Positions 1 to 64,000 are shown, numbered from the stretch's first letter. The stretch: 64,000 bases of DNA from Pseudolysinimonas yzui (GCF_014653215.1 NZ_BNAI01000002.1:186001-250000); one strand, 5' to 3'. Numbers and translations: made by a program. The notes: a model not told the origin generated them from the letters alone.

Positions 1-190
1 CGTCCACGGCATCCCGAACCGCCTTCGCATCGTCGAGCATGCCGAGCTCGGCCTTGTTCGGCGCGTGCACCGTCGGCAGGTCGATCGCGACGACGGTGCG
101 GCCCTTCGCCTCGAGCAGCGGGCGGACCGCATCCCAGCACCAGGCACCGTGCCAGGCGCCGTGCACGAGCAAAATGGTCGGGTTCGACAT
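1..190 (-). CDS. alpha/beta hydrolase, N-terminal fragment
   Basis: The 63 visible codons run off the window edge. The ATG at 188-190 is preceded by a good ribosome site (GGAGGAG). The protein opens with a first beta strand and oxyanion segment, ILLVHGAWHGAWCWD, followed by a second strand VVAIDLPT. This is the typical start of the alpha/beta hydrolase fold used by esterases and related hydrolases of the cytoplasm. The catalytic Ser, Asp and His lie outside the window, so substrate and activity cannot be judged. It is divergent from the AraC-type regulator at 274, separated by 83 bases, so that regulator may control it. The family call is firm and the function open. Confidence 0.75.
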   Translation of the reverse strand, partial: MSNPTILLVHGAWHGAWCWDAVRPLLEAKGRTVVAIDLPTVHAPNKAELGMLDDAKAVRDAVD

Positions 191-273
191 GTTCTCCTCC
201 TTGAGTGGGTTGTCGTTCGAGGGCAGGATAGGCAGCGCCCGAGATGCCGGTCTCTGGCCGGGAGCGAGAATCG

Positions 274-1221
274 ATGACGATGAGCGAAGCTGCCGCTGCC
301 CCCGTGCACGCCCGCACGAGCGACGTGCCCGAGGCGGAGCGCTTCGACTACTTCCGGGATGCCCTGAGCGACGTGTACCTCGGCATCCGCACCGAATGGT
401 CGGGGACGGGTGTCTTCGATGCCGCGTTCGACTCCTACCCGGTCGACGGCGACGTGCTCGCCCACATGTGGGCGCCGGGGCACGTCGGTCGCCGCGGCTC
501 GGCGCTCGTGAAGCAGCGCCCCGACGAAGCCGTCTACCTGAACCTCAGCACATCGGGCGATCACACCGTGAGCCACCTCGATCGTGCCTGGCAGCTCGGC
601 CGCGGGATGCCGATCCTGCTCGACAGCGAGTCGCCCTTCGTCGTCGACTTCGCCGACCGGGCCCGCTTCCGCCTGTACTCGCTGCGCATCGAGAAGCGCC
701 CCGGATTCGAGCCGACCCGCCGCGACGTGCTGCGCATCAACGAGCAGCTCACGCGCACGACATCCGGTCGAGCCCTCGCGACGCAAGCCCGGCTGATGTG
801 CGCCGAGATCGAGGCGGGCCGCCCGGAGGTCGCTGCGGCGATGGCCGCGCCGGTGCGCGCCTTGCTGCGAGTGCTCGCCGGCTCCCCGGACGACCCCGAA
901 ACCCGTCTCGACGAGTTCAAAGCCGTCGCCCGGGCCCGGCTGACCGCGCCCGACCTCCGGGCGGACGAGGTGGCTGCCGCGTTCGGGCTCACCGGCCGCA
1001 CGGTGCAGTCGGCGTTCCAGGTCGCGGGCGAGACGTTCGGCGCCTGGCTGCTCGCCGAGCGACTCGATCTCGCATGCGAGCGACTCGTCTCACCGGCCTG
1101 GCGGCGACGTGGTGTCGCTGCGATCGCCGCGGCGTGCGGGTTCCGCGATCCGACCCACTTCCACCGGGCGTTCCGCACGCGATTCGGAATGACGCCAGGC
1201 GAGCTGCGCGCCGGGCGGTAG
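274..1221 (+). CDS. AraC family transcriptional regulator
   Basis: This 315-residue protein has a variable N-terminal sensing half and a C-terminal AraC-type double helix-turn-helix at about residues 215-310. The second HTH ends with the family signature CGFRDPTHFHRAFRTRFGM-TPGE. The N-terminal half resembles AraC-binding-like domains that precede HTH_18, rather than the cupin of classical AraC. The ATG at 274 is chosen because GGGAGCG lies just upstream and the residues from an earlier ATG (244) look unstructured. It is divergent from the alpha/beta hydrolase fragment at 190, which is a plausible target by arrangement only. The effector is unknown. Confidence 0.85.
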   Translation: MTMSEAAAAPVHARTSDVPEAERFDYFRDALSDVYLGIRTEWSGTGVFDAAFDSYPVDGDVLAHMWAPGHVGRRGSALVKQRPDEAVYLNLSTSGDHTVSHLDRAWQLGRGMPILLDSESPFVVDFADRARFRLYSLRIEKRPGFEPTRRDVLRINEQLTRTTSGRALATQARLMCAEIEAGRPEVAAAMAAPVRALLRVLAGSPDDPETRLDEFKAVARARLTAPDLRADEVAAAFGLTGRTVQSAFQVAGETFGAWLLAERLDLACERLVSPAWRRRGVAAIAAACGFRDPTHFHRAFRTRFGMTPGELRAGR

Positions 1222-1233
1222 CGCGTCATCCGG

Positions 1234-1262
1234 TCGAACCCCGGTCGCCCGGATGCTAAAGT
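1234..1262 (+). promoter_or_regulatory. putative promoter of tRNA-Thr/tRNA-Met
   Basis: A good -10 hexamer TAAAGT lies at 1257-1262, with a weak -35 candidate TCGAAC at 1234-1239 and a 17-base spacer. It sits 29 bases before the mature tRNA-Thr 5' end, and the downstream tRNA-Met has no obvious promoter of its own. The assignment rests on the -10 and position. Confidence 0.4.
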
Positions 1263-1291
1263 CTCCTGGTGCCTCGGCAAGTTCGAGGCGT

Positions 1292-1363
<72 letters not shown>

Positions 1364-1407
1364 CGGCGCTTCCGTCGGTGCTCCGTGCGGCGGGGGAAGC
1401 TGCCCTT

Positions 1408-1481
1408 GGCTGAGTAGCTCAGTTGGTTAGAGCGCACGACTCATAATCGTGAGGTCGCGGGATCGTGCCCCGCCTCAGCTA
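1408..1481 (+). tRNA. tRNA-Met(CAT), elongator type
   Basis: The 74-base cloverleaf has acceptor GGCTGAG against CTCAGCT (one terminal G-T pair), a D-arm, and anticodon stem CACGA/TCGTG with loop CTCATAA and anticodon CAT. The T-stem is GCGGG/CCCGC. The G at position 1 pairing with T and the absence of three G-C pairs in the anticodon stem argue against an initiator. The T-loop reads ATCGTGC rather than TTCRANY, so both the usual T54 and A58 are replaced. A decayed copy of the 5' two-thirds of this gene lies at 2420. Confidence 0.9.
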
Positions 1482-1503
1482 CCGAAGCGAGTTCTCGCCA
1501 CGC

Positions 1504-2328
1504 TCAGGATTCGACGGTCGCTGCCGGTTCGACGACCGCCGCGGACTCATCGGCCACGACGCGCTCGACGTCCGATCGTCGGCCGCGGAGCCTCGATCGG
1601 CGGATCAGGCTGATCGCGATCGTGCCGACGATCATCGCCGCGCCGCCGATCCCGATCAACGTGCGCACGTCGAAGCCACCGTCGGGATCGAAGAGGACGG
1701 CCCAGATCGCGACGAGGGTCGCTCCCACCGTGAGAAGGAGGACGACGAGGGCCGTCCCCGCTCGTCGGCGAGAGTGGCCGAACACCATCACGGCACCCGC
1801 GATATCGACGACGAACACGAGAAGCAGGAGGGTGTAGAGCACGGTCACCCCGATCCCGATGGAGCGCTCGCGTCGCAGTCGCGCGATCGCGGCGAACCCG
1901 TAGATCGACGTCGAGAGCAGCAGCAGATAGGTGAGTATCGTGCCGGCGATGACGATCGGAACCACGAAGGGGAGGAGGAAGATTCCGATCGCGCGGAGGC
2001 TCAGGGCGAGGACGCCGACAGCGACGAGAAGCAGCAGGGCAAAGTTGATGAGATAGAACGGGATCGCGGCGAGCTTGACGAGGAGGACGCCGGATGCCAG
2101 TTCTCGAGTTCTGCCTGACCGGATCTTCTTGACGCTGTCGACGATGACGAGGACCGTCACGATGAGCAGTGCGAGGTTCCACACCGCCACGGCCGCGATC
2201 AGGATGTACAGGATCACCTCGGGCCCCGAGGACTCCGACAGGACGGGTGACGCCCAGACCAAGGCGACCGGGATGGCGACGTAGCCGATCGCGCCGAGGA
2301 TCATCACGCCGGCCTGAACAAATCTCAT
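1504..2328 (-). CDS. multi-pass membrane protein of unknown function
   Basis: The 274-residue product is built mostly of hydrophobic stretches, with about seven membrane segments. These include an N-terminal one starting at VMILGAIGYVAIPVALVWA and others around the middle and C-terminus, joined by short charged loops such as KKIRSGRTRE and RLRRERS. The C-terminal tail is cytoplasmic-looking and rich in E and V. The ATG at 2328 is chosen. A TTG three codons earlier is equally possible, and neither has a clear ribosome site. I do not recognise a family. It lies between an intact tRNA-Met and its decayed copy, where related genomes often keep other genes. Confidence 0.6.
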   Translation of the reverse strand: MRFVQAGVMILGAIGYVAIPVALVWASPVLSESSGPEVILYILIAAVAVWNLALLIVTVLVIVDSVKKIRSGRTRELASGVLLVKLAAIPFYLINFALLLLVAVGVLALSLRAIGIFLLPFVVPIVIAGTILTYLLLLSTSIYGFAAIARLRRERSIGIGVTVLYTLLLLVFVVDIAGAVMVFGHSRRRAGTALVVLLLTVGATLVAIWAVLFDPDGGFDVRTLIGIGGAAMIVGTIAISLIRRSRLRGRRSDVERVVADESAAVVEPAATVES

Positions 2329-2419
2329 AGAGCACAACGTAGGGGACGAGCGGGGCGCGGACAGTGGAGGCAGCCCCCGGATCCGCGTCAGAGTTCGACG
2401 GTGTTCGGGGGCAGCCCTC

Positions 2420-2468
2420 GGCTCAGTACCTCAGGTGATCAGAGCGCACTACTCACAATCGTGAGGTT
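2420..2468 (+). pseudogene. decayed partial copy of tRNA-Met
   Basis: About 49 bases match the intact tRNA-Met at 1408 with roughly nine substitutions, from the acceptor 5' strand through the D-arm and anticodon arm. The similarity stops in the variable loop, so T-arm and acceptor 3' strand are absent. The anticodon loop has become CTCACAA and stem pairs are broken, so it cannot work as a tRNA. It lies 4 bases beyond the stop codon of the CWB2 gene at 2473. Confidence 0.75.
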
Positions 2469-2472
2469 CCGA

Positions 2473-4359
2473 TCAGCACGAAGTCAGGTCGAACACCGAT
2501 TGGGTGAGTCGGTCGGGTCCGCCGACGAGGGTGACCTGGGTGACGCCGATGGTGGTGAGTTCGGCCAGCACGGCGGCGGGGACGCAGCTGGTGGGTGCCA
2601 GGAACAGTGGTGCTTTGATCTGTCCGGCGAGGGCGGATGCGGCGAGTGCGTCGGGGAAGGCGAGTCCGGTGGCGATGATCGCGCGGCGGGCGCTGTCGGC
2701 GCCGAAGACGGCGTGGTTGATCTCGTAGGCGGTGCCGAAGCGGTCCGCGCCGGTGAGTCGGGTCGCGCCGAGCTGGGTGACGATCCCGTCGGAGACCATG
2801 TTCGATCCGCCGACGACGGTGATGTTGACGGCGCCGAGGTCGGCCAGCACGTCGAGGGTGGCTTGGTCGACGGTCGGCTGGGTGCCGTTGACGAGGATCA
2901 CCGGGGCGCCGAAGCTGGCGCCGGCGGCGCCGGCGGCGAGGGCGTCGGGGAAATTGAGGCCGGTGGCGATGTAGACGTCGGTGGCGCCGCCGCCGTTCGC
3001 CGCGGTGTCGAAGGCGTCGATCGCGATGTTGCGGGAGGTCTCGAACCGGTTGGCGCCCGAGATGCGGTCGGTGGGCGCGATCGTGTTCAGGTCGGCGAGG
3101 ATCGCGGCGGAGACGCGGTCGGTGCCGCCGACGACGACGATGCGAGCCGGGTCGAGACGCACGATCTCGGCGCGCACCGCGGCCGGCATCGTCACGGGGT
3201 CGGTCAGCAGCACGGGGCCGTTCAAGTGCGCCGCCGCCGGCCCGGCGGCGAGGGCGTCGGGGAAGGCGAGACCGGTCGAGACGTAGACGACCTCAGCGCC
3301 GCCCGGGAAGCCCTCCTGCGAGATCTCCACCCCCGTGCCGTACCGGTTCGTTCCCGTGAGCCGGATCACCGGATCCGCGACCAGCCACATCTCGTTGGCG
3401 TACTGGCTCACGAGCAGACCGTTTCCGGTGGGCATCGCGGCGATGTGAAACGGGGAGGTCAGCGCGACATAGTCCTGGGTTCCGGTCGCCAGATCGATGC
3501 GGGAGATCCCGTCCCCGTCACCAGGGTTGTCGTAGAGCATGGCGTAGAGGGTCGCGCCGTCAGGCGAGATGTCGACGTGTGCCGTGATGACCGAGGTGGT
3601 GATCGTGTCGATCGCCGCCAGGTCGGTCGGGTCGGAGGTATCGAGCTCGACGATGCTCGTGGAGTAGGTGGAGACATAGCCGCGCGAGCCGTCGGGGGTG
3701 AGGCCTATCGTGGTCGGCTGCCCGCCGACGGCGATCGAGTCGAGCAGGGCGTGCGTGGAGGCGTCGAAGGCGATGACCGATCCGCCGTAGTCGACGACCC
3801 AGAACACCGCTCCGTCGGGGCTCAGTTCGATCTCTTGAGGGTTGCTCAGTCCCGTTATCGTGGTATCGACCGTGCGGGTCGCCACGTCGACGATCGAGAT
3901 GGAACTGGCGCCGTAGTTGGTGATCCACACCTTGCTGCCGTCGGCGGTGAAGGCCCCGTCGAACGGGAAGTTGGCAGTGACGACCGGGGCACCGAGGGTG
4001 GTGTTCGTCGCGGGGTCGAAGAATTGGATCTCGTCGCTGCTGAGGCTCGTGGCGAGACCGACCGATCCGTCAGGTGACAAGACCGTATTCGTCGGATCGG
4101 TACCGACCCCGAACGTCGTGATCGTGCTGAACGTGATCAGGTCGACGACGGTGACCGAGTCGTTGTTCCGGTTCGCCAAGTAGGCAGTCGTGCCGTCGGC
4201 AGAGACCGTGAGCCCGGCCCAACCGGAGAGCGTCGCATAGTCCTCGATCGGCTCGAACGCAACGGCCGACAGCGGGGCGAGCAGGACGGCGCCGACGGCG
4301 AGCGTCACGGGTGCGGTGATGCGGGTGATCACTCGGGTGCGACGGGTAGGCCGAGACAT
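2473..4359 (-). CDS. secreted beta-propeller protein with three cell-wall-binding (CWB2) repeats
   Basis: This is a 628-residue exported protein. A signal peptide (about residues 1-34, ending PLSAVAF) is followed by a YVTN-type propeller region to about residue 325, with repeated motifs such as VVDLIT, ISIVDVAT and VIAFDAS. Three CWB2 repeats (PF04122 type) then run to the end. Each opens with R(L/I)(T/S)G(T/A)(N/D)R and contains TGL(A/N)FPDALAA and VVGG or LVGG. CWB2 repeats bind wall polymers noncovalently, so the propeller is displayed at the surface. The ATG at 4359 has CAGGAG seven bases upstream, and earlier in-frame codons would spoil the signal peptide. The propeller ligand is unknown. 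Confidence 0.85.
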   Translation of the reverse strand: MSRPTRRTRVITRITAPVTLAVGAVLLAPLSAVAFEPIEDYATLSGWAGLTVSADGTTAYLANRNNDSVTVVDLITFSTITTFGVGTDPTNTVLSPDGSVGLATSLSSDEIQFFDPATNTTLGAPVVTANFPFDGAFTADGSKVWITNYGASSISIVDVATRTVDTTITGLSNPQEIELSPDGAVFWVVDYGGSVIAFDASTHALLDSIAVGGQPTTIGLTPDGSRGYVSTYSTSIVELDTSDPTDLAAIDTITTSVITAHVDISPDGATLYAMLYDNPGDGDGISRIDLATGTQDYVALTSPFHIAAMPTGNGLLVSQYANEMWLVADPVIRLTGTNRYGTGVEISQEGFPGGAEVVYVSTGLAFPDALAAGPAAAHLNGPVLLTDPVTMPAAVRAEIVRLDPARIVVVGGTDRVSAAILADLNTIAPTDRISGANRFETSRNIAIDAFDTAANGGGATDVYIATGLNFPDALAAGAAGASFGAPVILVNGTQPTVDQATLDVLADLGAVNITVVGGSNMVSDGIVTQLGATRLTGADRFGTAYEINHAVFGADSARRAIIATGLAFPDALAASALAGQIKAPLFLAPTSCVPAAVLAELTTIGVTQVTLVGGPDRLTQSVFDLTSC

Positions 4360-4399
4360 TGATGACTCCTGATCGGTACGGGCGGCGACGGTCGTTGCG

Positions 4400-4428
4400 A
4401 ACCTAGCGCAGCAAGGTGGCCCCGTAAA
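4400..4428 (-). promoter_or_regulatory. putative promoter of the CWB2 surface gene
   Basis: Read on the minus strand, TTTACG (4423-4428) and TAGGTT (4400-4405) are separated by 17 bases and lie about 40 bases before the ATG at 4359. The match is moderate and the spacing ideal. Confidence 0.45.
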
Positions 4429-4504
4429 CTTAGCGTTGTTCAGCAACTCCGCCGGGAGCCGTCACGACCTGTTCCGCGAGGTATCGTCGGCGCCGTCGCT
4501 TCCG

Positions 4505-4936
4505 TCAGGTGTAGATCGCCCCGCTGGGGTAATCGGCGCTCGCCACGCGGCGCCCCTCGACGCTGTCGGGCGTGAGTCGCATGAAGACGCGTTTCGATCC
4601 CGCCGCCCAGCTCACCAGCTCGAGCGCTCCGGACCCGACGATCTCGGCCTGATCGGTCAGCATGTCGATGCGGCCGCGGATGACGATGCTCCAGTGCCCG
4701 TCGTCGTCGGCGCTCTGGGCACCGAATGCGGCGTGCGGCTGCACCTCGAGGGCGGCCACCTTGGTGCCGGGCGCGCTCCGGAACAGGAGGGTGCGGCCGT
4801 CGACGAGGTAGTTCACGGGGAACAGGTCGGGTCGGCCGGCGGCCGCGGTCGCGAGCATCCCCACCCCCGAGCGGCGCAGAAGATTCCAGCACTCGTCGGT
4901 GCTCACCCGGCTGATCACAGGGGGGTTCTCATCCAT
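4505..4936 (-). CDS. pyridoxamine 5'-phosphate oxidase-like flavin/F420-binding protein
   Basis: The 143-residue protein has the compact split-barrel layout of the PNPOx-like family. N-terminal STDECWNLLRRSGVGMLAT is followed by a barrel core RPDLFPVNYLVDGRTLLFR and then WSIVIRGRIDML. Small actinobacterial members of this group bind FMN, F420 or heme, and are usually of unknown substrate; true PdxH enzymes are longer. The ATG at 4936 is the only reasonable start, though no clear ribosome site precedes it, so the message may be leaderless. It stands alone, upstream of and in the same direction as the CWB2 gene. Confidence 0.8.
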   Translation of the reverse strand: MDENPPVISRVSTDECWNLLRRSGVGMLATAAAGRPDLFPVNYLVDGRTLLFRSAPGTKVAALEVQPHAAFGAQSADDDGHWSIVIRGRIDMLTDQAEIVGSGALELVSWAAGSKRVFMRLTPDSVEGRRVASADYPSGAIYT

Positions 4937-5067
4937 GCGGCCAGGTTCGTCGCCGCGACGACCGCCCCCCAGAGTCGAAGGTCCCACCGTCCCGGGCACG
5001 GTCAGGGTGCGCGCCGACGTAGTCTCGTTCCCTGCCACCCGTTCCCTGTCGCCAGGAGGCCATCGCG

Positions 5068-5943
5068 ATGCCGCACCAGCCCGACACCATCGTCGAGTAC
5101 CCCGCGGGGGCGCTGTCGTCGCGGGGGACCGTGCTGGCGACGCTGCCGCTCCCGGAGGGGCTCGGCGTGGTACTCGACCGCACCGCCGTGCACGCCGTCG
5201 ACGCCGGGTGGCCCGACCAGCCCGCCGACCGCGGGCTTCTCGCCGCGCATCCGATCCGTGACGCGATCGTCGGCGCGATCGACGGTGCGGCCGACGGCGG
5301 CGACATCCTGATCGGCCGCGACATCCCGGTGCGCACGGGTGCCGACGGCTGGTCGTTCGTCGTCGTGCACGTGCTCGACCCCGATGCCGCCGTGCAGGTC
5401 GGCGACGACGTCGAGGTGACCGTCGACGCGAGGTACCGCCGTGCCCTCTCGGCCGGGCACACCGCGTGCCACCTCGCGTCGCTCGCCCTCGACGCCGCGC
5501 TCGCGGCCGCGTGGACGAAGGAGGTGCCCGCCGACGCTCTCGGCGCCCCCGGCTTCGACGCGCTCGCCTGTGCGTCGTCGCGCATCCACGAGTTCGGCTC
5601 GACCGACGTGTACCGGGTCGGAAAGTCACTGCGCAAGCGGGGCTTCGACGCAGCGTCCCTCGACCAGCTCGACGCGGTCGAGGATGCCGCCAACGCCCGG
5701 CTCGCCGAATGGGTCGCGACCGGCGCCGGCATCCGCATCGATCGCGACGGTGACGGCCTCGGCGACCGTCGCCGCTGGGTGTGCGAGCTGCCCGGCGGCG
5801 ACGCCGTCATCCCCTGCGGGGGAACCCATCTCACCTCCCTCGGCGAGCTCGCCGCCGTGCGGGTCGAGCTGGCGCGGGAGGATGTCGAGGGCGGTATCGC
5901 GCTCACGATGACCACCACCGCGACCCCCGCCGCGCAGGCCTAG
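5068..5943 (+). CDS. AlaX-like alanyl-tRNA editing hydrolase
   Basis: The 291-residue protein carries the paired zinc motifs of the alanyl/threonyl-tRNA editing fold: HxxxH at H131/H135 (AGHTACHLAS) and CxxxH at C250/H254 (IPCGGTHL). Free-standing AlaX proteins hydrolyse mischarged Ser- or Gly-tRNA(Ala). The N-terminal 115 residues form the extra barrel seen in longer AlaX types. The start is secured by an AGGAGG at 5055-5060. It is followed after 9 bases by the SGNH hydrolase gene, whose -10 element overlaps this stop codon. Family assignment is firm, and the exact mischarged substrate is inferred. Confidence 0.82.
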   Translation: MPHQPDTIVEYPAGALSSRGTVLATLPLPEGLGVVLDRTAVHAVDAGWPDQPADRGLLAAHPIRDAIVGAIDGAADGGDILIGRDIPVRTGADGWSFVVVHVLDPDAAVQVGDDVEVTVDARYRRALSAGHTACHLASLALDAALAAAWTKEVPADALGAPGFDALACASSRIHEFGSTDVYRVGKSLRKRGFDAASLDQLDAVEDAANARLAEWVATGAGIRIDRDGDGLGDRRRWVCELPGGDAVIPCGGTHLTSLGELAAVRVELAREDVEGGIALTMTTTATPAAQA

Positions 5944-5952
5944 GGTCGTCGA

Positions 5953-6720
5953 GTGGGTTCCGTACGGTATGTCGCAATCGGCGACTCGTTCACCGAAGGC
6001 GTCGGCGACGAGCCCGAGCCCGGCGTCGTGCGCGGTTGGGCCGACCTGGTCGCGCAGGGCTGGGCGGATGCCACGCGCGGCCCGATCGAGTACGCCAACC
6101 TGGCGATTCGCGGCAAACTCGCCCGGCCGATCATCGACGAGCAGCTCGAGCCTGCCCTTGCCCTGCGTCCGACGCACCTGTCGTTCAACGGCGGCGGCAA
6201 CGACATGCTGCGGCCGCGCACGCCGCTCGCCGACATCGCGGACGCCTTCGAGCACGTGCTGCGGCGCTGCGACGAAGAAGGCGTGACGTTCATCCTGCTG
6301 AGCGGAGCCAACCCGTCGCGGCAGCTGCCGCTCGGGGGGCTCGTGCAGCGCCGCGGCGACGAGCTGTCGCGCATCGTCGAGGGCCGGTTCGCCGGTCGGG
6401 ATGACGTCATCCGCGCCCTCAACTGGCCCGACCGCGAACTCGCCGGTCCCGACTTCTGGGCGCCCGACCGCCTGCACCTCAACTCACGGGGCCATCATCG
6501 GGTCGCCGCCCGGGTGCTCACCGCACTGGGGCTCGAGCCGCCGGCGGAGTGGTGGGACTACACCGAGCTTCCGGCGCCCGAACGGCTGGGTCGCGCCGAG
6601 TACCTCCGCGAGCATCTCGCCCCGTGGGTGCGCCGCCGCCTCGCGGGCACCTCGTCGGGCGACGGCCGGGAACCGAAGTACCCGCGGTTCACGACGGTTC
6701 TGCCGACGCTGGCGGGCTGA
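5953..6720 (+). CDS. SGNH/GDSL-family hydrolase
   Basis: This 255-residue protein shows the ordered SGNH blocks: GDS at residues 10-12 (GDSFTEG, with Ser12 as nucleophile), the GGGND block with Asn83, and a C-terminal DRLH block at 172-175 supplying Asp and His. There is no signal peptide, so it is a cytoplasmic esterase or lipase of unknown substrate. The GTG start has no ribosome site. Instead TAGGGT (5941-5946) lies six bases upstream, as expected for a leaderless transcript. Its 3' end overlaps the convergent gene at 6689 by 32 bases. Confidence 0.85.
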   Translation: MGSVRYVAIGDSFTEGVGDEPEPGVVRGWADLVAQGWADATRGPIEYANLAIRGKLARPIIDEQLEPALALRPTHLSFNGGGNDMLRPRTPLADIADAFEHVLRRCDEEGVTFILLSGANPSRQLPLGGLVQRRGDELSRIVEGRFAGRDDVIRALNWPDRELAGPDFWAPDRLHLNSRGHHRVAARVLTALGLEPPAEWWDYTELPAPERLGRAEYLREHLAPWVRRRLAGTSSGDGREPKYPRFTTVLPTLAG

Positions 6721-7273
6721 CCGCCTCGGCGGAGAGCGCCGCGAGGTCGTCGACGAGACCTGCGAGGCCGGCCGCACGTTCCTCGGGGTCGACGGTGGCG
6801 CGCGCGCTCGGGTCGTGGCGGGCGGTCGTGATCTCCTCGAGGGCGCTCTGCCGCGCCTCACCGACGAGCTGCAACACGGCATCCTCATCGGTCGCGATCT
6901 CCCGCAGGCGGGTCGCGATTCTCCGCAGGATCCGGATGCGGCGCTTCAGCACCGGGGCATCGCGCGCGCGGTAGTCGTCGGGAGTGAGAGCCCGGCCGCG
7001 CTTCTTCTTGGTGTCGGCCCGCACCCGCTCGAGGCGTGTCGCGTCGGCCTCGTTCTCGCCCGCGAGCAGCTCGAATTCCCGAGCGACCGCATCGCGCCAC
7101 CACTGTTCGTCGAAGTCGGCGTGCTCGCGCAGGGCCCGCACGATCAGCAGATTCTTCACCGCGATGCGCACCGCCGCGGTCGCGAGCAGCACGGCATCCG
7201 TGACCACATCCGACTTGCGCGAGCGGGCCGAGAACACGCCCTCACCGCGCGCGCCTCGCCGTCCTGTCGCCAC
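6689..7273 (-). CDS. conserved hypothetical helical protein
   Basis: The predicted 194-residue product is rich in Arg, Ala and Glu and looks all-helical, with a hydrophobic helix TDAVLLATAAVRIAVKNLL near the N-terminus and long charged helices after it (KKKRGRALT, RRIRILRRIATRLREIATD). I recognise no catalytic motif. The GTG at 7273 is chosen because AGGATCGGGG precedes it. The longer ATG option at 7309 would overlap the start codon of the divergent DUF2510 gene. The 3' end overlaps the SGNH gene tail. Function is unknown. Confidence 0.6.
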   Translation of the reverse strand: MATGRRGARGEGVFSARSRKSDVVTDAVLLATAAVRIAVKNLLIVRALREHADFDEQWWRDAVAREFELLAGENEADATRLERVRADTKKKRGRALTPDDYRARDAPVLKRRIRILRRIATRLREIATDEDAVLQLVGEARQSALEEITTARHDPSARATVDPEERAAGLAGLVDDLAALSAEAVSPPASAEPS

Positions 7274-7307
7274 GGCCCCGATCCTACGGGCGTCGTATGC
7301 TCGCCCC

Positions 7308-7931
7308 ATGAGCGCACCAGGGACGAGTGCCCCCGCCGGCTGGTACCCCGACTCCGCGAACCCCGGACGCGGCCGCTACTGGAACGGGATCGCCTGGACC
7401 GACCTGTACCACACGCCCGGGCAGCCGTTCCCGGCGGGCGCCGAACCGAAGGCCCCTCCCGGCACCGACGGCACCACGGTGTGGATCTGGCTGGTGGTGT
7501 TCGTGCCGTTGCTGCCGATGCTCATGCTGCTGTTCGTGCCATGGGGGTCGATGTTCGACATCGACCTCACCGGGCGGTACCCCGGCATGATGGGCATGTC
7601 CGACCTCTTCCTCTCGCCCTTCTATTGGGGAGCGGCGGTGTTGTCGTGGGTGGTCTATGGGCTCTCCGTCTTCTTCGCCTATCGCGACGTCAAGGAACTC
7701 ACCGCCCGGGGTGTTCCGCGGCCCTTCCATTGGGCGTTCGCGTTTCTCAGCAGCCTGGTCTACGCCATCGGCCGGTCGGTGGTCGTGGCTCGCCGCACGG
7801 GTAAGGGGTACGCGCCGATCTGGGTCGAGGCGGGCGTGGTGCTGCTCAACTTCGTCATTCTGGGCGTGATCTTCGCGGCGATGTTCAGCGGAATGGCCGA
7901 GCTCTTCGACTCGCTCCGCTCATACCGGTGA
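7308..7931 (+). CDS. DUF2510 domain membrane protein
   Basis: The 207-residue protein starts with a DUF2510 module at residues 10-33 (AGWYPDS, GRYWNGIAWT), a small actinobacterial domain found at the cytoplasmic end of many membrane proteins. Four hydrophobic segments follow (about 52-75, 97-120, 137-155, 168-195). The ATG at 7308 has TATGCT six bases upstream and no ribosome site, indicating a leaderless start. The stop overlaps the GTG of the next gene by four bases (GTGA), so the two are translationally coupled. Its role is unknown. Confidence 0.78.
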   Translation: MSAPGTSAPAGWYPDSANPGRGRYWNGIAWTDLYHTPGQPFPAGAEPKAPPGTDGTTVWIWLVVFVPLLPMLMLLFVPWGSMFDIDLTGRYPGMMGMSDLFLSPFYWGAAVLSWVVYGLSVFFAYRDVKELTARGVPRPFHWAFAFLSSLVYAIGRSVVVARRTGKGYAPIWVEAGVVLLNFVILGVIFAAMFSGMAELFDSLRSYR

Positions 7932-8278
7932 CCGCGACGACGATCGACGAGTACCTCGCGGGGTACGACGGCGAGGTGCGTGACCGGCTCGAACGGGTGC
8001 GGGCCGCCATCCACTCGGTGCTGCCCGACGCCGAGGAGTCGATCAAGTACGGGATGCCGGCCGTCACGATCCGCGGTCGGCACCACCTCTACTTCGCGGC
8101 GTGGAAGAAGCACATCGGGTTCTACCCGGTTTACCGCTCCGACGATCCGATCGAGACCGAGATCGCGCCCTACCGCGACGCGAAGGACACCCTGCAGTTC
8201 CCGTACACCCAGGAACAGCCTGATGACCTCATCGCGCGGGTGACCGCACACCTCGCCGGTGTCGGTGGTGCTGCGTAG
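7928..8278 (+). CDS. DUF1801 / YdhG-like protein
   Basis: The 116-residue protein matches the iron-chaperone-like YdhG/DUF1801 fold. An N-terminal helix IDEYLAGYDGEVRDRLERVR is followed by the core PDAEESIKYGMPAVTIRG, then HHLYFAAWKKHIGFYPV, and a closing segment with KDTLQFPYTQ. Members are small cytoplasmic proteins whose biochemical role is poorly defined. The GTG start overlaps the preceding stop by four bases, which fixes the start and implies an operon with the DUF2510 protein. Confidence 0.82.
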   Translation: MTATTIDEYLAGYDGEVRDRLERVRAAIHSVLPDAEESIKYGMPAVTIRGRHHLYFAAWKKHIGFYPVYRSDDPIETEIAPYRDAKDTLQFPYTQEQPDDLIARVTAHLAGVGGAA

Positions 8279-8307
8279 AGTTGCGGTAGCGCGACACGCC
8301 GAAATCA

Positions 8308-8317
8308 CTACATGTAG
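8308..8317. promoter_or_regulatory. palindrome CTACATGTAG upstream of the small peptide gene
   Basis: This is a perfect 10-base palindrome four bases upstream of the -35-like element at 8322, in an unusually AT-rich patch. It is a candidate activator or repressor site. The only evidence is symmetry and position. Confidence 0.3.
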
Positions 8318-8321
8318 GGGA

Positions 8322-8359
8322 ATGACATTCGTGTGATTCCGGTTATATAGTGGTGATTC
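8322..8359 (+). promoter_or_regulatory. promoter of the small peptide gene with direct repeats
   Basis: ATGACA (8322-8327) and TATAGT (8346-8351) are spaced 18 bases; TATATA at 8344 gives 16. The heptamer GTGATTC occurs at 8333-8339 and again at 8353-8359, exactly 20 bases apart. The second copy extends to the small dyad GTGATTCAC. One copy lies in the promoter spacer and the other at the expected transcription start, as for a regulator that binds the same helix face twice. The promoter is among the best sigma70-like matches in the window. Confidence 0.5.
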
Positions 8360-8410
8360 ACGCGGTGGTCACCGACCCCGCGGGGGAAAAGAAGACTTGA
8401 GGAGGTTCCC

Positions 8411-8491
8411 ATGAACGACGTCGACACCGTGGGTGGCTACTCCGTTCCGGTCGACCCGATGGACGACCTGCAGTGCGAGAGCTGCCAGTAA
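8411..8491 (+). CDS. 26-residue acidic peptide ending in CESCQ, unknown
   Basis: A complete reading frame of 26 codons with a strong GGAGG (8401-8405) and its own promoter about 60 bases upstream. The peptide starts MNDVDTVGGY, continues through VPVDPMDD and ends LQCESCQ. It has six acidic residues, no basic residue, and two cysteines in a terminal CxxC. It is too hydrophilic for a membrane microprotein. The size, the acidic body and the Cys-rich end recall precursors of modified peptides or a small metal- or thiol-binding peptide, but no modification enzyme lies beside it. The next gene starts 90 bases on with its own leaderless promoter. I do not recognise a family. Confidence 0.6.
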   Translation: MNDVDTVGGYSVPVDPMDDLQCESCQ

Positions 8492-8581
8492 CGGCATCAC
8501 AGCCTTCGAGGCCTCGGCAGACTTGAGTCGCCGGGGTCTCGATCATTTAACGGCTGATGCCGAGTCGGTAGGCTCGACCTC

Positions 8582-9028
8582 GTGCCGGTGAACGCAAGCG
8601 TCGAAGGGCGGGTCTACCCGCCGACCGACCCCTATCTCGTCGGGCGGGAGAAGGTGCGCGAGTTCGCCCGCGCCGTCTTCGCCGGCCATCCGACCCATTC
8701 CGATCCGGTCGCCGCGCGCGCGGCGGGATACCCGGATGTCGTCGCCCCGCCGACCTTCCCGATCGTCATCACGGCGGCGACGCTGCAGCAGCTTCTCGAC
8801 GATCCCGACGCCGGCGTCGACTTCACCCGCGTCGTGCACGGCGACCAGCGGTTCTCGTTCAGCCGCCCGATCGTCGCCGGCGACGAACTCACCGCGACCA
8901 TGACCATCACGAGCGTCAAGTCGATCGGCGGGCACAGCATGGTGACCGCGGAGTCGGCGATCGCCGACGCGACCGGCGCGCATGTGGTGACCGCCACATC
9001 CACCCTCGTCGTGCGGGGTGATGACTGA
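8582..9028 (+). CDS. hadA: MaoC-like dehydratase subunit (HadA/HadC-like)
   Basis: The 148-residue hot-dog protein matches the FAS1-dehydratase-type N-terminal MaoC domain (YLVGREKVREFARAV, PPTFPIVIT, FTRVVHGDQRFSFSRP). In mycobacteria the HadA or HadC subunit lacks the catalytic Asp/His and pairs with HadB to form a (3R)-hydroxyacyl-ACP dehydratase. This protein likewise lacks the DxNPxH motif. Its stop overlaps the next start (TGATG). The GTG has TAGGCT seven bases upstream and no ribosome site, so it is probably leaderless. Symbol by analogy. Confidence 0.8.
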   Translation: MPVNASVEGRVYPPTDPYLVGREKVREFARAVFAGHPTHSDPVAARAAGYPDVVAPPTFPIVITAATLQQLLDDPDAGVDFTRVVHGDQRFSFSRPIVAGDELTATMTITSVKSIGGHSMVTAESAIADATGAHVVTATSTLVVRGDD

Positions 9029-9435
9029 TGGCGTTCGAGGTCGGCGCGGTCGTCGCCGAGGCCAGCTTCCCGCTCACCCGTGACTCGCTCGTGCGCTACG
9101 CGGGAGCGTCGGGCGACTTCAACCCCATCCACTACCGCGACGACGTCGCCGCCGAAGTCGGGCTGCCCGGCGTGCTCGCCCACGGGATGCTCACGATGGG
9201 CTTCGCGGTGCAGCCCGTCGTCGACTGGCTCGGCGACCCGGGCAAGGTACTCGACTACCAGGTGAAGTTCACCCGTCCCGTCGTCGTCGATCCCGAGACC
9301 GGCGCCGTCGTGACCGTCGTCGCGAAGATCGGCGCGATCGAGGAGGATGCCCTGCGCATCGACCTCACCGTCACCTTCGGCGAGCAGACGGTGCTCGGCA
9401 AGGCGCAAGTGCGCGTTCTCCCACCTGTCGGATGA
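9028..9435 (+). CDS. hadB: MaoC-like (3R)-hydroxyacyl dehydratase catalytic subunit (HadB-like)
   Basis: This 135-residue single hot-dog domain carries the hydratase-2 motif YAGASGDFNPIH with catalytic Asp30 and His35, followed by GLPGVLAHGMLTMG. It would supply the active site for a heterodimer with the preceding subunit, removing water from beta-hydroxyacyl thioesters. It overlaps both neighbours, by one base upstream and four bases (ATGA) with murB downstream, so the three are one operon. The hadA-hadB-murB order next to an aminotransferase and secE is a common actinobacterial arrangement. In this genome they are separated by about 18 kb of other genes. Confidence 0.85.
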   Translation: MAFEVGAVVAEASFPLTRDSLVRYAGASGDFNPIHYRDDVAAEVGLPGVLAHGMLTMGFAVQPVVDWLGDPGKVLDYQVKFTRPVVVDPETGAVVTVVAKIGAIEEDALRIDLTVTFGEQTVLGKAQVRVLPPVG

Positions 9436-10541
9436 CCGACCTCGCGAGTCTCACGACGCTCGGGATCGGCGGTCCCGCCGCGCGGCTCGTGCAACCCGCC
9501 ACGCGCGCCGAGCTGATCGACGAGACCCTCGCCGTCTGGAACTCGCCCGAAGACTGGCTGTTGCTCGGCGGTGGCTCGAACGTCGTCATCGCCGACGACG
9601 GCTTCGACGGCGACGTGATCCGCGTCGCGACCCGAGGCATCGGTGTCACCCGAGCGGAGGGATCCCGCCCGGTGCGACTCACCGTCGAGGCGGGGGAGCC
9701 GTGGGATGACGTGGTCGTCCACGCGGTCGAGGCCGGCTGGTCGGGCATCGAGGCGCTCTCGGGCATCCCCGGGTCGGCCGGCGCGGCTCCCGTGCAGAAC
9801 ATCGGTGCCTACGGTCAGGAGCTCAGCAGCAGCCTGGTCGCGATCGACTTCCTCGACTTCGACACCGGGAAGCTGGTGCGGGTCGCGGCCGCCGAACTGG
9901 GCCTCGGCTACCGCACGAGCGCGCTCAAGCGCGGTCGGCTCGGGCTCGTCGTGTCGCTCGAACTCGCCCTCGCCGACGACCCGTCCTCGAGTTCCGGGCG
10001 CGGGCTCAGCCAGCCGATCGCCTACGCGCAGCTCGCGTCGGCGTTGGACGTGCGTATCGGCGATCGCGTCCCGGTCAGCGAGCTGCGCGCGGCGGTGCTC
10101 GAGCTGCGCGGAGCGAAGGGGATGCTGTGGGACCCCGCCGATCCGGATTCAGCGAGCGCGGGGTCGTTCTTCACCAACCCGGTCGTGACCGAGCAGTTCG
10201 CGCGCGGGCTTCCCGCCGACGCGCCGCGCTGGCCGACCGCTCCCGAGGAGGCCGCGCGGGTGCTGCCGCTGGGGAGCGAGATCCCGCACATCGTGCGCGG
10301 TGAGTACCTCGTGAAGCTCAGCGCCGCCTGGCTCATCGAGAAGGCCGGCATCACCCGGGGCTTCGCCCTCCCCGGGTCACGCGCCGCGGTGTCGAGCAAG
10401 CACACCCTCGCGATCGTCAACCGCGGTGGGGCGACCGCGGCCGACGTCGTGCAGCTGGCCGGCTACATCCAGACCCGGGTGCTCGCCGAGTTCGGCGTCA
10501 ACCTGCAGCCCGAGCCGGTGCTCGTCGGAGTCTCGTTGTAG
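9432..10541 (+). CDS. murB: UDP-N-acetylmuramate dehydrogenase
   Basis: The 369-residue FAD enzyme of peptidoglycan synthesis reduces UDP-GlcNAc enolpyruvate with NADPH. It has the FAD-binding segments TTLGIGGPAARLV and LLLGGGSNVVIADDG, the conserved Arg in GYRTSAL, the proton-donor Ser in SAGSFFTNP, and the terminal LQPEP with catalytic Glu361. Length and motif order fit a type I MurB, with the insert between SAGS and the C-terminal domain typical of actinobacteria. The ATG overlaps hadB by four bases. It is the last gene of this operon. The genes beyond are convergent. Confidence 0.95.
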   Translation: MTDLASLTTLGIGGPAARLVQPATRAELIDETLAVWNSPEDWLLLGGGSNVVIADDGFDGDVIRVATRGIGVTRAEGSRPVRLTVEAGEPWDDVVVHAVEAGWSGIEALSGIPGSAGAAPVQNIGAYGQELSSSLVAIDFLDFDTGKLVRVAAAELGLGYRTSALKRGRLGLVVSLELALADDPSSSSGRGLSQPIAYAQLASALDVRIGDRVPVSELRAAVLELRGAKGMLWDPADPDSASAGSFFTNPVVTEQFARGLPADAPRWPTAPEEAARVLPLGSEIPHIVRGEYLVKLSAAWLIEKAGITRGFALPGSRAAVSSKHTLAIVNRGGATAADVVQLAGYIQTRVLAEFGVNLQPEPVLVGVSL

Positions 10542-10546
10542 CCCGC

Positions 10547-10846
10547 CTAACCGGCGACGAGGGTTTCGCGAAGGCGTTCGAGGATGACCTCGACGTCGGC
10601 GACGGGTGCCTCGACCACCGCCCGGCCGTAGTGGTCGAGAAGCGGTTCAGGCGCACCCCCGAGGTTCACCAGCGCGTCGACCTCGGCCCCGCGCCGGGCG
10701 AGCTCGGCGTCGAACGCGGCCGGGTCGGCCGGAGGGTCGGCGAGCACGAACCCGTCGGCCGCCGGCAACCCGAGGCGCGCCCCGAGGAGGCTCGCGAGGG
10801 TCGCGCGCACCTCCCCGGTCGACCCGGCGAGCACGACGCGGATCAT
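10547..10846 (-). CDS. small adenylate-kinase-like protein without P-loop lysine
   Basis: The 99-residue product reads like a shortened nucleoside monophosphate kinase. Strand-loop-helix VVLAGSTGEVRATLASLLG sits where an adenylate kinase P-loop would be. A middle strand VDALVNLG and a C-terminal helix EPLLDHYGRAVV resemble the PLLDYY helix of Adk. The loop lacks the invariant GK(S/T) lysine, and LID and NMP domains are missing, so kinase activity is unlikely. The ATG overlaps the aceB stop by four bases, so it is translated with malate synthase. The resemblance is read by eye and function is unknown. Confidence 0.6.
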   Translation of the reverse strand: MIRVVLAGSTGEVRATLASLLGARLGLPAADGFVLADPPADPAAFDAELARRGAEVDALVNLGGAPEPLLDHYGRAVVEAPVADVEVILERLRETLVAG

Positions 10847-12468
10847 GCCGCCACCGCCGTCGGGGTCGGCACGGTGTCGACGAGATACCTCGTGTACGCC
10901 GGAATGGTGAGGAACGGCGGGAAGTCGTCCTCGAGGGTCACGTCGCGGAAGATCGCCGCGGCATCCTCGAAGCGGTTGCCCTCCTCGCCGCCGAAGTGGT
11001 CGAGCTCTTCGATGAGGATGCGCTCGATCCACTCCCGCGTCACCAGGGTGCCTTCCGTCGTGCGCACCCGTTGAGCCGCCCACTGCCAGAGCTGCGACCG
11101 CGAGATCTCGGCCGTGGCGGCATCCTCCATCAGCCCGTCGAGCGCCACCGCTCCGATGCCGCGCAACCACGCCTCGATGTAGCGCAACGCGATCGACACG
11201 TTGGCGCGCACGCCGGCATCCGTCACCTCACCGTCGATCGTGAGATCGACGAGGTCGGCGGCGGCGACCTGCACGTCTTCGCGCAGGCGGTCCAGCTGGT
11301 TGGGGCGTTCGCCGAGCACCGCGTCGAACTCCGCATAGGCGGTCGGCACCAGGTCGGGATGCGCCACCCAGGTGCCGTCGAACCCGTCGGTCGCCTCGCG
11401 ACGCTTGTCGGCGGCCACCTGTTCCAGCGCGGCGGCCGTGGCCTCCGGGTCGCGGCGGTTCGGGATGAAGGCGCTCATCCCGCCGATCGCGTGCGCGCCG
11501 CGCTGATGGCAGGTCGCCACGAGCAGCTCGGTGTAGGCCCGCATGAACGGCGTCGTCATCGTGATCTGCTTGCGGTCGGGCAGCACGAAGCCGGCCCCCC
11601 GTCCGCGGAAGTTCTTGATGATCGAGAACACGTAGTCCCAGCGGCCGGCGTTGAGCCCGGCGCAGTGGTCGCGCAGCTCGTAGAGGATCTCCTCCATCTC
11701 GAACGCCGCCGTGATCGTCTCGATGAGCACCGTCGCGCGGATCGTGCCGTGCGGGATGCCGAGTCGAGCTTCGGCGAACGTGAACACGTCGTTCCACAGC
11801 CGGGCCTCGAGGTGGTTCTCGAGCTTCGGCAGGTAGAAGTACGGGCCCGTGCCGCGGTCGATCAGCTCGGCCGCGTTGTGGAAGAAGTACAGCCCGAAGT
11901 CGACCAGGGATGCCGACGCCGGGGTGCGCGTTCCCGCCTGGTCGGTGTAGCGCATGTGCTTCTCGACGAGGTGCCAGCCGCGGGGGCGGGCGACGATGGT
12001 CGGGGTCTCGGCACCGAGCTTGTACTCCTTGCCTTCCGGCGAGGTGAAGTCGACCTGCCGGCGGATCGCGTCGAACAGGTTGATCTGGCCCTCGATGATG
12101 TTCGCCCAGGTCGGGCTCGTCGCATCCTCGAAGTCGGCCAGCCACACCTTCGCACCCGAGTTGAGGGCGTTCACCGTCATCTTGCGGTCGGTCGGGCCGG
12201 TGATCTCGACGCGGCGGTCTTCGAGGCCGGGCCCGGCACCGGCGACCCGCCAGGAGCGGTTGCGCCGGATGTCGTTCTCATCGTCGAGGAAGCGCAGGTT
12301 GCGCCCGTTGTCGATCGCCTGGCGGAACAGCATCCGCCCGGAGAGGCGCTCCTGGCGTCGCCCGATGAACAGATCGTGCAGCCGGGTGAGGAACTCGAGC
12401 GCCTCGGGGCTCAGGATGTCGTCGTAGCGATCGCCGGTCGGTCCGTTGATCTCGATGCGGATGTCCAT
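10843..12468 (-). CDS. aceB: malate synthase A
   Basis: The 541-residue enzyme condenses glyoxylate with acetyl-CoA to malate in the glyoxylate shunt. The family signature KLENHLEARLWNDVFTFAE is present, followed by GTIRATVLIETITAAFEMEE with the acidic residues that bind magnesium, and the catalytic-loop region DYVFSIIKNFRGRG. Length fits the A isoform; isoform G would be over 700. The ATG at 12468 has AAGGAAAG upstream. It lies 46 bases downstream of aceA and is probably in one operon with it, and it shares four bases with the following small gene. Confidence 0.95.
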   Translation of the reverse strand: MDIRIEINGPTGDRYDDILSPEALEFLTRLHDLFIGRRQERLSGRMLFRQAIDNGRNLRFLDDENDIRRNRSWRVAGAGPGLEDRRVEITGPTDRKMTVNALNSGAKVWLADFEDATSPTWANIIEGQINLFDAIRRQVDFTSPEGKEYKLGAETPTIVARPRGWHLVEKHMRYTDQAGTRTPASASLVDFGLYFFHNAAELIDRGTGPYFYLPKLENHLEARLWNDVFTFAEARLGIPHGTIRATVLIETITAAFEMEEILYELRDHCAGLNAGRWDYVFSIIKNFRGRGAGFVLPDRKQITMTTPFMRAYTELLVATCHQRGAHAIGGMSAFIPNRRDPEATAAALEQVAADKRREATDGFDGTWVAHPDLVPTAYAEFDAVLGERPNQLDRLREDVQVAAADLVDLTIDGEVTDAGVRANVSIALRYIEAWLRGIGAVALDGLMEDAATAEISRSQLWQWAAQRVRTTEGTLVTREWIERILIEELDHFGGEEGNRFEDAAAIFRDVTLEDDFPPFLTIPAYTRYLVDTVPTPTAVAA

Positions 12469-12514
12469 GGTGTCTTTCCTTCTTCGTGTCGTGAAGATCT
12501 TCGGCTGGCGCCGG

Positions 12515-13855
12515 TCAGTGGAACTGTTCGGATTCGGTGGAGCCCACCAGCGCCAGGGTGGCGCTCGACGGGTTGAGGGCGGTGGCGATCTGGTCGAAGT
12601 ACCCGGTGCCCACCTCGCGCTGGTGCTTCGTCGCGGTGTAGCCGTAGGCCTCGGACGCGAACTCCGCCTCCTGCAGCTCGACGTACGCGCTCATCTGGCG
12701 GTCGCGGTAGCCGGTGGCCAGTTCGAACATCGAGTGGTTGAGGGCGTGGAAGCCGGCCAGGGTGATGAACTGGAACGCGTAGCCCATCGCCGACAGCTCG
12801 CGCTGGAACTTGGCGATCTGGTCGTCGTCGAGGTGCTGCTTCCAGTTGAACGACGGCGAGCAGTTGTACGCGAGCTTCTGGTTCGGGAACTCGGCATGGA
12901 TGCTCTCCGCGAACTCGCGAGCCAGTTCGAGGTTCGGCTTGTCGGATTCCACCCAGAGCAGGTCGGCGTACGGCGCGTAGGCGTGACCGCGGGCCAGCAC
13001 CGGGCCGATGCCGTTCTGCACGTTGTAGAAGCCTTCGGCGGTGCGCTCGCCGGTGACGAACGGCTTGTCGCGCTCGTCGTGGTCGCTCGTGAGCAGCGTC
13101 GCGGCGAGGGCGTCGGTGCGGGCGATCACGATCGTCGGCACGCCGGCCACGTCGGCCGCCAGCCGGGCGGCGTTGAGGGTGCGGATGTGCTGGCTGGTCG
13201 GGATGAGCACCTTGCCTCCCATGTGCCCGCACTTCTTCTCGCTCGCGAGCTGGTCTTCCCAATGCACGCCCGCGGCGCCCGCCTCGATCATCGAGCTCAT
13301 CAGCTCGTAGGCGTTGAGCGGTCCGCCGAAGCCGGCTTCGGCATCCGCGACGATCGGCACCATCCAGTCCTTGTTCCCTGAGCCCGTCGAAGGGTCGAAC
13401 TCGATCTGCCCGGTGCGCAGCAGCGCGTTGTTGATGCGCCGCACCACGGCGGGCACCGAGTTGGCCGGGTAGAGGCTCTGGTCGGGGTAGGTCTGGCCCG
13501 ACAGGTTGGCGTCGGCGGCCACCTGCCAGCCGGAGAGGTAGATCGCCTTGAGACCGGCGCGCACCTGCTGCACGGCCTGGTTGCCGGTGAGGGCGCCGAG
13601 CGCCGAGACCCACTCGTTGGGGTCGTCGTTGTCTTGGATGAGCTCCCACAGCTTCTCGGCACCGCGGCGGGCGAGCGTGCGCTCTTCGCGAACCGGGCCG
13701 CGCAGGTCGATGACATCCTGCGCGGTGTAGTCGCGCTTGACGTCACTCCAACGCGGGTCGGCGGCCCACTCGGTCTCGAGATCGGCGGCGGTCTGGGTCT
13801 GGTCGCCGGGGCGAGCGCCGCGGCCGGTGTGCTGTGTGTTGTGGTTCTGGGTCAT
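12515..13855 (-). CDS. aceA: isocitrate lyase
   Basis: The 446-residue enzyme splits isocitrate to glyoxylate and succinate. The active-site motif KKCGHMGGK lies at residues 207-215, with the metal-site segment [10 protein letters not shown] at 169-178. The ATG at 13855 is chosen for its CTGGAG ribosome site. An odd feature is the stretch [10 protein letters not shown] at 153-162, encoded by an REP-like palindrome at 13376-13394, just before the conserved DW..PIVAD strand. The gene is divergent from a RamB-like regulator and should respond to acetate or fatty-acid growth. Confidence 0.95.
13374..13394. repeat. REP-like palindrome inside aceA
   Basis: CCCTGAGCCCGTCGAAGGG at 13376-13394 matches the common extragenic element of the form CCCTGAGCYYGTCGAAGGG found in many high-GC genomes, with CCCT/AGGG ends. 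Here it is in frame within the aceA coding sequence. No second copy was seen in this window. Confidence 0.6.
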
Positions 13856-13959
13856 GGCTCCAGCGTGAGTGACCCGCAACCGCTCTTCCGCGAATTCTCT
13901 CGCAGAATATTCAGCATTCTTCTATTCCGCCGAAGGTTTCGAGGGGCGATGATGCTGTC
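13856..13959. promoter_or_regulatory. divergent aceA/ramB control region
   Basis: The 104 bases between the two start codons are AT-rich for the window and hold three related half-sites: ATTCT at 13894-13898, AGAAT at 13904-13908 and ATTCT at 13916-13920. They form two overlapping dyads, including the palindrome GAATATTC (13905-13912). In Corynebacterium, RamB binds between such divergent genes. These half-sites are candidates for the site of the regulator at 13960, but they do not match the published corynebacterial motif closely. Confidence 0.45.
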
Positions 13960-15426
13960 ATGGCCCTTTCGCCCGCAGAAGACCTCGACGATGAAGGCAT
14001 GCTCGATCCGCTCACCGTCGGCCGCCGCATCCGTCAGCTCCGCACCGATCGCGGCATGACGCTCGACGCGCTCGCCGCCGAACTCGGGCGCGCACCCTCG
14101 CAGGTCTCGGTCATCGAGAACGGCAAGCGGGAGCTCAAGCTCGGCGAATTGCAGAAGCTCGCCCGCATCCTCGGGGTCACCCTCGACGAGCTGCTGAGCC
14201 CCGAGCCGCCGTCGAAGCGGGCTGCGCTCGAGATCGCGCTCGAGCGGGTGCAACGCGGTCCGCTCTACGCGAGCCTCGGGCTACCCGCCGTTCCGGCGCG
14301 CAAGACGCTGTCGGATGAGGCCATCCAAACGATCCTCGGTCTGCATGACGAGCTGCGACGCCTGCACGAGGAACGGGCGGCGACGCCCGAGGAAGCGCGG
14401 CGGGCGAATGTCGAACTGAGGGCCGAGCAGCGCAAGAAGGGCAACCACTTCGAGGAGCTGGAGACGATCGCCCGCGATCTGCTCGAAGCGGTCGGACATC
14501 GCGGCGGGCCGCTGAGCCAGCGCGTCGCCGCCGACCTCGCGACCCACCTCGGCTTCACGCTGCACTACGTCGGCGACCTGCCCGAGACCACTCGCAGCGT
14601 CACCGACCACGCCAACGGCCGCATCTACCTGCCGGTGCGGCAGGCCACGGGAGGCGACCCGCGCTCGGCGCTGCTGCAGGCGCTCGCCGCCCACGTGCTC
14701 GGCAAGCAGGAGCCGCGCGACTACGCCGACCTGCTGCGGCAGCGGGTGGAGACGAACTACCTCGCCGGCGCGCTGCTCATCCCCGAAGCGTCGGCGGTCA
14801 CCTTCCTGAAGGCCGCCAAGGATGCCCGCGAGCTGAGCGTCGAAGACCTCCGGGATGCCTTCGCCGTCACCTACGAGACCGCGGCGCACCGGTTCACCAA
14901 CCTCGCCACCGAGCATCTCGGCATCCCGGTGCACTTCCTCAAGGTGCACGCGAGCGGCGCCATCTCGAAGGCCTACGAGAACGATGGGGCGCTGTTCCCC
15001 ACCGACGTTCTCGGCGCCGTCGAGGGCCAGATCGTCTGCCGCTACTGGAGCGCCCGGCAGGTGTTCGCCGTCGAAGACCGGTTCAGCCCGTACCACCAGT
15101 ACACCGACAAGCCGACGGGCACCTACTGGTGCACCTCGAGCATCCAGGGCACCGCGTCGGGTTCATTCTCGGTGAGCGTCGGCACGCCGTTCGCCCACGT
15201 GAAGTGGTTCCGCGGCCGCGACACCGTACGCCGCCAGACCTCGCGCTGCCCCGACCCGACGTGTTGCCGGCAGCCCGACTCGGCCCTCGCCGCCCGTTGG
15301 TCGGACAAGGCCTGGCCGTCGGCGCGGCTCAACTCGTCGTTGCTCGCCGCGATGCCGTCGGGCACCTTCACCGGCGTCGACCTCACCGAGGTCTACGAAT
15401 TCCTCGACGCCCACGCCCCGGAGTAG
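13960..15426 (+). CDS. ramB: RamB-like XRE/ImmA-IrrE family regulator of the glyoxylate shunt
   Basis: The 488-residue protein starts with an XRE helix-turn-helix at about residues 25-80 (MTLDALAAELGRAPSQVSVIENGKRE read in parts). An IrrE/ImmA-like region in the middle has lost the HExxH zinc motif (ALAAHVLGKQEP). The C-terminal DUF2083-type domain contains a Cys cluster, CPDPTCC. This architecture is that of the short-chain fatty acyl/acetate regulators ScfR and RamB. Divergence from aceA supports control of aceA and aceB. The ATG at 13960 follows the shared intergenic region. Symbol by family and context. Confidence 0.85.
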   Translation: MALSPAEDLDDEGMLDPLTVGRRIRQLRTDRGMTLDALAAELGRAPSQVSVIENGKRELKLGELQKLARILGVTLDELLSPEPPSKRAALEIALERVQRGPLYASLGLPAVPARKTLSDEAIQTILGLHDELRRLHEERAATPEEARRANVELRAEQRKKGNHFEELETIARDLLEAVGHRGGPLSQRVAADLATHLGFTLHYVGDLPETTRSVTDHANGRIYLPVRQATGGDPRSALLQALAAHVLGKQEPRDYADLLRQRVETNYLAGALLIPEASAVTFLKAAKDARELSVEDLRDAFAVTYETAAHRFTNLATEHLGIPVHFLKVHASGAISKAYENDGALFPTDVLGAVEGQIVCRYWSARQVFAVEDRFSPYHQYTDKPTGTYWCTSSIQGTASGSFSVSVGTPFAHVKWFRGRDTVRRQTSRCPDPTCCRQPDSALAARWSDKAWPSARLNSSLLAAMPSGTFTGVDLTEVYEFLDAHAPE

Positions 15427-15427
15427 G

Positions 15428-15459
15428 GCGTTCGCGTCTCGCATCCGAGTCGCGAACGC
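15428..15459. terminator. hairpin after ramB
   Basis: Arms GCGTTCGCG (15428-15436) and CGCGAACGC (15451-15459) are perfectly complementary, 9 base pairs around a 14-base loop, two bases after the ramB stop. No T-run follows, so termination is likely but not certain. Confidence 0.45.
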
Positions 15460-15531
15460 GTGGGCGCTAAGGTGATCGATTCAGGGAGGCTCGATGCGAG
15501 CGGCGCGGCGGCAAGTCGGAGGATTGCCTTC

Positions 15532-16839
15532 GTGACGGGTGCGTTCGTGGGCGGAGAGTGGGACGACAAGGACTGGTTCCGGTCGTCGCGCTGGAATGAG
15601 GAGGTCGCGGCGGAGTTCGAGCGACGGCTGGCTCGCGCTCGACCTCACAACCGTCTGCAGTACCTCGTCATCCAAGCCGGCCATCTCTGCTCGCAGCCAG
15701 ATCCCACCCTCCGCGCGAAAGGCCGCGAACTTCTGCGGCGGGCCATCGACGGCGAGGGCGAGTTTCACGACCTTCACGCGAAGACCGCGCGCGAGAACCT
15801 CGCCAACAACCTCGCGGCCGAAGGGATGCTCGACGCTGCGGTCGACGCGTACCGCGACACGTTGCGCGCCATCGCCTCAAGCCCGAACGGACGAAGCGGC
15901 ACGTCGGGCGTCAGCGAACTCTCGCTCGCTGAGGCACTCCTGCGACGTCGTGGTCCTCACGACTTGTCGGAGGCGCGGCAACTCCTTGACTCCATCGATA
16001 GCGCGAGCACTCCCGTGATCTCCTTCTTCCGTCACGTCACGACTCGATACCTCATGGCTCGATCGGAACTGCATCGAGCGTTGGGCGAGACCGAAGTTGC
16101 CGACGACTACGCGCAGTTTGCGCTTGAGGGACTCGAAGCCCCAGCGTTTCCCGTCCGGCCGACGACCCCCGCCCCGCCATCAGAATTGCCGCCGGCCGTA
16201 GCGCTGGCCGCGATCGTTGAAGCAATCGCGCCGACGCTCAAGGCGGCTGGCTTCCGAAAGAGACGGCATGCTTTCAATCGGCGAACTCCGGACGGCTTGA
16301 CGCACGTCCTGAGCTTCCAAGCGGGTGCGTCAGACCCTCCCCGAGAAGGAGCATCGAACAGCCTTCTCGCGAGCTTGCACGGCAAGTTCGCGGTGAATCT
16401 CAGCGTTCACATCCCCGGCATGCGGCACTCCGTCGCCGCAGACGCGTGGGTGAACGAGTACAACGGTCACCTCCGGCGACGGCTCGGCGCCCTTGCGGAT
16501 GAGCAGGCCAGAGACGTGTGGTGGGACTCGCGACACCCAGACGCCGCTACAGATGTCGGTGAAGTGATCCGCTCGGTTGGTCTGCCCTGGCTGGGGCGGT
16601 TCCCGGATGTCGGGTCCGTCATCGAAGCCTGGCGCATTGAAGGATGGCGAGCGATCGGCATGAGCCCCGCCTCCAGCGTCGACATCGCCTGCCTCCTGAT
16701 CCGGCTCGACCGACGCGACGAGGCCGAGGTGGTCTTGCGCGAATACTTGTCGGGAGCCCTGAACCAGTCGCACGTCCGCTACCTTCGTGACTTCCTTCCG
16801 ACGGTCGGCATGGGTCATCTCGGCCCTCCGGGCGACTGA
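15532..16839 (+). CDS. DUF4304-containing protein with N-terminal helical repeats
   Basis: The 435-residue protein has an N-terminal part of paired helices resembling TPR-like repeats (ARENLANNLAAEGMLDAAVDA, then ALLRRRGPHDLSEARQLLD). From about residue 215 comes a DUF4304-like domain, with LKAAGFRKRRHAFNRRTPDGLTHVLSFQ-type spacing of a basic turn before strands. DUF4304 proteins are scattered accessory proteins of unknown function. The GTG at 15532 has GGAGG nine bases upstream, and TAAGGT (15468-15473) is a -10 candidate. Codon choice looks looser than in its neighbours (more ATA, AGA and A/T third bases), consistent with acquisition. It ends beside a toxin-antitoxin pair. Confidence 0.65.
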   Translation: MTGAFVGGEWDDKDWFRSSRWNEEVAAEFERRLARARPHNRLQYLVIQAGHLCSQPDPTLRAKGRELLRRAIDGEGEFHDLHAKTARENLANNLAAEGMLDAAVDAYRDTLRAIASSPNGRSGTSGVSELSLAEALLRRRGPHDLSEARQLLDSIDSASTPVISFFRHVTTRYLMARSELHRALGETEVADDYAQFALEGLEAPAFPVRPTTPAPPSELPPAVALAAIVEAIAPTLKAAGFRKRRHAFNRRTPDGLTHVLSFQAGASDPPREGASNSLLASLHGKFAVNLSVHIPGMRHSVAADAWVNEYNGHLRRRLGALADEQARDVWWDSRHPDAATDVGEVIRSVGLPWLGRFPDVGSVIEAWRIEGWRAIGMSPASSVDIACLLIRLDRRDEAEVVLREYLSGALNQSHVRYLRDFLPTVGMGHLGPPGD

Positions 16840-16842
16840 GCG

Positions 16843-17163
16843 CTAGGCGATCTCCGCTCGGAGTCGACGTTCCACCTCAGGGACATCGTGCTCGACGGTG
16901 GACCGGATCATCTCGAGATCGATGTAGGCGTAACCGTGGGCGATTCGGTTGCGCGTCGCCCACATCACTCGCCACTCCGACCCGAGGACTCGGGTGCGAA
17001 ACGATTCGCCGGTCCGCGACAGCGCCTCGATCGCCGCTGCGAGCCGCATGCTCACGGCATCCGCGACGGTCTCGTCGGCCAGGTCCGCGCGCTCGAGATG
17101 TCGATGCAGCACCGCGAAGTGTTCGAGAGCGTCACGGGCGAGTTCAGTGTTGCTTCTGGTCAC
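16843..17163 (-). CDS. hepT: HepT-like toxin
   Basis: The 106-residue all-helical protein has the HEPN/HepT signature RNRIAHGY at residues 71-78 (Arg71, His76, Tyr78), the Rx4-6H nuclease motif followed by the Tyr that the partner modifies in characterised MntA/HepT pairs. The GTG start overlaps the stop of the preceding nucleotidyltransferase by four bases, so the pair is coupled with antitoxin first. HepT acts as an RNase unless AMPylated by MntA. Here this is inferred from the conserved motif and gene pairing. Confidence 0.85.
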   Translation of the reverse strand: MTRSNTELARDALEHFAVLHRHLERADLADETVADAVSMRLAAAIEALSRTGESFRTRVLGSEWRVMWATRNRIAHGYAYIDLEMIRSTVEHDVPEVERRLRAEIA

Positions 17164-17648
17164 AGCGGGACGATGTCATCGACGACCGACGTCGAAACGC
17201 TCTCGCGCAGAGCGCGGTCGGGGACGACGTCAACCGGAGCGCCGAGGAGATCGGAGAGCTCCGCCTCCGCGCGCGCGAGCTCGAAGAGAGACACGCCGTC
17301 ATCGACCTCGACGAGAAGGTCGACGTCCGACGTCGGCCCGTCAGAACCGCGGGCGACGCTGCCGAACACGCGCGGTCGGTGCGCGCCGTGGCGGGCGAGG
17401 ATGGCGATCACCGTGCCGCGCTCGCGAACGAGGCGCCGCCCGAGATCCGAGGTCGCGTGGAAGCGAAGAAGACGAGAGACTTCGGGCTGGCTTCGTCCGA
17501 GGGCATCGGCGATCTGCCGTTGAGTGAGGCCCTCCCGCTGCCCGACACGCGCGGCACGGCGCAGAATGTCGCGAGAACGGGCATGCATCTCGTCAGCTGT
17601 GCGAGCGTCATCCCGGAGACGATCGAGGATGCCCAGTTCGCCCGTCAT
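17160..17648 (-). CDS. mntA: MntA-like nucleotidyltransferase antitoxin with N-terminal HTH
   Basis: The 162-residue protein fuses two modules. Residues 40-62 (GLTQRQIADALGRSQPEVSR) form a helix-turn-helix. Residues 92-145 form a minimal nucleotidyltransferase with GSVARG (96-101), the two metal Asp in SDVD (108, 110) and a third Asp at 140. Such MNT proteins AMPylate and silence HepT. The HTH suggests autoregulation, and a perfect inverted repeat ATAGCA-AA-TGCTAT touches the start codon. The ATG at 17648 is chosen because longer forms lack structure. With the operator so close there is no room for a ribosome site, so the transcript may be leaderless. Confidence 0.82.
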   Translation of the reverse strand: MTGELGILDRLRDDARTADEMHARSRDILRRAARVGQREGLTQRQIADALGRSQPEVSRLLRFHATSDLGRRLVRERGTVIAILARHGAHRPRVFGSVARGSDGPTSDVDLLVEVDDGVSLFELARAEAELSDLLGAPVDVVPDRALRESVSTSVVDDIVPL

Positions 17649-17662
17649 ATAGCAAATGCTAT
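17649..17662. promoter_or_regulatory. operator-like inverted repeat at the mntA start
   Basis: ATAGCA-AA-TGCTAT is a perfect 6+6 dyad directly adjacent to the mntA ATG and touching the last base of the upstream kinase stop codon. On the minus strand it reads ATAGCATTTGCTAT then ATG. It is a likely binding site for the antitoxin HTH. Confidence 0.55.
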
Positions 17663-18585
17663 CAGCCCGCGAGGTCGGTGCGCATCGGGGGGTCGGCGCC
17701 CGGGCGCGAGACGGTGATGGCGGCGCAGCGCGCGGCGAACTCGACGACCTGCGCGACAGCGGATGCCGACAGCTCACGCAGAGCCTCGCGCCGGTCGCCG
17801 CCGAGCACGCCGAGGTCGCTCAGCGCGGCGAGCAACCCCGACATGAACGAGTCGCCGGCGCCGATCGTATCGACGACCTCGGTGCGGGGGGCGGCGACGT
17901 GCACGGGTCCCTCAGCGGTGAAGGCGTCGGCCCCGTCGCTCCCGCGCGTGACGACGACGAGGCCCGCCCCGAGCGCGCGCCACTTCGCCATGACGTCGGT
18001 GACCATCGCATCCGGATACAACCAGGCGATGTCTTCGTCACTGGCTTTGACCACGTCGGCGAGGGCGATGATGCGCTCGACGCGCGGGCGGGCGTCGTCG
18101 GCGGAGCCCATGAGCTGCGGGCGGATGTTCGGGTCGTAGCTGATCGTCGCCGACGCCCGCAGTTCGGCGAGCAGCCGTTCGACGGTCGTCGCCCCCGGCT
18201 CCAGCACCGCTCCGATCGAGCCGACGTGCAGCGCATCGACGGATCCCGCGGCCACCTGAAGCGGCGCCGGATCCCACTCGATCGAGAAGGTGTAGCTCGC
18301 CGCCCCGGCGGGGTCGATGGTCGCGAGCGCCACCGAGGTGGGGTGGTCGCCGATCGTGCCGGGCGTGATGGCGACTCCGCTCGACTCGAGGTGCTGGGCG
18401 ATGGCCACCCCGTAGGGGTCGGCGCCGAAGCTCGAGTGCAGCGTCGTCGGCACCTCAAGACGCTGCAGGCCGACGGCGACGTTGAGAGGGCTGCCGCCGG
18501 GGTGCACGGCGTCGTCGCCGTCGCGGCGCACGATGTCGACGAGCGCTTCGCCGACGACGAGCACACGGGGGTTCGGGATGTTCAC
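17662..18585 (-). CDS. PfkB-family sugar kinase, probably fructokinase
   Basis: The 307-residue ribokinase-fold enzyme has the substrate segment GGSPLNVAVGLQRL (about 30-43) and the signature DTIGAGDSFMSGLL, with the anion hole at 242-244 and catalytic Asp245. PfkB kinases phosphorylate sugars with ATP in the cytoplasm. The GTG start overlaps the lacI stop by four bases (GTGA), so it is co-translated with the regulator of the adjacent ABC transporter. This fits a kinase for the imported sugar, by comparison with FrcK beside FrcBCA. Fructose is inferred. Confidence 0.85.
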   Translation of the reverse strand: MNIPNPRVLVVGEALVDIVRRDGDDAVHPGGSPLNVAVGLQRLEVPTTLHSSFGADPYGVAIAQHLESSGVAITPGTIGDHPTSVALATIDPAGAASYTFSIEWDPAPLQVAAGSVDALHVGSIGAVLEPGATTVERLLAELRASATISYDPNIRPQLMGSADDARPRVERIIALADVVKASDEDIAWLYPDAMVTDVMAKWRALGAGLVVVTRGSDGADAFTAEGPVHVAAPRTEVVDTIGAGDSFMSGLLAALSDLGVLGGDRREALRELSASAVAQVVEFAARCAAITVSRPGADPPMRTDLAG

Positions 18586-19628
18586 GCCGGCTCCGGGGGG
18601 ATCTCGCCTGAGCCGCGGGGGATCAACACGCTCGGCACGACGACGCGCACCGGCTCGCCCGTATCGCCGTCCATCCGGGCGAAGGCGCGCCGGGCCGCGA
18701 CCCGGCCCATGTCGTAGGGGTTCTGTGCGACGACGGTGACTCCCGGTTCGAGCATGTCGCCGAGCGGCACGTCGTCGAACCCGACCAGCGCGATGCGTCG
18801 GTGGAGGCCGCGGTCCCGTAGCGCCCGAAGCGCGCCGATCGTCACCAGGTTCTGGCTGGTGAAGAGGCCGGTGGGGGGATGGGGGCCGTCGAGCAGTTCG
18901 AGAACCGCGGCGTAGGCGGCGTCTTCGGTGTGCAGGTCTTCGATCACCGGCACGCCCGAGGTCGGGATGCCGACCGCTCCGAGCTGGTCGAGGAAGCCGC
19001 GGCGACGCTCCTGCGCCGTCCACAGCTCGCGGCGGTCGCCGAGGTAGGCCAGGCGTCGGTGGCCGACCTGGATGAGGTGGGCCGTTGCCTCGGCGGCGGC
19101 TTCGGCGTTGTTGGTGACCACGACATCCGCATCGATGCCGGCTGGTTCACGGTCGACGAAGACCAGGGCGGTGCCGCGCTCCTGCTCCGCGACGAGTCGG
19201 CTCTGGTTCTTGCGCACCGTGGTGAGGATGAGGGCGTCGACGCGGCGACGCAGCATCTCGCCGACGATGCGCTGCTCACGGGCGGCATCATCGTCGAGGC
19301 TGGAGGCGAACACGGCGACGCCGCGCTCGACGGCGGTGTCTTCGACGCCGCGATGAACGGCACCCGAGAAGGGGTTGGCGACGCTGCCGACGACGAGGCC
19401 GATGGTGCGGGTGCGGCGTCCGGTGCGCCGCAGGTTCCCGGCGTTCAGATCGGGGTGGTAGTCGAGCCGCTCGGCGGCATCGCGCACCTTCGCGATCGTG
19501 GCCGGGGAGACGTTCGGCTCGTCGTTGATGACCCGCGAGACGGTCTTGATGCCGACCCCGGCGAGCGCGGCGACATCGCGCATGGTCGCGCGAGTGTCGG
19601 GCCGGCGGGCCTTGGAGTCGGTAGACAT
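18582..19628 (-). CDS. LacI family repressor of the sugar transport locus
   Basis: The 348-residue protein has an N-terminal LacI HTH and hinge (MRDVAALAGVGIKTVSRVIND from residue 16), then a periplasmic-binding-protein-like effector domain with TIGLVVGSVANPFS and VALVGFDDVPLGDML-type segments. The operator half TGACA/TGTCA occurs twice in the intergenic region, once over its own start codon. That suggests autoregulation together with repression of frcBCA, relieved by the sugar or its phosphate. It overlaps the kinase gene by four bases. Confidence 0.9.
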   Translation of the reverse strand: MSTDSKARRPDTRATMRDVAALAGVGIKTVSRVINDEPNVSPATIAKVRDAAERLDYHPDLNAGNLRRTGRRTRTIGLVVGSVANPFSGAVHRGVEDTAVERGVAVFASSLDDDAAREQRIVGEMLRRRVDALILTTVRKNQSRLVAEQERGTALVFVDREPAGIDADVVVTNNAEAAAEATAHLIQVGHRRLAYLGDRRELWTAQERRRGFLDQLGAVGIPTSGVPVIEDLHTEDAAYAAVLELLDGPHPPTGLFTSQNLVTIGALRALRDRGLHRRIALVGFDDVPLGDMLEPGVTVVAQNPYDMGRVAARRAFARMDGDTGEPVRVVVPSVLIPRGSGEIPPEPA

Positions 19629-19636
19629 CGTTGTCA
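19624..19636. promoter_or_regulatory. LacI-type operator overlapping the repressor start codon
   Basis: GACATCGTTGTCA is identical over 13 bases to the second copy at 19703-19715. The core GACA-N5-TGTC dyad spans the ATG of the LacI gene. Confidence 0.55.
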
Positions 19637-19665
19637 GGAACTTTCTGAGAAAGGAAGGTTTCGCC

Positions 19666-19695
19666 TTGACTATATCGACATCGATCGACTAGACC
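19666..19695 (+). promoter_or_regulatory. putative promoter of frcBCA
   Basis: TTGACT at 19666-19671 is a near-consensus -35. The best -10 choice is TAGACC at 19690-19695 after 18 bases, which is a weak match. A LacI-type operator follows at 19702, where bound repressor would block the promoter. Confidence 0.35.
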
Positions 19696-19701
19696 TAACC
19701 A

Positions 19702-19715
19702 TGACATCGTTGTCA
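19702..19715. promoter_or_regulatory. LacI-type operator upstream of frcB
   Basis: TGACATCGTTGTCA is a 14-base imperfect palindrome with perfect TGACA/TGTCA arms, 35 bases before the frcB ATG. It repeats the element over the repressor start 79 bases away, a spacing that could allow looping. Confidence 0.6.
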
Positions 19716-19750
19716 GTGACGGTGTCAGCCGCCCACACCAGGAGGATTCA

Positions 19751-20845
19751 ATGCTGAATCACACGAAGTTCCGCACCCCCGCATCCCGGCTGTTCGCGGG
19801 CGCCGTCGTCCTCGCCACCGCGTCCCTCGGGCTCGCCGCGTGCGCGCCCGCCGGCTCGACCGGAGGCGACGGGGAGGAGATCGGTGTCTCGTTGATCGTC
19901 AAGACCAACTCGAACCCGTTCTTCATCGCCATGCAGGAAGGCGCCGAGGCTGCAGCAGCCGACGCCGGCGTCTCGCTGACCCTCGCGGCCGGCAAGGAAG
20001 ACGGCGACGAAGACACCCAGATCAAGGCGATCGAGGATGCCATCGCGCGCGGCGACCAGGGCATCCTGATCACCCCGAACGGCCCCGGCGTCCTTGACGC
20101 CATCAGCAAGGCGCGCGACGCGGGCCTCTACGTGATCGCCCTCGACACGCCGCCCGACCCGGCCGACGCCGTCGACATCACCTTCGCGACCGACAACCGG
20201 CTCGCCGGCCAGCTCATCGGCGAGTGGACTGCCGTGCAGCTCGGCGGCGAGAAGGCGACCATCGCGCTGCTCGACCTGTTCGACGACAAGATCGTCTCGG
20301 TCGACTACAACCGCGACCAGGGCTTCCTCGAAGGCCTGGGGGTCGACGTCGCCGACGGCAACACCAACGGTGACGAAGCGACCACCGGCAGCTACTCCGG
20401 CGGCGAGTACGAGATCGTCGGCAACGAGGCGACCAACGGCGCCGAAGACGGTGGTCTCGCCGCGATGGAGACGCTGCTGTCGAAGAACCCCGACATCAAC
20501 GTCGTCTACACGATCAACGAACCGGCCGCCTACGGCGCCGCGCAGGCGCTCGAGGCTGCGGGCAAGAACCTCGATGACGTGATCATCGTGTCGGTCGACG
20601 GCGGCTGCGCGGGGGTCGACGGTGTCGTCGACGGCGTCATCGACGCCACCAGCCAGCAGTACCCGGTGAAGATGGCCGAACTCGGTGTGCAGGCGATCGT
20701 CGACATCGTGAAGAACGGCACGAAGCCCGAAGTCACCTCGGGTCTCGACTTCTTCAACACCGGAGTCGCGCTGGTCACCGACAAGCCCGCCGACGGCGTC
20801 GACTCGATCGACACCGCGGCCGCCTCGGAGATCTGCTGGGGCTGA
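19751..20845 (+). CDS. frcB: sugar ABC transporter substrate-binding lipoprotein (fructose-type)
   Basis: The 364-residue lipoprotein has a signal peptide ending in the lipobox LAAC (Cys31). The periplasmic-binding fold follows, with NPFFIAMQEGAEAAA, AIEDAIARGDQGILITPNG and FATDNRLAGQLIGEW, which are hallmarks of the ribose/fructose class of binding proteins. The ATG has a strong AGGAGG. It is the first gene of a three-gene import operon with permease and ATPase, divergent from LacI and PfkB genes, matching the FrcBCA/K set. The lipoprotein would capture sugar outside the membrane. Sugar identity is inferred from context and resemblance. Confidence 0.87.
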   Translation: MLNHTKFRTPASRLFAGAVVLATASLGLAACAPAGSTGGDGEEIGVSLIVKTNSNPFFIAMQEGAEAAAADAGVSLTLAAGKEDGDEDTQIKAIEDAIARGDQGILITPNGPGVLDAISKARDAGLYVIALDTPPDPADAVDITFATDNRLAGQLIGEWTAVQLGGEKATIALLDLFDDKIVSVDYNRDQGFLEGLGVDVADGNTNGDEATTGSYSGGEYEIVGNEATNGAEDGGLAAMETLLSKNPDINVVYTINEPAAYGAAQALEAAGKNLDDVIIVSVDGGCAGVDGVVDGVIDATSQQYPVKMAELGVQAIVDIVKNGTKPEVTSGLDFFNTGVALVTDKPADGVDSIDTAAASEICWG

Positions 20846-20861
20846 GTTCCGTCTGATTCGG

Positions 20862-20892
20862 GGGTGGCGCCCGGCGCCGCCGGGTGCCACCC
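20862..20892 (+). other. intercistronic hairpin between frcB and frcC
   Basis: GGGTGGCGCCCGG (20862-20874) and CCGGGTGCCACCC (20880-20892) form a 13-pair stem with one G-U pair and a 5-base loop. Such a stem after the binding-protein gene can stabilise the upstream message and lower expression of the permease and ATPase. No T-run follows, so complete termination is unlikely. Confidence 0.55.
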
Positions 20893-20931
20893 TCGAACCG
20901 ACACCGTTACACCGACGTACAAGGAGTCACC

Positions 20932-21966
20932 GTGAGCGCGCTCACCGGAAACGTGCCGACGCACGACCTGGCCGAGGAGTTCCTCGACCGCAGCACGCCA
21001 CTCAGTCGGCTGCGCAACATCCTGCACCGCTACCCCGCGATCAGCCCGGCCGTCGTGCTGGTGATCGCCATCATCGTCTTCGGGTTGATCAACCCCCGGT
21101 TCCTCTACCCCGCGAACCTGTCGCTCATCACGCAGCAGGTCGCCGTCGTCGGCACCCTCGCGCTCGCGCAGACGCTCATCATCCTCACCGCGGGCATCGA
21201 CCTCTCGGTCGGCGCCGCCATGATCTTCTCGTCGATGGTCGTCGCTCAGACGGCGTCGGTGAATGGCGTGCCCGGTGAGTTCGCGCTGATCATCGGCCTC
21301 TTCGTGGGCCTCGCGGCGGGAGCGCTCAACGGGTTCCTCGTCACCCGATTGCGCCTCCCCCCATTTATCGTGACGCTCGGCACCCTCAACATCTTCATCG
21401 CGCTGACGCTGCTGTACTCGAACGGCGCAACCGTGCGCGGCGCCGAGATGCCCAGCATCCTGACCGCGACCGGGCTTCCCATCTCGATCGGCGACGTGCG
21501 CATCACGGTGGGCGTGCTCGTGATGCTCGTCCTCTACATCGTCGTCGCCTTCATCCTCGGGCGCACCGCGTGGGGCCGCCACGTCTACGCGGTCGGCGAT
21601 GACAAGGAGGCCGCGCGACTCGCCGGCATCTCGGTCAACAAGGTCTTGATGAGCGTCTACCTCGCCGCGGGCGCCATCCTCGCGATCGGGGCGTGGGTGC
21701 AGATCGGCCGCACCAACGCCGCGAGCCCCAACGCCGGCATCGACCTCAACCTCGACTCGATCACGGCCGTCGTGATCGGCGGCACCAGCCTGTTCGGTGG
21801 TCGCGGCGTGGTCTGGGGCACGTTGCTCGGGGCACTCATCGTCGGCGTGTTCCGCAGCGGGCTGTCGCTCGCCGGACTCGACGTGCTCTACCAAACGCTC
21901 GCCGTCGGCGTGCTCATCATCGTCGCCGTCTCGGTCGACCAGTGGATTCGGAAGGTGCGCAAGTGA
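20932..21966 (+). CDS. frcC: sugar ABC transporter permease (fructose-type)
   Basis: The 344-residue protein of the RbsC/FrcC class has about eight to ten membrane segments starting near residue 38 (SPAVVLVIAIIVFGLI). It carries the conserved segment LTAGIDLSVGA near residue 87 and the coupling-loop region with GRHVYAVGDDKEAARLAGI. The GTG at 20932 is taken because AAGGAG precedes it, and the upstream ATG at 20884 lies in the hairpin. Its stop overlaps the next GTG. It forms the membrane channel of the importer. Confidence 0.9.
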   Translation: MSALTGNVPTHDLAEEFLDRSTPLSRLRNILHRYPAISPAVVLVIAIIVFGLINPRFLYPANLSLITQQVAVVGTLALAQTLIILTAGIDLSVGAAMIFSSMVVAQTASVNGVPGEFALIIGLFVGLAAGALNGFLVTRLRLPPFIVTLGTLNIFIALTLLYSNGATVRGAEMPSILTATGLPISIGDVRITVGVLVMLVLYIVVAFILGRTAWGRHVYAVGDDKEAARLAGISVNKVLMSVYLAAGAILAIGAWVQIGRTNAASPNAGIDLNLDSITAVVIGGTSLFGGRGVVWGTLLGALIVGVFRSGLSLAGLDVLYQTLAVGVLIIVAVSVDQWIRKVRK

Positions 21967-22718
21967 TCCCGGTTCTCGAGGCGCGATCCCTCGTCAAGAC
22001 GTACGGCCGCGTGGTCGGGCTCGACGGCGTCAGCCTGCAGCTGATGCCCGGCGAGGTGCTCGCCATCATCGGCGACAACGGCGCCGGCAAGTCGACGCTC
22101 ATCAAATGCCTGACCGGCGCGGAGACGCCTGACGAGGGCGAGATCCTGCTCGAAGGCAAGCCCGTGTCGTTCAAGCGACCCCAGGATGCCCGGCACGCCG
22201 GCATCGAGACGGTGTACCAGAACCTCGCCGTCTCGCCCGCGCTCGACGTGGCGAGCAACCTCTACCTCGGCCGGGAGGAACGTCGCGCGGGCGTGCTCGG
22301 CTCGGTCTTCCGGGTGCTCGACACGAAGGGGATGCGGGTGCGCGCCCGCGAGGAGCTCACCCGGCTGGGCATCACGACGCTGCAAGACGTGACGGTTCCG
22401 GTCGAGAACCTCTCCGGTGGACAGCGCCAGGCGGTCGCCGTCGCCCGGGCGGCAGCGTTCGGGTCGAAAGTCGTCGTGCTCGACGAACCGACCGCAGCGC
22501 TCGGCGTTCGTGAGTCGAAGCAGGTGATCGAGCTGGTGAAGAGCCTGCGCGACCGCGGCATCCCGGTGATTCTCATCAGCCACAACATGCCGCAGGTGTT
22601 CGAGGTCGCCGACCGCATCCACATCCAGCGGCTCGGCAAGTGTGCCGCCACGATCACGCCGAAGAGCCACTCGATGACCGACGCGGTCGCGATCATGACC
22701 GGCGCCGCCGCGGCATGA
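21963..22718 (+). CDS. frcA: sugar ABC transporter ATPase (fructose-type)
   Basis: The 251-residue single-module ATPase has Walker A GDNGAGKST at 37-45, ABC signature LSGGQRQ at 150-156, Walker B VVVLDEPTAAL at 170-180 and a switch His in ILISHNM. Ribose-type ATPases (RbsA, AraG) carry two fused modules of about 500 residues, whereas FrcA has one, supporting the fructose-type assignment. The GTG overlaps the permease stop, and its own stop overlaps the next ATG. Confidence 0.88.
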   Translation: MIPVLEARSLVKTYGRVVGLDGVSLQLMPGEVLAIIGDNGAGKSTLIKCLTGAETPDEGEILLEGKPVSFKRPQDARHAGIETVYQNLAVSPALDVASNLYLGREERRAGVLGSVFRVLDTKGMRVRAREELTRLGITTLQDVTVPVENLSGGQRQAVAVARAAAFGSKVVVLDEPTAALGVRESKQVIELVKSLRDRGIPVILISHNMPQVFEVADRIHIQRLGKCAATITPKSHSMTDAVAIMTGAAAA

Positions 22719-23017
22719 CCTGGGCGCTCTCCGCCGAATTCACCGCGATTCGGGGAGCCGAGCAGCGCGTCGCCGAGCTGGTGCGCGAGCTCACCGCCCG
22801 GGTGCGCGCGGAGCCCGGCAACGTGGCGTTCAACCCGCACACCCTGCGCGACGAGCCGCGACGATGGTTCGTCTACGAGGTGTACCGGGATGAGGCGGCG
22901 TTCCGCGAGCACCTCGCGGCCGAGTACGGCGCGACGTTCAACGCGGCCCTCGCGCCGCTCGTCGAGGGGGGCGGTTCGCGGCTGACTTTCCTCGCCGACC
23001 CGACGTCCGAGGCATGA
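22715..23017 (+). CDS. antibiotic biosynthesis monooxygenase (ABM) domain protein
   Basis: The 100-residue protein matches the dimeric ferredoxin-like ABM fold: a first strand-helix ending AEQRVAELVRELTARVR, then GNVAFNPHTLRDEPRRWFVYEVYRD and a helix AFREHLAAEYG. Members range from quinone monooxygenases to small cofactor-free enzymes, and the substrate cannot be read here. The ATG overlaps the frcA stop by four bases, so it is the fourth gene of that operon, although no link to sugar uptake is evident. Confidence 0.8.
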   Translation: MTWALSAEFTAIRGAEQRVAELVRELTARVRAEPGNVAFNPHTLRDEPRRWFVYEVYRDEAAFREHLAAEYGATFNAALAPLVEGGGSRLTFLADPTSEA

Positions 23018-23024
23018 TGTCGGG

Positions 23025-23459
23025 ATGAGCATCTGGTTCGGCACCCCCTCGATCGACGTCGCCAACGCCAAGCGGGCGGGTTCGATGATCGAGCATCTCG
23101 GCATCGAGTTCGTCGAGTTGACCGACGAGGCGCTCGTCGGACGGATGCCGGTGGATCACCGCACTCGGCAACCCGGCGGGGTGCTGCACGGCGGGGCCTC
23201 CGTTGTGCTCGCGGAGACGCTCGCGTCGTGGGCGGCGACCTTCGCGACGGACCCCGCGACGTCCTACTGCGTCGGGATGGAGATCAACGCCAACCACCTG
23301 CGTCCGGTTGCCGAAGGGTGGGTGCGTGGCGAGGCCCGGCCGATCAACATCGGTCGCACGACGCAGGTCTGGGAGATCCGCATCACCAACGACGACGGGA
23401 AGCTCGTGTGCATCTCGCGCTGCACGATGGCCGTGCTCGCGGTGCCCTCGCAGTACTGA
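23025..23459 (+). CDS. hot-dog fold acyl-CoA thioesterase (PaaI/MenI-like)
   Basis: The 144-residue protein shows the PaaI/YbdB-type core: LGIEFVELTDEALVGRMPVD, then QPGGVLHGGASVVLAETLAS with the HGG motif and the catalytic acid in the following helix (Glu), then GMEINANHLRPVAEG. Relatives hydrolyse aromatic or hydroxynaphthoyl-CoA esters, such as dihydroxynaphthoyl-CoA in menaquinone synthesis. No men genes lie nearby, so the substrate stays open. It follows the ABM gene by 7 bases and overlaps the next gene by one. Confidence 0.85.
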   Translation: MSIWFGTPSIDVANAKRAGSMIEHLGIEFVELTDEALVGRMPVDHRTRQPGGVLHGGASVVLAETLASWAATFATDPATSYCVGMEINANHLRPVAEGWVRGEARPINIGRTTQVWEIRITNDDGKLVCISRCTMAVLAVPSQY

Positions 23460-23878
23460 TGAACACGCAAGAGGCGCTGCAGGTTCTCGCGCAGCTTCGC
23501 GATCAAGTCGGTCCAGGATTGGACACCGAACTCGGAACTCGTCGTGACGCCGCCTATCTCAAGGTTGCCAACAAGGCCGATCCGCCCGACTTCGCCGTCG
23601 TCTGGACGCCTGGCGATCGCTGGTTCTCCCTTGATGTCGCCGGTGGCTTCTCGCTCGTCTACATCGAGGAGGAGACACCGGGCGACGAGGTGAGGGAGCG
23701 GCTGGATTCCTACCTCTCCATCGGGCTCCGGTACCTTTCCGGCGACAGGGAGAACGTCCGATCGAAACTGCTCCGCATCCCGTCGGTGCGCGTCGGATCG
23801 GGCGGCAACGCTGTCACCCTGAGGCTGTCGCTGGTCGACGAAGTCCGCCACCTTTTCGGAAGAAGACGCGAGGGTTGA
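23459..23878 (+). CDS. conserved hypothetical protein
   Basis: The 139-residue soluble protein has an N-terminal helix TQEALQVLAQLRDQVG, a central beta-rich part (FAVVWTPGDRWFSLDVAGGFSLVYIEEE) and a final strand-helix pair. It has no catalytic motif or signal peptide. The ATG shares one base with the thioesterase stop, so translation is coupled. I recognise no family. A repeat element begins about 20 bases after the stop. Confidence 0.6.
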   Translation: MNTQEALQVLAQLRDQVGPGLDTELGTRRDAAYLKVANKADPPDFAVVWTPGDRWFSLDVAGGFSLVYIEEETPGDEVRERLDSYLSIGLRYLSGDRENVRSKLLRIPSVRVGSGGNAVTLRLSLVDEVRHLFGRRREG

Positions 23879-23898
23879 CGTCGCACGAACGATGACTC

Positions 23899-23946
23899 GT
23901 TGGTGGGTTTCGATACGCGTCCGCCGTCGGCGGGCGCTACTCAACC
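23899..23946 (-). repeat. Microbacteriaceae-type intergenic repeat, copy A
   Basis: Read on the minus strand it begins GGTTGAGTAGCGCCCG, holds a short GC-rich inverted pair, and ends CGTATCGAAACCCACCAAC. It shares the GAGTAGC start and TCGAAACC end with the copies at 28402, 37160 and 37231. It overlaps the stop codon of the gene at 23941. Confidence 0.6.
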
Positions 23947-24639
23947 CGCGGAGTGGGCGACGTAGACGGTATTCGTCGAGGTGCCGCCGGTGAGCGGGTT
24001 GGCGAACTCGACGACGTGCGCGCGCGTCGAGGCGAAGACCGTGCCGAGGTCGGCCATGAAGTCGTCATCCGGCGGATCGTCGGACCAGAGGGCGAACACC
24101 CCGCCCTCGCGCAGGTGCCGGGCCAGTCGCCGCAGCCCGTCGGGCGTGTAGAGGTCGGCGTGCGACGGGTCGAGCGAGTGCCGGGGTGAGTGGTCGACGT
24201 CCAGCAGGATCGCGTCGTACCGGGCCTCGGGGTCGCGCCGCATGAGGGCGAAGAAGTCGTCGAGCACGAGGCGCGTGCGGGGGTCGCCCGTCAGCTGCGC
24301 CGACACCGGCAGCAGCCCGCGCTCGTGCCAGTCGATGACCGCCGGCAGCGCGTCTACGACCGTCATCGCGCCGACGGCGTCGTGAGACAGGGCCGCGACG
24401 GCGGTGTAGCCCAGTCCCAGCCCGCCGACCAGCACGGCCAAGTCGCTGCCGTCGAGCGGGGCGAGCCCCAGGTGGGCGAGTTGCTCCTCGGCTTCGGTGA
24501 ACAGGCTCGACATCAGGTACTCGTCGCCGAGCTTCACCTCGTAGACATCCGCGCCGAGCGTCGGCTCGACCCGTCGCCGCAGAAACAGCTCTCCCATCGG
24601 GGTCTGCTGAAAGTCCAGCTCTTCGAAACCGAGGGCCAC
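23941..24639 (-). CDS. spermidine synthase-like methyltransferase-fold protein
   Basis: The 232-residue protein resembles the polyamine synthase group, with the motif LAVLVGGLGLGYTAVAAL for nucleotide binding, VVDALPAVIDWH after it, DPRTRLVLDDFFALM, and YDAILLDVDHSP with the acidic active-site segment. The N-terminal tetramerisation domain of true SpeE is short. Many actinobacterial copies annotated as spermidine synthase have unproven activity. No speD or speE partner is nearby. The 3' end runs into repeat copy A. Confidence 0.75.
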   Translation of the reverse strand: MALGFEELDFQQTPMGELFLRRRVEPTLGADVYEVKLGDEYLMSSLFTEAEEQLAHLGLAPLDGSDLAVLVGGLGLGYTAVAALSHDAVGAMTVVDALPAVIDWHERGLLPVSAQLTGDPRTRLVLDDFFALMRRDPEARYDAILLDVDHSPRHSLDPSHADLYTPDGLRRLARHLREGGVFALWSDDPPDDDFMADLGTVFASTRAHVVEFANPLTGGTSTNTVYVAHSAG

Positions 24640-24648
24640 AGCCTCACC

Positions 24649-25602
24649 CTAGGCCGCGGCTGCTGCTGTGTACCGCTCGCCGAGCGTCCTGACCGCCTCG
24701 ACGAGTTCGGGTGGGTCGGAGACCCGGAACGGCATCCCCAGCATCCCGATGTAGACGGCGATCGTCTCGACACTGTCGGCGCCGGTGACGAGAACGCACT
24801 CGGCGTCGCTGATCGCCTCGACGACGCCGACGGCGGGGTTGATGCGGGCGAGCACCTCGGCGCTCGAGGCGAGCACCCGGATGCGGGCGTGCACCGCCCA
24901 CCCGGTCGAGGCCACCTCGCGCACGACGAAGTCGACGTAGTCGCTTTCGGGCATCGGCTGCGGGGTGAAGCGGCGGCGGGTCGGCATCCGCAGGGTCATC
25001 CAGTCGAGTCGGAAGGTCGCCCACTCGCTCGTTCCAGTGTCGCGGCCGACCAGGTACCAGCGGCGCTGCCAGCTCACGACGCGGTACGGCTCGACGGCCC
25101 GCGGTTCGTCGCGGTAGTCGAAGCGCAGCCACTCCTCGCGACGGATGGCCTCGGCGGTTCCGCCGAGGACGGCCGGGTCGATCTCGGGGTCGGCGACGGG
25201 GCTGTCGGTGTTCGCCGGTCCGGTGTCGACCGAGGAGGCGATCGCGTCGACGCGCGCCCGCAGCGGCCCGGGCAGCACCTGGTCGAGTTTCGCGAGCGCG
25301 CGGGTGCTCGACTCCTCGACGCCGGCGATGCCGGTGGCACTGCGCAGCCCGATCGCGACGGCGATCGCCTCGTCGTCGTCGAGCAGCAGAGGAGGCAGGT
25401 GCGCCCCGACGCCGAGCCGGTAGAAGCCGGCCGGGCCGCGTTCGGCGTCGACGGGGTAGCCCAGCGCGCGCAGGCGGTCGATGTCGTTGCGGATCGTGCG
25501 GCCGGTGACACCGAGGCGGAGGCTCAGTTCGCTGCCCGGCCACTCGGGACGGGACTGCAGGAGGCCCAGCAGAGCGAGGAGCCGGGCGGAGGTATCGGGC
25601 AT
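24649..25602 (-). CDS. HTH/WYL-domain transcriptional regulator (YafY-like)
   Basis: The 317-residue protein has an HTH_11 domain at residues 1-60 (LGLLQSRPEWPGSELSLRLGV then RTIRNDIDRLRALGYPV) and a WYL domain at about 140-210 (WLRFDYRDEPRAVEPYRVVSWQRRWYLVG in parts). A WCX C-terminal extension follows. WYL domains sense small ligands, often nucleic-acid related. The ATG at 25602 is chosen at the HTH start. It is divergent from the epoxide hydrolase, and the 60-base gap holds a perfect 8-base dyad, so the hydrolase is its likely target. Confidence 0.85.
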   Translation of the reverse strand: MPDTSARLLALLGLLQSRPEWPGSELSLRLGVTGRTIRNDIDRLRALGYPVDAERGPAGFYRLGVGAHLPPLLLDDDEAIAVAIGLRSATGIAGVEESSTRALAKLDQVLPGPLRARVDAIASSVDTGPANTDSPVADPEIDPAVLGGTAEAIRREEWLRFDYRDEPRAVEPYRVVSWQRRWYLVGRDTGTSEWATFRLDWMTLRMPTRRRFTPQPMPESDYVDFVVREVASTGWAVHARIRVLASSAEVLARINPAVGVVEAISDAECVLVTGADSVETIAVYIGMLGMPFRVSDPPELVEAVRTLGERYTAAAAA

Positions 25603-25620
25603 GGGAAAAGAATATCCGAG

Positions 25621-25643
25621 TATAGGAATCAAACGTTCCTATA
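25621..25643. promoter_or_regulatory. operator-like dyad between WYL regulator and epoxide hydrolase
   Basis: TATAGGAA (25621-25628) and TTCCTATA (25636-25643) are perfect inverted repeats around a 7-base spacer, in the 60 bases that separate the two divergent starts. The 15-base centre-to-centre distance and AT richness suit a dimeric HTH regulator and overlap the likely -10 regions of both genes. Confidence 0.6.
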
Positions 25644-25662
25644 TGACTTCTACCGTCGAATC

Positions 25663-26793
25663 ATGACGAAGAAGACGGCTCAGGCCGACATCCGCCCCTT
25701 CCGCATCGAGATCGCCCAGGCCGACCTCGACGACCTCCAGGCCCGCCTCGCGCGCACCCGGCTTCCGCAGCCGGCGCCCGGCGACGACTGGGACTACGGA
25801 ACTCCGAACGCCTGGCTGACCGAAGCCCTCGACGCGTGGAAGACGTTCGACTGGCGCGCCGTCGAGGAGCGCCTGAACGCCCACCCGCAGTACCTCACCG
25901 AGATCGACGGGCAGACGATTCACTTCATCCACGTGCCCTCGAAGGAAGCGGATGCGACGCCGCTGCTGCTCGTGCACAGCTACCCCGGCAACGTCATCGA
26001 CTTCCTCGACATGATCGGCCCGCTCGTCGACCCGGTCGCCCACGGGGGCCGCGCCGAAGACGCGTTCTCGGTCGTCATCCCGTCGCTGCCGGGCTTCGGG
26101 TTCAGCACCCCGGTCGTCGACCGCGGCTGGACCCTGGCCCGCGTCGCCCGCACCTTCGACGCGCTCATGCGCCGCCTCGGCTACGCGAGCTACGGAGCCC
26201 ACGGCAGCGACGCCGGCGCGATCGTCGGACGCGAGCTAGGCATCCTGAACCCGAAGGGGTACCTCGGATCACACGTGCTGCAGGCCTTCTCGTTCCCGTC
26301 GGGCGACCCCGCCGAGTTCGAGAAGCTGGCGCCTGCGGACTACGCGGCCCTCGAGCACATGCAGTGGTTCCAGTCGGTCGGCGGCTACAACGCGTTCAAC
26401 GCGTCGCGTCCGCAGACCGTCGCGGCCGCGCTGTCGGACTCCCCGGTCGGCCAGCTCGCCTGGAACGAGCTGTTCATGAACTTCGGCAACGGCACGAGCC
26501 TGGTGCCGCTGGAGTCGATCCTCGCCGAGGTGTCGCTCGAGTGGTTCACCAACACCTCGGCCTCCGCCGGTCGGTACCACTTCGAGGACGGCCGGGCGGC
26601 GGGCGAGCCGGTCGTCAACCACGGCCGGATGGGGGTCGCGGTCTTCCAGGACGACTTCAAGAGCATCCGCACCTTCGCCGAGCGCGACAACGACAACATC
26701 GTGCACTGGAGCGAGTTCGACAAGGGCGGCCACTACGCCTCGCTCGAGGTTCCCGACGTGGTGGTCGGCGACATCCGGGCGTTCTTCGCCTGA
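25663..26793 (+). CDS. epoxide hydrolase
   Basis: The 376-residue protein opens with an epoxide hydrolase N-terminal domain (RPFRIEIAQADLDDLQARLARTRLP in segments) and continues as an alpha/beta hydrolase: TPLLLVHSYPGNVIDFLDMI with the HSYPG oxyanion motif, the nucleophile elbow YGAHGSDAGAIVGREL with Asp in place of Ser, and the C-terminal GGHYASLEVPD with catalytic His. It would open epoxides to diols in the cytoplasm. The ATG at 25663 lacks a strong ribosome site. It is divergent from the WYL regulator and followed by a strong shared terminator. Confidence 0.88.
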   Translation: MTKKTAQADIRPFRIEIAQADLDDLQARLARTRLPQPAPGDDWDYGTPNAWLTEALDAWKTFDWRAVEERLNAHPQYLTEIDGQTIHFIHVPSKEADATPLLLVHSYPGNVIDFLDMIGPLVDPVAHGGRAEDAFSVVIPSLPGFGFSTPVVDRGWTLARVARTFDALMRRLGYASYGAHGSDAGAIVGRELGILNPKGYLGSHVLQAFSFPSGDPAEFEKLAPADYAALEHMQWFQSVGGYNAFNASRPQTVAAALSDSPVGQLAWNELFMNFGNGTSLVPLESILAEVSLEWFTNTSASAGRYHFEDGRAAGEPVVNHGRMGVAVFQDDFKSIRTFAERDNDNIVHWSEFDKGGHYASLEVPDVVVGDIRAFFA

Positions 26794-26803
26794 CCTGCCC
26801 CTA

Positions 26804-26838
26804 CGGAAAGCCCGGGCGTGGCGCGTCCGGGCTTTCCG
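26804..26838. terminator. bidirectional terminator
   Basis: CGGAAAGCCCGG (26804-26815) and CCGGGCTTTCCG (26827-26838) are perfect 12-base arms with an 11-base loop, located 11 bases after the epoxide hydrolase stop and 5 bases after the convergent lysE stop. The stem suits both directions. Confidence 0.75.
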
Positions 26839-26842
26839 CCCG

Positions 26843-27472
26843 CTATCGCACGAGCACCAGACTCAGCGCGATGGCGATCATGACGACGGCGATGATCCCG
26901 TCGAGGATGCGCCAGGCGAGCGGCCTCGCGAAGAGCGGGGCGAGCAGGCGGGCACCGAACCCGAGGGAGGTGAACCAGAGGATGCTGCCGAGCGTCGCGC
27001 CGACGGCGAACCACCAGCGTTCGTCGCCATGCGTGCTGCCGACCGAGCCGAGCAGCAGCACAGTGTCGAGGTAGACGTGCGGGTTGAGCCAGGTGAGCGC
27101 GAGGCAGGTGGTGATCGCGACGGCGAGGCTGGTCGCGCCGGCCCCGCGTTCGGCGCGCAGCCCATCGGCGTCGGGCTTCGGGCGGCGCAGCGCACGCACC
27201 GCGGCGAGCACCCCGTAGGTGATCAGGAACGCGGCACCCACCCAGCGGATGATCTCGACCAGCCACGGCAGCGCGGTGAAGAGCACTCCTCCGCCGGCGA
27301 CCCCGACGATGATGAGCACGGCATCCGACACCGCGCAGATCACCACGACGGCCAGCACGTGTTCGCGGCGAAGCCCTTGCCGCAGCACGAAGGCGTTCTG
27401 CGCGCCGATCGCGATGATGAGCGACAGGCCCAGGCCGAGGCCGGCTACGGCGGCGAGGAGGGCGGCGGTCAC
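26843..27472 (-). CDS. LysE/ArgO-type amino acid exporter
   Basis: The 209-residue membrane protein has six predicted segments and the family motifs GLSLIIAIGAQNAFVLRQGL at the N-terminus and ALTWLNPHVYLDTVLLLGSVG in the middle. LysE and ArgO export basic amino acids (Lys, Arg) driven by the membrane potential. The GTG at 27472 is divergent from a LysR-type regulator of the ArgP/LysG type, the classical regulator-exporter arrangement induced by excess substrate. Confidence 0.9.
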   Translation of the reverse strand: MTAALLAAVAGLGLGLSLIIAIGAQNAFVLRQGLRREHVLAVVVICAVSDAVLIIVGVAGGGVLFTALPWLVEIIRWVGAAFLITYGVLAAVRALRRPKPDADGLRAERGAGATSLAVAITTCLALTWLNPHVYLDTVLLLGSVGSTHGDERWWFAVGATLGSILWFTSLGFGARLLAPLFARPLAWRILDGIIAVVMIAIALSLVLVR

Positions 27473-27543
27473 ATCCCGACGGTAGGGGTCGCACTACCAT
27501 CAATCCAGCGCAAGATTCTGTCGAAGCATTAGCGTTGCTACAG

Positions 27544-28476
27544 ATGAGGTACGACCGGGAACACCTCGAAACCCTGCTCGCCGTCGTCGAGCACGGCACG
27601 CTCGACGCCGCCGCGCGGCGGCTGCGGGTAACCCCGTCGGCGGTGAGTCAGCGGCTCAAGGCGTTCGAGCAGCAGCTCGGCCGCGTGCTCGTCGTGCGCA
27701 GCAAGCCGGCGCGGGCGACGGCGGCCGGCGAAGCGCTGGTGCGGATGGCGCGTCAGCTCGCTCTGCTCGAACACGAAGCGGATCAGGCACTCGGCACCGG
27801 TGATGGACCGACGACGATCCCGATCGCGGTCAACGCCGACTCCCTCGCCACCTGGATCCTGCCGGCGCTCGAGCGGGTCGCGCGCACGCACCCGGTCGTC
27901 TTCGAGATCCACCGCGACGACCAGGACCACACCGCCGGGTGGCTCGCTGCGGGAACCGTCATGGCGGCCGTCACCTCGCAGGCCGAGCCGGTGCCGGGCT
28001 GCACCTCGACCCCGCTCGGGCGGATGCGGTACCGCCCGCGCGCAGCGCCGGCGTTCGCGGCCCGCTGGTTCCCTGACGGAGCGGATGCGGCATCCCTCGC
28101 CCTCGCCCCCGTCGTCGTCTTCGACGAGAAGGACCAGCTGCAGAGCGACTACCTCGGCATGGTCACCCGCCGCCGTCTCGACCCGCCGCGGCACCGCGTG
28201 CCGGCCTCGGCCGACTTCGCCGCCGCCGTACGGCTCGGGCTCGGCTGGGGGATGCTGCCCGACGCGCAATCCGACGGCACCGTGCTGGTCGACACCCGGC
28301 GCGACATCGCGGTGGCGCTGCACTGGCAGCAGTGGAACCTGCGCTCGCCGCTGCTCGACGCCGTGGCCGCCGAGATCGTCGCGACCGCGCACACCGTGCT
28401 CGGTGGTCGAGTAGCCGGCGAAGGCGGCGTGTCGAGACCCCCGGGGGTCAGCCGAACAGCTTCTGCAGCCGGCTGA
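27544..28476 (+). CDS. LysR-type regulator, ArgP/LysG subfamily
   Basis: The 310-residue protein starts with a LysR HTH ([40 protein letters not shown]). The effector domain (residues 88-285) matches the ArgP/LysG group, with [18 protein letters not shown]. It should activate the divergent exporter when Lys or Arg accumulates. The ATG at 27544 is preferred to an upstream TTG. About the last 27 residues ([12 protein letters not shown] onward) come from an intergenic repeat read in frame, and the stop overlaps the convergent aminotransferase by 29 bases. The native stop seems to have been lost. Confidence 0.88.
28402..28439 (+). repeat. Microbacteriaceae-type intergenic repeat, copy B
   Basis: It starts GGTGGTCGAGTAGCCGGC, with a short inverted centre, and ends GGCGTGTCGAGACC. 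It is nearly identical in plan to copy C at 37160. It lies in frame at the 3' end of the LysR gene and encodes its tail. Confidence 0.65.
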
Positions 28477-29638
28477 CGCCCTCGCGGATGTCGTCGTCGC
28501 CGAGTGCGTACGAGAAGCGCAGGTAGCCGCTCGGGCCGAACGCCTCGCCCGGAACCGCCGCGACCTCCGCCTGCTCGAGGATGAGGTCGGCGAGCTCGAG
28601 TGACGAGGTCGGGGTGACCCCGCCCCACTCGCGGTTCAGCAACCCGGAGACATCCGGGTAGACGTAGAAGGCGCCCTCCGGCAGCGGGCACACGATCCCC
28701 GGGATGCTGTTGAGGCCGTCGACGATCAGGCGGCGGCGGCGGTCGAACGCCGCGCGCATCTCGATGACGCTGTCCTGGGGTCCGGTGAGCGCGGCCAGGG
28801 CGGCGCGCTGCGAGATGTTCGACACGTTGCTCGACAGGTGCGACTGCAGGTTCGCCGCCCCCGCGATCGCGTCGGCGGGTCCTACCATCCAGCCGAGCCG
28901 CCATCCGGTCATCGCGTAGGTCTTCGCGACCCCGTTGACGAGGATGGTGCGGTCGGCGAGCGCCGGCGTCGCCTCGACGATCGACACGGCGCGGATGCCG
29001 TCATAGGTGAGGTTCTGGTAGATCTCGTCGCTGATCACCCAGAGACCGTGCTCCTGCGCCCAGTCGCCGATCGCGGCGACCCGTTCGGGTGAGTAGACGG
29101 CGCCTGTCGGGTTCGACGGCGACACGAACAGCAGCACCTTCGAGCGTGGCGTGCGCGCGGCCTCGAGCTGCTCGACGGTCACGAGGTAGCCCTGGTCGGC
29201 GCCGGCGAAGACATCCACCTGAACGCCGCCGGCGAGCTTGATCGCCTCGGGGTAGGTGGTCCAGTACGGCGTCGGCACGAGCACCTCGTCGCCCGGGTCG
29301 AGCAGCGTTGCGAACGCCTGATACACGGCCTGCTTGCCGCCGTTGGTGACGATCACCTGGGATGGCGACACCTCGAGCCCGCTGTCGCGCAGGGTCTTCG
29401 CCGCGATCGCCTCCCGCAGTTCGGGGAGCCCGGCGGCGGGCGTGTACCGGTGGTTCTTCGGGTCGCGCGCGGCCTCAACCGCGGCGTCGACGATGTGCGC
29501 CGGTGTCGGGAAGTCGGGCTCCCCCGCCGCGAAACTCACCACCGGACGCCCGGCCGCCTTGAGCGCCTTCGCTTTGGAGTCGACCTTGAGAGTTGCCGAT
29601 TCCGCGATGGATCCGATGCGCTTCGAGATGCGTCCCAC
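28448..29638 (-). CDS. aspC: pyridoxal-phosphate aspartate-type aminotransferase
   Basis: The 396-residue class I aminotransferase has [11 protein letters not shown] near the N-terminus, [22 protein letters not shown], the PLP lysine region [16 protein letters not shown] and a C-terminal [15 protein letters not shown] with the carboxylate-binding Arg. It exchanges amino groups between aspartate and 2-oxoglutarate or similar acids. The GTG at 29638 with TGGAGCC upstream is chosen. Upstream codons are low-complexity. Actinobacteria commonly keep this gene just before tRNA-Trp/secE; here three surface-protein genes intervene. Confidence 0.88.
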
Positions 29639-29720
29639 GAGGCTCCAGCCTAGGCCGCCTGCGACCCCGCCACGCGAGGTGCGCGGGGCCGCAGGGTGCA
29701 GCGGGAGCGGTCGGTCAGGG

Positions 29721-31010
29721 TCAGCCCCCACCGCCGAGCAGCCCGCCGAGGTTCAGTAGCGGGGTCGGGGTCGGGGTCGGAGTCGGGCTCGGTGCCGGTG
29801 CCGGAGCCGTCGTCGGGCTCGGTGCCGGTGCGGGAGCCGTCGTCGACGTCGTGGGGGCGGGCGCGGGCGCCGCAGCGGGCGCCGGCTCACCGGTGCGCAC
29901 GAGCGAGGCCGAGTCGATCCGGTACGTGCGACCCGAGGTTCTCAGCACGATCTCGATCGTCAGTCCGGTGTGCGCCGCCCTCGCGGTCAGGGCCACCGGG
30001 ACGCGCAGCCATCCCGAACTCCCGGCGGTGAAGTACACCGACGCGACCTCCGCGACGCCGCCGGTCGCGCGCAGTCGCACGATCCCGCTGGCGGAGCCAT
30101 CCGACCGAATCCACACGGTCGCCGTGTGGGTCGAACCTTTCGCGACCTCCGCCGCGAGGCTCTGGGTGATCGTCCGACCGTAGGCGCCGGGCACCAGCAA
30201 CGAGCGGGTGCCGCCCCGGGCGAGCGTGTTCGGTCCGTCGACGGTGCCCGAGGGCGCCGACCAGGTGCCGAGACCGCTCTCGAACGACGGCGAGCTGAGC
30301 GCGAGCGCGACGCCGGCGGGCCGGGCCGGTTCAGGCGCCGGGTTCACGGTGACCGTACTCGGCGGCGGAGACGTCGGAGCCGGCGCGGGTGCCGCGGTAG
30401 CGGTCGGCGCGGGGGACGGCGAGGTCACCGGCGCCGACTGAGCGGGCGGCTGTACGCCCGGGTACTTCGCGAACACCTGCGACCAGTAGCGACGCCCGTC
30501 CTGTTCGAAGTAGCCGACGCCGATCGAGGTGTAGTCGTGGACGAGGTTCGCGTAGTGGCTGCTCGAGGCCACCCACGCCGGCACGATTTGCGTGTAGGTG
30601 TAGCCCTTGCCCACGTTCTCCCCCGCGCGCTCCCACCCGGGCGGGATTTGCTGCGCGTACGAGGGATTGTGACTCATCGCCCCGTTCACCCACTGCTGGT
30701 GAGCCCAGTCGGCGGCGACGCGGTCGAGGTCGGGATGACGCACGAGGGCGGGCAGGCCACGTTCGGCCCGCACAGCGTTGGTGTCGGCCACCACCCGCTG
30801 GGTCATCTGCTCGACGGTCGGTGTCGTGGTCGCCGACGCGAGGGCCGCCGTCTCGATCGACGTGTCGGAGGCCGCGCTCAGCGGGCCCGTGGGCGGTGCC
30901 AGATGCGCGGCCGCGGCGACGAGACCGGCAGCTGAGGCGAGGATGGTCGCGGAGGCGAGGGCGATGAAACGGGCGCGCGCGGGCGCGCTGGAGAGAGACC
31001 TGGAAGTCAC
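29721..31010 (-). CDS. secreted CAP/SCP-domain protein with C-terminal carbohydrate-binding-like domain
   Basis: The 429-residue protein has a signal peptide (about 1-40) and a CAP domain at about 60-200 ([62 protein letters not shown]). A Pro/Ala/Thr linker follows, then a beta-sandwich-like module at about 235-380 with FESGLGTWS, and a low-complexity Pro-Ala-Thr tail ending [15 protein letters not shown] proteins are extracellular and of mostly unknown activity. It is a paralogue of the next gene. The GTG at 31010 gives a good signal peptide, with a GTG at 31058 as alternative. Confidence 0.8.
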
Positions 31011-31158
31011 GAAGTGTGCGTCTTTCGAATAGTTTCGAGGCGCGCGACTCAGCCGCACGGATCGGTGCCGTACGACGGGAAGAGGCGGGCTTCACGCACA
31101 CGAGGCGGGGCCGCTCTCGTGAAACCGACGCTACGTGGCGATGGCGCGGGGGCCAACG

Positions 31159-31200
31159 CCCCAACAGGGGTGCCCCTACCAGGGGTGCCCCTGGTAGGGG
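31159..31200. repeat. G/C-tract dyad cluster between the two CAP genes
   Basis: CCCCAACAGGGG (31159-31170) leads into two copies of the palindrome AGGGGTGCCCCT (31166-31177 and 31181-31192). CCCCTACCAGGGG and CCCCTGGTAGGGG form a perfect 28-base dyad at 31173-31200, starting 12 bases after the stop of the 602-residue gene. It may be the terminator of that gene, or an operator for the next one, whose start is 149 bases away. A similar CCCCCAACAGTGG lies 146 bases before the other CAP gene. Confidence 0.5.
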
Positions 31201-31211
31201 GCACATCCCAT

Positions 31212-33020
31212 CTAGCCGGTGGCGACGGTGGTGCGGGCGCCGGCCTTGGCGGTGCCGGCACTGTTGGTCGCCGTCACGAAGACGGTGAGGTACTTGCCGA
31301 CATCGGACGAGGTCGAGACGTAGGTGGCAGCCGTTGCGCCGCTGATCTGGGCGCACCCCGCCGGGATGGCGGAATAGGCACTCGTTAGGGGCTGGTTGCA
31401 GCGCAACCAGACGCGTTGGAAGGTCGGGGCCGGCGTGCCGGTCCAGGTTCCGGTGGTCGAGGTCCAAGTGGATCCGACCGCCGACGCCCCCGACACGGTC
31501 GGCGCGACGGTGTTCACCGGAGCGGCCGGGGTTACGGCGGCGGTGGTGGCGACGGTGGTGCGGGCGCCGGCTTTGGTGGTGCCGGCGCTGTTGGTCGCGG
31601 TCACCAGCACGGTGAGGTACTTGCCGACATCGGAGGATGTCGAGACATAGCTGGTGGCGGTGGCCCCGGTGATCGCGGTGCATCCGGTCGGGATGGCGGA
31701 GTACGAGGTGGTGACCGGCTGGGTGCAGCGCAGCCAGGTGCGCTGGTAGGTCGGGGCCGGGGCGCCGGTCCAGGTTCCGGTGGTCGACGTCCATGTCGAT
31801 CCGACAGAGCTCGAGCCCGAGACGGTCGGGGCGGCGATGTTCAGCGGACCCACGGCGACGACGGTGCCGGTGGTGGCGACAGTGGTGCGGGCGCCGGCTT
31901 TTGCGCTGCCCGCGCTGTTGGTCGCGGTCACCAGCACGGTGAGGTACTTGCCGACATCGGCGGACGTCGAGACGTACGTGGCCCCGGTGGCGCCACTGAT
32001 CGCGGCGCATCCGAGCGGTGTGGCGGAGTAGGCGGTGAGGACGGGCAGGGTGCACCGCAACCAGGTGCGTTGGAAGGTCGGGGCGGGGGTGCCGGCCCAG
32101 GTGCCGGTGGTCGAGGTCCACGTCGATCCGACGGAACTCGATCCCGCCACGGTCGGCGCGACCGTGTTGACCGGCGCGACCGGGGTCGTCGTGGCGGTCG
32201 TGGCAACAGTGGTGCGGGCGCCGGCTTTCGCGCTGCCCGCACTGTTGCTCGCGGTCACCAGCACGGTGAGGTACTTGCCGACATCGGCGGTCGTCGAGAC
32301 GTACGTGGCCGCGGTGGCGCCACTGATCGCGGTGCACCCGGTGGGGATCGCGGAGTAGGTGGTGGTCACGGCCTGGCTACACCGCAACCAGGTGCGTTGG
32401 TAGGTCGGGGTGGGGGCGCCCGTCCAGGTGCCGGTGGTCGAACTCCACGTCGTTCCGACTGCGGACGCACCCGACACGGTCGGCGCGACGGTGTTCACCG
32501 GTGCGACGGACGTCGGAGCGGGGGGCACGACTCCCGGGTACTTCGCGAACAGCTGCGTCCAGTAACGCCGCCCGTCCTGCTCGAAGTAGCCGATGCCGAT
32601 CGAGGTGTAGTCGTTCACCATGTTCGCGTAGTGGGTGGGCGAAGCCTTCCACGCCGGGACGACCTGGGTGTAGGTGTACCCCTTGGCGACGTTCTCCCCG
32701 GCACGCAGCCATCCGCTGGCGATCTGCACCGAGAACGACGGGTTGTGGCTCATAACGCCGGTCGTCCACTGCTGGAACGACCACGCCGCGGCCACCGAGT
32801 CGAGACCCGCATCGCGCACAAGCGGAGGCAGGCCGACTTCCGCGCGCACCGCGTTGGTGTCGTCGACGACGCGCTGCATCATCTGGGCATAGGTGACGGT
32901 GGTCTCCGCCCGCGCGCCCTGAGGCGCGACCACGGTGAGAAACATCGCCAGGACGGTGAAGACCGCAACGAGAAGGATGCGAGCGCGCGATGGCGCGCCC
33001 GTCTGAGTGACGGTTGACAC
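31212..33020 (-). CDS. secreted CAP-domain protein with four Ig-like repeats
   Basis: The 602-residue protein has a signal peptide (1-38) and a CAP domain (about 45-165) very similar to that of the neighbour at 29721. Four tandem repeats of 109 residues begin at Pro174, Pro283, Pro392 and Pro501. Each repeat runs from VAPTVSG(A/S)S(A/S)VG through two Cys (for example 214 and 229) to VGKYLTV.VTA(T/S)NSAG. This is the plan of Ig-like modules in actinobacterial surface proteins, and each Cys pair may form a disulfide. No sortase motif or membrane anchor is present. The GTG at 33020 has GGAG upstream. Confidence 0.85.
   Translation of the reverse strand: MSTVTQTGAPSRARILLVAVFTVLAMFLTVVAPQGARAETTVTYAQMMQRVVDDTNAVRAEVGLPPLVRDAGLDSVAAAWSFQQWTTGVMSHNPSFSVQIASGWLRAGENVAKGYTYTQVVPAWKASPTHYANMVNDYTSIGIGYFEQDGRRYWTQLFAKYPGVVPPAPTSVAPVNTVAPTVSGASAVGTTWSSTTGTWTGAPTPTYQRTWLRCSQAVTTTYSAIPTGCTAISGATAATYVSTTADVGKYLTVLVTASNSAGSAKAGARTTVATTATTTPVAPVNTVAPTVAGSSSVGSTWTSTTGTWAGTPAPTFQRTWLRCTLPVLTAYSATPLGCAAISGATGATYVSTSADVGKYLTVLVTATNSAGSAKAGARTTVATTGTVVAVGPLNIAAPTVSGSSSVGSTWTSTTGTWTGAPAPTYQRTWLRCTQPVTTSYSAIPTGCTAITGATATSYVSTSSDVGKYLTVLVTATNSAGTTKAGARTTVATTAAVTPAAPVNTVAPTVSGASAVGSTWTSTTGTWTGTPAPTFQRVWLRCNQPLTSAYSAIPAGCAQISGATAATYVSTSSDVGKYLTVFVTATNSAGTAKAGARTTVATG
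31215..32501 (-). repeat. four tandem 327-bp coding repeats
   Basis: The Ig-like repeats of the CAP protein are also clear as DNA: units of 327 bases at about 32501-32175, 32174-31848, 31847-31521 and 31520-31215. High identity among units makes copy number likely to vary and assembly errors possible. Confidence 0.8.
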
Positions 33021-33165
33021 GATGTGAGACTCCGAGTTTTCGCTATGAACGGCGCGTCTCGGACTCAGGGACTGACTAAGCCGCCGAGCGAAGCGGGTCT
33101 CGCGCTGCGTGGCTCAGATTCGAGCCGCTACCTCAACGGTAGCGAGGTGCGAGGTCTGAGATCAT

Positions 33166-33180
33166 CCCCCAACAGTGGTG
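33166..33180. promoter_or_regulatory. candidate regulatory element upstream of the 602-residue CAP gene
   Basis: CCCCCAACAGTGGTG resembles CCCCAACAGGGGTG at 31159 and stands at the same distance (about 146-149 bases) from the CAP gene start. A 7-base hairpin CGCTACC/GGTAGCG at 33126-33144 lies between it and the gene. The shared position is the evidence. Confidence 0.35.
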
Positions 33181-33228
33181 GCACCAGGAGGGGTGACATC
33201 GCGGATCGTCCTGGCTCGGACAGCACAA

Positions 33229-33268
33229 AGCCGGAGTCGTCGACGTGACTAGCCCGACGACTCCGGCT
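33229..33268 (-). terminator. terminator of the choice-of-anchor protein gene
   Basis: AGCCGGAGTCGTCG (33229-33242) and CGACGACTCCGGCT (33255-33268) form a perfect 14-pair stem with a 12-base loop, 16 bases after the stop at 33285. On the minus strand a short T-run (TTTG) follows. Confidence 0.75.
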
Positions 33269-33284
33269 TCGCGGTTGCTACCGG

Positions 33285-35336
33285 TTACCCGATGGTCGTG
33301 ACCACCGGGTGGTTGCGACGGTAGCTCTCCCGCACCAGATAGGCACCCGCTGCCAGCAGTGCGAGAATCACGGCGATGAGCGTGGCGATCCCGATGCCGG
33401 TGTAGGCCAGGCTGCCCGCACCGGAGCCGCCGCCGCCGGGGGGCGTCACGGTCACGCCGCCGGTGTCGCAGCCGTCAGGGTCGGTGCACTCGGGGTCGAC
33501 GATCGTCGTGACGTTCGGTCCGACGATCGCTTCGGCGAGGCTCAAGGTCGCGAGGTCGTCGCCGAGCACCGATACCCGCACCGCGGTTTCGGTGAACTGC
33601 CCGTCGTCCAGCTCCTGCACGTTGGCCTGAACGGAGAGCACGTCCCGCAGGGCGTCGCCGACCGAGCCGACTCCCGTCCCGAGCAGGCCTTCCGTCGCCG
33701 GGTGCACGAGGCCGGTCTCGAGGGCATCCACGAGATCCTGCACCGCGCCGTCGCCGTCGAACAGACCGTCGAGCAGCGAATCTCCGAGGCCGTCGATCAG
33801 GAGCGACAGGTCGAGGTTGGCGTCGACCCCGAGGATCTCCACGGCCGCGACCGCCCGTGCCGCGGCACCGTCGATCAGCTCGTCGACCGTGGCCTCGATG
33901 TCGAGCGTGACACTCGTGGTGAGCGGCGCGACCGGCGTCGAGGTGGTGTTGCAGACCGTCTCCTGAACCGTCTGGTTGACGAAGCCGGTGATCCGCTTCA
34001 GTACCCCGTTGCCATCGAGCACGTAGTCACCGACTCCGTCGGGCAGGCTGTCGGTCAGGCTCCCGATGATGCCGGCGTTGAGCAGGCCGCCGAGGTCGCC
34101 CGTGAGGCCGTTCAGCAACCGTTCGACGGCCGTCACGTCGGTGAGCACCGGTGTGGTGAGCACGCGGTCGACCAGCTGGCAGACCTCCTGCACGATCGGC
34201 GACTGCGCGACGTTCGTCGAGAGGTCGGCGTGGATGTCGACCGTCGCGTCGTGGAGGGCATCCTCGACCTTGTCGACGACCTGGTCGGCGATCGTCGCGA
34301 CCGTGGTGGTGATCCCCTCCAGGATCTGGTTGACCACAGCATCCGAGAGCAGCTCGGTGCCGGGAGCCAGGTTGTTGAGGTCCCCGCCGAGCAGCAGCTC
34401 GAGGTCGACGTGCACCTCACCCGTCTCCAGGTCGAACCAGACAGCGCCGTTGCCGTAGGCATCTTCGAGGATCGAGTGAACGATCTCTTCGAGGTTGCCC
34501 GCGTTGATCGTGGCCGTGACGTTTGCGTCGCCGCCGAGGAGGTTGAGCACCGGGTCGAGGTCGACGAGCAGCCCGTTGACGTCGTCGATCAAGGCACCAT
34601 TGCTGCCCACCAGGTCGCCGAGTGCATCCTCGATCTCTTGCAGGGCGGAATCCACCTTGGGAGTGAGGTTCGCGATCGCCGGGCTCGAGAAGGTGAGCAC
34701 TGCGTCGGCGATCTGGTAGTCACCGGATGCCACCTCCAGGTCGGCTTCTGCCGACGCGGCCAGGGCGCCTAGCTCGAGCTTCAGATCGGCAAGGGTCGAG
34801 GCGAACTCGTTCCCGAGCAACGCCTGCAGATCGAGCGTCGCATTCGCGGGCGGCGTGTCTTGGTGTCTCCCGACACCGATCGCGCCGTCGTCGCCGATCG
34901 CGCCGCTCGCCCCCAGCGAGGTTCCGTCGTTGTTCGCCTCGGCGTACTGGGCCGCCGGGCCGATCTGCACGCCGTCGAGTTCGATCTGCGGCGAGTCGGT
35001 CTCCTCCACCACGACGGTTCCGTCGAGGACGTCAGCGTCGAGCGGGTCCTTCTCGATCTGCGCGCTCTGGGTTCCGTCGTTTGACGCCTCAGCCGCGCCG
35101 AGTGAGACGATCTGGTCCAGGTCGAAACCGGCGATGGTTCCGGAGAGGAACTGCCCCTTCGCGTAGGACTCCGTGTGCTCGTCCGCCGAAGCGGCGAGCG
35201 GTGCAGCGAGGGTGAACGCCCCGCCGAGGGCGAGTGCGGTGACGGTCGCGACGATGCGCGTTGCCGTCCGGTGATTGTTCCGAGCTGCCGATCCCCCTCG
35301 AGGAGTCGCCACGCGCGGGTATGCAGTGGTGAACAC
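33285..35336 (-). CDS. choice-of-anchor surface protein with LAYTG sorting motif
   Basis: The 683-residue exported protein has a long signal peptide with a clear hydrophobic core and cleavage near ASA-DEH (about residue 51). A large acidic body of beta and helical segments without enzyme motifs follows, then a Gly/Pro linker (TPPGGGGSGAG). The end is a sorting signal LAYTG followed by a membrane helix and the basic tail YRRNH. LAxTG is the motif of class E sortases, so it should be wall-anchored. The body resembles choice-of-anchor G-type proteins. The GTG has AGGAAGG upstream. Confidence 0.75.
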   Translation of the reverse strand: MFTTAYPRVATPRGGSAARNNHRTATRIVATVTALALGGAFTLAAPLAASADEHTESYAKGQFLSGTIAGFDLDQIVSLGAAEASNDGTQSAQIEKDPLDADVLDGTVVVEETDSPQIELDGVQIGPAAQYAEANNDGTSLGASGAIGDDGAIGVGRHQDTPPANATLDLQALLGNEFASTLADLKLELGALAASAEADLEVASGDYQIADAVLTFSSPAIANLTPKVDSALQEIEDALGDLVGSNGALIDDVNGLLVDLDPVLNLLGGDANVTATINAGNLEEIVHSILEDAYGNGAVWFDLETGEVHVDLELLLGGDLNNLAPGTELLSDAVVNQILEGITTTVATIADQVVDKVEDALHDATVDIHADLSTNVAQSPIVQEVCQLVDRVLTTPVLTDVTAVERLLNGLTGDLGGLLNAGIIGSLTDSLPDGVGDYVLDGNGVLKRITGFVNQTVQETVCNTTSTPVAPLTTSVTLDIEATVDELIDGAAARAVAAVEILGVDANLDLSLLIDGLGDSLLDGLFDGDGAVQDLVDALETGLVHPATEGLLGTGVGSVGDALRDVLSVQANVQELDDGQFTETAVRVSVLGDDLATLSLAEAIVGPNVTTIVDPECTDPDGCDTGGVTVTPPGGGGSGAGSLAYTGIGIATLIAVILALLAAGAYLVRESYRRNHPVVTTIG

Positions 35337-35676
35337 GTCTCTTGCCTTCCTGGTCCGATGCGGACGAGGAGGCTGCGGTCAGGGTGGGCCTCGGCGGAGC
35401 TACGGCTGGTTGGGCCGTCCGGGAAAAGCTTCGGCTTCGGCGTTCGACGACTTCTTTCGTTGAAACCTGATCACAGTCTCTTACGCCCGTATGCAGTTGT
35501 GGTGATGCTGGAACGGGGGTGGTTGGCCCCCGTCACCAGAAGAGACGGTCTACCCCTGGGGCTATGACGCGGGTTCACGAGCCGATTTGCAGATGACGTA
35601 CACTGATGCGGTTGGCTGAAAACGCCAAGCTTCGTCGTGCCCGCGCTCCGGAAGTCGCGGACGGGGGCGCGAACCG
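35337..35676. other. intergenic control region before tRNA-Trp and the surface gene
   Basis: These 340 bases serve divergent units. A perfect dyad ACGGGGG-N7-CCCCCGT lies at 35513-35533 and a CCCCTGGGG core at 35553-35561, both upstream of the surface gene. A TACACT -10 candidate at 35599-35604 is placed for tRNA-Trp, with TTCACG (35574-35579) as a weak -35. I see no gene in it. Confidence 0.45.
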
Positions 35677-35749
35677 AGGGCGGTGGCTCAATTGGTAGAG
35701 CAGCGGTCTCCAAAACCGCAGGTTGCAGGTTCGAGTCCTGTCCGCCCTG
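35677..35749 (+). tRNA. tRNA-Trp(CCA)
   Basis: The 73-base cloverleaf has acceptor AGGGCGG with CCGCCCT, D-arm GCTC/GAGC, anticodon stem GCGGT/ACCGC with loop CTCCAAA (anticodon CCA), T-arm GCAGG/CCTGT with loop TTCGAGT, and discriminator G. The CCA end is not encoded. It leads directly into secE, as in most actinobacteria. Confidence 0.96.
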
Positions 35750-35811
35750 CGCAGCGTTAGCTGAACAGAGCCCCGGCACAACGGCCGGGGATCGACGAAA
35801 GGTTGGATGTC

Positions 35812-36096
35812 GTGGCACGCAAGGTGATCGACGAGCCGAGCGAAGATCTCGTCGCGAACGCCAAGCGCGACCGCGCCGAGCGGCGGGGCCCGTTCGCGCG
35901 GATTGCCCTGTTCATCCGGCAGGTGCTCACCGAGCTCTCGAAGGTGGTGCGCCCGACCCGGCGCGAACTGCTCAGCTACACCGGCGTCGTGATCGTGTTC
36001 GTCGTCATCATGATGGCGATCGTGTACGGCCTCGACTTCGTGTTCGGCTGGGCGGTGGCGTGGGTGTTCGGTGACGGCGCCGCCTTCATTCCCTGA
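35812..36096 (+). CDS. secE: preprotein translocase subunit SecE
   Basis: The 94-residue protein has a charged N-terminal region, the amphipathic helix IALFIRQVLTELSKVVRPTRRELLSY in parts, and one membrane helix TGVVIVFVVIMMAIVYGLDFVF. This is the standard single-span SecE that clamps SecY. The GTG at 35812 has AAAGG nine bases upstream. An in-frame TTG nine bases earlier lacks spacing. It lies between tRNA-Trp and nusG. Confidence 0.92.
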   Translation: MARKVIDEPSEDLVANAKRDRAERRGPFARIALFIRQVLTELSKVVRPTRRELLSYTGVVIVFVVIMMAIVYGLDFVFGWAVAWVFGDGAAFIP

Positions 36097-36181
36097 GCCC
36101 ATCACCGTTTCGCCCAAGCTTCAGCACCCTGGGGTCATCCGCAGGTAGTGCCTCCGCAGTACAGAGAAGGAATCTGAAAAC

Positions 36182-37147
36182 GTGTCTGAACAAGAGCGCC
36201 GCGACATCGACCTCGCGACGGCCGCCGAGCAGTCCTCTGAAGAGGACGAGGCTCAGGAGGGCAACGTCCTGGATCAGGATGTGCACTCCGCCGACGCCGC
36301 CGAGCATGTCGCGATCCACGTGATCGATGACGAAGCTGACGACGAGGAGTCGGTCGAGGCCGGCCTCGAACAGCTGCTCGACGCCCTCGACGCCGCCAAC
36401 GACCCCGAGGCCGACGCGATCGTCGACGATGCCCTCGACATCGACTCCGTCGAAGAGGCCGACGCCGCCCTGGCCGCGGCGACCGACGAGGAGACCGTCG
36501 AAGCCGAAGAAGAGGCCGCGGTCGACCCCTACGAGGAGTTCCGCGCCGAACTGCGGGGCAAGCCCGGCAAGTGGTACGTCATCCACTCGTACGCCGGCTT
36601 CGAGAAGCGCGTGAAGCAGAACATCGAGAGCCGCAAGATCTCGATGGCGATGGAAGACCACGTCTTCGAAGTCCAGGTTCCGATGGAAGACGTCGTCGAG
36701 ATCAAGAACGGCCAGCGCAAGCTGGTCACCCGCGTGCGCATCCCGGGCTATGTGCTGGTGCGCATGGACCTCAACGAAGACTCCTGGTCGGTCGTGCGGC
36801 ACACCCCCGGCGTCACCGGGTTCGTGGGTAACTCGCACAACCCGACGCCGCTGCGGTTCGAAGAGGCCTTCAACATGCTCAAGAGCCTCGTGCAGGTCGT
36901 GGAAGCACCGTCGAAGGGCGGCGCGGGCGGCAAGGGAACCGGCAAGGGCGCGACCGCTCGGGTCATCCCCGCCGAGATCGACTTCGAGGTCGGCGAGACG
37001 ATCACCATCAAGGAAGGCTCGTTCGCGGGCCTGCCCGGCACGATCAGCGAGATCAAGCCCGAGAGCGGCAAGCTCACCGTGCTCGTCTCGCTCTTCGAGC
37101 GCGAGACCCCGGTCGAGCTCTCGTTCGACCAGGTCACGAAACTCTAG
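36182..37147 (+). CDS. nusG: transcription termination/antitermination protein NusG
   Basis: The 321-residue NusG has an NGN domain at about 127-245 ([20 protein letters not shown] in parts, [19 protein letters not shown]). A Gly/Lys linker ([11 protein letters not shown]) follows, and a KOW domain occupies the last 55 residues ([19 protein letters not shown]). It binds RNA polymerase and links it to Rho or ribosomes. The first 120 residues are very acidic and low in complexity, an extension seen in actinobacterial NusG. The GTG at 36182 follows AAGGAA. Confidence 0.95.
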
Positions 37148-37159
37148 ATCCCACCACTC

Positions 37160-37199
37160 GGTGATCGAGTAGCCGGTCGAAGACCGGCGTGTCGAGATC
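37160..37199 (+). repeat. Microbacteriaceae-type intergenic repeat, copy C
   Basis: It starts GGTGATCGAGTAGCCGGT, with centre TCGAAGA, and ends CCGGCGTGTCGAGATC. It matches copy B closely and lies inverted relative to copy D, so a transcript through both can pair GATCGAGTAGC with GCTACTCGACC. Confidence 0.65.
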
Positions 37200-37212
37200 T
37201 CCGCAAAGGGGC

Positions 37213-37218
37213 TACACT
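37213..37218 (+). promoter_or_regulatory. -10 element of an rplK-rplA promoter
   Basis: TACACT, identical to the -10 candidate before tRNA-Trp, sits between repeat copies C and D, about 155 bases before rplK. The corresponding -35 position falls inside copy C and is a poor match. Confidence 0.4.
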
Positions 37219-37230
37219 ATCCCGTTGGTC

Positions 37231-37299
37231 GGTCTCGACACGCTGGTTTCGAGACGCGTCGCCTGCGGCGGCGCTCCTCAACCCGCTACTCGACCACCG
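37231..37299 (-). repeat. Microbacteriaceae-type intergenic repeat, copy D
   Basis: On the minus strand it begins GGTGGTCGAGTAGCGGGTTG, contains GCGCCGCCGCAGGCGACGC and ends CAGCGTGTCGAGACC. It is longer than copies B and C and occupies the 5' leader of rplK. Confidence 0.65.
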
Positions 37300-37373
37300 A
37301 AATCCCACCGCTGCCAGGAACGGCCTGGTTCGCGGGAGCGCGTCCTGAGTGACGCACGACAAGAAAGAAGCAC

Positions 37374-37805
37374 ATGGCACCGAAGAAGAAGGTGACCGGC
37401 CTGATCAAGCTCCAGATCAACGCCGGCGCCGCGAACCCCGCCCCGCCGATCGGCCCGGCGCTGGGTCAGCACGGCGTGAACATCATGGAGTTCTGCAAGG
37501 CGTACAACGAGGCGACCGAGTCGCAGCGCGGCAACGTCATCCCGGTCGAGATCACCGTCTACGAGGACCGTTCGTTCACGTTCATCCTCAAGACCCCGCC
37601 GGCCGCGGAACTCATCAAGAAGGCCGCCGGCGTGCAGAAGGGGTCGCCGACCCCGCACACGGTGAAGGTCGCGAAGCTCACCCGTGACCAGGTGCGCGCG
37701 ATCGCCGAGCAGAAGCAGACCGACCTCAACGCCAACGACGTCGAGGCGGCCATGAAGATCATCGCCGGCACCGCCCGGTCGATGGGGATCACGGTGGAGG
37801 CGTAA
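37374..37805 (+). CDS. rplK: 50S ribosomal protein L11
   Basis: The 143-residue protein has the L11 N-terminal domain ([20 protein letters not shown] in part, [17 protein letters not shown]) and the C-terminal rRNA-binding domain ([29 protein letters not shown]). It forms the GTPase-associated centre of the 50S subunit. The ATG has GAAAGAAG upstream. It is followed two bases after its stop by rplA, and sits behind a leader containing an inverted repeat pair. Confidence 0.97.
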
Positions 37806-37807
37806 TC

Positions 37808-38497
37808 ATGAGCAAGCACTCCAAGGCATACCGCGCCGCCGTCGAGAAGATCGAGCCCGGCAAGTTCTACGCCCCCACCGAGGCCGTCGAGGTCATCCGC
37901 GAGACGGGTTCGAAGAAGTTCGACTCGACCGTCGAGGTCGCCCTGAAGCTCGGGGTCGACCCGCGCAAGGCCGACCAGATGGTGCGCGGCACCGTCATCC
38001 TCCCGCACGGCACCGGCAAGACCGCCCGCGTCATCGTGTTCGCCACCGGCCCCGCCGCCGAAGCGGCGCTCGCCGCGGGCGCGGATGAGGTCGGCGGCAC
38101 GGAGCTGATCGAGAAGGTCGCCGCCGGGTACACGGCATTCGACTCGGCCGTCTCGACCCCGGAGCTCATGGGCCAGGTCGGTCGCCTGGGCAAGGTGCTC
38201 GGCCCGCGTGGGCTCATGCCGAACCCGAAGACCGGCACTGTGACCCCCAACCCCGCGAAGGCGGTCGAGGAGATCAAGGGCGGCAAGATCGAGTTCCGCG
38301 TCGACAAGCACGCCAACGTTCACTTCGTGATCGGCAAGGCCGGTTTCAGCAGCGACCAGCTCGGTGAGAACCTCAAGGCCGCGCTCGACGAGATCAACCG
38401 CGCCAAGCCCGGATCGTCGAAGGGTCGCTACATCCAGAAGGGTTCGGTGTCGACCACGTTCGGCCCCGGCATCCCGCTCGACGTCAGCGTGCTCTGA
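37808..38497 (+). CDS. rplA: 50S ribosomal protein L1
   Basis: The 229-residue protein carries the L1 signature [16 protein letters not shown] and the RNA-binding surface [20 protein letters not shown]. It forms the L1 stalk and in many bacteria represses its own operon by binding the rplK leader. The ATG lies two bases after rplK. Its stop overlaps a CTG that appears to start the next gene. Confidence 0.97.
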
Positions 38498-39030
38498 CAC
38501 TGAACATTCGCATCAGACCAGCGAGCGCCGCGGATTCCGCGGCGCTCGCTGTCGTCGCGGCGGCGACCTTCCCCCTCGCCTGCCCGCCGCACACCACCGA
38601 CGAGGCGAAGGCGGCGCACATCGCGACTCACCTGACCCCGGCCCGTTTCGACGACTACCTCGCCGACCCCGCGCGTGACCTGTTCCTCGCCGAGTCGGGC
38701 GACGAGGCGGTCGGCTACACGATGCTCATCGCCGGCGAGCCGACCGACCCCGACGTCGCGGCATCCCTCACCACGCGTCCGACCGCCGAACTGAGCAAGT
38801 GCTACGTGCTGCCGGGCCACCACGGCGCCGGGATCGCGTCGGCACTGATGACGGCGACCCTCGAGGCCGCGCGTGCTCGGGGCGCCGCCGCGGTCTGGCT
38901 CGGGGTGAACGAGGAGAACGCGAAGGCGCAGCGCTTCTACGACAAGAGCGGCTTCACCCGGGTGGGGCGTAAGCGCTTCCTCGTCGGCGACCGGTACGAA
39001 GACGACTTCGTCATGGAGCGGGTCTTCTAA
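38494..39030 (+). CDS. GNAT acetyltransferase with apparent CTG start
   Basis: The 178-residue protein reads as a complete GNAT domain: N-terminal [20 protein letters not shown], central [21 protein letters not shown] (acetyl-CoA loop) and C-terminal [21 protein letters not shown]. The first in-frame ATG is only at 38722 and would remove the fold's first third. No ATG, GTG or TTG lies upstream before a stop. CTG at 38494 overlaps the rplA stop as CTGA, like the ATGA/GTGA overlaps elsewhere here; CTG at 38500 is the alternative. A perfect hairpin occupies its first codons. The substrate is unknown. Confidence 0.75.
38520..38550. terminator. perfect hairpin within the start of the GNAT gene
   Basis: AGCGAGCGCCGCGGA and TCCGCGGCGCTCGCT are 15-base perfect arms around one base, 23 bases after the rplA stop. 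By form it is a terminator or processing stem for rplKA, but it is also in frame within the GNAT coding sequence. No T-run follows. Confidence 0.5.
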
Positions 39031-39995
39031 CCCTCGGCGACCTTGAGCACGAGCTTGCCGCGCGTGTGACCCGACTCGATCGCGCGGTGGGCATCCGCGG
39101 CCTTCTCGAAGTCGAACACCTGGTCGACGAACACCCGCACGGCTCCGGACTCGAGCAGGCGCGAGACGACCGCGAGCGTGGAGCCGTCGGGCGTCACGCG
39201 GTAGCCGGTGGCGCGCACCCCGGCATCCGCCGCTTCCGCCGCCATCGACGGCCACGATCCCGTCGGGCCGTTGACGATCGTGCCGCCCGCGCGCAGCACG
39301 CGAAGCGATCGCGACGCGGTGTCGTCGGCCACGTTGCCGATGAGGTCGATGACGGCATCCACCGGGTCGAGCACCTCGTCGAATCTGACGGCGGTGTAGT
39401 CGAGCACCTCGGCGGCGCCGAGCTCCCGCAGCCACGATGCGTTGCGCGCCGACCCCGTGGCGATGACGTGAGCCCCGAAGTAGGCGGCGAACTGCACCGC
39501 GAAGTGGCCGACACCGCCGGCACCGGCGTGGATGAGCATCCGCTGGCCTTCGTGCGCTTTCGCGGTCTCGACCACCATGCCCCAGGCGGTGAGCGCGGCG
39601 AGCGGCACGGCCGCGGCTTCGACGTGCGAGAGGGCCGAGGGCTTCTTCACGACCGAGAGCGCGTTGATGCTGAGGTACTCGGCGTAGGCGCCCGACATGC
39701 GCGGCACCATCCCCATGCCGTACACCTCGGTTCCGGGCTGCAGCGGGTGCGCCTCGTAGGGCGCCTCCTCGACGATTCCGCTGAAATCGTTGCCGAGGAT
39801 CACGGGAAACGCGCTGATGCCGGGGAACGCCCCCTTGCCCGCCCGGGTCTTCGCGTCGATCGGGTTGATGCCCGCCGCGACGACGCGCACGAGCAGTTCG
39901 GCGTTGACCCGCACGGGACGCTCGACGTCGGTGAGCGAGAGCACCTCAGGGCCACCGGCCTGCGTCATCGCCATGGCCCGCATCGTCGCCATCAT
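39027..39995 (-). CDS. NADP-dependent quinone oxidoreductase-like dehydrogenase
   Basis: The 322-residue zinc-free MDR protein has an N-terminal GroES-like domain (ELLVRVVAAGINPIDAKTRAG, VILGNDFSGIV) and a Rossmann domain with the nucleotide motif IHAGAGGVGHFAVQFA. It lacks the zinc-binding Cys cluster of alcohol dehydrogenases, as expected for quinone oxidoreductases. The ATG at 39995 follows GGGGAG. The stop region overlaps the GNAT stop by four bases in convergent orientation. Confidence 0.88.
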   Translation of the reverse strand: MMATMRAMAMTQAGGPEVLSLTDVERPVRVNAELLVRVVAAGINPIDAKTRAGKGAFPGISAFPVILGNDFSGIVEEAPYEAHPLQPGTEVYGMGMVPRMSGAYAEYLSINALSVVKKPSALSHVEAAAVPLAALTAWGMVVETAKAHEGQRMLIHAGAGGVGHFAVQFAAYFGAHVIATGSARNASWLRELGAAEVLDYTAVRFDEVLDPVDAVIDLIGNVADDTASRSLRVLRAGGTIVNGPTGSWPSMAAEAADAGVRATGYRVTPDGSTLAVVSRLLESGAVRVFVDQVFDFEKAADAHRAIESGHTRGKLVLKVAEG

Positions 39996-40126
39996 CCGCT
40001 CCCCGTCTTCCTCCCCTAGTAAACGCCGCCGATGAGTCGCCGGTGTTACGTGGATGTCATCGCCTCGTGAAACTTGGCTCCGCTAGCATCGAGCGGGGCG
40101 TTCGGCTCCGGGAGGTCGGGGTCGAC

Positions 40127-40834
40127 ATGCGGGTTCTCTTCATCGCGTTCCGTTTGGCGGGTGCGGCGGCGATCGCGGCCGCGATCATCGGGCAGTACAT
40201 CCACTCGCTGAACTTCCGCGCCGAGCACGGCATCGCCGAGAACGGCGTTCCCGCGGTCAACTTCTTCAGCTTCTTCACGATCGAGTCGAACGTGCTCACG
40301 ATCGCGGTGTTCCTCATCGGCGCGATCCTGCTCATCCGTTCGTCGGACCCCGATCCGCTCTGGTTCGGGGTGGGCCGCGCGGCGGTGACCGCGTACATGG
40401 CGACGACCGGCATCGTCTACAACACCCTGCTGCGCGGTGTCGAGGTGAGCGAGGGGGCGACCCTCGGCTGGTCGAACGAGATCGTGCACGTCATCGGCCC
40501 GGTCCTCGTCGTGCTCGACTGGCTGTTCGCCCCCGGTCGCCGCAAGCTGGACTGGGTGCACATCTGGGTGATCGTGATCTTCCCGATCGTCTGGGCGGTC
40601 TACACGATGATCCGCGGCCCCTTCGTCGACGATCCGACCCAAGCCGTGCTCAACCCCGACTACGTGGGCGGCTGGTACCCGTACCCGTTCCTCAACCCCG
40701 ACACGTCGGCGCAGGGCTACGTCTCGGTCGCGTTCTACGTCGTGCTCATCGCCGCGGTCATCGGCGGTGTCGGCGCCGCCGTGATCTGGGTGTCCCGCCG
40801 CGACCGCTGGCCTCTCCCGGCCCCGAAGGGCTGA
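40127..40834 (+). CDS. Pr6Pr family membrane protein
   Basis: The 235-residue protein has six membrane segments and the Pr6Pr (FAR-17a/AIG1-like) features: NFFSFFTIESNVLTIAVFL after the first span, YMATTGIVYNTLLRG, and the conserved His region NEIVHVIGPVLVVLDWLFAP. Such proteins are widespread in Microbacteriaceae and of unknown function. The ATG at 40127 has GGAGG 11 bases upstream. Longer starts add a non-hydrophobic stretch. It is followed by the DUF998 gene after 8 bases. Confidence 0.85.
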   Translation: MRVLFIAFRLAGAAAIAAAIIGQYIHSLNFRAEHGIAENGVPAVNFFSFFTIESNVLTIAVFLIGAILLIRSSDPDPLWFGVGRAAVTAYMATTGIVYNTLLRGVEVSEGATLGWSNEIVHVIGPVLVVLDWLFAPGRRKLDWVHIWVIVIFPIVWAVYTMIRGPFVDDPTQAVLNPDYVGGWYPYPFLNPDTSAQGYVSVAFYVVLIAAVIGGVGAAVIWVSRRDRWPLPAPKG

Positions 40835-40842
40835 CGCCGAGG

Positions 40843-41619
40843 ATGCTCGACCGCTTCGCCGCCGCGGCGGGCACGGTGCTCGTGCTCGCCTCGCTCGTCA
40901 TCATCTGGGTGGCCCGCCTCGGCGTGCCGCGCGACCTGTACGTGAGCGAACTCGGCGCCGACGGGGAGCCGACCGCGGCGTGGTTCGAGCGGGCACTGCT
41001 GCTGCTCGTGGCGGGCGGGTTCGCGGTCGCCTGGGCCGGCCGCCGCATCCGTTCTCGCATTCCCGTGCTGCGCTCGTGGCCGCCGTCGGTGACCCTTGGG
41101 GCGGCGAGTGCGCTGTTCCTCGTCGCCTCGCAGGTGCCGTGCACGAGCGGCTGTCCCGTGCCGCAGTTCGGCCCGGGGCTGTCGTGGCAGGATCTCGGGC
41201 ACGTCAGCGCCGCGACCCTCGCATTCGCGCTCGCGGCCTGGACGATGCTGCAGTGCGCCTTCGCGGTCGGCCACCGCGCCATCCGGCGGTTCTCGCTGAT
41301 CGCCGCCGTCTCGGTCGCCGTCATCGCCGCCACCGGGGGGCTGATGTCGGTGTTCGACTTCTACGCCAACCTCGGCAGCCGACTCGAGTTCGTCGCGACG
41401 ACGCTCGGAATCGCCTGGGTGGCCGTCTACGGGATCGCGCTGACCTTCGAGCGGCGGTCAGCGCTCGCGGCGCATCGCCCGCAGCAGGTCGTCGGCGAGC
41501 ACGATGAGGCGGCCGATCTCGGCGTCGTCGCGGTCGACCCAACGGCATTCGGGTTCGCTCGAGATGGGAACGAACTCCTCGTGTCGCTCCCAGACGACGA
41601 GCGTTCGCTCAGCGCCTAA
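40843..41619 (+). CDS. DUF998 membrane protein with read-through tail
   Basis: The 258-residue product has six membrane segments and DUF998 features, including YVSELGADGEPTAAWFERALLL, CTSGCPVP and FDFYANLGSRLEF near the last span. The membrane part ends near residue 205. The final 54 residues (ALAAHRPQQVVGE onward) are antisense to the 3' part of the convergent YqaJ gene and look like read-through rather than domain, so the original stop was probably lost. Function is unknown. Confidence 0.78.
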   Translation: MLDRFAAAAGTVLVLASLVIIWVARLGVPRDLYVSELGADGEPTAAWFERALLLLVAGGFAVAWAGRRIRSRIPVLRSWPPSVTLGAASALFLVASQVPCTSGCPVPQFGPGLSWQDLGHVSAATLAFALAAWTMLQCAFAVGHRAIRRFSLIAAVSVAVIAATGGLMSVFDFYANLGSRLEFVATTLGIAWVAVYGIALTFERRSALAAHRPQQVVGEHDEAADLGVVAVDPTAFGFARDGNELLVSLPDDERSLSA

Positions 41620-42072
41620 GACGTACTGCTGCCACCACACCTGCCGCAGGTAGTTGCGGGGGATGCCGCGCCACGCGTGGGACGTCGTCTTGATCTCGCA
41701 CAGCTCGACGCGACCGTCGACTTCGCGGAGCCCGTCGGGGGTGGCGAGGTGGTCGCGGTTGCCGTCGGCGTGGAACAACGCGCTCGAGGCTCGCATCCCG
41801 TAGACGTTGCCCGCCCAGCGGCCGATCGCCGGTTCGCGCAGCCGCCCGTGCTCGGTGTAGGCGTTGCCCCCGAACCGTGAGCCGAGCAGCTTCTCCATCG
41901 CGAGCGCCTTCACCGCGCGTTCGCTCGTGAGCCGGGCGACATCGGTCGCCGTGACACCACGGGCCCGAGCCTTGAGCCACCCGATCCGATCGGTCTGGTC
42001 GGCGACGATCCGGTCGCGGTGCGTGCGCGGCGGCTCGTCCCAGAGCGGGAGAGTCGGCTGCGCGATCGTCAC
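41458..42072 (-). CDS. YqaJ-family (lambda exonuclease-like) nuclease
   Basis: The 204-residue protein matches the YqaJ viral recombinase domain: GVTATDVARLTSERA at the start, EHGRLREPAIGRW, the catalytic core ELCEIKTTSHAW with the E-x-K motif, and LRQVWWQQYVLGAERTLVVWE. Such nucleases resect dsDNA 5' ends and often occur in phages with a RecT-type annealing protein, but no partner or phage gene is near. The GTG start lacks a strong ribosome site. It overlaps the DUF998 gene by 162 bases. Confidence 0.82.
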   Translation of the reverse strand: MTIAQPTLPLWDEPPRTHRDRIVADQTDRIGWLKARARGVTATDVARLTSERAVKALAMEKLLGSRFGGNAYTEHGRLREPAIGRWAGNVYGMRASSALFHADGNRDHLATPDGLREVDGRVELCEIKTTSHAWRGIPRNYLRQVWWQQYVLGAERTLVVWERHEEFVPISSEPECRWVDRDDAEIGRLIVLADDLLRAMRRER

Positions 42073-42206
42073 CCGTCCAGTCTGCGGGACGGAGCAGACA
42101 TCCGGGGCCCTGACGCGCCCGGGTGACTGACGCGCCCGAGGCGATTCCTGGCAGGCACCAAGGCGCGGCTCAGACGATTCATAGGATCGACGCCAGACTG
42201 GAGAGC

Positions 42207-42962
42207 ATGCCCACCCTCACGCCCGTCGCCTCTGTTCGCCTGACCCGCCCCGACGGTTCGCCGGTGCGCGCTCTCGTCGTCGACGACGAGGCCTCGCTCG
42301 GCGACCTGTTGCGGATGGCGCTGCGCTACGAGGGCTGGGACGTTCAGACCGCCGCGAACGGCCAGGATGCTCTCGCCCTGGCCCGCACCTTCTCACCGGA
42401 TGTCATCGTGCTCGACATCATGTTGCCCGACCTCGACGGCGTGCAGGTGCTGCAGCGGGTGCGCGCCGCCGGGAGCGATGCCCCCGTGCTCTTCCTCACC
42501 GCGAAGGATGCCGTCGACGACCGCGTCGCGGGGCTCACGGCCGGCGGTGACGACTATGTCACCAAGCCGTTCTCGCTCGACGAGGTCATCGCCCGACTGC
42601 GCGGCCTGCTGCGGCGGAGCGCGCGCATCGTCTCGGCGGCGACCGGCCCCGAGATCCGGGTGGGTGACCTCGTGCTCAACGAGGAGACCTACGAGGTGGA
42701 GCGGGCCGGTGAGCCGATCGCGCTCACCGCGACCGAGTTCGAGTTGCTGCGCTACCTGATGCGCAACCCGCGGCGCGTGCTGAGCAAGGCGCAGATCCTC
42801 GACCGGGTGTGGAGTTACGACTTCGGCGGCCGGTCGAGCATCGTCGAGATCTACATCTCGTACCTGCGCAAGAAGATCGACGAGGGGCGCGACGCGATGA
42901 TCCACACGGTGCGCGGCGTGGGCTACACGATCAAGCCGTCGGCTCCCGAACCGGCGGCGTGA
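42207..42962 (+). CDS. OmpR/PhoB family response regulator
   Basis: The 251-residue protein has a receiver domain with acidic pocket DD26-27, phosphoacceptor Asp70 (VIVLDIMLPDLDG) and Lys120 (YVTKPF). A winged helix follows, with TATEFELLRYLMRNPRRVLSK and the end VRGVGYTIKP. The ATG at 42207 follows GGAG. The preceding TAGGAT-like -10 at about 42183 is plausible. Its stop overlaps the kinase start by four bases, so the pair is a two-component system, resembling the TrcR/TcrA type. Signal and targets are unknown. Confidence 0.93.
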   Translation: MPTLTPVASVRLTRPDGSPVRALVVDDEASLGDLLRMALRYEGWDVQTAANGQDALALARTFSPDVIVLDIMLPDLDGVQVLQRVRAAGSDAPVLFLTAKDAVDDRVAGLTAGGDDYVTKPFSLDEVIARLRGLLRRSARIVSAATGPEIRVGDLVLNEETYEVERAGEPIALTATEFELLRYLMRNPRRVLSKAQILDRVWSYDFGGRSSIVEIYISYLRKKIDEGRDAMIHTVRGVGYTIKPSAPEPAA

Positions 42963-44392
42963 CGGTGGCCGCGCGCGGCTCGTGGTCGCTGCGCCGCCGG
43001 CTGGTGGTCGGGATCGTCGGCCTGCTGGCGGTGGTGAGCGTCGTCGTCGGGGTGTCGAGCGTCGTCGCGTTGCGGCAGACGCTGATGGCTCGGCTCGACG
43101 AGCAGGTGATGGATGCCGCGTCCCGCGCCGCGGGACCGCTGCAGGGCGCGCCGCAGGCGGAGGGCGACCAACCCGGGAACCGCATCGGAACCCTCGTGCT
43201 CCGCACCCGGGACGGCGTCGTGGTGCGCGCCGAATACGTCACCGAGAGCGGGGTCGACGTCGAGCTCACCGATGCCCAGATCGCCCAGTTGCGCGCGCTC
43301 GATCTGGGGCAGCAGCCGATGACCGTCGACCTCGGCGAGCTCGGCGAGTTCCGGGTGGGCGCGCGCGAACTGCCCGGGCGGGATGACGTGGCCATCGCGG
43401 GTCTGCCGACGGCCGAGGTCACCGCGACGACCAGCAACCTGGCCCTCATCTTCGCCCTCGTGACCCTGGCCGCGCTGGTCGTCGCCGCCCTCGCCGGCAC
43501 CCAGGTCGTGCGGGTCGCGCTGCGCCCGCTCGACCGGGTCACGGCGACGGCACGCCGGGTCGCCGAACTGCCGCTCGCCCGCGGTCAGGTCGCGCTCGCC
43601 GAGCGGGTGCCCGACTCCGACCCGCGCACCGAGGTCGGTCAGGTCGGTGCCGCGTTCAACCGCATGCTCGAGCACGTCGAGTCGTCGCTGCGCGCCCGTC
43701 AGGACAGCGAAGAGAAGGTGCGCCAGTTCGTCGCCGATGCGAGCCACGAACTGCGCACCCCGCTCGCATCGATCCGCGGGTACTCCGAGCTGACGCGGCG
43801 CTCGGGGCTCGAGCTGCCGGACGACATCGTCTATGCGCTCGCCCGCATCGAGTCGGAGTCGGTGCGCATGACCTCCCTCGTCGAGGAGCTGCTGCTGCTC
43901 GCCCGGCTCGACGCCGGGCAGGAGCTCGCGCACGGCACAGTCGACCTCGTGCCGCTGATCGCCGACGCCGTCTCAGACGCGCACGCCGCGTCGCCGGAGC
44001 ACGACTGGAGGATCGAGACCGGGGAGGATCCGCTGGTCGTCACCGGCGACGCGAATCGGCTGCATCAGGTGGTCGCCAACCTGCTGGCGAACGCCCGCGT
44101 GCACACCCCTGCGGGAACCGTCGTCACGGTGAGTCTGGTCAGGGCCGGGGACGACGCGGTGCTGACGGTCGCCGACGACGGCCCCGGCATCCCGGCAGCC
44201 CTGCGGCCCGTGCTGTTCGAACGCTTCGCGCGCGGCGACGGGTCGCGCTCCCGGGGGACCGGCAGCACCGGTCTCGGCCTCGCGATCGTCGCCGCCGTCG
44301 TCGAGGCGCACCGCGGTTCGGTGGCCCTGGAGAGCGATTCGGCAGGAGCCCGATTCGTCGTGCGCCTCCCGCTCGCGCGCCCTGAGCAATGA
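42959..44392 (+). CDS. sensor histidine kinase
   Basis: The 477-residue kinase has two membrane spans (about 13-37 and 160-182) bounding an extracellular sensor of some 120 residues. A HAMP domain (183-235), the phosphoacceptor His263 in SHELRTPLASIRGYSEL, and an ATP-binding domain with N-box NLLANARVHTP, G1 VADDGPGIP and G2 GTGSTGLGLAI follow. The GTG at 42959 overlaps the regulator stop (GTGA). The order and overlap pair it with the upstream OmpR-type regulator. Confidence 0.93.
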   Translation: MTVAARGSWSLRRRLVVGIVGLLAVVSVVVGVSSVVALRQTLMARLDEQVMDAASRAAGPLQGAPQAEGDQPGNRIGTLVLRTRDGVVVRAEYVTESGVDVELTDAQIAQLRALDLGQQPMTVDLGELGEFRVGARELPGRDDVAIAGLPTAEVTATTSNLALIFALVTLAALVVAALAGTQVVRVALRPLDRVTATARRVAELPLARGQVALAERVPDSDPRTEVGQVGAAFNRMLEHVESSLRARQDSEEKVRQFVADASHELRTPLASIRGYSELTRRSGLELPDDIVYALARIESESVRMTSLVEELLLLARLDAGQELAHGTVDLVPLIADAVSDAHAASPEHDWRIETGEDPLVVTGDANRLHQVVANLLANARVHTPAGTVVTVSLVRAGDDAVLTVADDGPGIPAALRPVLFERFARGDGSRSRGTGSTGLGLAIVAAVVEAHRGSVALESDSAGARFVVRLPLARPEQ

Positions 44393-44434
44393 GAACATGA
44401 GTCGTCCCGGTCCCCTCTCGAAAGCCGCCCTCGG

Positions 44435-45322
44435 ATGACCCGTTTCCGCAGCGTGCTCGCGGTTGCCTTCGCCGCTCTGCTCGTCTTGGCTCCTGCGTCC
44501 CTCGCGCGAGCGGAAGGCTCCGTGCCCTCCGAGGTGGCCGCGTACGTCACCGACGGCTCGCTGGTCGCGCAGCTCAACGACGTCTACGGCGTCGATGCCG
44601 ATGGTGACGGCATCGACTTCGACGAGACGACGAAGACCGGCGTGATCGAGCGGGTTCACGTCTGGAGCGCAGAGCTGCGTGAAGGCGAGGACACCGAACA
44701 TCCTCTCGATCTGCTCAATGAGTGGGTCGTTCCGATCACGATCGCCGATGCGCCCGTCGGTCTCGCGACCATCTGGATCAATCCGGCTACCGCGCGCCCC
44801 GAACTCGCCTTGTTCGAAGCCGATGCCGATCTCGCGACCGCGCTCTCGGCGGTGGCCGACGGATCATCGCTCGTCCACGATCTCGACAGTGCGGCGTGGC
44901 TCGCGCTCGCCGCCGACGGAACCCTCACCCCGCTCGTTCCGGGCACGACGGGCCTCACCACTCCGGTGCCGATCGACGACGTCGCGTTGCTGCCGCCCGC
45001 CGGCGGTGCTGCAGGGGCGGGCGGCGATCCGGGCACGGGCGTCGGGTTCGCGATCGCCGTGGTGCTGCTGCTCCTCGTCATCATCGTCGTCGCCCTGGTG
45101 TTGCCGGGGCTGCGGGCGAAGAAGCCGGATGCCGACGCCGAGCCCGACGCCGATGCTCAGCAGGTCGCTGACATCGAAGTCGCGCCCGTCGCCGCCGAGA
45201 CGGTGCCCGAGGAGCCCGAGACGGTGCCCGAGGAGCCCGAGGCGGCGCCCGAGGAGCCCGAGGCGGCGCCGAAGAAGCCCGCCCCGCGCAAGAAGAAGAC
45301 GCCGCCCCCGCCGGCCGATTGA
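44435..45322 (+). CDS. exported single-span protein with Glu/Pro-rich tail
   Basis: The 295-residue protein has a signal peptide (1-26, ending LARAEG), an extracellular domain of about 170 residues with DGDGIDFDETT resembling a calcium-type loop, and a membrane helix at about 205-230 (GFAIAVVLLLLVIIVVALVL). The cytoplasmic tail contains repeats of VPEEPET/APEEPEA and ends in a basic KKPAPRKKKTPPPP. I recognise no family. The layout is of a membrane-anchored surface domain with a disordered inner tail. It precedes the rplJL promoter. Confidence 0.65.
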   Translation: MTRFRSVLAVAFAALLVLAPASLARAEGSVPSEVAAYVTDGSLVAQLNDVYGVDADGDGIDFDETTKTGVIERVHVWSAELREGEDTEHPLDLLNEWVVPITIADAPVGLATIWINPATARPELALFEADADLATALSAVADGSSLVHDLDSAAWLALAADGTLTPLVPGTTGLTTPVPIDDVALLPPAGGAAGAGGDPGTGVGFAIAVVLLLLVIIVVALVLPGLRAKKPDADAEPDADAQQVADIEVAPVAAETVPEEPETVPEEPEAAPEEPEAAPKKPAPRKKKTPPPPAD

Positions 45323-45330
45323 ACGCCGCC

Positions 45331-45359
45331 TTGCTGTAACGGCATCCGTCGCGTATCCT
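45331..45359 (+). promoter_or_regulatory. promoter of rplJ-rplL
   Basis: TTGCTG (45331-45336) and TATCCT (45354-45359) are separated by exactly 17 bases, a good sigma70-like promoter about 180 bases before rplJ. Confidence 0.65.
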
Positions 45360-45365
45360 TCACGA

Positions 45366-45538
45366 GGCCGTAGACCGCCGGTTTCTCTCGCTCGCGAGGG
45401 ACGAAGCTTCCGCAAGGAAGAGCCTGCGCAGGTGTGTGAAGTGACTGTCCTTTCTGGGATCCGAAGCTCCGTGCGTCTGCGCCGGAGCTTTTTTCGTGGG
45501 TCTCCGACCGTCACTCATACACAAAAGAACGGAACGCC
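45366..45538 (+). promoter_or_regulatory. ribosomal protein L10 leader
   Basis: The long leader before rplJ contains the segments usual for the L10 leader, including the early CCGTAGACCGCCGG stem side, GAAGAGCCTGCGCAGG and the TGTGTGAAGTGACTG region. In bacteria, L10(L7/L12)4 binds this leader to repress its own operon. An attenuator hairpin with a T-run follows at 45464. The call is by pattern and position. Confidence 0.65.
45464..45494 (+). terminator. attenuator hairpin in the rplJ leader
   Basis: AAGCTCCG (45464-45471) and CGGAGCTT (45483-45490) pair over 8 bases with an 11-base loop, followed by TTTTTT (45489-45494). It is a classic intrinsic terminator placed 44 bases before the rplJ ATG, so it should attenuate rplJL transcription. 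Confidence 0.75.
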
Positions 45539-46051
45539 ATGGCGAACAAGGAAGCCACTGTCGCCGAGCTCGCGGAGAAATTCCGCAGCTCGAACGCGAT
45601 CGTGCTCACCGAGTACCGCGGGCTCACGGTTGCGCAGCTCAAGGAGCTTCGCGCGAACCTCCGTGACCACGCGAGCTATGCCGTGGTGAAGAACACGCTC
45701 ACCCAGATCGCGGCGAACGAGGCTGGCATCAGCTCGTTCGACGACCAGCTCGCTGGTCCGTCTGCGATCGCTTTCGTGCACGGCGACACCGTCGCCGCCG
45801 CGAAGGCGCTGCGTGACTTCTCCAAGGCGAACCCTCTGCTGGTCGTCAAGGGGGGCTATTTCGATGGCAACCCGCTGACGTCGGCCGAGGTGGGCAAGCT
45901 CGCCGATCTCGAAAGCCGGGAGGTGCTGCTGGCGAAGCTGGCTGGCGCCATGAAGGCCTCGCTGTTCGGAGCCGCCTACATGTTCAACGCACCGCTCGCG
46001 AAGGCCGTTCGTACGGTCGACGCGCTGCGCGCCAAGCAGGAAACCAACTAA
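45539..46051 (+). CDS. rplJ: 50S ribosomal protein L10
   Basis: The 170-residue protein has the L10 N-terminal rRNA-binding domain ([21 protein letters not shown] in parts, [16 protein letters not shown]) and the C-terminal helix that carries L7/L12 dimers ([20 protein letters not shown]). It anchors the stalk of the 50S subunit. It is regulated by the leader and attenuator upstream and is followed by rplL after 10 bases. Confidence 0.97.
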
Positions 46052-46061
46052 GGAGTAAAGA

Positions 46062-46454
46062 ATGGCCAAGCTCAGCACTGACGACCTTCTCGAGGCGTTC
46101 AAGGACCTGACGCTGATCGAGCTCAGCGAGTTCGTCAAGAAGTTCGAGGAGACCTTCGAGGTCACCGCCGCCGCCCCCGTCGCCGTCGCTGCCGCCCCGG
46201 CCGCCGGTGGTGCCGGTGGCGCTGCCGAAGCCGAGGAGGAGAAGGACTCGTTCGACGTCGTCCTCGAGTCCGCCGGTGCCGGCAAGATCGCCGTCATCAA
46301 GGAGGTGCGCACCCTCACCAGCCTCGGGCTGGGCGAGGCGAAGGCCCTCGTCGACGGCGCCCCGAGCAACGTGCTCGAGGGTGTCAACAAGGACGCCGCC
46401 GAGAAGGCCAAGGCCGCTCTCGAGGGCGCCGGCGCCACGGTGACCCTCAAGTAG
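46062..46454 (+). CDS. rplL: 50S ribosomal protein L7/L12
   Basis: The 130-residue protein has the helical N-terminal dimerisation part ([20 protein letters not shown]), an Ala-rich hinge ([19 protein letters not shown]) and the C-terminal factor-binding domain ([20 protein letters not shown] in part, [14 protein letters not shown]). It forms the flexible stalk that recruits elongation factors. An AAGGAG ribosome site precedes the ATG, and a strong terminator follows. Confidence 0.97.
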
Positions 46455-46471
46455 TCACCCGTTTCACGAGA

Positions 46472-46503
46472 GAAGGCGCCGCTCCGAAAGGGGCGGCGCC
46501 TTC
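46472..46503 (+). terminator. terminator of rplJ-rplL
   Basis: GAAGGCGCCGC (46472-46482) pairs with GCGGCGCCTTC (46493-46503), followed by TTCG. It lies 17 bases after the rplL stop. Confidence 0.75.
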
Positions 46504-46644
46504 TTCGTGTTCCAGGTGCGGGGGGTGAGGCCTCCGGTAACCAGCCATTCGGCCCCACCCGTGTCGAACCGGGCGCCGGGATCAGGGACGGCGCCCGCAT
46601 GCAACGGTCACATCAAAGCATCCCGCCCTGAGCGACCGATCTGT

Positions 46645-48255
46645 CTACTCGGGTGAATCGCGGGTGACAGCGCGCCCCAGTCCGAGGGACTTGGCTTTGC
46701 GGATGGCGTCGGCCCGGGTCGTGACACCGAGTTTGCGGTAAAGCCGCCGGAGGTGGGTCTTCACCGTGTTCGGAGAGATGAACAGCGTGGTCGCGATGCT
46801 CACGACGGTCGAACCCTTCTCGACCTCGGCGAGCACGAGGAGCTCGCGGTGGCTGAGCGGCTCGATGAGTCGGGCGTGACCGTCGGTGGCCTCGGCGATC
46901 CGGGTGAGGATGCGCGTCACCTCGTCGCCGTGGTCGCGGGTGAGGGCGCGCGCGGTGAGGCCGGCGAGCGTCCCGGGTGGGACCAGGCGCAGGGGTGCCC
47001 GTGAACCGCTCGACGCCATCGCGACGAGCGCGCGATCGAACATGACGTCGGAGAGCGCGAGGTCGGCGCGCTCGAACTCGATCGCGGCGCGAAGCATGCG
47101 CACGTCGACCAGGGTGCGCTGCGAGTGGTCCGCGGCGATCTGCTCGCAGCCCTCGAGGGCCTGGGCGGCGCCCCGCAGGTCGCCGTGGCGCAGCCGCAGC
47201 TGGGCGACGACCCGGGCCGGGCACAGGATGTGGTGCTCATAGGCCGGCAGGTCGCGCAGAATCGCCCACGCCTCGTCGCCTTGGTCGAGGTGCATCAGCA
47301 GCGATGCACGCATGAGTTCGCCGACCGAGAGCCCGAGTCCGGGCGGGGTCCAGGTGCGGTAGCCGCGTTGGGCGCGTTGCAGGAAGTCGAGGCCCTCGGG
47401 CAGTCGGCGTCCCGCGAGCCGCAGGTAACCGGCGGCGATGGACGAGAACGGCTCCCAGTCGGTGTGGCTCGCCGCCTCGAGCATCTCGGCCTCGACCGCG
47501 GCGGCGGCGTCGAGATCGTGCCGGTCTATGGCGACCAGCGCCTCGGCCAGGATCGCCGGGGCGCCGAAGCCGGTTTGCAGGAGGCTGGTGCCGGCGGCGA
47601 GCGCTCGGGCTTCGGCGCTGTGGCGGGCCGCGGCGTCGATGCCGGCTTGGACGTACTCGACGAGGGCGAGGCCGCCGAGACCCTCGATGCGCTCCGCGCG
47701 GGTGAGGTGTTCGGCGGCGAGGCCGTTCGCGTACTCGAGTTGGCTCCGGGCGGTGTCCAGGTTGCCGAGGTGGAGATTGAGCATCCCGCTCTCGAGCATG
47801 CAGCGGGCGCCCAACTCGACCCGAACCGACAGGGAGAGGGTGCTGCCGGGAACGTCGAGGTCGCGGGCCCGTTGCACGAATTGCTGCGCGGAATCGAGGC
47901 GCCCGAGCACACGTAGGGCCGCCGCGTGTCCGAGCCACACGGTCACCCGATCCGGGTCGGCCTCGGGGCCGGCGGCGACGAACCCCGCCTCGGCCGCGCG
48001 GAAGTAGCCGATCGCCGAGGATCCGCGCGGCGACCCGGCGGCGCGGTAGCTCGCGCCCATCGCGCTCGCGATCGCGGAGTCGGCGTGCCACGCCGACTCC
48101 GGCAGTTCGGCGATCAGGGCACGAAAGTCGGCGCCGTGCTCCACCGCGAGGGCCCGGGCTCCCGGGCGCACAGCCTCCACAGCGGCGGTGGGGTCGCCCG
48201 CCGCGAGAGCGGCGACGACCCGACGACGCACGTCAGGGAAGGCGGGATGCGGCAC
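46645..48255 (-). CDS. LuxR-family regulator with TPR-like body
   Basis: The 536-residue protein has a long helical-repeat body (for example AIGYFRAAEAGFVAAG, LGNLDTARSQLEYANGLAAE) and a C-terminal LuxR HTH in the last 65 residues (LSHRELLVLAEVEKGSTVVSI, TLFISPNTVKTHLRRLYRKL). It looks like a MalT/LAL-type regulator that has lost the N-terminal ATPase, as no Walker motif is present. The GTG at 48255 has CAGGAG upstream. A longer frame reaching 48495 looks non-coding. It is divergent from the ABC exporter at 48488, a possible target. Confidence 0.85.
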   Translation of the reverse strand: MPHPAFPDVRRRVVAALAAGDPTAAVEAVRPGARALAVEHGADFRALIAELPESAWHADSAIASAMGASYRAAGSPRGSSAIGYFRAAEAGFVAAGPEADPDRVTVWLGHAAALRVLGRLDSAQQFVQRARDLDVPGSTLSLSVRVELGARCMLESGMLNLHLGNLDTARSQLEYANGLAAEHLTRAERIEGLGGLALVEYVQAGIDAAARHSAEARALAAGTSLLQTGFGAPAILAEALVAIDRHDLDAAAAVEAEMLEAASHTDWEPFSSIAAGYLRLAGRRLPEGLDFLQRAQRGYRTWTPPGLGLSVGELMRASLLMHLDQGDEAWAILRDLPAYEHHILCPARVVAQLRLRHGDLRGAAQALEGCEQIAADHSQRTLVDVRMLRAAIEFERADLALSDVMFDRALVAMASSGSRAPLRLVPPGTLAGLTARALTRDHGDEVTRILTRIAEATDGHARLIEPLSHRELLVLAEVEKGSTVVSIATTLFISPNTVKTHLRRLYRKLGVTTRADAIRKAKSLGLGRAVTRDSPE

Positions 48256-48487
48256 TGGTCTCCTGCGGATGCGTCCGACCAGGGATGGTGAGGTCTGGCG
48301 ACGCGGCGGTACGTGATCTGCGACAGCAGCATCGGGTACCCGTCGGGATGACTCCCAGCGCTCGAACCAACGGGGTGGTGCAGTCGCCACGAGGCTACTT
48401 GCGGGAGCGCGAATCTGTCCACCATGCGCGGCTCGGCGGCGACAAGCGCCCCAGTGGGGCGGGGGGACGGTCGCGTAGGCTTCCCCG

Positions 48488-50461
48488 GTGAGCATGGGAA
48501 ACCGGGGGGCGGCACCTCCGGGGGTCCCGCGTGTCGGCGGTTCCCACGTGGGGGGCAGGGATGCGCAGGCGCAGCGTCAACTCAACGCTGAGGCGCCGCG
48601 CATCCCGGACCTGATCCAGCGCATCGGTGACCTGTTCCGGCCCCACCGCCGCACCCTCGTCATCACGATCGTGCTGGTGCTGGCGAGCGCCGCCCTCGGA
48701 GTGCTGCCGCCGCTGCTCACCCAGCAGGCCTTCGACCGGGGGCTCTTCCCGCCTTCAGGGCGCCCCGACGTTCCCGTGCTCGTCGAGTTGGTCGGCCTCA
48801 TGTTGCTCGCCTGGTTCGCCTCGGCCGGTCTCGGGGTCGGGCAGACCTTCCTCACCGCCCGCATCGGCAACAGCGTCATGGGCGCGCTGCGGGTGCGGCT
48901 GTTCTCGCATCTCCAGGCGATGGAGCTCGGCTTCTTCACCCGAACCAAGACGGGCATCATCCAGTCGCGCCTGCAGAACGACGTCGGCGGCGTCGCGGGG
49001 GTGCTGAGCAACACCATCCAGAGCGTCGTCGGCAACACCGTCACGGTGATCGCCGCGGTCGTGGCGATGCTGCTGCTCTCGTGGCAGATGACGATCGTCG
49101 CCGTCGTGCTGATGCCGATCCTGGTGTTCGTGCAGCGACGCGTCGGGCAGGCCCGCGCGCGCATCGCGACGAAGACCCAGGAGTCGCTCTCGGACATGAC
49201 GGCGATCACCCAGGAGACGCTGAGCGTCTCGGGGGTGTTGCTGGCGAAGGCGTTCAACCAGCAAGAGGCCGAGGTCACCCGGTACCGCGACGAGAACGGT
49301 CGGCAGATCAAGCTGCAGATCCAATTGGCGATGACCGGCCAGTGGTTCTTCGCGATCGTGAACGTCGTGCTCTCGGTGATCCCCGCCGTCATCTACCTGG
49401 TCGCGGCGTGGCTGATCGTCCAGGATGTGCCGGTCACCGCCGGCACGATCGTCGCGTTCACGACGGTGCAGGCGCGTCTCATGTGGCCGCTCATGGGGCT
49501 GCTGCGGGTGGCCCTCGATCTGCAGACGTCGCAGGCGTTGTTCGCCCGCATCTTCGAGTATCTCGATCTGGTGCCGGCGATTCGGGATGCCGACGACGCC
49601 GAGCCCGTCGATGCGGGGCGGCTCGGGGCGGTCGCGTTCGAGAACGTCGTGTTCCGCTATCCCGATCAGACGGGTGATGCCCCCGCGACGCTGAAGGGCA
49701 TCTCGTTCGAGCTGGAGCCGGGCACCTACGCCGCATTCGTCGGGCCGTCGGGTGCAGGCAAGACGACGGTGTCGTACCTGGTGCCGCGGCTGCACGAAGT
49801 CACCGACGGTCGCGTGCTGTTCGCGGGCGAGGACGTGCGCCGGCTCCGCCACGCGTCGCTCATCGATGCGATCGGCATCGTCAGCCAGGAGACCTACCTC
49901 TTCCACGCGACGATCGCCGAGAACCTGCGGTACGCCAAACCGGATGCCACCGACGGCGAACTCGAGGCGGCGGCGCGCGCCGCGAACATCCATGACACCA
50001 TCGCCTCGTTCCCCGAGGGGTACGCCACCGTCGTCGGCGAACGCGGCTACCGCCTCTCGGGGGGCGAGAAGCAGCGCGTCGCGATCGCGCGGGTGCTGCT
50101 CAAGGATCCGGCGGTGCTCATCCTCGACGAGGCGACCAGTTCACTCGACACCGTCTCGGAGCGCATCGTGCAGCGCGCCCTCGACGATGCCTCGCGAGGT
50201 CGCACGACCCTGGCGATCGCCCATCGGCTCTCGACGGTGGTCGCCGCCGACGTGATCTTCGTCGTCGAGGCGGGCCGCATCGTCGAGCGCGGCACGCACG
50301 CCGAGTTGCTCGCCGCCGGAGGCGTCTACGCGCGACTCTTCGCGGAACAGCTAGCCGACGCGATGGAGACCGGCGTCACTCCGGAGGAAGGGCCGCGAGC
50401 AGCTGCGTCATCGCGTCGATCTCGGCCTGCTGGGCCCGCCGGATCCCCTCCGCGAGAGTGA
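48488..50461 (+). CDS. ABC transporter, fused permease/ATPase (exporter type)
   Basis: The 657-residue half-transporter has six membrane segments (about 58-325). The nucleotide-binding domain has Walker A GPSGAGKTT near residue 418, signature LSGGEKQR near 522 and Walker B AVLILDEATSSLD near 540, with a switch His in AIAHRLST. It works as a homodimer or with a partner to export lipids, peptides or drugs. The GTG has TAGGCT six bases upstream, indicating a leaderless transcript. The last about 28 residues are antisense to the convergent DUF305 gene. Confidence 0.9.
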   Translation: MSMGNRGAAPPGVPRVGGSHVGGRDAQAQRQLNAEAPRIPDLIQRIGDLFRPHRRTLVITIVLVLASAALGVLPPLLTQQAFDRGLFPPSGRPDVPVLVELVGLMLLAWFASAGLGVGQTFLTARIGNSVMGALRVRLFSHLQAMELGFFTRTKTGIIQSRLQNDVGGVAGVLSNTIQSVVGNTVTVIAAVVAMLLLSWQMTIVAVVLMPILVFVQRRVGQARARIATKTQESLSDMTAITQETLSVSGVLLAKAFNQQEAEVTRYRDENGRQIKLQIQLAMTGQWFFAIVNVVLSVIPAVIYLVAAWLIVQDVPVTAGTIVAFTTVQARLMWPLMGLLRVALDLQTSQALFARIFEYLDLVPAIRDADDAEPVDAGRLGAVAFENVVFRYPDQTGDAPATLKGISFELEPGTYAAFVGPSGAGKTTVSYLVPRLHEVTDGRVLFAGEDVRRLRHASLIDAIGIVSQETYLFHATIAENLRYAKPDATDGELEAAARAANIHDTIASFPEGYATVVGERGYRLSGGEKQRVAIARVLLKDPAVLILDEATSSLDTVSERIVQRALDDASRGRTTLAIAHRLSTVVAADVIFVVEAGRIVERGTHAELLAAGGVYARLFAEQLADAMETGVTPEEGPRAAASSRRSRPAGPAGSPPRE

Positions 50462-51008
50462 CCACCTGCGGCACGTCGGTGCGCGCGAGAACGGCGTCCG
50501 CCATCTCGACCCCCCCTTCGTGGTGGGCGATCATGAGCTTCAGGAACAACCGCACGGCGGCGTCGCCGGTCGCGGCTTCCAGTTCGGCGACCTCGGCGTC
50601 GGTCGCGAGTCCCGGCATCCCCCCGGGGGCGTCGGGGTCCATCTGGTGACCGCTGTCCGAGCCGTCGAGGGCGGGCAACTCGGTCCAGGCCATCGCCCGC
50701 TGTGCTGAGCGCTGCGGCAGGTCCCAGGCGTCGAGCAGTCCGTACATCGCCCCCGACTGGCCCGCCTGCGTGACGGCCATGTCGTAGGCGATCGTGCGCA
50801 CCGTCTCGTCGTCGGTGCGGTCGCGCACGAGCAGCGCCATCTCGACCGCCTGGGCGTGGTGCACCTGCATGTCGCGCAGGAAGCCGGCGGCGGCGCTGTC
50901 GGTCGTCGGGGTCGGCGCGGTGCCGGCCGCCACCCGACCCAGCGCGAACGCGCCCGCGATCAGGAGCACCGCCGCCAGGATGACGGCGACGACGCGTCCG
51001 CGGGTCAT
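50376..51008 (-). CDS. DUF305 exported protein
   Basis: The 210-residue protein has an N-terminal membrane anchor (VVAVILAAVLLIAGAFALG) and two DUF305 halves, each with paired His: GFLRDMQVHHAQAVEMALLV and LFLKLMIAHHEGGVEMADAV. The fold is ferritin-like and the His/Met-rich helices suggest metal (copper) binding, though the function is not settled. It follows the DUF3105 gene with a stop/start proximity of four bases, a pairing common in actinobacteria. It overlaps the ABC gene tail by 86 bases. Confidence 0.87.
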   Translation of the reverse strand: MTRGRVVAVILAAVLLIAGAFALGRVAAGTAPTPTTDSAAAGFLRDMQVHHAQAVEMALLVRDRTDDETVRTIAYDMAVTQAGQSGAMYGLLDAWDLPQRSAQRAMAWTELPALDGSDSGHQMDPDAPGGMPGLATDAEVAELEAATGDAAVRLFLKLMIAHHEGGVEMADAVLARTDVPQVVTLAEGIRRAQQAEIDAMTQLLAALPPE

Positions 51009-51012
51009 CACG

Positions 51013-51687
51013 TCACGAGACCCGGCCGGGGCCGTCGACCCCTCCGGTGCAGGACGCGTTGGGCTCGGGAGAGCTCGGAGAGCGCCAGAACTCGTTGAGG
51101 AAGTCCTCGACCGCCGGGTCGTCGACCTCGGTGAAGAGCCGCTGGGCGCCCCAGGCCGAGATCGCCTTCGCGTCGCCGAGCCCCTCATAGGGCGAGATGA
51201 CGGTGTACGTGTCGGGGGCGAGTGCGATCAGCGCCGCGATCTCGTCGTCGGTCGTCGTCGCGGGGTCGTACGCGATCCACACCGCACCGTGCTCGAGGGT
51301 GTGCACGACGTTCTCGTTCTGCTGTTCCTCGTCGTAGACGCCGCAGTTGAGCCAGGCCGGGTTGTGCGGGCCGCCGACGGGCGGTGACTGGTCGTAGCTC
51401 ACCCGGGTGTCGGTGTGGGTCGCGTCGAGGTCGGGGTAGAGCTGCAGCCGATCCTCGTAGTCGCCGCTGATGACCTCTCGCTGCGAGGGGATGGAGTTCA
51501 GCACGAGCACGGTGGCGACCGTGCCGACCACCAGCACGAGGGCGACGACGGCCGCGATGATCCCGAGCAGGCGGTTGCGCTTCGCCGCCGCCTCCTTCTT
51601 CTTGAAGGCCTCCAACTGGGCGGCGCGCTTCTGGGCGCGCTGCTCCTTGATGGTGGGTTGATCGGGACGATCGGGGGGCGTGGCCAT
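51013..51687 (-). CDS. DUF3105 membrane-anchored protein
   Basis: The 224-residue protein has a charged cytoplasmic N-terminus (KRAAQLEAFKKKEAAAKRNR), one membrane span (LLGIIAAVVALVLVVGTVATVLVL) and an extracellular DUF3105 domain with the conserved YDQSPPVGGPHNPAWLNCGVYD and VVHTLEHGAVWIAYDP, rich in His and Cys. The ATG at 51687 has GGAG upstream. It is paired with DUF305. The pair may handle copper or redox chemistry outside the membrane, which is an inference from residue content. Confidence 0.87.
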   Translation of the reverse strand: MATPPDRPDQPTIKEQRAQKRAAQLEAFKKKEAAAKRNRLLGIIAAVVALVLVVGTVATVLVLNSIPSQREVISGDYEDRLQLYPDLDATHTDTRVSYDQSPPVGGPHNPAWLNCGVYDEEQQNENVVHTLEHGAVWIAYDPATTTDDEIAALIALAPDTYTVISPYEGLGDAKAISAWGAQRLFTEVDDPAVEDFLNEFWRSPSSPEPNASCTGGVDGPGRVS

Positions 51688-51765
51688 GCGCGCTCCTGGA
51701 AGAAAGTGGACGTGTCCCCTCATCATCCCCGATCCGGCAGAGGATGCGCTGAACGCGCCAGCCGC

Positions 51766-51771
51766 TAAAGT
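51766..51771 (+). promoter_or_regulatory. -10 element of the cyclase/channel unit
   Basis: TAAAGT, the same hexamer as before tRNA-Thr, lies 50 bases before the cyclase start. A strong AGGAGG follows at 51810-51815. No convincing -35 is visible. Confidence 0.4.
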
Positions 51772-51820
51772 GGGGAAACTCTCGTGAAGAGCGCTTACTC
51801 ATGCCCCCAGGAGGCCTGCG

Positions 51821-54019
51821 GTGACGGTCGATGATGCGCACGGCGACCATGTCGCCACGCGGGTGCGCCGTCGTCATTCGCTGAGCATCAAGTCGCTGCT
51901 GCTGCTCATGCTGTTGCTGGTCAGCGTCGGGTCGAATGTCGTGGTCGGCGTGATCGGCTACATCAACGGCACCGAGTCCCTCACCGAGGCCGCCGAAGAT
52001 CGTCTCACCGAGGTGCGCGACTCCCGGGCCCGCGAGATCCTCAACCTCTTCGACTCGATCGAGGCCTCGCTGCTGCTGGCCAGCCGCGACAGCGCCGTCG
52101 TGGATGCCGAGCTCGCGTTCTCGGCCGGCGTCGCCGAGCTCGACAGCGCGGCGATCGCCGATGACGCCGTCGCCGCAGCCGGGGGCGAGCCCGCCCCGGT
52201 GCTGACCCCGGAGCAGGAGGCCGAGCTGGTCGCCTACTTCACCGACGACTTCGGGCCGCGGCTCAACGAGGCCAGTGGCGAAGAGAACGACGCCTCGAGC
52301 TTCATCCCCGACTCGGCGTCGGCCCGCTACCTGCTGTACCACTACACGGTCAAGGGCGGCGAGGATGCCTCCGCCGTCGACGACGCCGGCGACGGCAGCG
52401 CGTGGTCGGCGGCGCACGCCGAGCACCACGACTACCTGCGCCGGCTCGCCAACCTGTCGGACTACCCCGGCCTCGTGCTCATCTCAACCTCGGGTCAGGT
52501 CGTCTACACGGTCAACAAGGATGTCGACCTCGGCGCCGACCTCGTCGACGGGCCCTACAGCTACACCAACCTCGCCCTGGCGTTCCAGCAAGCGATGTCG
52601 GGCAACCGCCTCGATGCGGTGACCTTCGCCGACTTCGAGAAGTACGCGCCCGCGCTCGATGCTCCGACCGGATGGGCGGTTGCGCCGATTGCGAGCAACG
52701 ACGCGATCGTCGGGGCGATCGGTGTGCGGCTGCCGTCCGAACGCATCGACGCGATCATGACGGGCGGAGGCGACTGGGAGAACAGCGGTCTCGGCGAAAC
52801 CGGGGAGGCCTACCTCGTCGGTCGGGACGGAACGATGCGATCGCTGTCGCGGGATCTGGCTGAGGACCCGGGAGGCTATCTCACCGCCGCGACCAGCGCC
52901 GGCCTGCAGCTCGAGGATGCCGAGCGCGCCGTCGAGACCGGGCAGACGATGCTCATCCAGCGGGTCGACACCAAGGCCGCTGAGCTCGCGCTTGACGGCC
53001 GGTCGGGGGTCGAGACCTCAGCAAACTACCTCGGGGATCGGTCGATCGCGGCATACGCCCCCGTCAAGCCCGCGGGATTCCAGTGGGCGATCATCGCCGA
53101 GATCGACGCCGACGAAGCGCTCGCGCCGGTCTCCGACTTCACGAGTCGACTCGCCATCTCGTCCGCCATCCTCGTCGCCATCGTGTCGCTCGTGTCGGTG
53201 TTCATCGCGGGCTTCGCGGTGCGTCCGCTCTACCGGCTGCGGGATGCCGCCCGCCGCATCGCCGCGGGCGAGAGCGGCGTGCAGGTGGAGGCGGGCGAGA
53301 GCGACGAACTCGCCGACGTCGCCGCGGCGTTCAATGAGATGAGCCGCAGCCTCGAACTCAAGAACGCCCTGCTCGAGGAGCAACGCGTCGAGAACGAGCG
53401 TCTGCTGCGCACCCTCATGCCCGAGAGCATCGCGAAGCGGTATCGCGAGGGCGCCCGCACGATCGTGCAGGATCACCAGGAGGTGACCGTGCTGTTCGCC
53501 GACGTCGTCGGCTTCGAGGAGTACGGCCGGGGTCTCGACTCCGAGAAGGCCCTCGACCTGCTCAACGAGATCTTCCGCGCGTTCGACGACGCCGCCGAAC
53601 AGCACGGCGTGGAGCGGGTGCGCAGCACGCGCGCCGGGTATCTCGCCAGCTGCGGACTCACCATCCCCCGCGTCGACAACGCCCGTCGCGCCGTCTCGTT
53701 CTCGCTCGACATCGCGCGCATCGTCGAGCGTTTCGGCGCCCAGCAGGGCGCCGACATCCACGTGCGCGTCGGGATCGACACCGGCACCGTCACGAGCGGA
53801 CTCGTCGGGCGCTCGTCGATGGTCTACGACCTGTGGGGCGACGCCGTGAGTCTGGCCTTCCGGCTGCAAGGCGGAGCGACCGAGTCGGGCGTGTTCCTCA
53901 CCCAACGGGTCGTCGACAAGATCCCGGATGCCCTTCCCTACGGCGACGCGGGTGTCGTCGAGACCGCTTCGGGCTGGCAGCGGGTCTGGCGCATCGACCC
54001 GGCCGCCGCCGAGCTCTAA
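51821..54019 (+). CDS. receptor protein with degenerate class III adenylate/guanylate cyclase domain
   Basis: The 732-residue protein has a membrane span (about 25-47), a large extracellular Cache-like sensor (48-440), a second span (444-466), a HAMP domain (467-520) and a cyclase homology domain (about 545-700). The first metal Asp561 (LFADVVGF) and purine-contact Asp670 (YDLWGD) are kept. The Lys position is Arg601, the second metal Asp is Ala605 (STRAGY instead of TIGDxY), and the transition-state Asn is Ser677, while Arg681 remains. Cyclase activity is therefore doubtful. It is followed 20 bases on by a channel with a cyclic-nucleotide domain. Confidence 0.85.
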   Translation: MTVDDAHGDHVATRVRRRHSLSIKSLLLLMLLLVSVGSNVVVGVIGYINGTESLTEAAEDRLTEVRDSRAREILNLFDSIEASLLLASRDSAVVDAELAFSAGVAELDSAAIADDAVAAAGGEPAPVLTPEQEAELVAYFTDDFGPRLNEASGEENDASSFIPDSASARYLLYHYTVKGGEDASAVDDAGDGSAWSAAHAEHHDYLRRLANLSDYPGLVLISTSGQVVYTVNKDVDLGADLVDGPYSYTNLALAFQQAMSGNRLDAVTFADFEKYAPALDAPTGWAVAPIASNDAIVGAIGVRLPSERIDAIMTGGGDWENSGLGETGEAYLVGRDGTMRSLSRDLAEDPGGYLTAATSAGLQLEDAERAVETGQTMLIQRVDTKAAELALDGRSGVETSANYLGDRSIAAYAPVKPAGFQWAIIAEIDADEALAPVSDFTSRLAISSAILVAIVSLVSVFIAGFAVRPLYRLRDAARRIAAGESGVQVEAGESDELADVAAAFNEMSRSLELKNALLEEQRVENERLLRTLMPESIAKRYREGARTIVQDHQEVTVLFADVVGFEEYGRGLDSEKALDLLNEIFRAFDDAAEQHGVERVRSTRAGYLASCGLTIPRVDNARRAVSFSLDIARIVERFGAQQGADIHVRVGIDTGTVTSGLVGRSSMVYDLWGDAVSLAFRLQGGATESGVFLTQRVVDKIPDALPYGDAGVVETASGWQRVWRIDPAAAEL

Positions 54020-54039
54020 GCGACGACCGAGATGAACCG

Positions 54040-55491
54040 ATGATCGAGATCCTCGCCGACATCGCCGCCGAACCCTGGTTCTGGCCGGCCGTCTCGGTGA
54101 TCGTCGGGCTGCCGATCGTTCTGCTCGTGCTCGGCGAAGTGCACACCGCGATGGTGCGACGTGACTCACCGGGCACGCGCATCGTGCTGCTCATCCGCAA
54201 CGTGCTCGCACCGCTCGGGGCGATCATCATCCTGTTCACGCAGATCCCGCAGGAGGCGGGGAACGCAGAGTTCACCTGGCCGAAGGTGGCGGCCACCGCG
54301 TTCGGCTTCGTGCTCATCCTGGTGCTGCTCAACGGGCTCAACCTGGCGATCTTCGTCACCGCGAAGCAGGGCACCTGGCGCAACCGCCTCCCGTCGATCT
54401 TCGTCGACATCGCGCGCGTGCTGCTCATCGCCATCTGCCTCGCCGTGCTGTTCGGCTGGATCTGGAACGCCGACATCGGCGGGTTTTTCACGGCACTCGG
54501 CATCGGGTCGATCGTCATCGGCCTCGCGCTGCAGAACGCCGTCGGCTCGGTGCTCTCGGGGCTCTTCCTGCTGTTCGAGCAGCCGTTCGAAATCGGCGAC
54601 TACATCGTCACCCCCGACGGTCGCGGTCGTGTCATCGCGGTGAACTGGCGGGCGACGCACCTCGACACCAGCAACGGCATTCTCGTCATCCCGAACTCGA
54701 CCCTGTCGGGTGCGTCGTTCACGAACCTCTCGCAGGCGACGTCCCCGTTCGAGGCCTCCGACATCGTGCGCTTCGCGACCGACGATCCGCCGCAGCTGGT
54801 GATCGACGTCCTCGTCGAGGTCGCGTCGGGACTGCCCGAACGCCATCCCGACGAGACGCCGTACGCCATCCCGCTCGGCAAGTCGAAGTACGAGATCAAC
54901 TTCGCTCTCACCTCACCGGCCCGCCGGTACATGTCGCTCGGCCTGTTCCGCAAGCGGCTCTGGTACGCCGCACGTCGGGCCGGCTTGCACCTCGACCGCG
55001 ACCTCACCGACAACTTCGCGACCCCGCAGCGCACCCGCGAGCACCTGACGCGGCTCGCTCCGCGGTTCTACCTCAGCGTTCCCGAGGCCCTGGCGCTCGT
55101 CGAACGGGGGGCGTGCCTCCAGCAGTACGGCGAGGGCGAGATCGTGCAACGCGCGGACACCGTTCCCGACGGCGTGCGGATCATCATCAGTGGCAACGTC
55201 GAGCTCTCGGTGCCCGCCTCTCGCGGCGCGATGCTCCCGGTCGGCAAGCTGGGGCGCGACGACGTGCTCGGGGTCACCGCGCTCACCCGGCAGGTCGCCG
55301 GCGCCGAGGTCGTCGCCCTCGTCGACCTCGCCGTGCTGTTCGTGCCGCTGGCGGTCATCGACGAACTGGTGCGCTCGCATCCCGACCTCGCCCGCGACAT
55401 GGGCCAGGCGATCGACGCCCGGCACCAGCTCGTCGCCCAGGCCCTGCGCGATGCGGGCGAGCCTCCGCCGGTCTCCCTCCCGGTCGGCTGA
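54040..55491 (+). CDS. MscS-family channel with C-terminal cyclic-nucleotide-binding-like domain
   Basis: The 483-residue protein has about five membrane segments. The pore helix and beta domain typical of MscS lie at 145-235 (GGFFTALGIGSIVIGLALQ, then FEIGDYIVTPDGRGRVIAVNWR and ILVIPNSTL). A CNB-like domain occupies 350-465. In the phosphate-binding cassette the usual GE and R are replaced (GVTAL at 411-415, Gly421 at the Arg position), so binding of cAMP or cGMP is uncertain. The fusion matches the bCNG class of MscS relatives. It is co-directional with the cyclase-like receptor 20 bases upstream. Confidence 0.85.
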   Translation: MIEILADIAAEPWFWPAVSVIVGLPIVLLVLGEVHTAMVRRDSPGTRIVLLIRNVLAPLGAIIILFTQIPQEAGNAEFTWPKVAATAFGFVLILVLLNGLNLAIFVTAKQGTWRNRLPSIFVDIARVLLIAICLAVLFGWIWNADIGGFFTALGIGSIVIGLALQNAVGSVLSGLFLLFEQPFEIGDYIVTPDGRGRVIAVNWRATHLDTSNGILVIPNSTLSGASFTNLSQATSPFEASDIVRFATDDPPQLVIDVLVEVASGLPERHPDETPYAIPLGKSKYEINFALTSPARRYMSLGLFRKRLWYAARRAGLHLDRDLTDNFATPQRTREHLTRLAPRFYLSVPEALALVERGACLQQYGEGEIVQRADTVPDGVRIIISGNVELSVPASRGAMLPVGKLGRDDVLGVTALTRQVAGAEVVALVDLAVLFVPLAVIDELVRSHPDLARDMGQAIDARHQLVAQALRDAGEPPPVSLPVG

Positions 55492-55538
55492 CGCGGCGCC
55501 CTCGGTAACACGAGAACCCGCGCCCGTAGGATCGAGGG

Positions 55539-56900
55539 ATGAAGTACGCGGAGACGGTGCTCGACCTCGTCGGCAACACGCCGCTCGTCAAGCTCAACAG
55601 CGTGACGGACGGCATCCAGGCGACGATCCTCGCCAAGATCGAGTACCTCAACCCGGGCGGGTCGAGTAAAGACCGCATCGCGGCGCGCATCATCGACGCG
55701 GCCGAGCGTGAGGGCAAGCTGGCGCCCGGCGGCACGATCGTCGAGCCGACGTCGGGCAACACCGGCATCGGCCTCGCCCTCGTCGCCCAGCAGCGCGGCT
55801 ACCGTTGCGTCTTCGTGCTGCCCGACAAGGTCGGCGAAGACAAGCGCAACGTGCTGCTCGCCTACGGTGCCGAGATCGTCGTCACTCCGACGAGCGTCGC
55901 CCCCGAGAGCCCCGACTCCTACTACTCCGTCTCCGACCGGCTGGTGACGGAGATCCCCGGCGCGTTCAAGCCCGACCAGTACTCCAACCCGAACGGGCCG
56001 CTCAGCCACTACGAGACGACCGGGCCGGAGATCTGGCGCGACACCGACGGCAAGGTCACCCACTACGTGGCCGGCGTCGGCACCGGCGGCACCATCTCGG
56101 GCGCCGGCAAGTACCTCAAAGAGCAGAACCCCGACATCAAGGTGATCGGGGCCGACCCCGAGGGATCCGTGTACTCCGGCGGCACCGGCCGCCCGTACCT
56201 GGTCGAGGGCGTCGGCGAGGACTTCTGGCCGACCGCGTACGACCCGAGCGTCGTCGACGAGATCATCGCGTCGAGCGATGCCGAATCCTTCGAGATCACC
56301 CGCCGCCTCGCCCGCGAGGAGGGCCTGCTCGTCGGCGGCTCCTCGGGACTCGCGGTGAGCGCCGCCCTCAAGGCCGCGAAAGACCTCCCCGCCGACGTCG
56401 TCGTCGTCGTGCTGCTGCCCGACGGCGGGCGCGGCTACCTCGGCAAGGTCTTCAACGACAAGTGGATGCGCTCCTATGGCTTCCTGCCCGCCGAGTCGGG
56501 CGCGACCGTCGCCGACGTCGTCGGGGCGAAGGAGGGCGACCTGCCCGACCTCATCCACGTGCACCCGAGCGACACCGTGCGCCACACGATCGACAAGATG
56601 CGGCGCTACGACATCTCGCAGATGCCGGTGCTCACCGCCGAACCGCCGGTCGTGATGGGCGAGGTGATGGGGTCGATCGACGAGAAGGCGCTCGTGGATG
56701 CCGTCTTCTCCGGGCGCGCTCAGCTCACCGACTCCCTCGAGGCCTTCGTCTCGCCGCCGCTGAAACTGATCGGCGTCAACGAGTCGGTCGAAGCGGCGCG
56801 GGAATCCCTGGCGACGGTCGACGCGTTGCTCGTGGTGGACGACGGCAAACCCGCCGGCGTTCTGACCCGGCACGACCTGCTCACCTTCCTCGGCGCCTAG
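55539..56900 (+). CDS. cbs: cystathionine beta-synthase
   Basis: The 453-residue enzyme joins serine and homocysteine to cystathionine. The PLP lysine is Lys44 in [15 protein letters not shown], with the phosphate loop [14 protein letters not shown] and [16 protein letters not shown] pair of CBS modules follows from about residue 340 ([23 protein letters not shown] in parts), so this is the longer regulated form and not plain cysteine synthase. The ATG has TAGGAT six bases upstream, suggesting a leaderless message. It lies 12 bases before the cystathionine gamma-synthase gene. Confidence 0.93.
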
Positions 56901-56912
56901 GACACCCCCACC

Positions 56913-58085
56913 ATGAACGACGCAACCCACCGGTTCTCCACGCGCGCGATCCGCGCGGGGCAGGACTTCGACCCGACGACCGGCTCGGTCATCCCGCCGG
57001 TCTACTTCACGACGACCTTCGTGCAGGACGGCATCGGCGGCTTCCGCAACGGCTACGAGTACGCCCGGGGCGGCAACCCGACCCGCACGGCGCTCGAGAC
57101 CCTCCTCGCCAGCCTCGAGGGTGGCGACCGGGCGTTCAGTTTCGCGTCGGGGCTCGCCGCGGAAGACACCCTGCTGCGGGCGATCCTCACTCCGGGCGCG
57201 CATGTGCTGATGGGCAACGACGTCTACGGCGGCACCCACCGGCTGGTGAGCCGGGTGTTCGTGCCGTGGGGCGCGTCGCTCTCCACGGTCGACATGAGCA
57301 ACCTGGATGCGGTGCGCGCGGCGATCCGTCCCGACGCGACCAAGGTCGTCTGGGTCGAGACGCCGAGCAACCCGCTGATGAAGATCACCGACATCGCCGC
57401 GGTCGTCGCCATCGCGCACGAGGTGGGCGCGATCGTCGTCGTCGACAACACCTTCGCGACGCCGTACCTGCAGCAGCCGCTCGATCTCGGGGCGGACGTC
57501 GTCGTGCACTCCACGACGAAGTACCTCGGGGGTCACAGCGACGTGCTCGGCGGTGCGCTCATCCTGCGCGACGCGACCGAGGTCGGCGGGCAGAGCCTGG
57601 TCGAGAAGGTCGAGTTCCTGCAGTTCGGCGTCGGTGCGGTCTCCGGCCCGATGGATGCCTGGCTCACCATCCGCGGCATCAAGACGCTCGCGGTGCGGAT
57701 GGATCGCCACTCGGCGAACGCTTCGACGATCGCCGAACGCCTGGTGGGGCATCCGAAACTCACCGCCGTGTACTACCCCGGCCTTCCCGATCATCCCGGT
57801 CACGACCTCGCCGCGGCTCAGATGAGCGCGTTCGGCGGCATGATCTCGGTGCAGCTCGCCGACGGCCCCACCGCGCGTCGGTTCGCCGAGTCGACGAGGC
57901 TGTTCCAGCTGGCGGAGTCGCTCGGCGGCGTCGAGTCGCTCGTCTGCTACCCCTCGGAGATGACCCACGCATCGGTGCGCGGCACCGAGCTCGAGATCCC
58001 CGACTCGGTCGTGCGGCTCTCGGTCGGCATCGAGGATGTCGGCGACCTCATCGACGATCTGGTGACGGCGCTCGACGCCCTGTGA
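56913..58085 (+). CDS. metB: cystathionine gamma-synthase/lyase
   Basis: The 390-residue PLP enzyme has the Cys/Met metabolism signature: [20 protein letters not shown] near the N-terminus, [13 protein letters not shown], the PLP lysine Lys203 in [13 protein letters not shown], and [19 protein letters not shown] at the C-terminus. Sequence alone does not separate gamma-synthase from gamma-lyase. Next to a cystathionine beta-synthase, a lyase role in reverse transsulfuration is plausible. Its stop overlaps the beta-glucosidase start by four bases. Confidence 0.9.
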
Positions 58086-59473
58086 CCGGCATGGGCGTCA
58101 TCCCGAAGGACTTCCTGCTGGGTGCCGCCACGGCGGCGTACCAGATCGAGGGGGCCGCCCACGAGGATGGCCGCGGCCCGTCGATCTGGGACACCTTCAG
58201 CCACACCCCGGGCCGCACCTGGAACGGCGACACCGGTGACGTCGCGGCCGACCACTACAACCGCCTGGATGCCGACCTCGACCTGATGCAGTCGCTCGGT
58301 CTCGAGGCCTACCGGTTCTCCATCTCCTGGCCGCGGGTGCAGCCCGGAGCGCGGGGCTCCCTCAACGCCAAGGGCGTCGCCTTCTACAGCCGGCTCGTCG
58401 ACGGTCTGCTCGCCCGCGGCATCCGCCCGGTGGCGACCCTCTACCACTGGGATCTGCCGCAAGAGCTCGAGGATGCCGGCGGCTGGCCGGCGCGCGACAC
58501 CGCGGAACGCTTCGCCGAGTACGCGGCGCGCACCGTCGAGGTGCTCGGTGACCGCGTCGCGATGTGGACGACGCTCAACGAGCCGTGGTGCTCAGCGTTC
58601 CTCGGCTACGGGGCGGGCGCGCACGCCCCGGGTCGGACGAACGGCGCCGCGGCGCTCGCCGCGATGCACCACCTGAACCTCGCGCACGGGCTCGCCGTGC
58701 CCGAGATCCGCCGGGCCGCCCGCAACTCGCCCGAGGTGTCGGCGACGCTCAACTTCCATGTGCCGCGTCCGGGCTCCGACGACGCCGAGGAGGCGGTGCG
58801 CCGCATCGACGCGCTCGCCAACCGATCGTTCACCGAACCCATCCTGCGAGGCGACTACCCCGACGACCTGCTGCTCGACACCGCCGGCGTCACCGACTGG
58901 GCGTTCGTGCGCGACGGCGACCTGGCGAAGATCGCCGCCCCCATCGACGTGCTCGGCGTCAACTACTACTCGACGGTCACGGTGAAGGAGTGGGACGGGC
59001 GTTCGCCGCGCGTCGGCAACGACGGGCACGGGGCCGCGAGCGGTTCGCCGTGGCCCGGAAGCGAGCACGTCGAGTTCCTGCCGCAGCCCGGTCCGCAGAC
59101 CGATATGGGCTGGAACATCGCCCCGGATGCCCTCGAAGAGCTGTTGCTGCGCCTCGCCCGCGACTACCCCGGCACCCCGCTGCTCATCACCGAGAACGGT
59201 GCCGCCTTCCCCGACGTCGTCGTCGACGGCCGGGTGCGCGACTCCGCGCGACAGGACTTCATCGAGCGGCACCTCGCCGCGACGATCCGTGCCCGCGAGG
59301 CCGGCGTCGACGTGCGCGGCTATCTGGTGTGGTCGCTGATGGACAACTTCGAGTGGGGCTACGGCTACTCGAAGCGTTTCGGCATCGTGCGGGTCGACTA
59401 CGACACCCAGGAGCGCATCGTGAAGGACTCCGGCCGCCGCTACGCCGAACTCATCCAGACCAGGAGCCTCTAG
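58082..59473 (+). CDS. GH1 family beta-glucosidase
   Basis: The 463-residue enzyme has the GH1 N-terminal signature [21 protein letters not shown] in part, the acid/base Glu167 in TLNEP, and the nucleophile Glu371 in [11 protein letters not shown], with the end motif [17 protein letters not shown]. It hydrolyses beta-glucosides or similar, in the cytoplasm since no signal peptide is present. The GTG overlaps metB by four bases (an ATG nine bases later is possible). Its grouping with sulfur genes is unexplained. Confidence 0.92.
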
Positions 59474-59534
59474 CCCCGACGAGATGGCCGAATCTCGCGC
59501 GCCGATGTCAGTCCCTCCCCGCCAGACTGGACAG

Positions 59535-60791
59535 GTGACACACCAAGGGCGGATCGGGCTGCCGTCGGCATCCGCCCTCTACATCGCCGCCGTGCTCGGC
59601 ACCGGCATCCTCGTGCTGCCCGGCCTCGCCGCCGATGTCGCGGGGCCGGCCTCGATCCTCGCGGTCGCGATCGTGTTCGTGATCTCGATCCCGCTCGCCG
59701 GCACCTTCGCCGCGCTCGCCGCGCGGTTCCCCGACGCGGGTGGGGTGGCGACGTTCGTGCGGCTCGCGCTCGGCCCGACCGCCGCCCGGATGACCGGCTA
59801 CTGGTTCTTCTTCGGCTGCGGGTTCGGCGCGCCCGTCGTCGCGACGCTCGGCGGCGAGTATCTCGCGGCCGTCGTCGGGCTGACCCGCGAGTGGATCGGC
59901 GTGGTCGGTGCCGCCTTCCTGCTCCTCGCGATCGGCCTGGCCTGGATCGGGCTGCGGGTCAGCAGCGGCGTGCAACTGGGCTTGAGCGCACTGCTCGTGG
60001 TCGTCGTCGTGCTCGTGGTCGCGAGCGCCGCGCCCGCGGCCGACCCCGCGAACCTCGAGCCGTTCCTGCCCCACGGCTGGGCGGGCGTCGGCCTGGCGAT
60101 CAGCCTCTTCGTCTGGGCGTTCGCCGGGTGGGAGGCGATCACGCACTGGGCGAGCGAGTTCCGCAACCCCCGCCGTACGCTGCCGCTCGCCACGGCGATC
60201 GCGGTCGTCGTGGTCGGGGCCGCGTACCTCGCCCTCCAGGTCGCGACGGTGATGGTGTCGGGAGCCCGGGGCGGCAGCAGCCTCGTGCCGCTCATCGACC
60301 TCGTCGCCGTGACCCTGCCCGGGTTCGGCCCGGCGGTCGTCGCCGGCATCGCGGTGATCGTCGTACTCGGGGTGCTCAACGTCTACATCCCGGCGTTCGG
60401 CAACCTCGCCGCGTCGCTCGGTCGCGACGGCGACCTTCCGCGCTGGTTCGCCCCCGGCGCCGCAGGCGGCGAGGTGCCGCGGCGCGGGCTGCTGCTCACG
60501 GCCGTGCTCTGCCTGGGCTACACCGCCATCCGTTTCGCGTTCGATCTCGACCTCGAGGTGTTCGTGCTCATCCACACCTCGTCGATGGTCGCCGTCTACC
60601 TGCTCGGCATGGTCGCCGCCGTGCGCCTGCTCGACCGCTTCACCGTCGGCTGGTGGATGGCGGTGGTCTCGGTCGTGCTCGTCGGCGGGCTCGTCGTGCT
60701 CGCCGGCGCCAACCTGCTGATCCCGGCGATCCTCGCGGTCGTCGCCCTCGTCATCACCCTCGTCACCCGCAAGGAGAAAGCCGTTGTCTGA
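59535..60791 (+). CDS. APC-family amino acid permease (YjeH-like)
   Basis: The 418-residue transporter has about 12 membrane segments and the APC opening ASALYIAAVLGTGILVLPGL, followed by FAALAARFPDAGGVATFV and FAGWEAITHWASEFRNPRR. It resembles YjeH, an exporter of methionine and branched-chain amino acids. The position after cystathionine genes fits a link to methionine, but direction of transport is inferred. The GTG at 59535 is chosen by family length and a CAGACT -10 nearby; ATGs at 59505 and 59484 are alternatives. It ends within the start of the next gene. Confidence 0.85.
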   Translation: MTHQGRIGLPSASALYIAAVLGTGILVLPGLAADVAGPASILAVAIVFVISIPLAGTFAALAARFPDAGGVATFVRLALGPTAARMTGYWFFFGCGFGAPVVATLGGEYLAAVVGLTREWIGVVGAAFLLLAIGLAWIGLRVSSGVQLGLSALLVVVVVLVVASAAPAADPANLEPFLPHGWAGVGLAISLFVWAFAGWEAITHWASEFRNPRRTLPLATAIAVVVVGAAYLALQVATVMVSGARGGSSLVPLIDLVAVTLPGFGPAVVAGIAVIVVLGVLNVYIPAFGNLAASLGRDGDLPRWFAPGAAGGEVPRRGLLLTAVLCLGYTAIRFAFDLDLEVFVLIHTSSMVAVYLLGMVAAVRLLDRFTVGWWMAVVSVVLVGGLVVLAGANLLIPAILAVVALVITLVTRKEKAVV

Positions 60792-61698
60792 GTTCCGTGC
60801 CCACTTCGATGCCCGGGTGACGTTCGCCAACGGTGGGGGTCTCACCGCCGAGGGCTTCCGTCTCGACCTGCCGACCGGCGCCGAGTCGTCCGAAGAGGTC
60901 GGGCGGCTCTTCGTGCGCCACCTCGGCCTCGCGATGGTCGACTCCGTGACGATCGACGGACTCGCGATCGTCGAGGAGCCCCACAAGGGATCGCGGGGCA
61001 TCGAGAAGCCGGCCGCCGAGGCGCCGGGCCGCATCGTGGATCTCAGCCACATCATCCACGAGGGGCTGATCACCTACCCGGGGCTTCCGGCTCCCGTCGT
61101 CACCCCGTTCCTGACCCGTGAGGATTCGCGGGCGAAGTATGCGGCGGGCACCGAGTTCGCGATGGACGTCATCACGATGATCGGCAACACCGGCACCTAC
61201 CTCGACTCCCCGTTCCACCGGTACGGCGACGGCGCCGACCTCGCGGGTCTCGACCTGGCGACCCTCGTCGACCTTCCGGCCGAGGTGTTCCACCTCACCG
61301 ATCTGGCGACCCGCGGCATCCCGGTCGGCGTCTTCCTCGATCGCGAGGTGCGTGGACGCGCGGTGCTGTTGCACACCGGGTGGGATCGGCACTTCGGCAC
61401 CCCGGAGTATCTGCACGGGGCGCCGTTCCTCGAGCCGGCAGCGGTCGAGTACCTCGTGGAGCAGGGGGTCACGCTCGTCGGCATCGACTCGCTCAACATC
61501 GACGACACCGAGTCGGGCGGTGAGCGGCCCGCTCACACCGGCCTGCTCGCCGCCGGAATCCACGTCGTCGAGCACCTGACGCGACTCGGCGACCTGCCCG
61601 CGCACGGCGCCCGATTCACCGCCGCCCCGCCCGCGGTGCGTGGCTTCGGCACGTTTCCGGTGCGGGCGTTCGCGACGATTCCCGGCATCCCGAACTAG
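60784..61698 (+). CDS. kynurenine-formamidase-like cyclase family protein lacking metal histidines
   Basis: The 304-residue protein has an extra N-terminal domain of about 75 residues, then a cyclase/KynB-type domain (IVDLSHIIHEGLITYPGLPAP). The family metal motif HxGTHxDxPxH reads NTGTYLDSPFH here (Asn135, Tyr139, Asp141, His145), so both metal His are replaced. GRAVLLHTGWDRHFGTPEYL and GVTLVGIDSLNIDD follow normally. Activity with a different metal site or none is possible. TTG is the start, because AAGGAG lies seven bases upstream within the overlapping permease gene. Confidence 0.8.
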   Translation: MSEFRAHFDARVTFANGGGLTAEGFRLDLPTGAESSEEVGRLFVRHLGLAMVDSVTIDGLAIVEEPHKGSRGIEKPAAEAPGRIVDLSHIIHEGLITYPGLPAPVVTPFLTREDSRAKYAAGTEFAMDVITMIGNTGTYLDSPFHRYGDGADLAGLDLATLVDLPAEVFHLTDLATRGIPVGVFLDREVRGRAVLLHTGWDRHFGTPEYLHGAPFLEPAAVEYLVEQGVTLVGIDSLNIDDTESGGERPAHTGLLAAGIHVVEHLTRLGDLPAHGARFTAAPPAVRGFGTFPVRAFATIPGIPN

Positions 61699-61768
61699 CC
61701 TCGGCGGCCTACCCCCAGTTCGGGTCGACCCTCTCGACCGGCAACGATGAGTCCCCTATCGTTTCGCT

Positions 61769-62182
61769 GTGAAGTCGAGCGACGCGCCAACGGGTGCGGC
61801 AGTGAACGTCGATGTCGCACGTCTCGAGAAGCTGGTCGGCGAGATGCAGGAGAGGCTGCCGGGGCTGCTGGCGACCGACATCTGGATCGCCGAAACCGGT
61901 GAGTCGATCGCCGCATACAACCCCCAGCCCGGGGCCAGCGTGTTGTTCAACACGCTGACCGACGATCTCATCGACGCGCTCGCAACGGCCGGCATTCCGA
62001 CCATCAACCGGTACTTTCTGCTCGACCTCGAGGGCGATGCGGCGACCCTGGTCATCCTGCATGGGGATGACCTGCGACAGGGCGTGGGCCTCGACACCCG
62101 GTACACCAATATCGGGACGATGCTCGCCCTTGGTCTGCCGATGGCGCTGCGCGGGGTCGAAGAGGCGCGCGCCGCCGACTGA
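61769..62182 (+). CDS. small roadblock/LC7-like protein
   Basis: The 137-residue protein has an N-terminal helix VARLEKLVGEMQERLPGLLA, strands around ATDIWIAETGESIAAYNP, a central helix LFNTLTDDLIDALATAG and paired strands RYFLLDLEGDAATLVILHG. This order resembles the roadblock/profilin-like fold of small bacterial GTPase partners, though no GTPase gene is adjacent. The GTG at 61769 has TATCGT eight bases upstream and no ribosome site. The family call is tentative. Confidence 0.55.
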   Translation: MKSSDAPTGAAVNVDVARLEKLVGEMQERLPGLLATDIWIAETGESIAAYNPQPGASVLFNTLTDDLIDALATAGIPTINRYFLLDLEGDAATLVILHGDDLRQGVGLDTRYTNIGTMLALGLPMALRGVEEARAAD

Positions 62183-62332
62183 GCGGTCGGCTTCACGCCG
62201 TCACTTCGGCACCTGCCCCGGTGCGGGCCGGCAACAGCCTGCAGAGCGACCTCGCCGCGCGCTAGGGTCGAGGCGGGATACGTCGCCGAGGGAGCCGGCG
62301 CCCCGCTCCGCCGCCACCCAGAAACGCATCCC

Positions 62333-63592
62333 ATGACGACTCTGACCCATCCGGGCGACGCCCTGTCGCGCTCCTCCCGCGTGCTCTACGTGGTCGTGCT
62401 CGGCGCCCTCGTCGCGCTCGGGCCGTTCACGATCGACCTCTACCTGCCGGCCTTCCCGGTGGTCGCCGAGGAGTTCGCCGGGTCGGAGACGCTGATCCAG
62501 CTCACGCTGACCGCGACGATGATCGGGTTCGGGTTGGGTCAGTTGGTCGTCGGCCCGTGGAGCGACACCGTCGGGCGGCGACTGCCGTTGATCCTCGCCA
62601 CGACCGTGCACGTCGGGGCGAGCCTGGGGGTGGCGTTCTCGCCCGACATCACCTGGCTGCTCGTCTTCCGGGTGCTGCAGGGGGTGGGTGCCTCCGGGGG
62701 TGGCGTCGTGGCGATGGCGACCGTGCGCGACCTGTTCGGCGGGCAACCCCTGGTGCGGATGCTGTCGCGCCTCGCGCTCGTCACCAGCCTCGCGCCGATC
62801 CTGGCCCCGGTGATCGGGTCGCAGTTGCTCGTGCTGCTCGACTGGCGCGGGCTCTTCCTCGCGCTCGCCGCGTATGGCGTGCTCGTGCTCGTGCTCGCCT
62901 CGACGCTCATCACCGAAACCCTCCCGCCCGAGCGTCGACGGGTGCGCGGTCACAGCACGATGGCGCAGCGTTACCGCGCGGTGCTCTCCGACCGGGTGTT
63001 CATCGGGGTGGCGCTCATCGCGGGCCTCATGTTCTCGGGCCTGTTCGCCTATCTGTCGGCGTCGTCGTTCCTGTTCCAGGATGTCTACGGCTTCGACGCC
63101 CAGCAGTACGGCATCCTCTTCGCGGTCAACTCGATCGGCCTCGCCCTGTCGTCGCAGGTCGCGTCTCGGCTCATGCGCCGCTTCGCGCCCGCCCGCATCC
63201 TCGCCGTCTCGTTGCCGATCATGGCCCTCGCCGGCGTCACCGCGGCGGCGGCAGCGGCCCTCGACCTGGGACTGGGGCCGGTCGTGGTGGGCACCTTCGT
63301 CTTCCTCAGCTGCGCCGGTTTGAGCTTCCCGTGCATCCAGGTGACGGCGCTCGCCCCGCACGGTGCGGAGGCCGGTACCGCCGCCGCACTCCTCGGGGCG
63401 ATCAACTTCGGCGTGGCGAGCCTCTCGGCACCCCTCATCGGCATCTTCGGCACCGAGAGCGCGATCCCCATGGGTCTCGTGATGGCGGGCGCGCTCACAC
63501 TCGCCACCCTGTTGCTGTGGATCGTCGTGCGGCCGTTGCGCGCGCGGCGCATCGACGACGAATCGGCGGAGCTCGCGGTCGCCGCCCACTGA
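62333..63592 (+). CDS. Bcr/CflA-type MFS drug exporter
   Basis: The 419-residue protein has 12 membrane segments and the DHA1 features: ALGPFTIDLYLPAFPVVAEEF in the first span, motif A GPWSDTVGRRLPL, motif B-like LLVFRVLQGVGASGGGV with the conserved Arg, and LAPILAPVIGSQLL (motif C, antiporter). It exports small molecules by proton antiport. The ATG at 62333 is preceded by a 150-base gap with TAGGGT at 62262 as a -10 candidate. The substrate is unknown. Confidence 0.9.
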   Translation: MTTLTHPGDALSRSSRVLYVVVLGALVALGPFTIDLYLPAFPVVAEEFAGSETLIQLTLTATMIGFGLGQLVVGPWSDTVGRRLPLILATTVHVGASLGVAFSPDITWLLVFRVLQGVGASGGGVVAMATVRDLFGGQPLVRMLSRLALVTSLAPILAPVIGSQLLVLLDWRGLFLALAAYGVLVLVLASTLITETLPPERRRVRGHSTMAQRYRAVLSDRVFIGVALIAGLMFSGLFAYLSASSFLFQDVYGFDAQQYGILFAVNSIGLALSSQVASRLMRRFAPARILAVSLPIMALAGVTAAAAAALDLGLGPVVVGTFVFLSCAGLSFPCIQVTALAPHGAEAGTAAALLGAINFGVASLSAPLIGIFGTESAIPMGLVMAGALTLATLLLWIVVRPLRARRIDDESAELAVAAH

Positions 63593-63613
63593 GTTGCGGG
63601 CTACCGTGGCGGG

Positions 63614-64000
63614 ATGAAGTCTCCCGCCGTCGGCCGTGGCCTCCCGTGGCGCCGGATCGGCGGGATCGCGGCGGGCGCGGGGGCCGTCACCGTCGTGCTG
63701 CTCGGCCTGCTGGTGCGCGTCCAGGCGATCGCCGACGAGATCGACGGCCAGTGGATGGAGGAGGTCCTCGAGATGCGCGGCCCGGGATGGGAAGCGGTGT
63801 CGCGGGTCTTCGATTTCCTCGGCGGCGGCTGGTTCGCGGTCTGGCTGGTGCCGCTCGCGGTCGCGGGGGTCTTCCTGATCGTGCGGCGTCCGTGGGCAGC
63901 GCTCGTCTTCATCGCGGCCTCGGCGCTGAGCGCCGGTCTGGTGCAGGTGCTGAAAGCGCTCTTCGGGCGGGAGCGGCCCGCCGACATCCTGCTCGAACTC
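63614..64000 (+). CDS. PAP2-family phosphatase, N-terminal fragment
   Basis: The 129 visible residues contain three membrane segments and the first PAP2 motif KALFGRERP (KxxxxxxRP) just before the window edge, so the SGH and SRxxxxxH motifs lie beyond. Such enzymes dephosphorylate phosphatidate, undecaprenyl pyrophosphate or similar lipids at the outer membrane face. The ATG has TACCGT six bases upstream and no ribosome site, again a leaderless start. The product is truncated by the window only. Confidence 0.8.
   Translation, partial: MKSPAVGRGLPWRRIGGIAAGAGAVTVVLLGLLVRVQAIADEIDGQWMEEVLEMRGPGWEAVSRVFDFLGGGWFAVWLVPLAVAGVFLIVRRPWAALVFIAASALSAGLVQVLKALFGRERPADILLEL

Follow-up and report, generated by a model that had tools for sequence, protein, structure and literature searches.

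Two adjacent genes on the plus strand of the window, the whole 64,000-nucleotide stretch of DNA that was analysed, encode a receptor that ends in a class III cyclase-like domain and an MscS-type channel. The receptor gene (51821-54019, GTG start) specifies a protein of 732 amino acids, in which an N-terminal transmembrane helix is followed by an extracellular double-Cache-like sensor (approximately residues 50-435), a second transmembrane helix, a HAMP domain (53201-53356, residues 461-512; PF00672, E 1.2e-10), a linker and a degenerate class III cyclase domain (53465-53917). This layout is based on Pfam, on an AF2 model (pLDDT 80.6) and on a 27-row alignment of orthologues (alignment A1); Guanylate_cyc (PF00211) matches residues 550-699 (E 1.6e-31 to 1.6e-32), and dCache_1 gives a weak Pfam match to residues 209-416. 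The channel gene (54040-55491), which begins after a gap of 20 nt, specifies 483 amino acids with five predicted transmembrane helices (14-41, 46-67, 80-106, 119-142 and 146-180 in the AF2 model, pLDDT 82.7), a beta domain, an alpha-beta domain and a C-terminal CNB-like domain. The channel matches MS_channel_2nd (PF00924, E 1.4e-18), and its cNMP-binding domain, which is also degenerate, lies at 55120-55380 (PF00027, E 1.8e-09 to 2.1e-10). For both proteins, the AF2 models agree with the Pfam domain layout.

That the receptor has the fold of a class III catalytic domain is indicated by the PF00211 match as well as by comparison of its AF2 model with known structures: the domain matches mammalian and mycobacterial cyclases, including 1azs_A (Z 24.0, 185 aligned residues, rmsd 2.8) and Rv1625c (7yz9, Z 23.2). 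Similarly, the channel combines an MscS pore helix and beta domain with a C-terminal CNB fold, and its CNB domain matches that of MlotiK1 (2k0g; Z 16.8, 131 aligned residues, rmsd 2.5), with PKA and PKG CNB domains also among the fold matches. The bCNG channels are MscS proteins with a CNB domain (Caldwell et al. 2010, cited in PMC4560390). However, while Rv1625c and other class III adenylyl cyclases share the fold of the window receptor, the actinobacterial pair members are degenerate; likewise, while the MscS core and C-terminal CNB domain are common to the bCNG channels and the window family, the latter differs in that the Glu and Arg of the phosphate cassette are absent in effectively all of its channels.

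Alignment with canonical cyclases places D561, R601, A605, D670, S677 and R681 of the window receptor at the positions of the first metal (Me1) Asp, the Lys, the second metal (Me2) Asp, the base-selecting Asp, the Asn and the Arg, respectively. The canonical EKIKT(I/V)GDAYM reads ERVRSTRAGYL in the window, with Arg601 in place of the base-selecting Lys and Ala605 in place of the second metal Asp, and YDLWGDAVN reads YDLWGDAVS, with Ser677 in place of the Asn. The original prediction, which was made from the DNA of the window and held that these three residues replace catalytic ones (K601R, D605A, N677S) while Asp561 and Arg681 are kept, is borne out by this alignment. Only three of the six catalytic residues are kept (D561, D670 and R681), leaving incomplete the set that is typical of the enzymes, namely the two metal Asp together with the Lys/Asp, Asn and Arg. 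By comparison, all six are kept in seven unpaired class III cyclases that were retrieved as controls by the same searches.

To a similar extent, the catalytic residues have been lost throughout the family. Among 110 nonredundant pairs, the maximum kept by any receptor is four of the six, and none has the complete set. The catalytic Lys is lost in all 110 (Arg in 108, His in 2) and the second metal Asp in 107, the three receptors that contain it being without other catalytic residues. At the Me1 position we found Asp in 90 pairs, Glu in 19 and Asn in one, and the base-selecting Asp670 is present in every pair. The two remaining positions are not fixed in the family, N677 being present in 59 of the pairs, and R681 being kept in 79 and lost in 31. 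Thus, of the substitutions that had been proposed for comparison across orthologues, the change of Lys601 to Arg and the loss of Asp605 are fixed or nearly so, whereas S677 is not; R681, which the window receptor keeps, varies in the family as well.

An acidic residue at the Me1 position in 109 of 110 pairs, along with the N677 and R681 that many receptors have kept, could mean that the receptor is a real cyclase, if an unorthodox or weak one, perhaps using a single acidic metal ligand, and that its product is sensed by the altered cassette of the channel. Some class III cyclases tolerate a change at the Lys position. Nevertheless, we consider this improbable: the second metal Asp is missing from nearly all receptors, the three exceptions lack other residues, distant members have lost the first Asp instead, and class III catalysis proceeds by a two-metal mechanism for which both Asp are needed (PMC3961136). 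Judging from the aligned residues, the receptor pseudo-cyclase is very probably devoid of catalysis.

In the channel, V412 and G421 occupy the positions of the phosphate-cassette Glu and Arg, as had also been predicted. The usual cassette (Gly-Glu ... Arg-Ser/Thr-Ala) is replaced by LGVTALTRQVAGAEV in the window channel, and the cassette region, GVTALTRQVAGAEV, contains neither the Glu nor the Arg of a bCNG channel. The cassette Glu is absent in all 110 nonredundant pairs, and the cassette Arg is absent in 109 and present in one, its former position being occupied by 14 residue types. Two further positions of this region are more uniform: R417, five residues past the lost Glu and conserved in the window, is kept in 101 of 110 channels, and the position two residues after the cassette Glu, Ala414 in the window, is A, S, T or V in 105 of 110. 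The best explanation of these residues would be that the CNB domain of the channel has lost the usual mode of binding cyclic nucleotides.

We determined that the receptor occurs in 29 of 200 genomes of the window's family, and the channel in exactly the same 29, where the two genes are always adjacent and their start and stop mostly overlap; the other matches in these searches were partial, to single domains. Scanning named genomes provided a further 80 loci from Microbacterium, Leifsonia, Agromyces, Curtobacterium, Frigoribacterium, Salinibacterium and others, including two mycobacteria. At these loci, the cassette Glu is lost in every readable channel and the Arg in all but one, and the single locus without a channel stops at a contig end. 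Within the mycobacterial genus, the receptor was found in 201 of 248 genomes. All 50 mycobacterial loci examined, a few of which overlap with the 110 nonredundant pairs, have an adjacent channel and the same losses, with no receptor exceeding four of six catalytic residues. The named mycobacterial members, Mycolicibacterium tusciae (L105) and [Mycobacterium] manitobense (L109), are orthologous to the window pair over their full length and have the same losses. Hence, the genes co-occur and adjoin in every carrying family genome and at every mycobacterial locus examined, as the original prediction would have it, and an intact orthologous pair, the case that would speak against that prediction, was looked for and not found among the pairs examined. 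Losses that are shared by 110 nonredundant pairs and by 50 mycobacterial loci cannot be attributed to chance or sequencing error, and the degeneracy is a fixed property of the family rather than a local accident.

The locus is syntenic, with an ABC exporter upstream and cystathionine beta-synthase and gamma-synthase genes downstream in about half, or a smaller share, of the named loci. No conserved third partner gene was detected at the loci, where only general neighbours (ABC exporter, CBS, CGL) recur.

In two genomes that contain two pairs each, a receptor and its own channel fall in matching clades. Co-occurrence, adjacency and these matched paralogous pairs argue that the pair is one functional unit, and it is highly probable that receptor and channel are functionally coupled. 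Since the locus is syntenic, the adjacency could be partly inherited, and the two genes might merely be co-transcribed neighbours with separate functions. However, this seems to us scarcely credible in view of their patchy yet identical presence in the family, the matched paralogous pairs and the pairing in distant lineages.

The genome of the window (3.08 Mb, 22 contigs) has only one PF00211 match and one PF00027 match, both in this pair. More generally, the degenerate cyclase is the sole class III cyclase in 27 of the 29 pair-bearing family genomes, that of the window included, and another cNMP-binding domain is encoded in 9 of the 29. These 27 genomes therefore provide no second subunit and no cAMP source of class III; only class III cyclases were found in Actinobacteria according to a survey (PMC2447327). 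As far as class III cyclases are concerned, a cAMP signal that is made or sensed by the pair is unlikely in cells of this family. Several canonical cyclases are encoded in mycobacterial genomes (L136, L137 and others), and cAMP is therefore present there. These cyclases might serve as partners if the pseudo-cyclase regulated another, active cyclase by heterodimerisation, with the channel either responding to that or being independent. We regard such regulation as very improbable, given the 27 family genomes without another class III cyclase and given that the second receptor cyclase of the operons found in distant lineages is also dead. Complementation of the active site by a second cyclase subunit was rejected on similar grounds: the window genome has no other PF00211 protein, and the distant second operon cyclase is also degenerate.

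These distant operons, which have the order cyclase-channel-cyclase, were identified in three genomes (L170-L172) that belong to the same phylum and lie outside the window's class. Their receptors are 30-32% and their channels 23-26% identical to those of the window, and a second receptor-cyclase gene then follows. The first receptors keep the Lys and, in two of the three, the second Asp; His or Thr replaces the first Asp, and neither the Asn nor the Arg remains. The second receptors have lost nearly all catalytic residues. All three channels are without the cassette Glu, and that of L171 seems to retain an Arg. As the site losses differ, the active site of this architecture has been lost by more than one route, and as residues are lost in both receptors of these operons, neither can complete the site of the other. 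The suggestion that receptor and channel have drifted together is thus supported in that both losses are conserved, but not if a recent loss is meant, since Microbacteriaceae and mycobacteria both carry the losses and other actinobacterial lineages carry another form.

Outside the phylum, a full-length homologue with an intact site is encoded on pSymA of Sinorhizobium meliloti (WQO97075.1, L177; 32% identity over 92% of the length, E 2e-95). This dCache-HAMP cyclase has all six catalytic residues (Guanylate_cyc, E 5.7e-62) and no channel neighbour in the annotated stretch, as judged on annotated genes, the PLSDB gene tables being incomplete. Two further rhizobial homologues resemble it. Although homologous to the actinobacterial receptors, which are paired and degenerate, the S. 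meliloti protein is intact and has no annotated channel; among all sampled receptors, the intact ones are unpaired and the paired ones degenerate, with the absence of a channel again judged on annotated genes.

Strong purifying selection acts on the pseudo-cyclase domain, whose sites are not merely decaying. Its mean pairwise identity is 0.58, compared with 0.48 for the sensor, and its dN/dS, which ranges from 0.00 to 0.11 in 12 close comparisons, is below that of the sensor in 11 of them. One of the most variable positions (identity 0.18) is 605, which in enzymes is a metal ligand, while E598, V600, R601, G606-A609, G612, P616, R617, D619, R622 and R623, which surround the old active site, are invariant in the 27-row alignment. 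A variable position 605 beside invariant neighbours is the pattern of a domain that has been retained for a non-catalytic role. Among the channel orthologues, conservation is lowest in the CNB domain (identity 0.38), compared with 0.81 for the pore helix.

It is unlikely that the receptor makes cAMP or that cAMP gates the channel, given the conserved substitutions and two genes that are always present together and side by side. We propose instead, with confidence that is about evenly balanced, that the pair consists of a dCache-HAMP receptor with a dead cyclase output and an MscS channel with a pseudo-CNB domain, gated most likely by direct contact. An extracellular ligand would alter the sensor of the receptor, the HAMP domain would relay this change to a dimeric pseudo-cyclase, and the latter would touch the cytoplasmic pseudo-CNB domain of the channel directly, this contact setting the ease with which the channel opens. 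We hold with moderate confidence that contact, and not a ligand, couples the two proteins; an effect of the receptor on the gating of the channel by tension is a weaker suggestion. On a broader scale, and somewhat more tentatively, a sensor family that makes cAMP in other organisms may have been converted across Actinomycetota to a receptor that opens or closes an ion channel when its dead cyclase docks on a dead cNMP domain, which would make the pair a two-protein ligand-gated mechanosensitive channel. The low conservation of the CNB domain and the canonical cyclases of mycobacteria both count against the contact model.

Gene fusion was considered as proof of contact and discarded: one locus (L085) that looked fused proved to contain a frameshift, and no true receptor-channel fusion was found, two other loci (L092 and L096) having a stop codon between the genes.

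The chief rival to the contact model is another small ligand. Here, the unit would use a diffusible non-cAMP ligand, for example a nucleoside or nucleotide, that is either bound or released by the pseudo-cyclase or bound by the pseudo-CNB domain. Nucleotide binding by the receptor may indeed persist, because Asp670 is invariant, the residue that replaces Lys601 is likewise basic, and nearly every pair has an acidic residue, Asp or Glu, at Me1; the base-recognition pair (K/R at 601 and D670) is kept in nearly all receptors, distant first receptors included, and R417 is widely kept in the cassette region. There is also a precedent, as the CNB domains of trypanosomatid PKA bind purine nucleosides and not cAMP (PMC10959531), and such a protein in complex with guanosine (6hyq) is among the fold matches of the channel CNB domain (Z 15.6). 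However, the position of the cassette Arg is unconstrained, conservation within the channel is lowest in its CNB domain, the cassette Glu that would contact the ribose is lost, and the separate ribose-binding Glu of the trypanosome protein is absent, its position being Ala414 in the window and A, S, T or V in nearly all other channels. We therefore rejected a trypanosome-like nucleoside cassette, for which the key Glu is absent, and consider a non-cAMP ligand of any kind rather unlikely. The regulatory subunit of trypanosomatid PKA nonetheless resembles the window channel in that a CNB domain without cAMP-binding residues is regulatory (PMC10959531, PMC6440977); it differs in having the ribose-binding Glu, and the CNB domain of the window sits in a channel.

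If gating by direct contact is true, then a second-messenger pathway, synthase as well as sensor, would have collapsed into a protein-protein switch. That receptor and channel have both lost these residues throughout the family, while both folds are under selection, seems to be new, although an earlier remark on the residues of Rv2435c may exist. The pair offers a clean natural case in which a messenger synthase and its sensor are lost together while both folds are selected, and in which an intact relative is available for comparison.

Hundreds of actinobacterial genomes, among them the 201 of 248 sampled from mycobacteria, carry genes that are labelled adenylate cyclase and cyclic-nucleotide-gated channel; if neither protein makes or senses a cyclic nucleotide, counts of the mycobacterial cAMP network are inflated, and an unrecognized mode of receptor-to-channel signalling exists that is both widespread and well conserved. 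The neighbouring genes Rv2435c and Rv2434c of M. tuberculosis have the same receptor and channel architecture as the window pair, and this gene order (dCache-HAMP-cyclase, then MscS-CNB) was encountered in M. tusciae, in [Mycobacterium] manitobense and at the 50 mycobacterial loci. Rv2435c, which is annotated as an adenylate cyclase with a dCache domain (PMC4822843) and has been grouped with mammalian-type cyclases (PMC3961136), is treated in the literature as an adenylate cyclase, whereas the window orthologues are degenerate, the likeness to the M. tuberculosis protein being judged on architecture. Another mycobacterial cyclase, Rv1359, is described as being without a metal Asp (PMC3961136).

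An arginine of the window channel (54040-55491), R417, lies five residues past the lost cassette glutamate and is conserved in 101 of the 110 nonredundant receptor-channel pairs; it could be an anion contact that has moved to this position, or it could serve in docking. The rhizobial Ensifer canadensis plasmid pT173c encodes an MscS-CNB channel (L180:3632-5092) that has no cyclase among its neighbours, and its cassette, FGARHLLSDTPESGSF, is likewise missing both Glu and Arg. Loss of the cassette residues may be common among MscS-CNB channels.

Two paralogous receptors per genome were observed in Microbacterium (loci L047/L094 and L054/L112), in Subtercola (L071/L093), and in genomes G374 and G476. 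In both Microbacterium genomes, where the two pairs were compared, the receptor type matches that of its own channel. Three distant actinobacterial genomes (L170, L171, L172) encode the receptor pseudo-cyclase, the channel and a second, more degenerate receptor pseudo-cyclase in one operon.

The block flanking the window pair (48488-50461 and 55539-58085), with an ABC exporter upstream and cystathionine beta-synthase and gamma-synthase downstream, recurs in at most about half of the named loci. An apparent receptor-channel fusion in Leifsonia aquatica (L085:4480-8010) was rejected as a frameshift at the receptor C-terminus that carries reading into the channel, since its close relative, L074, has the usual two-gene arrangement.
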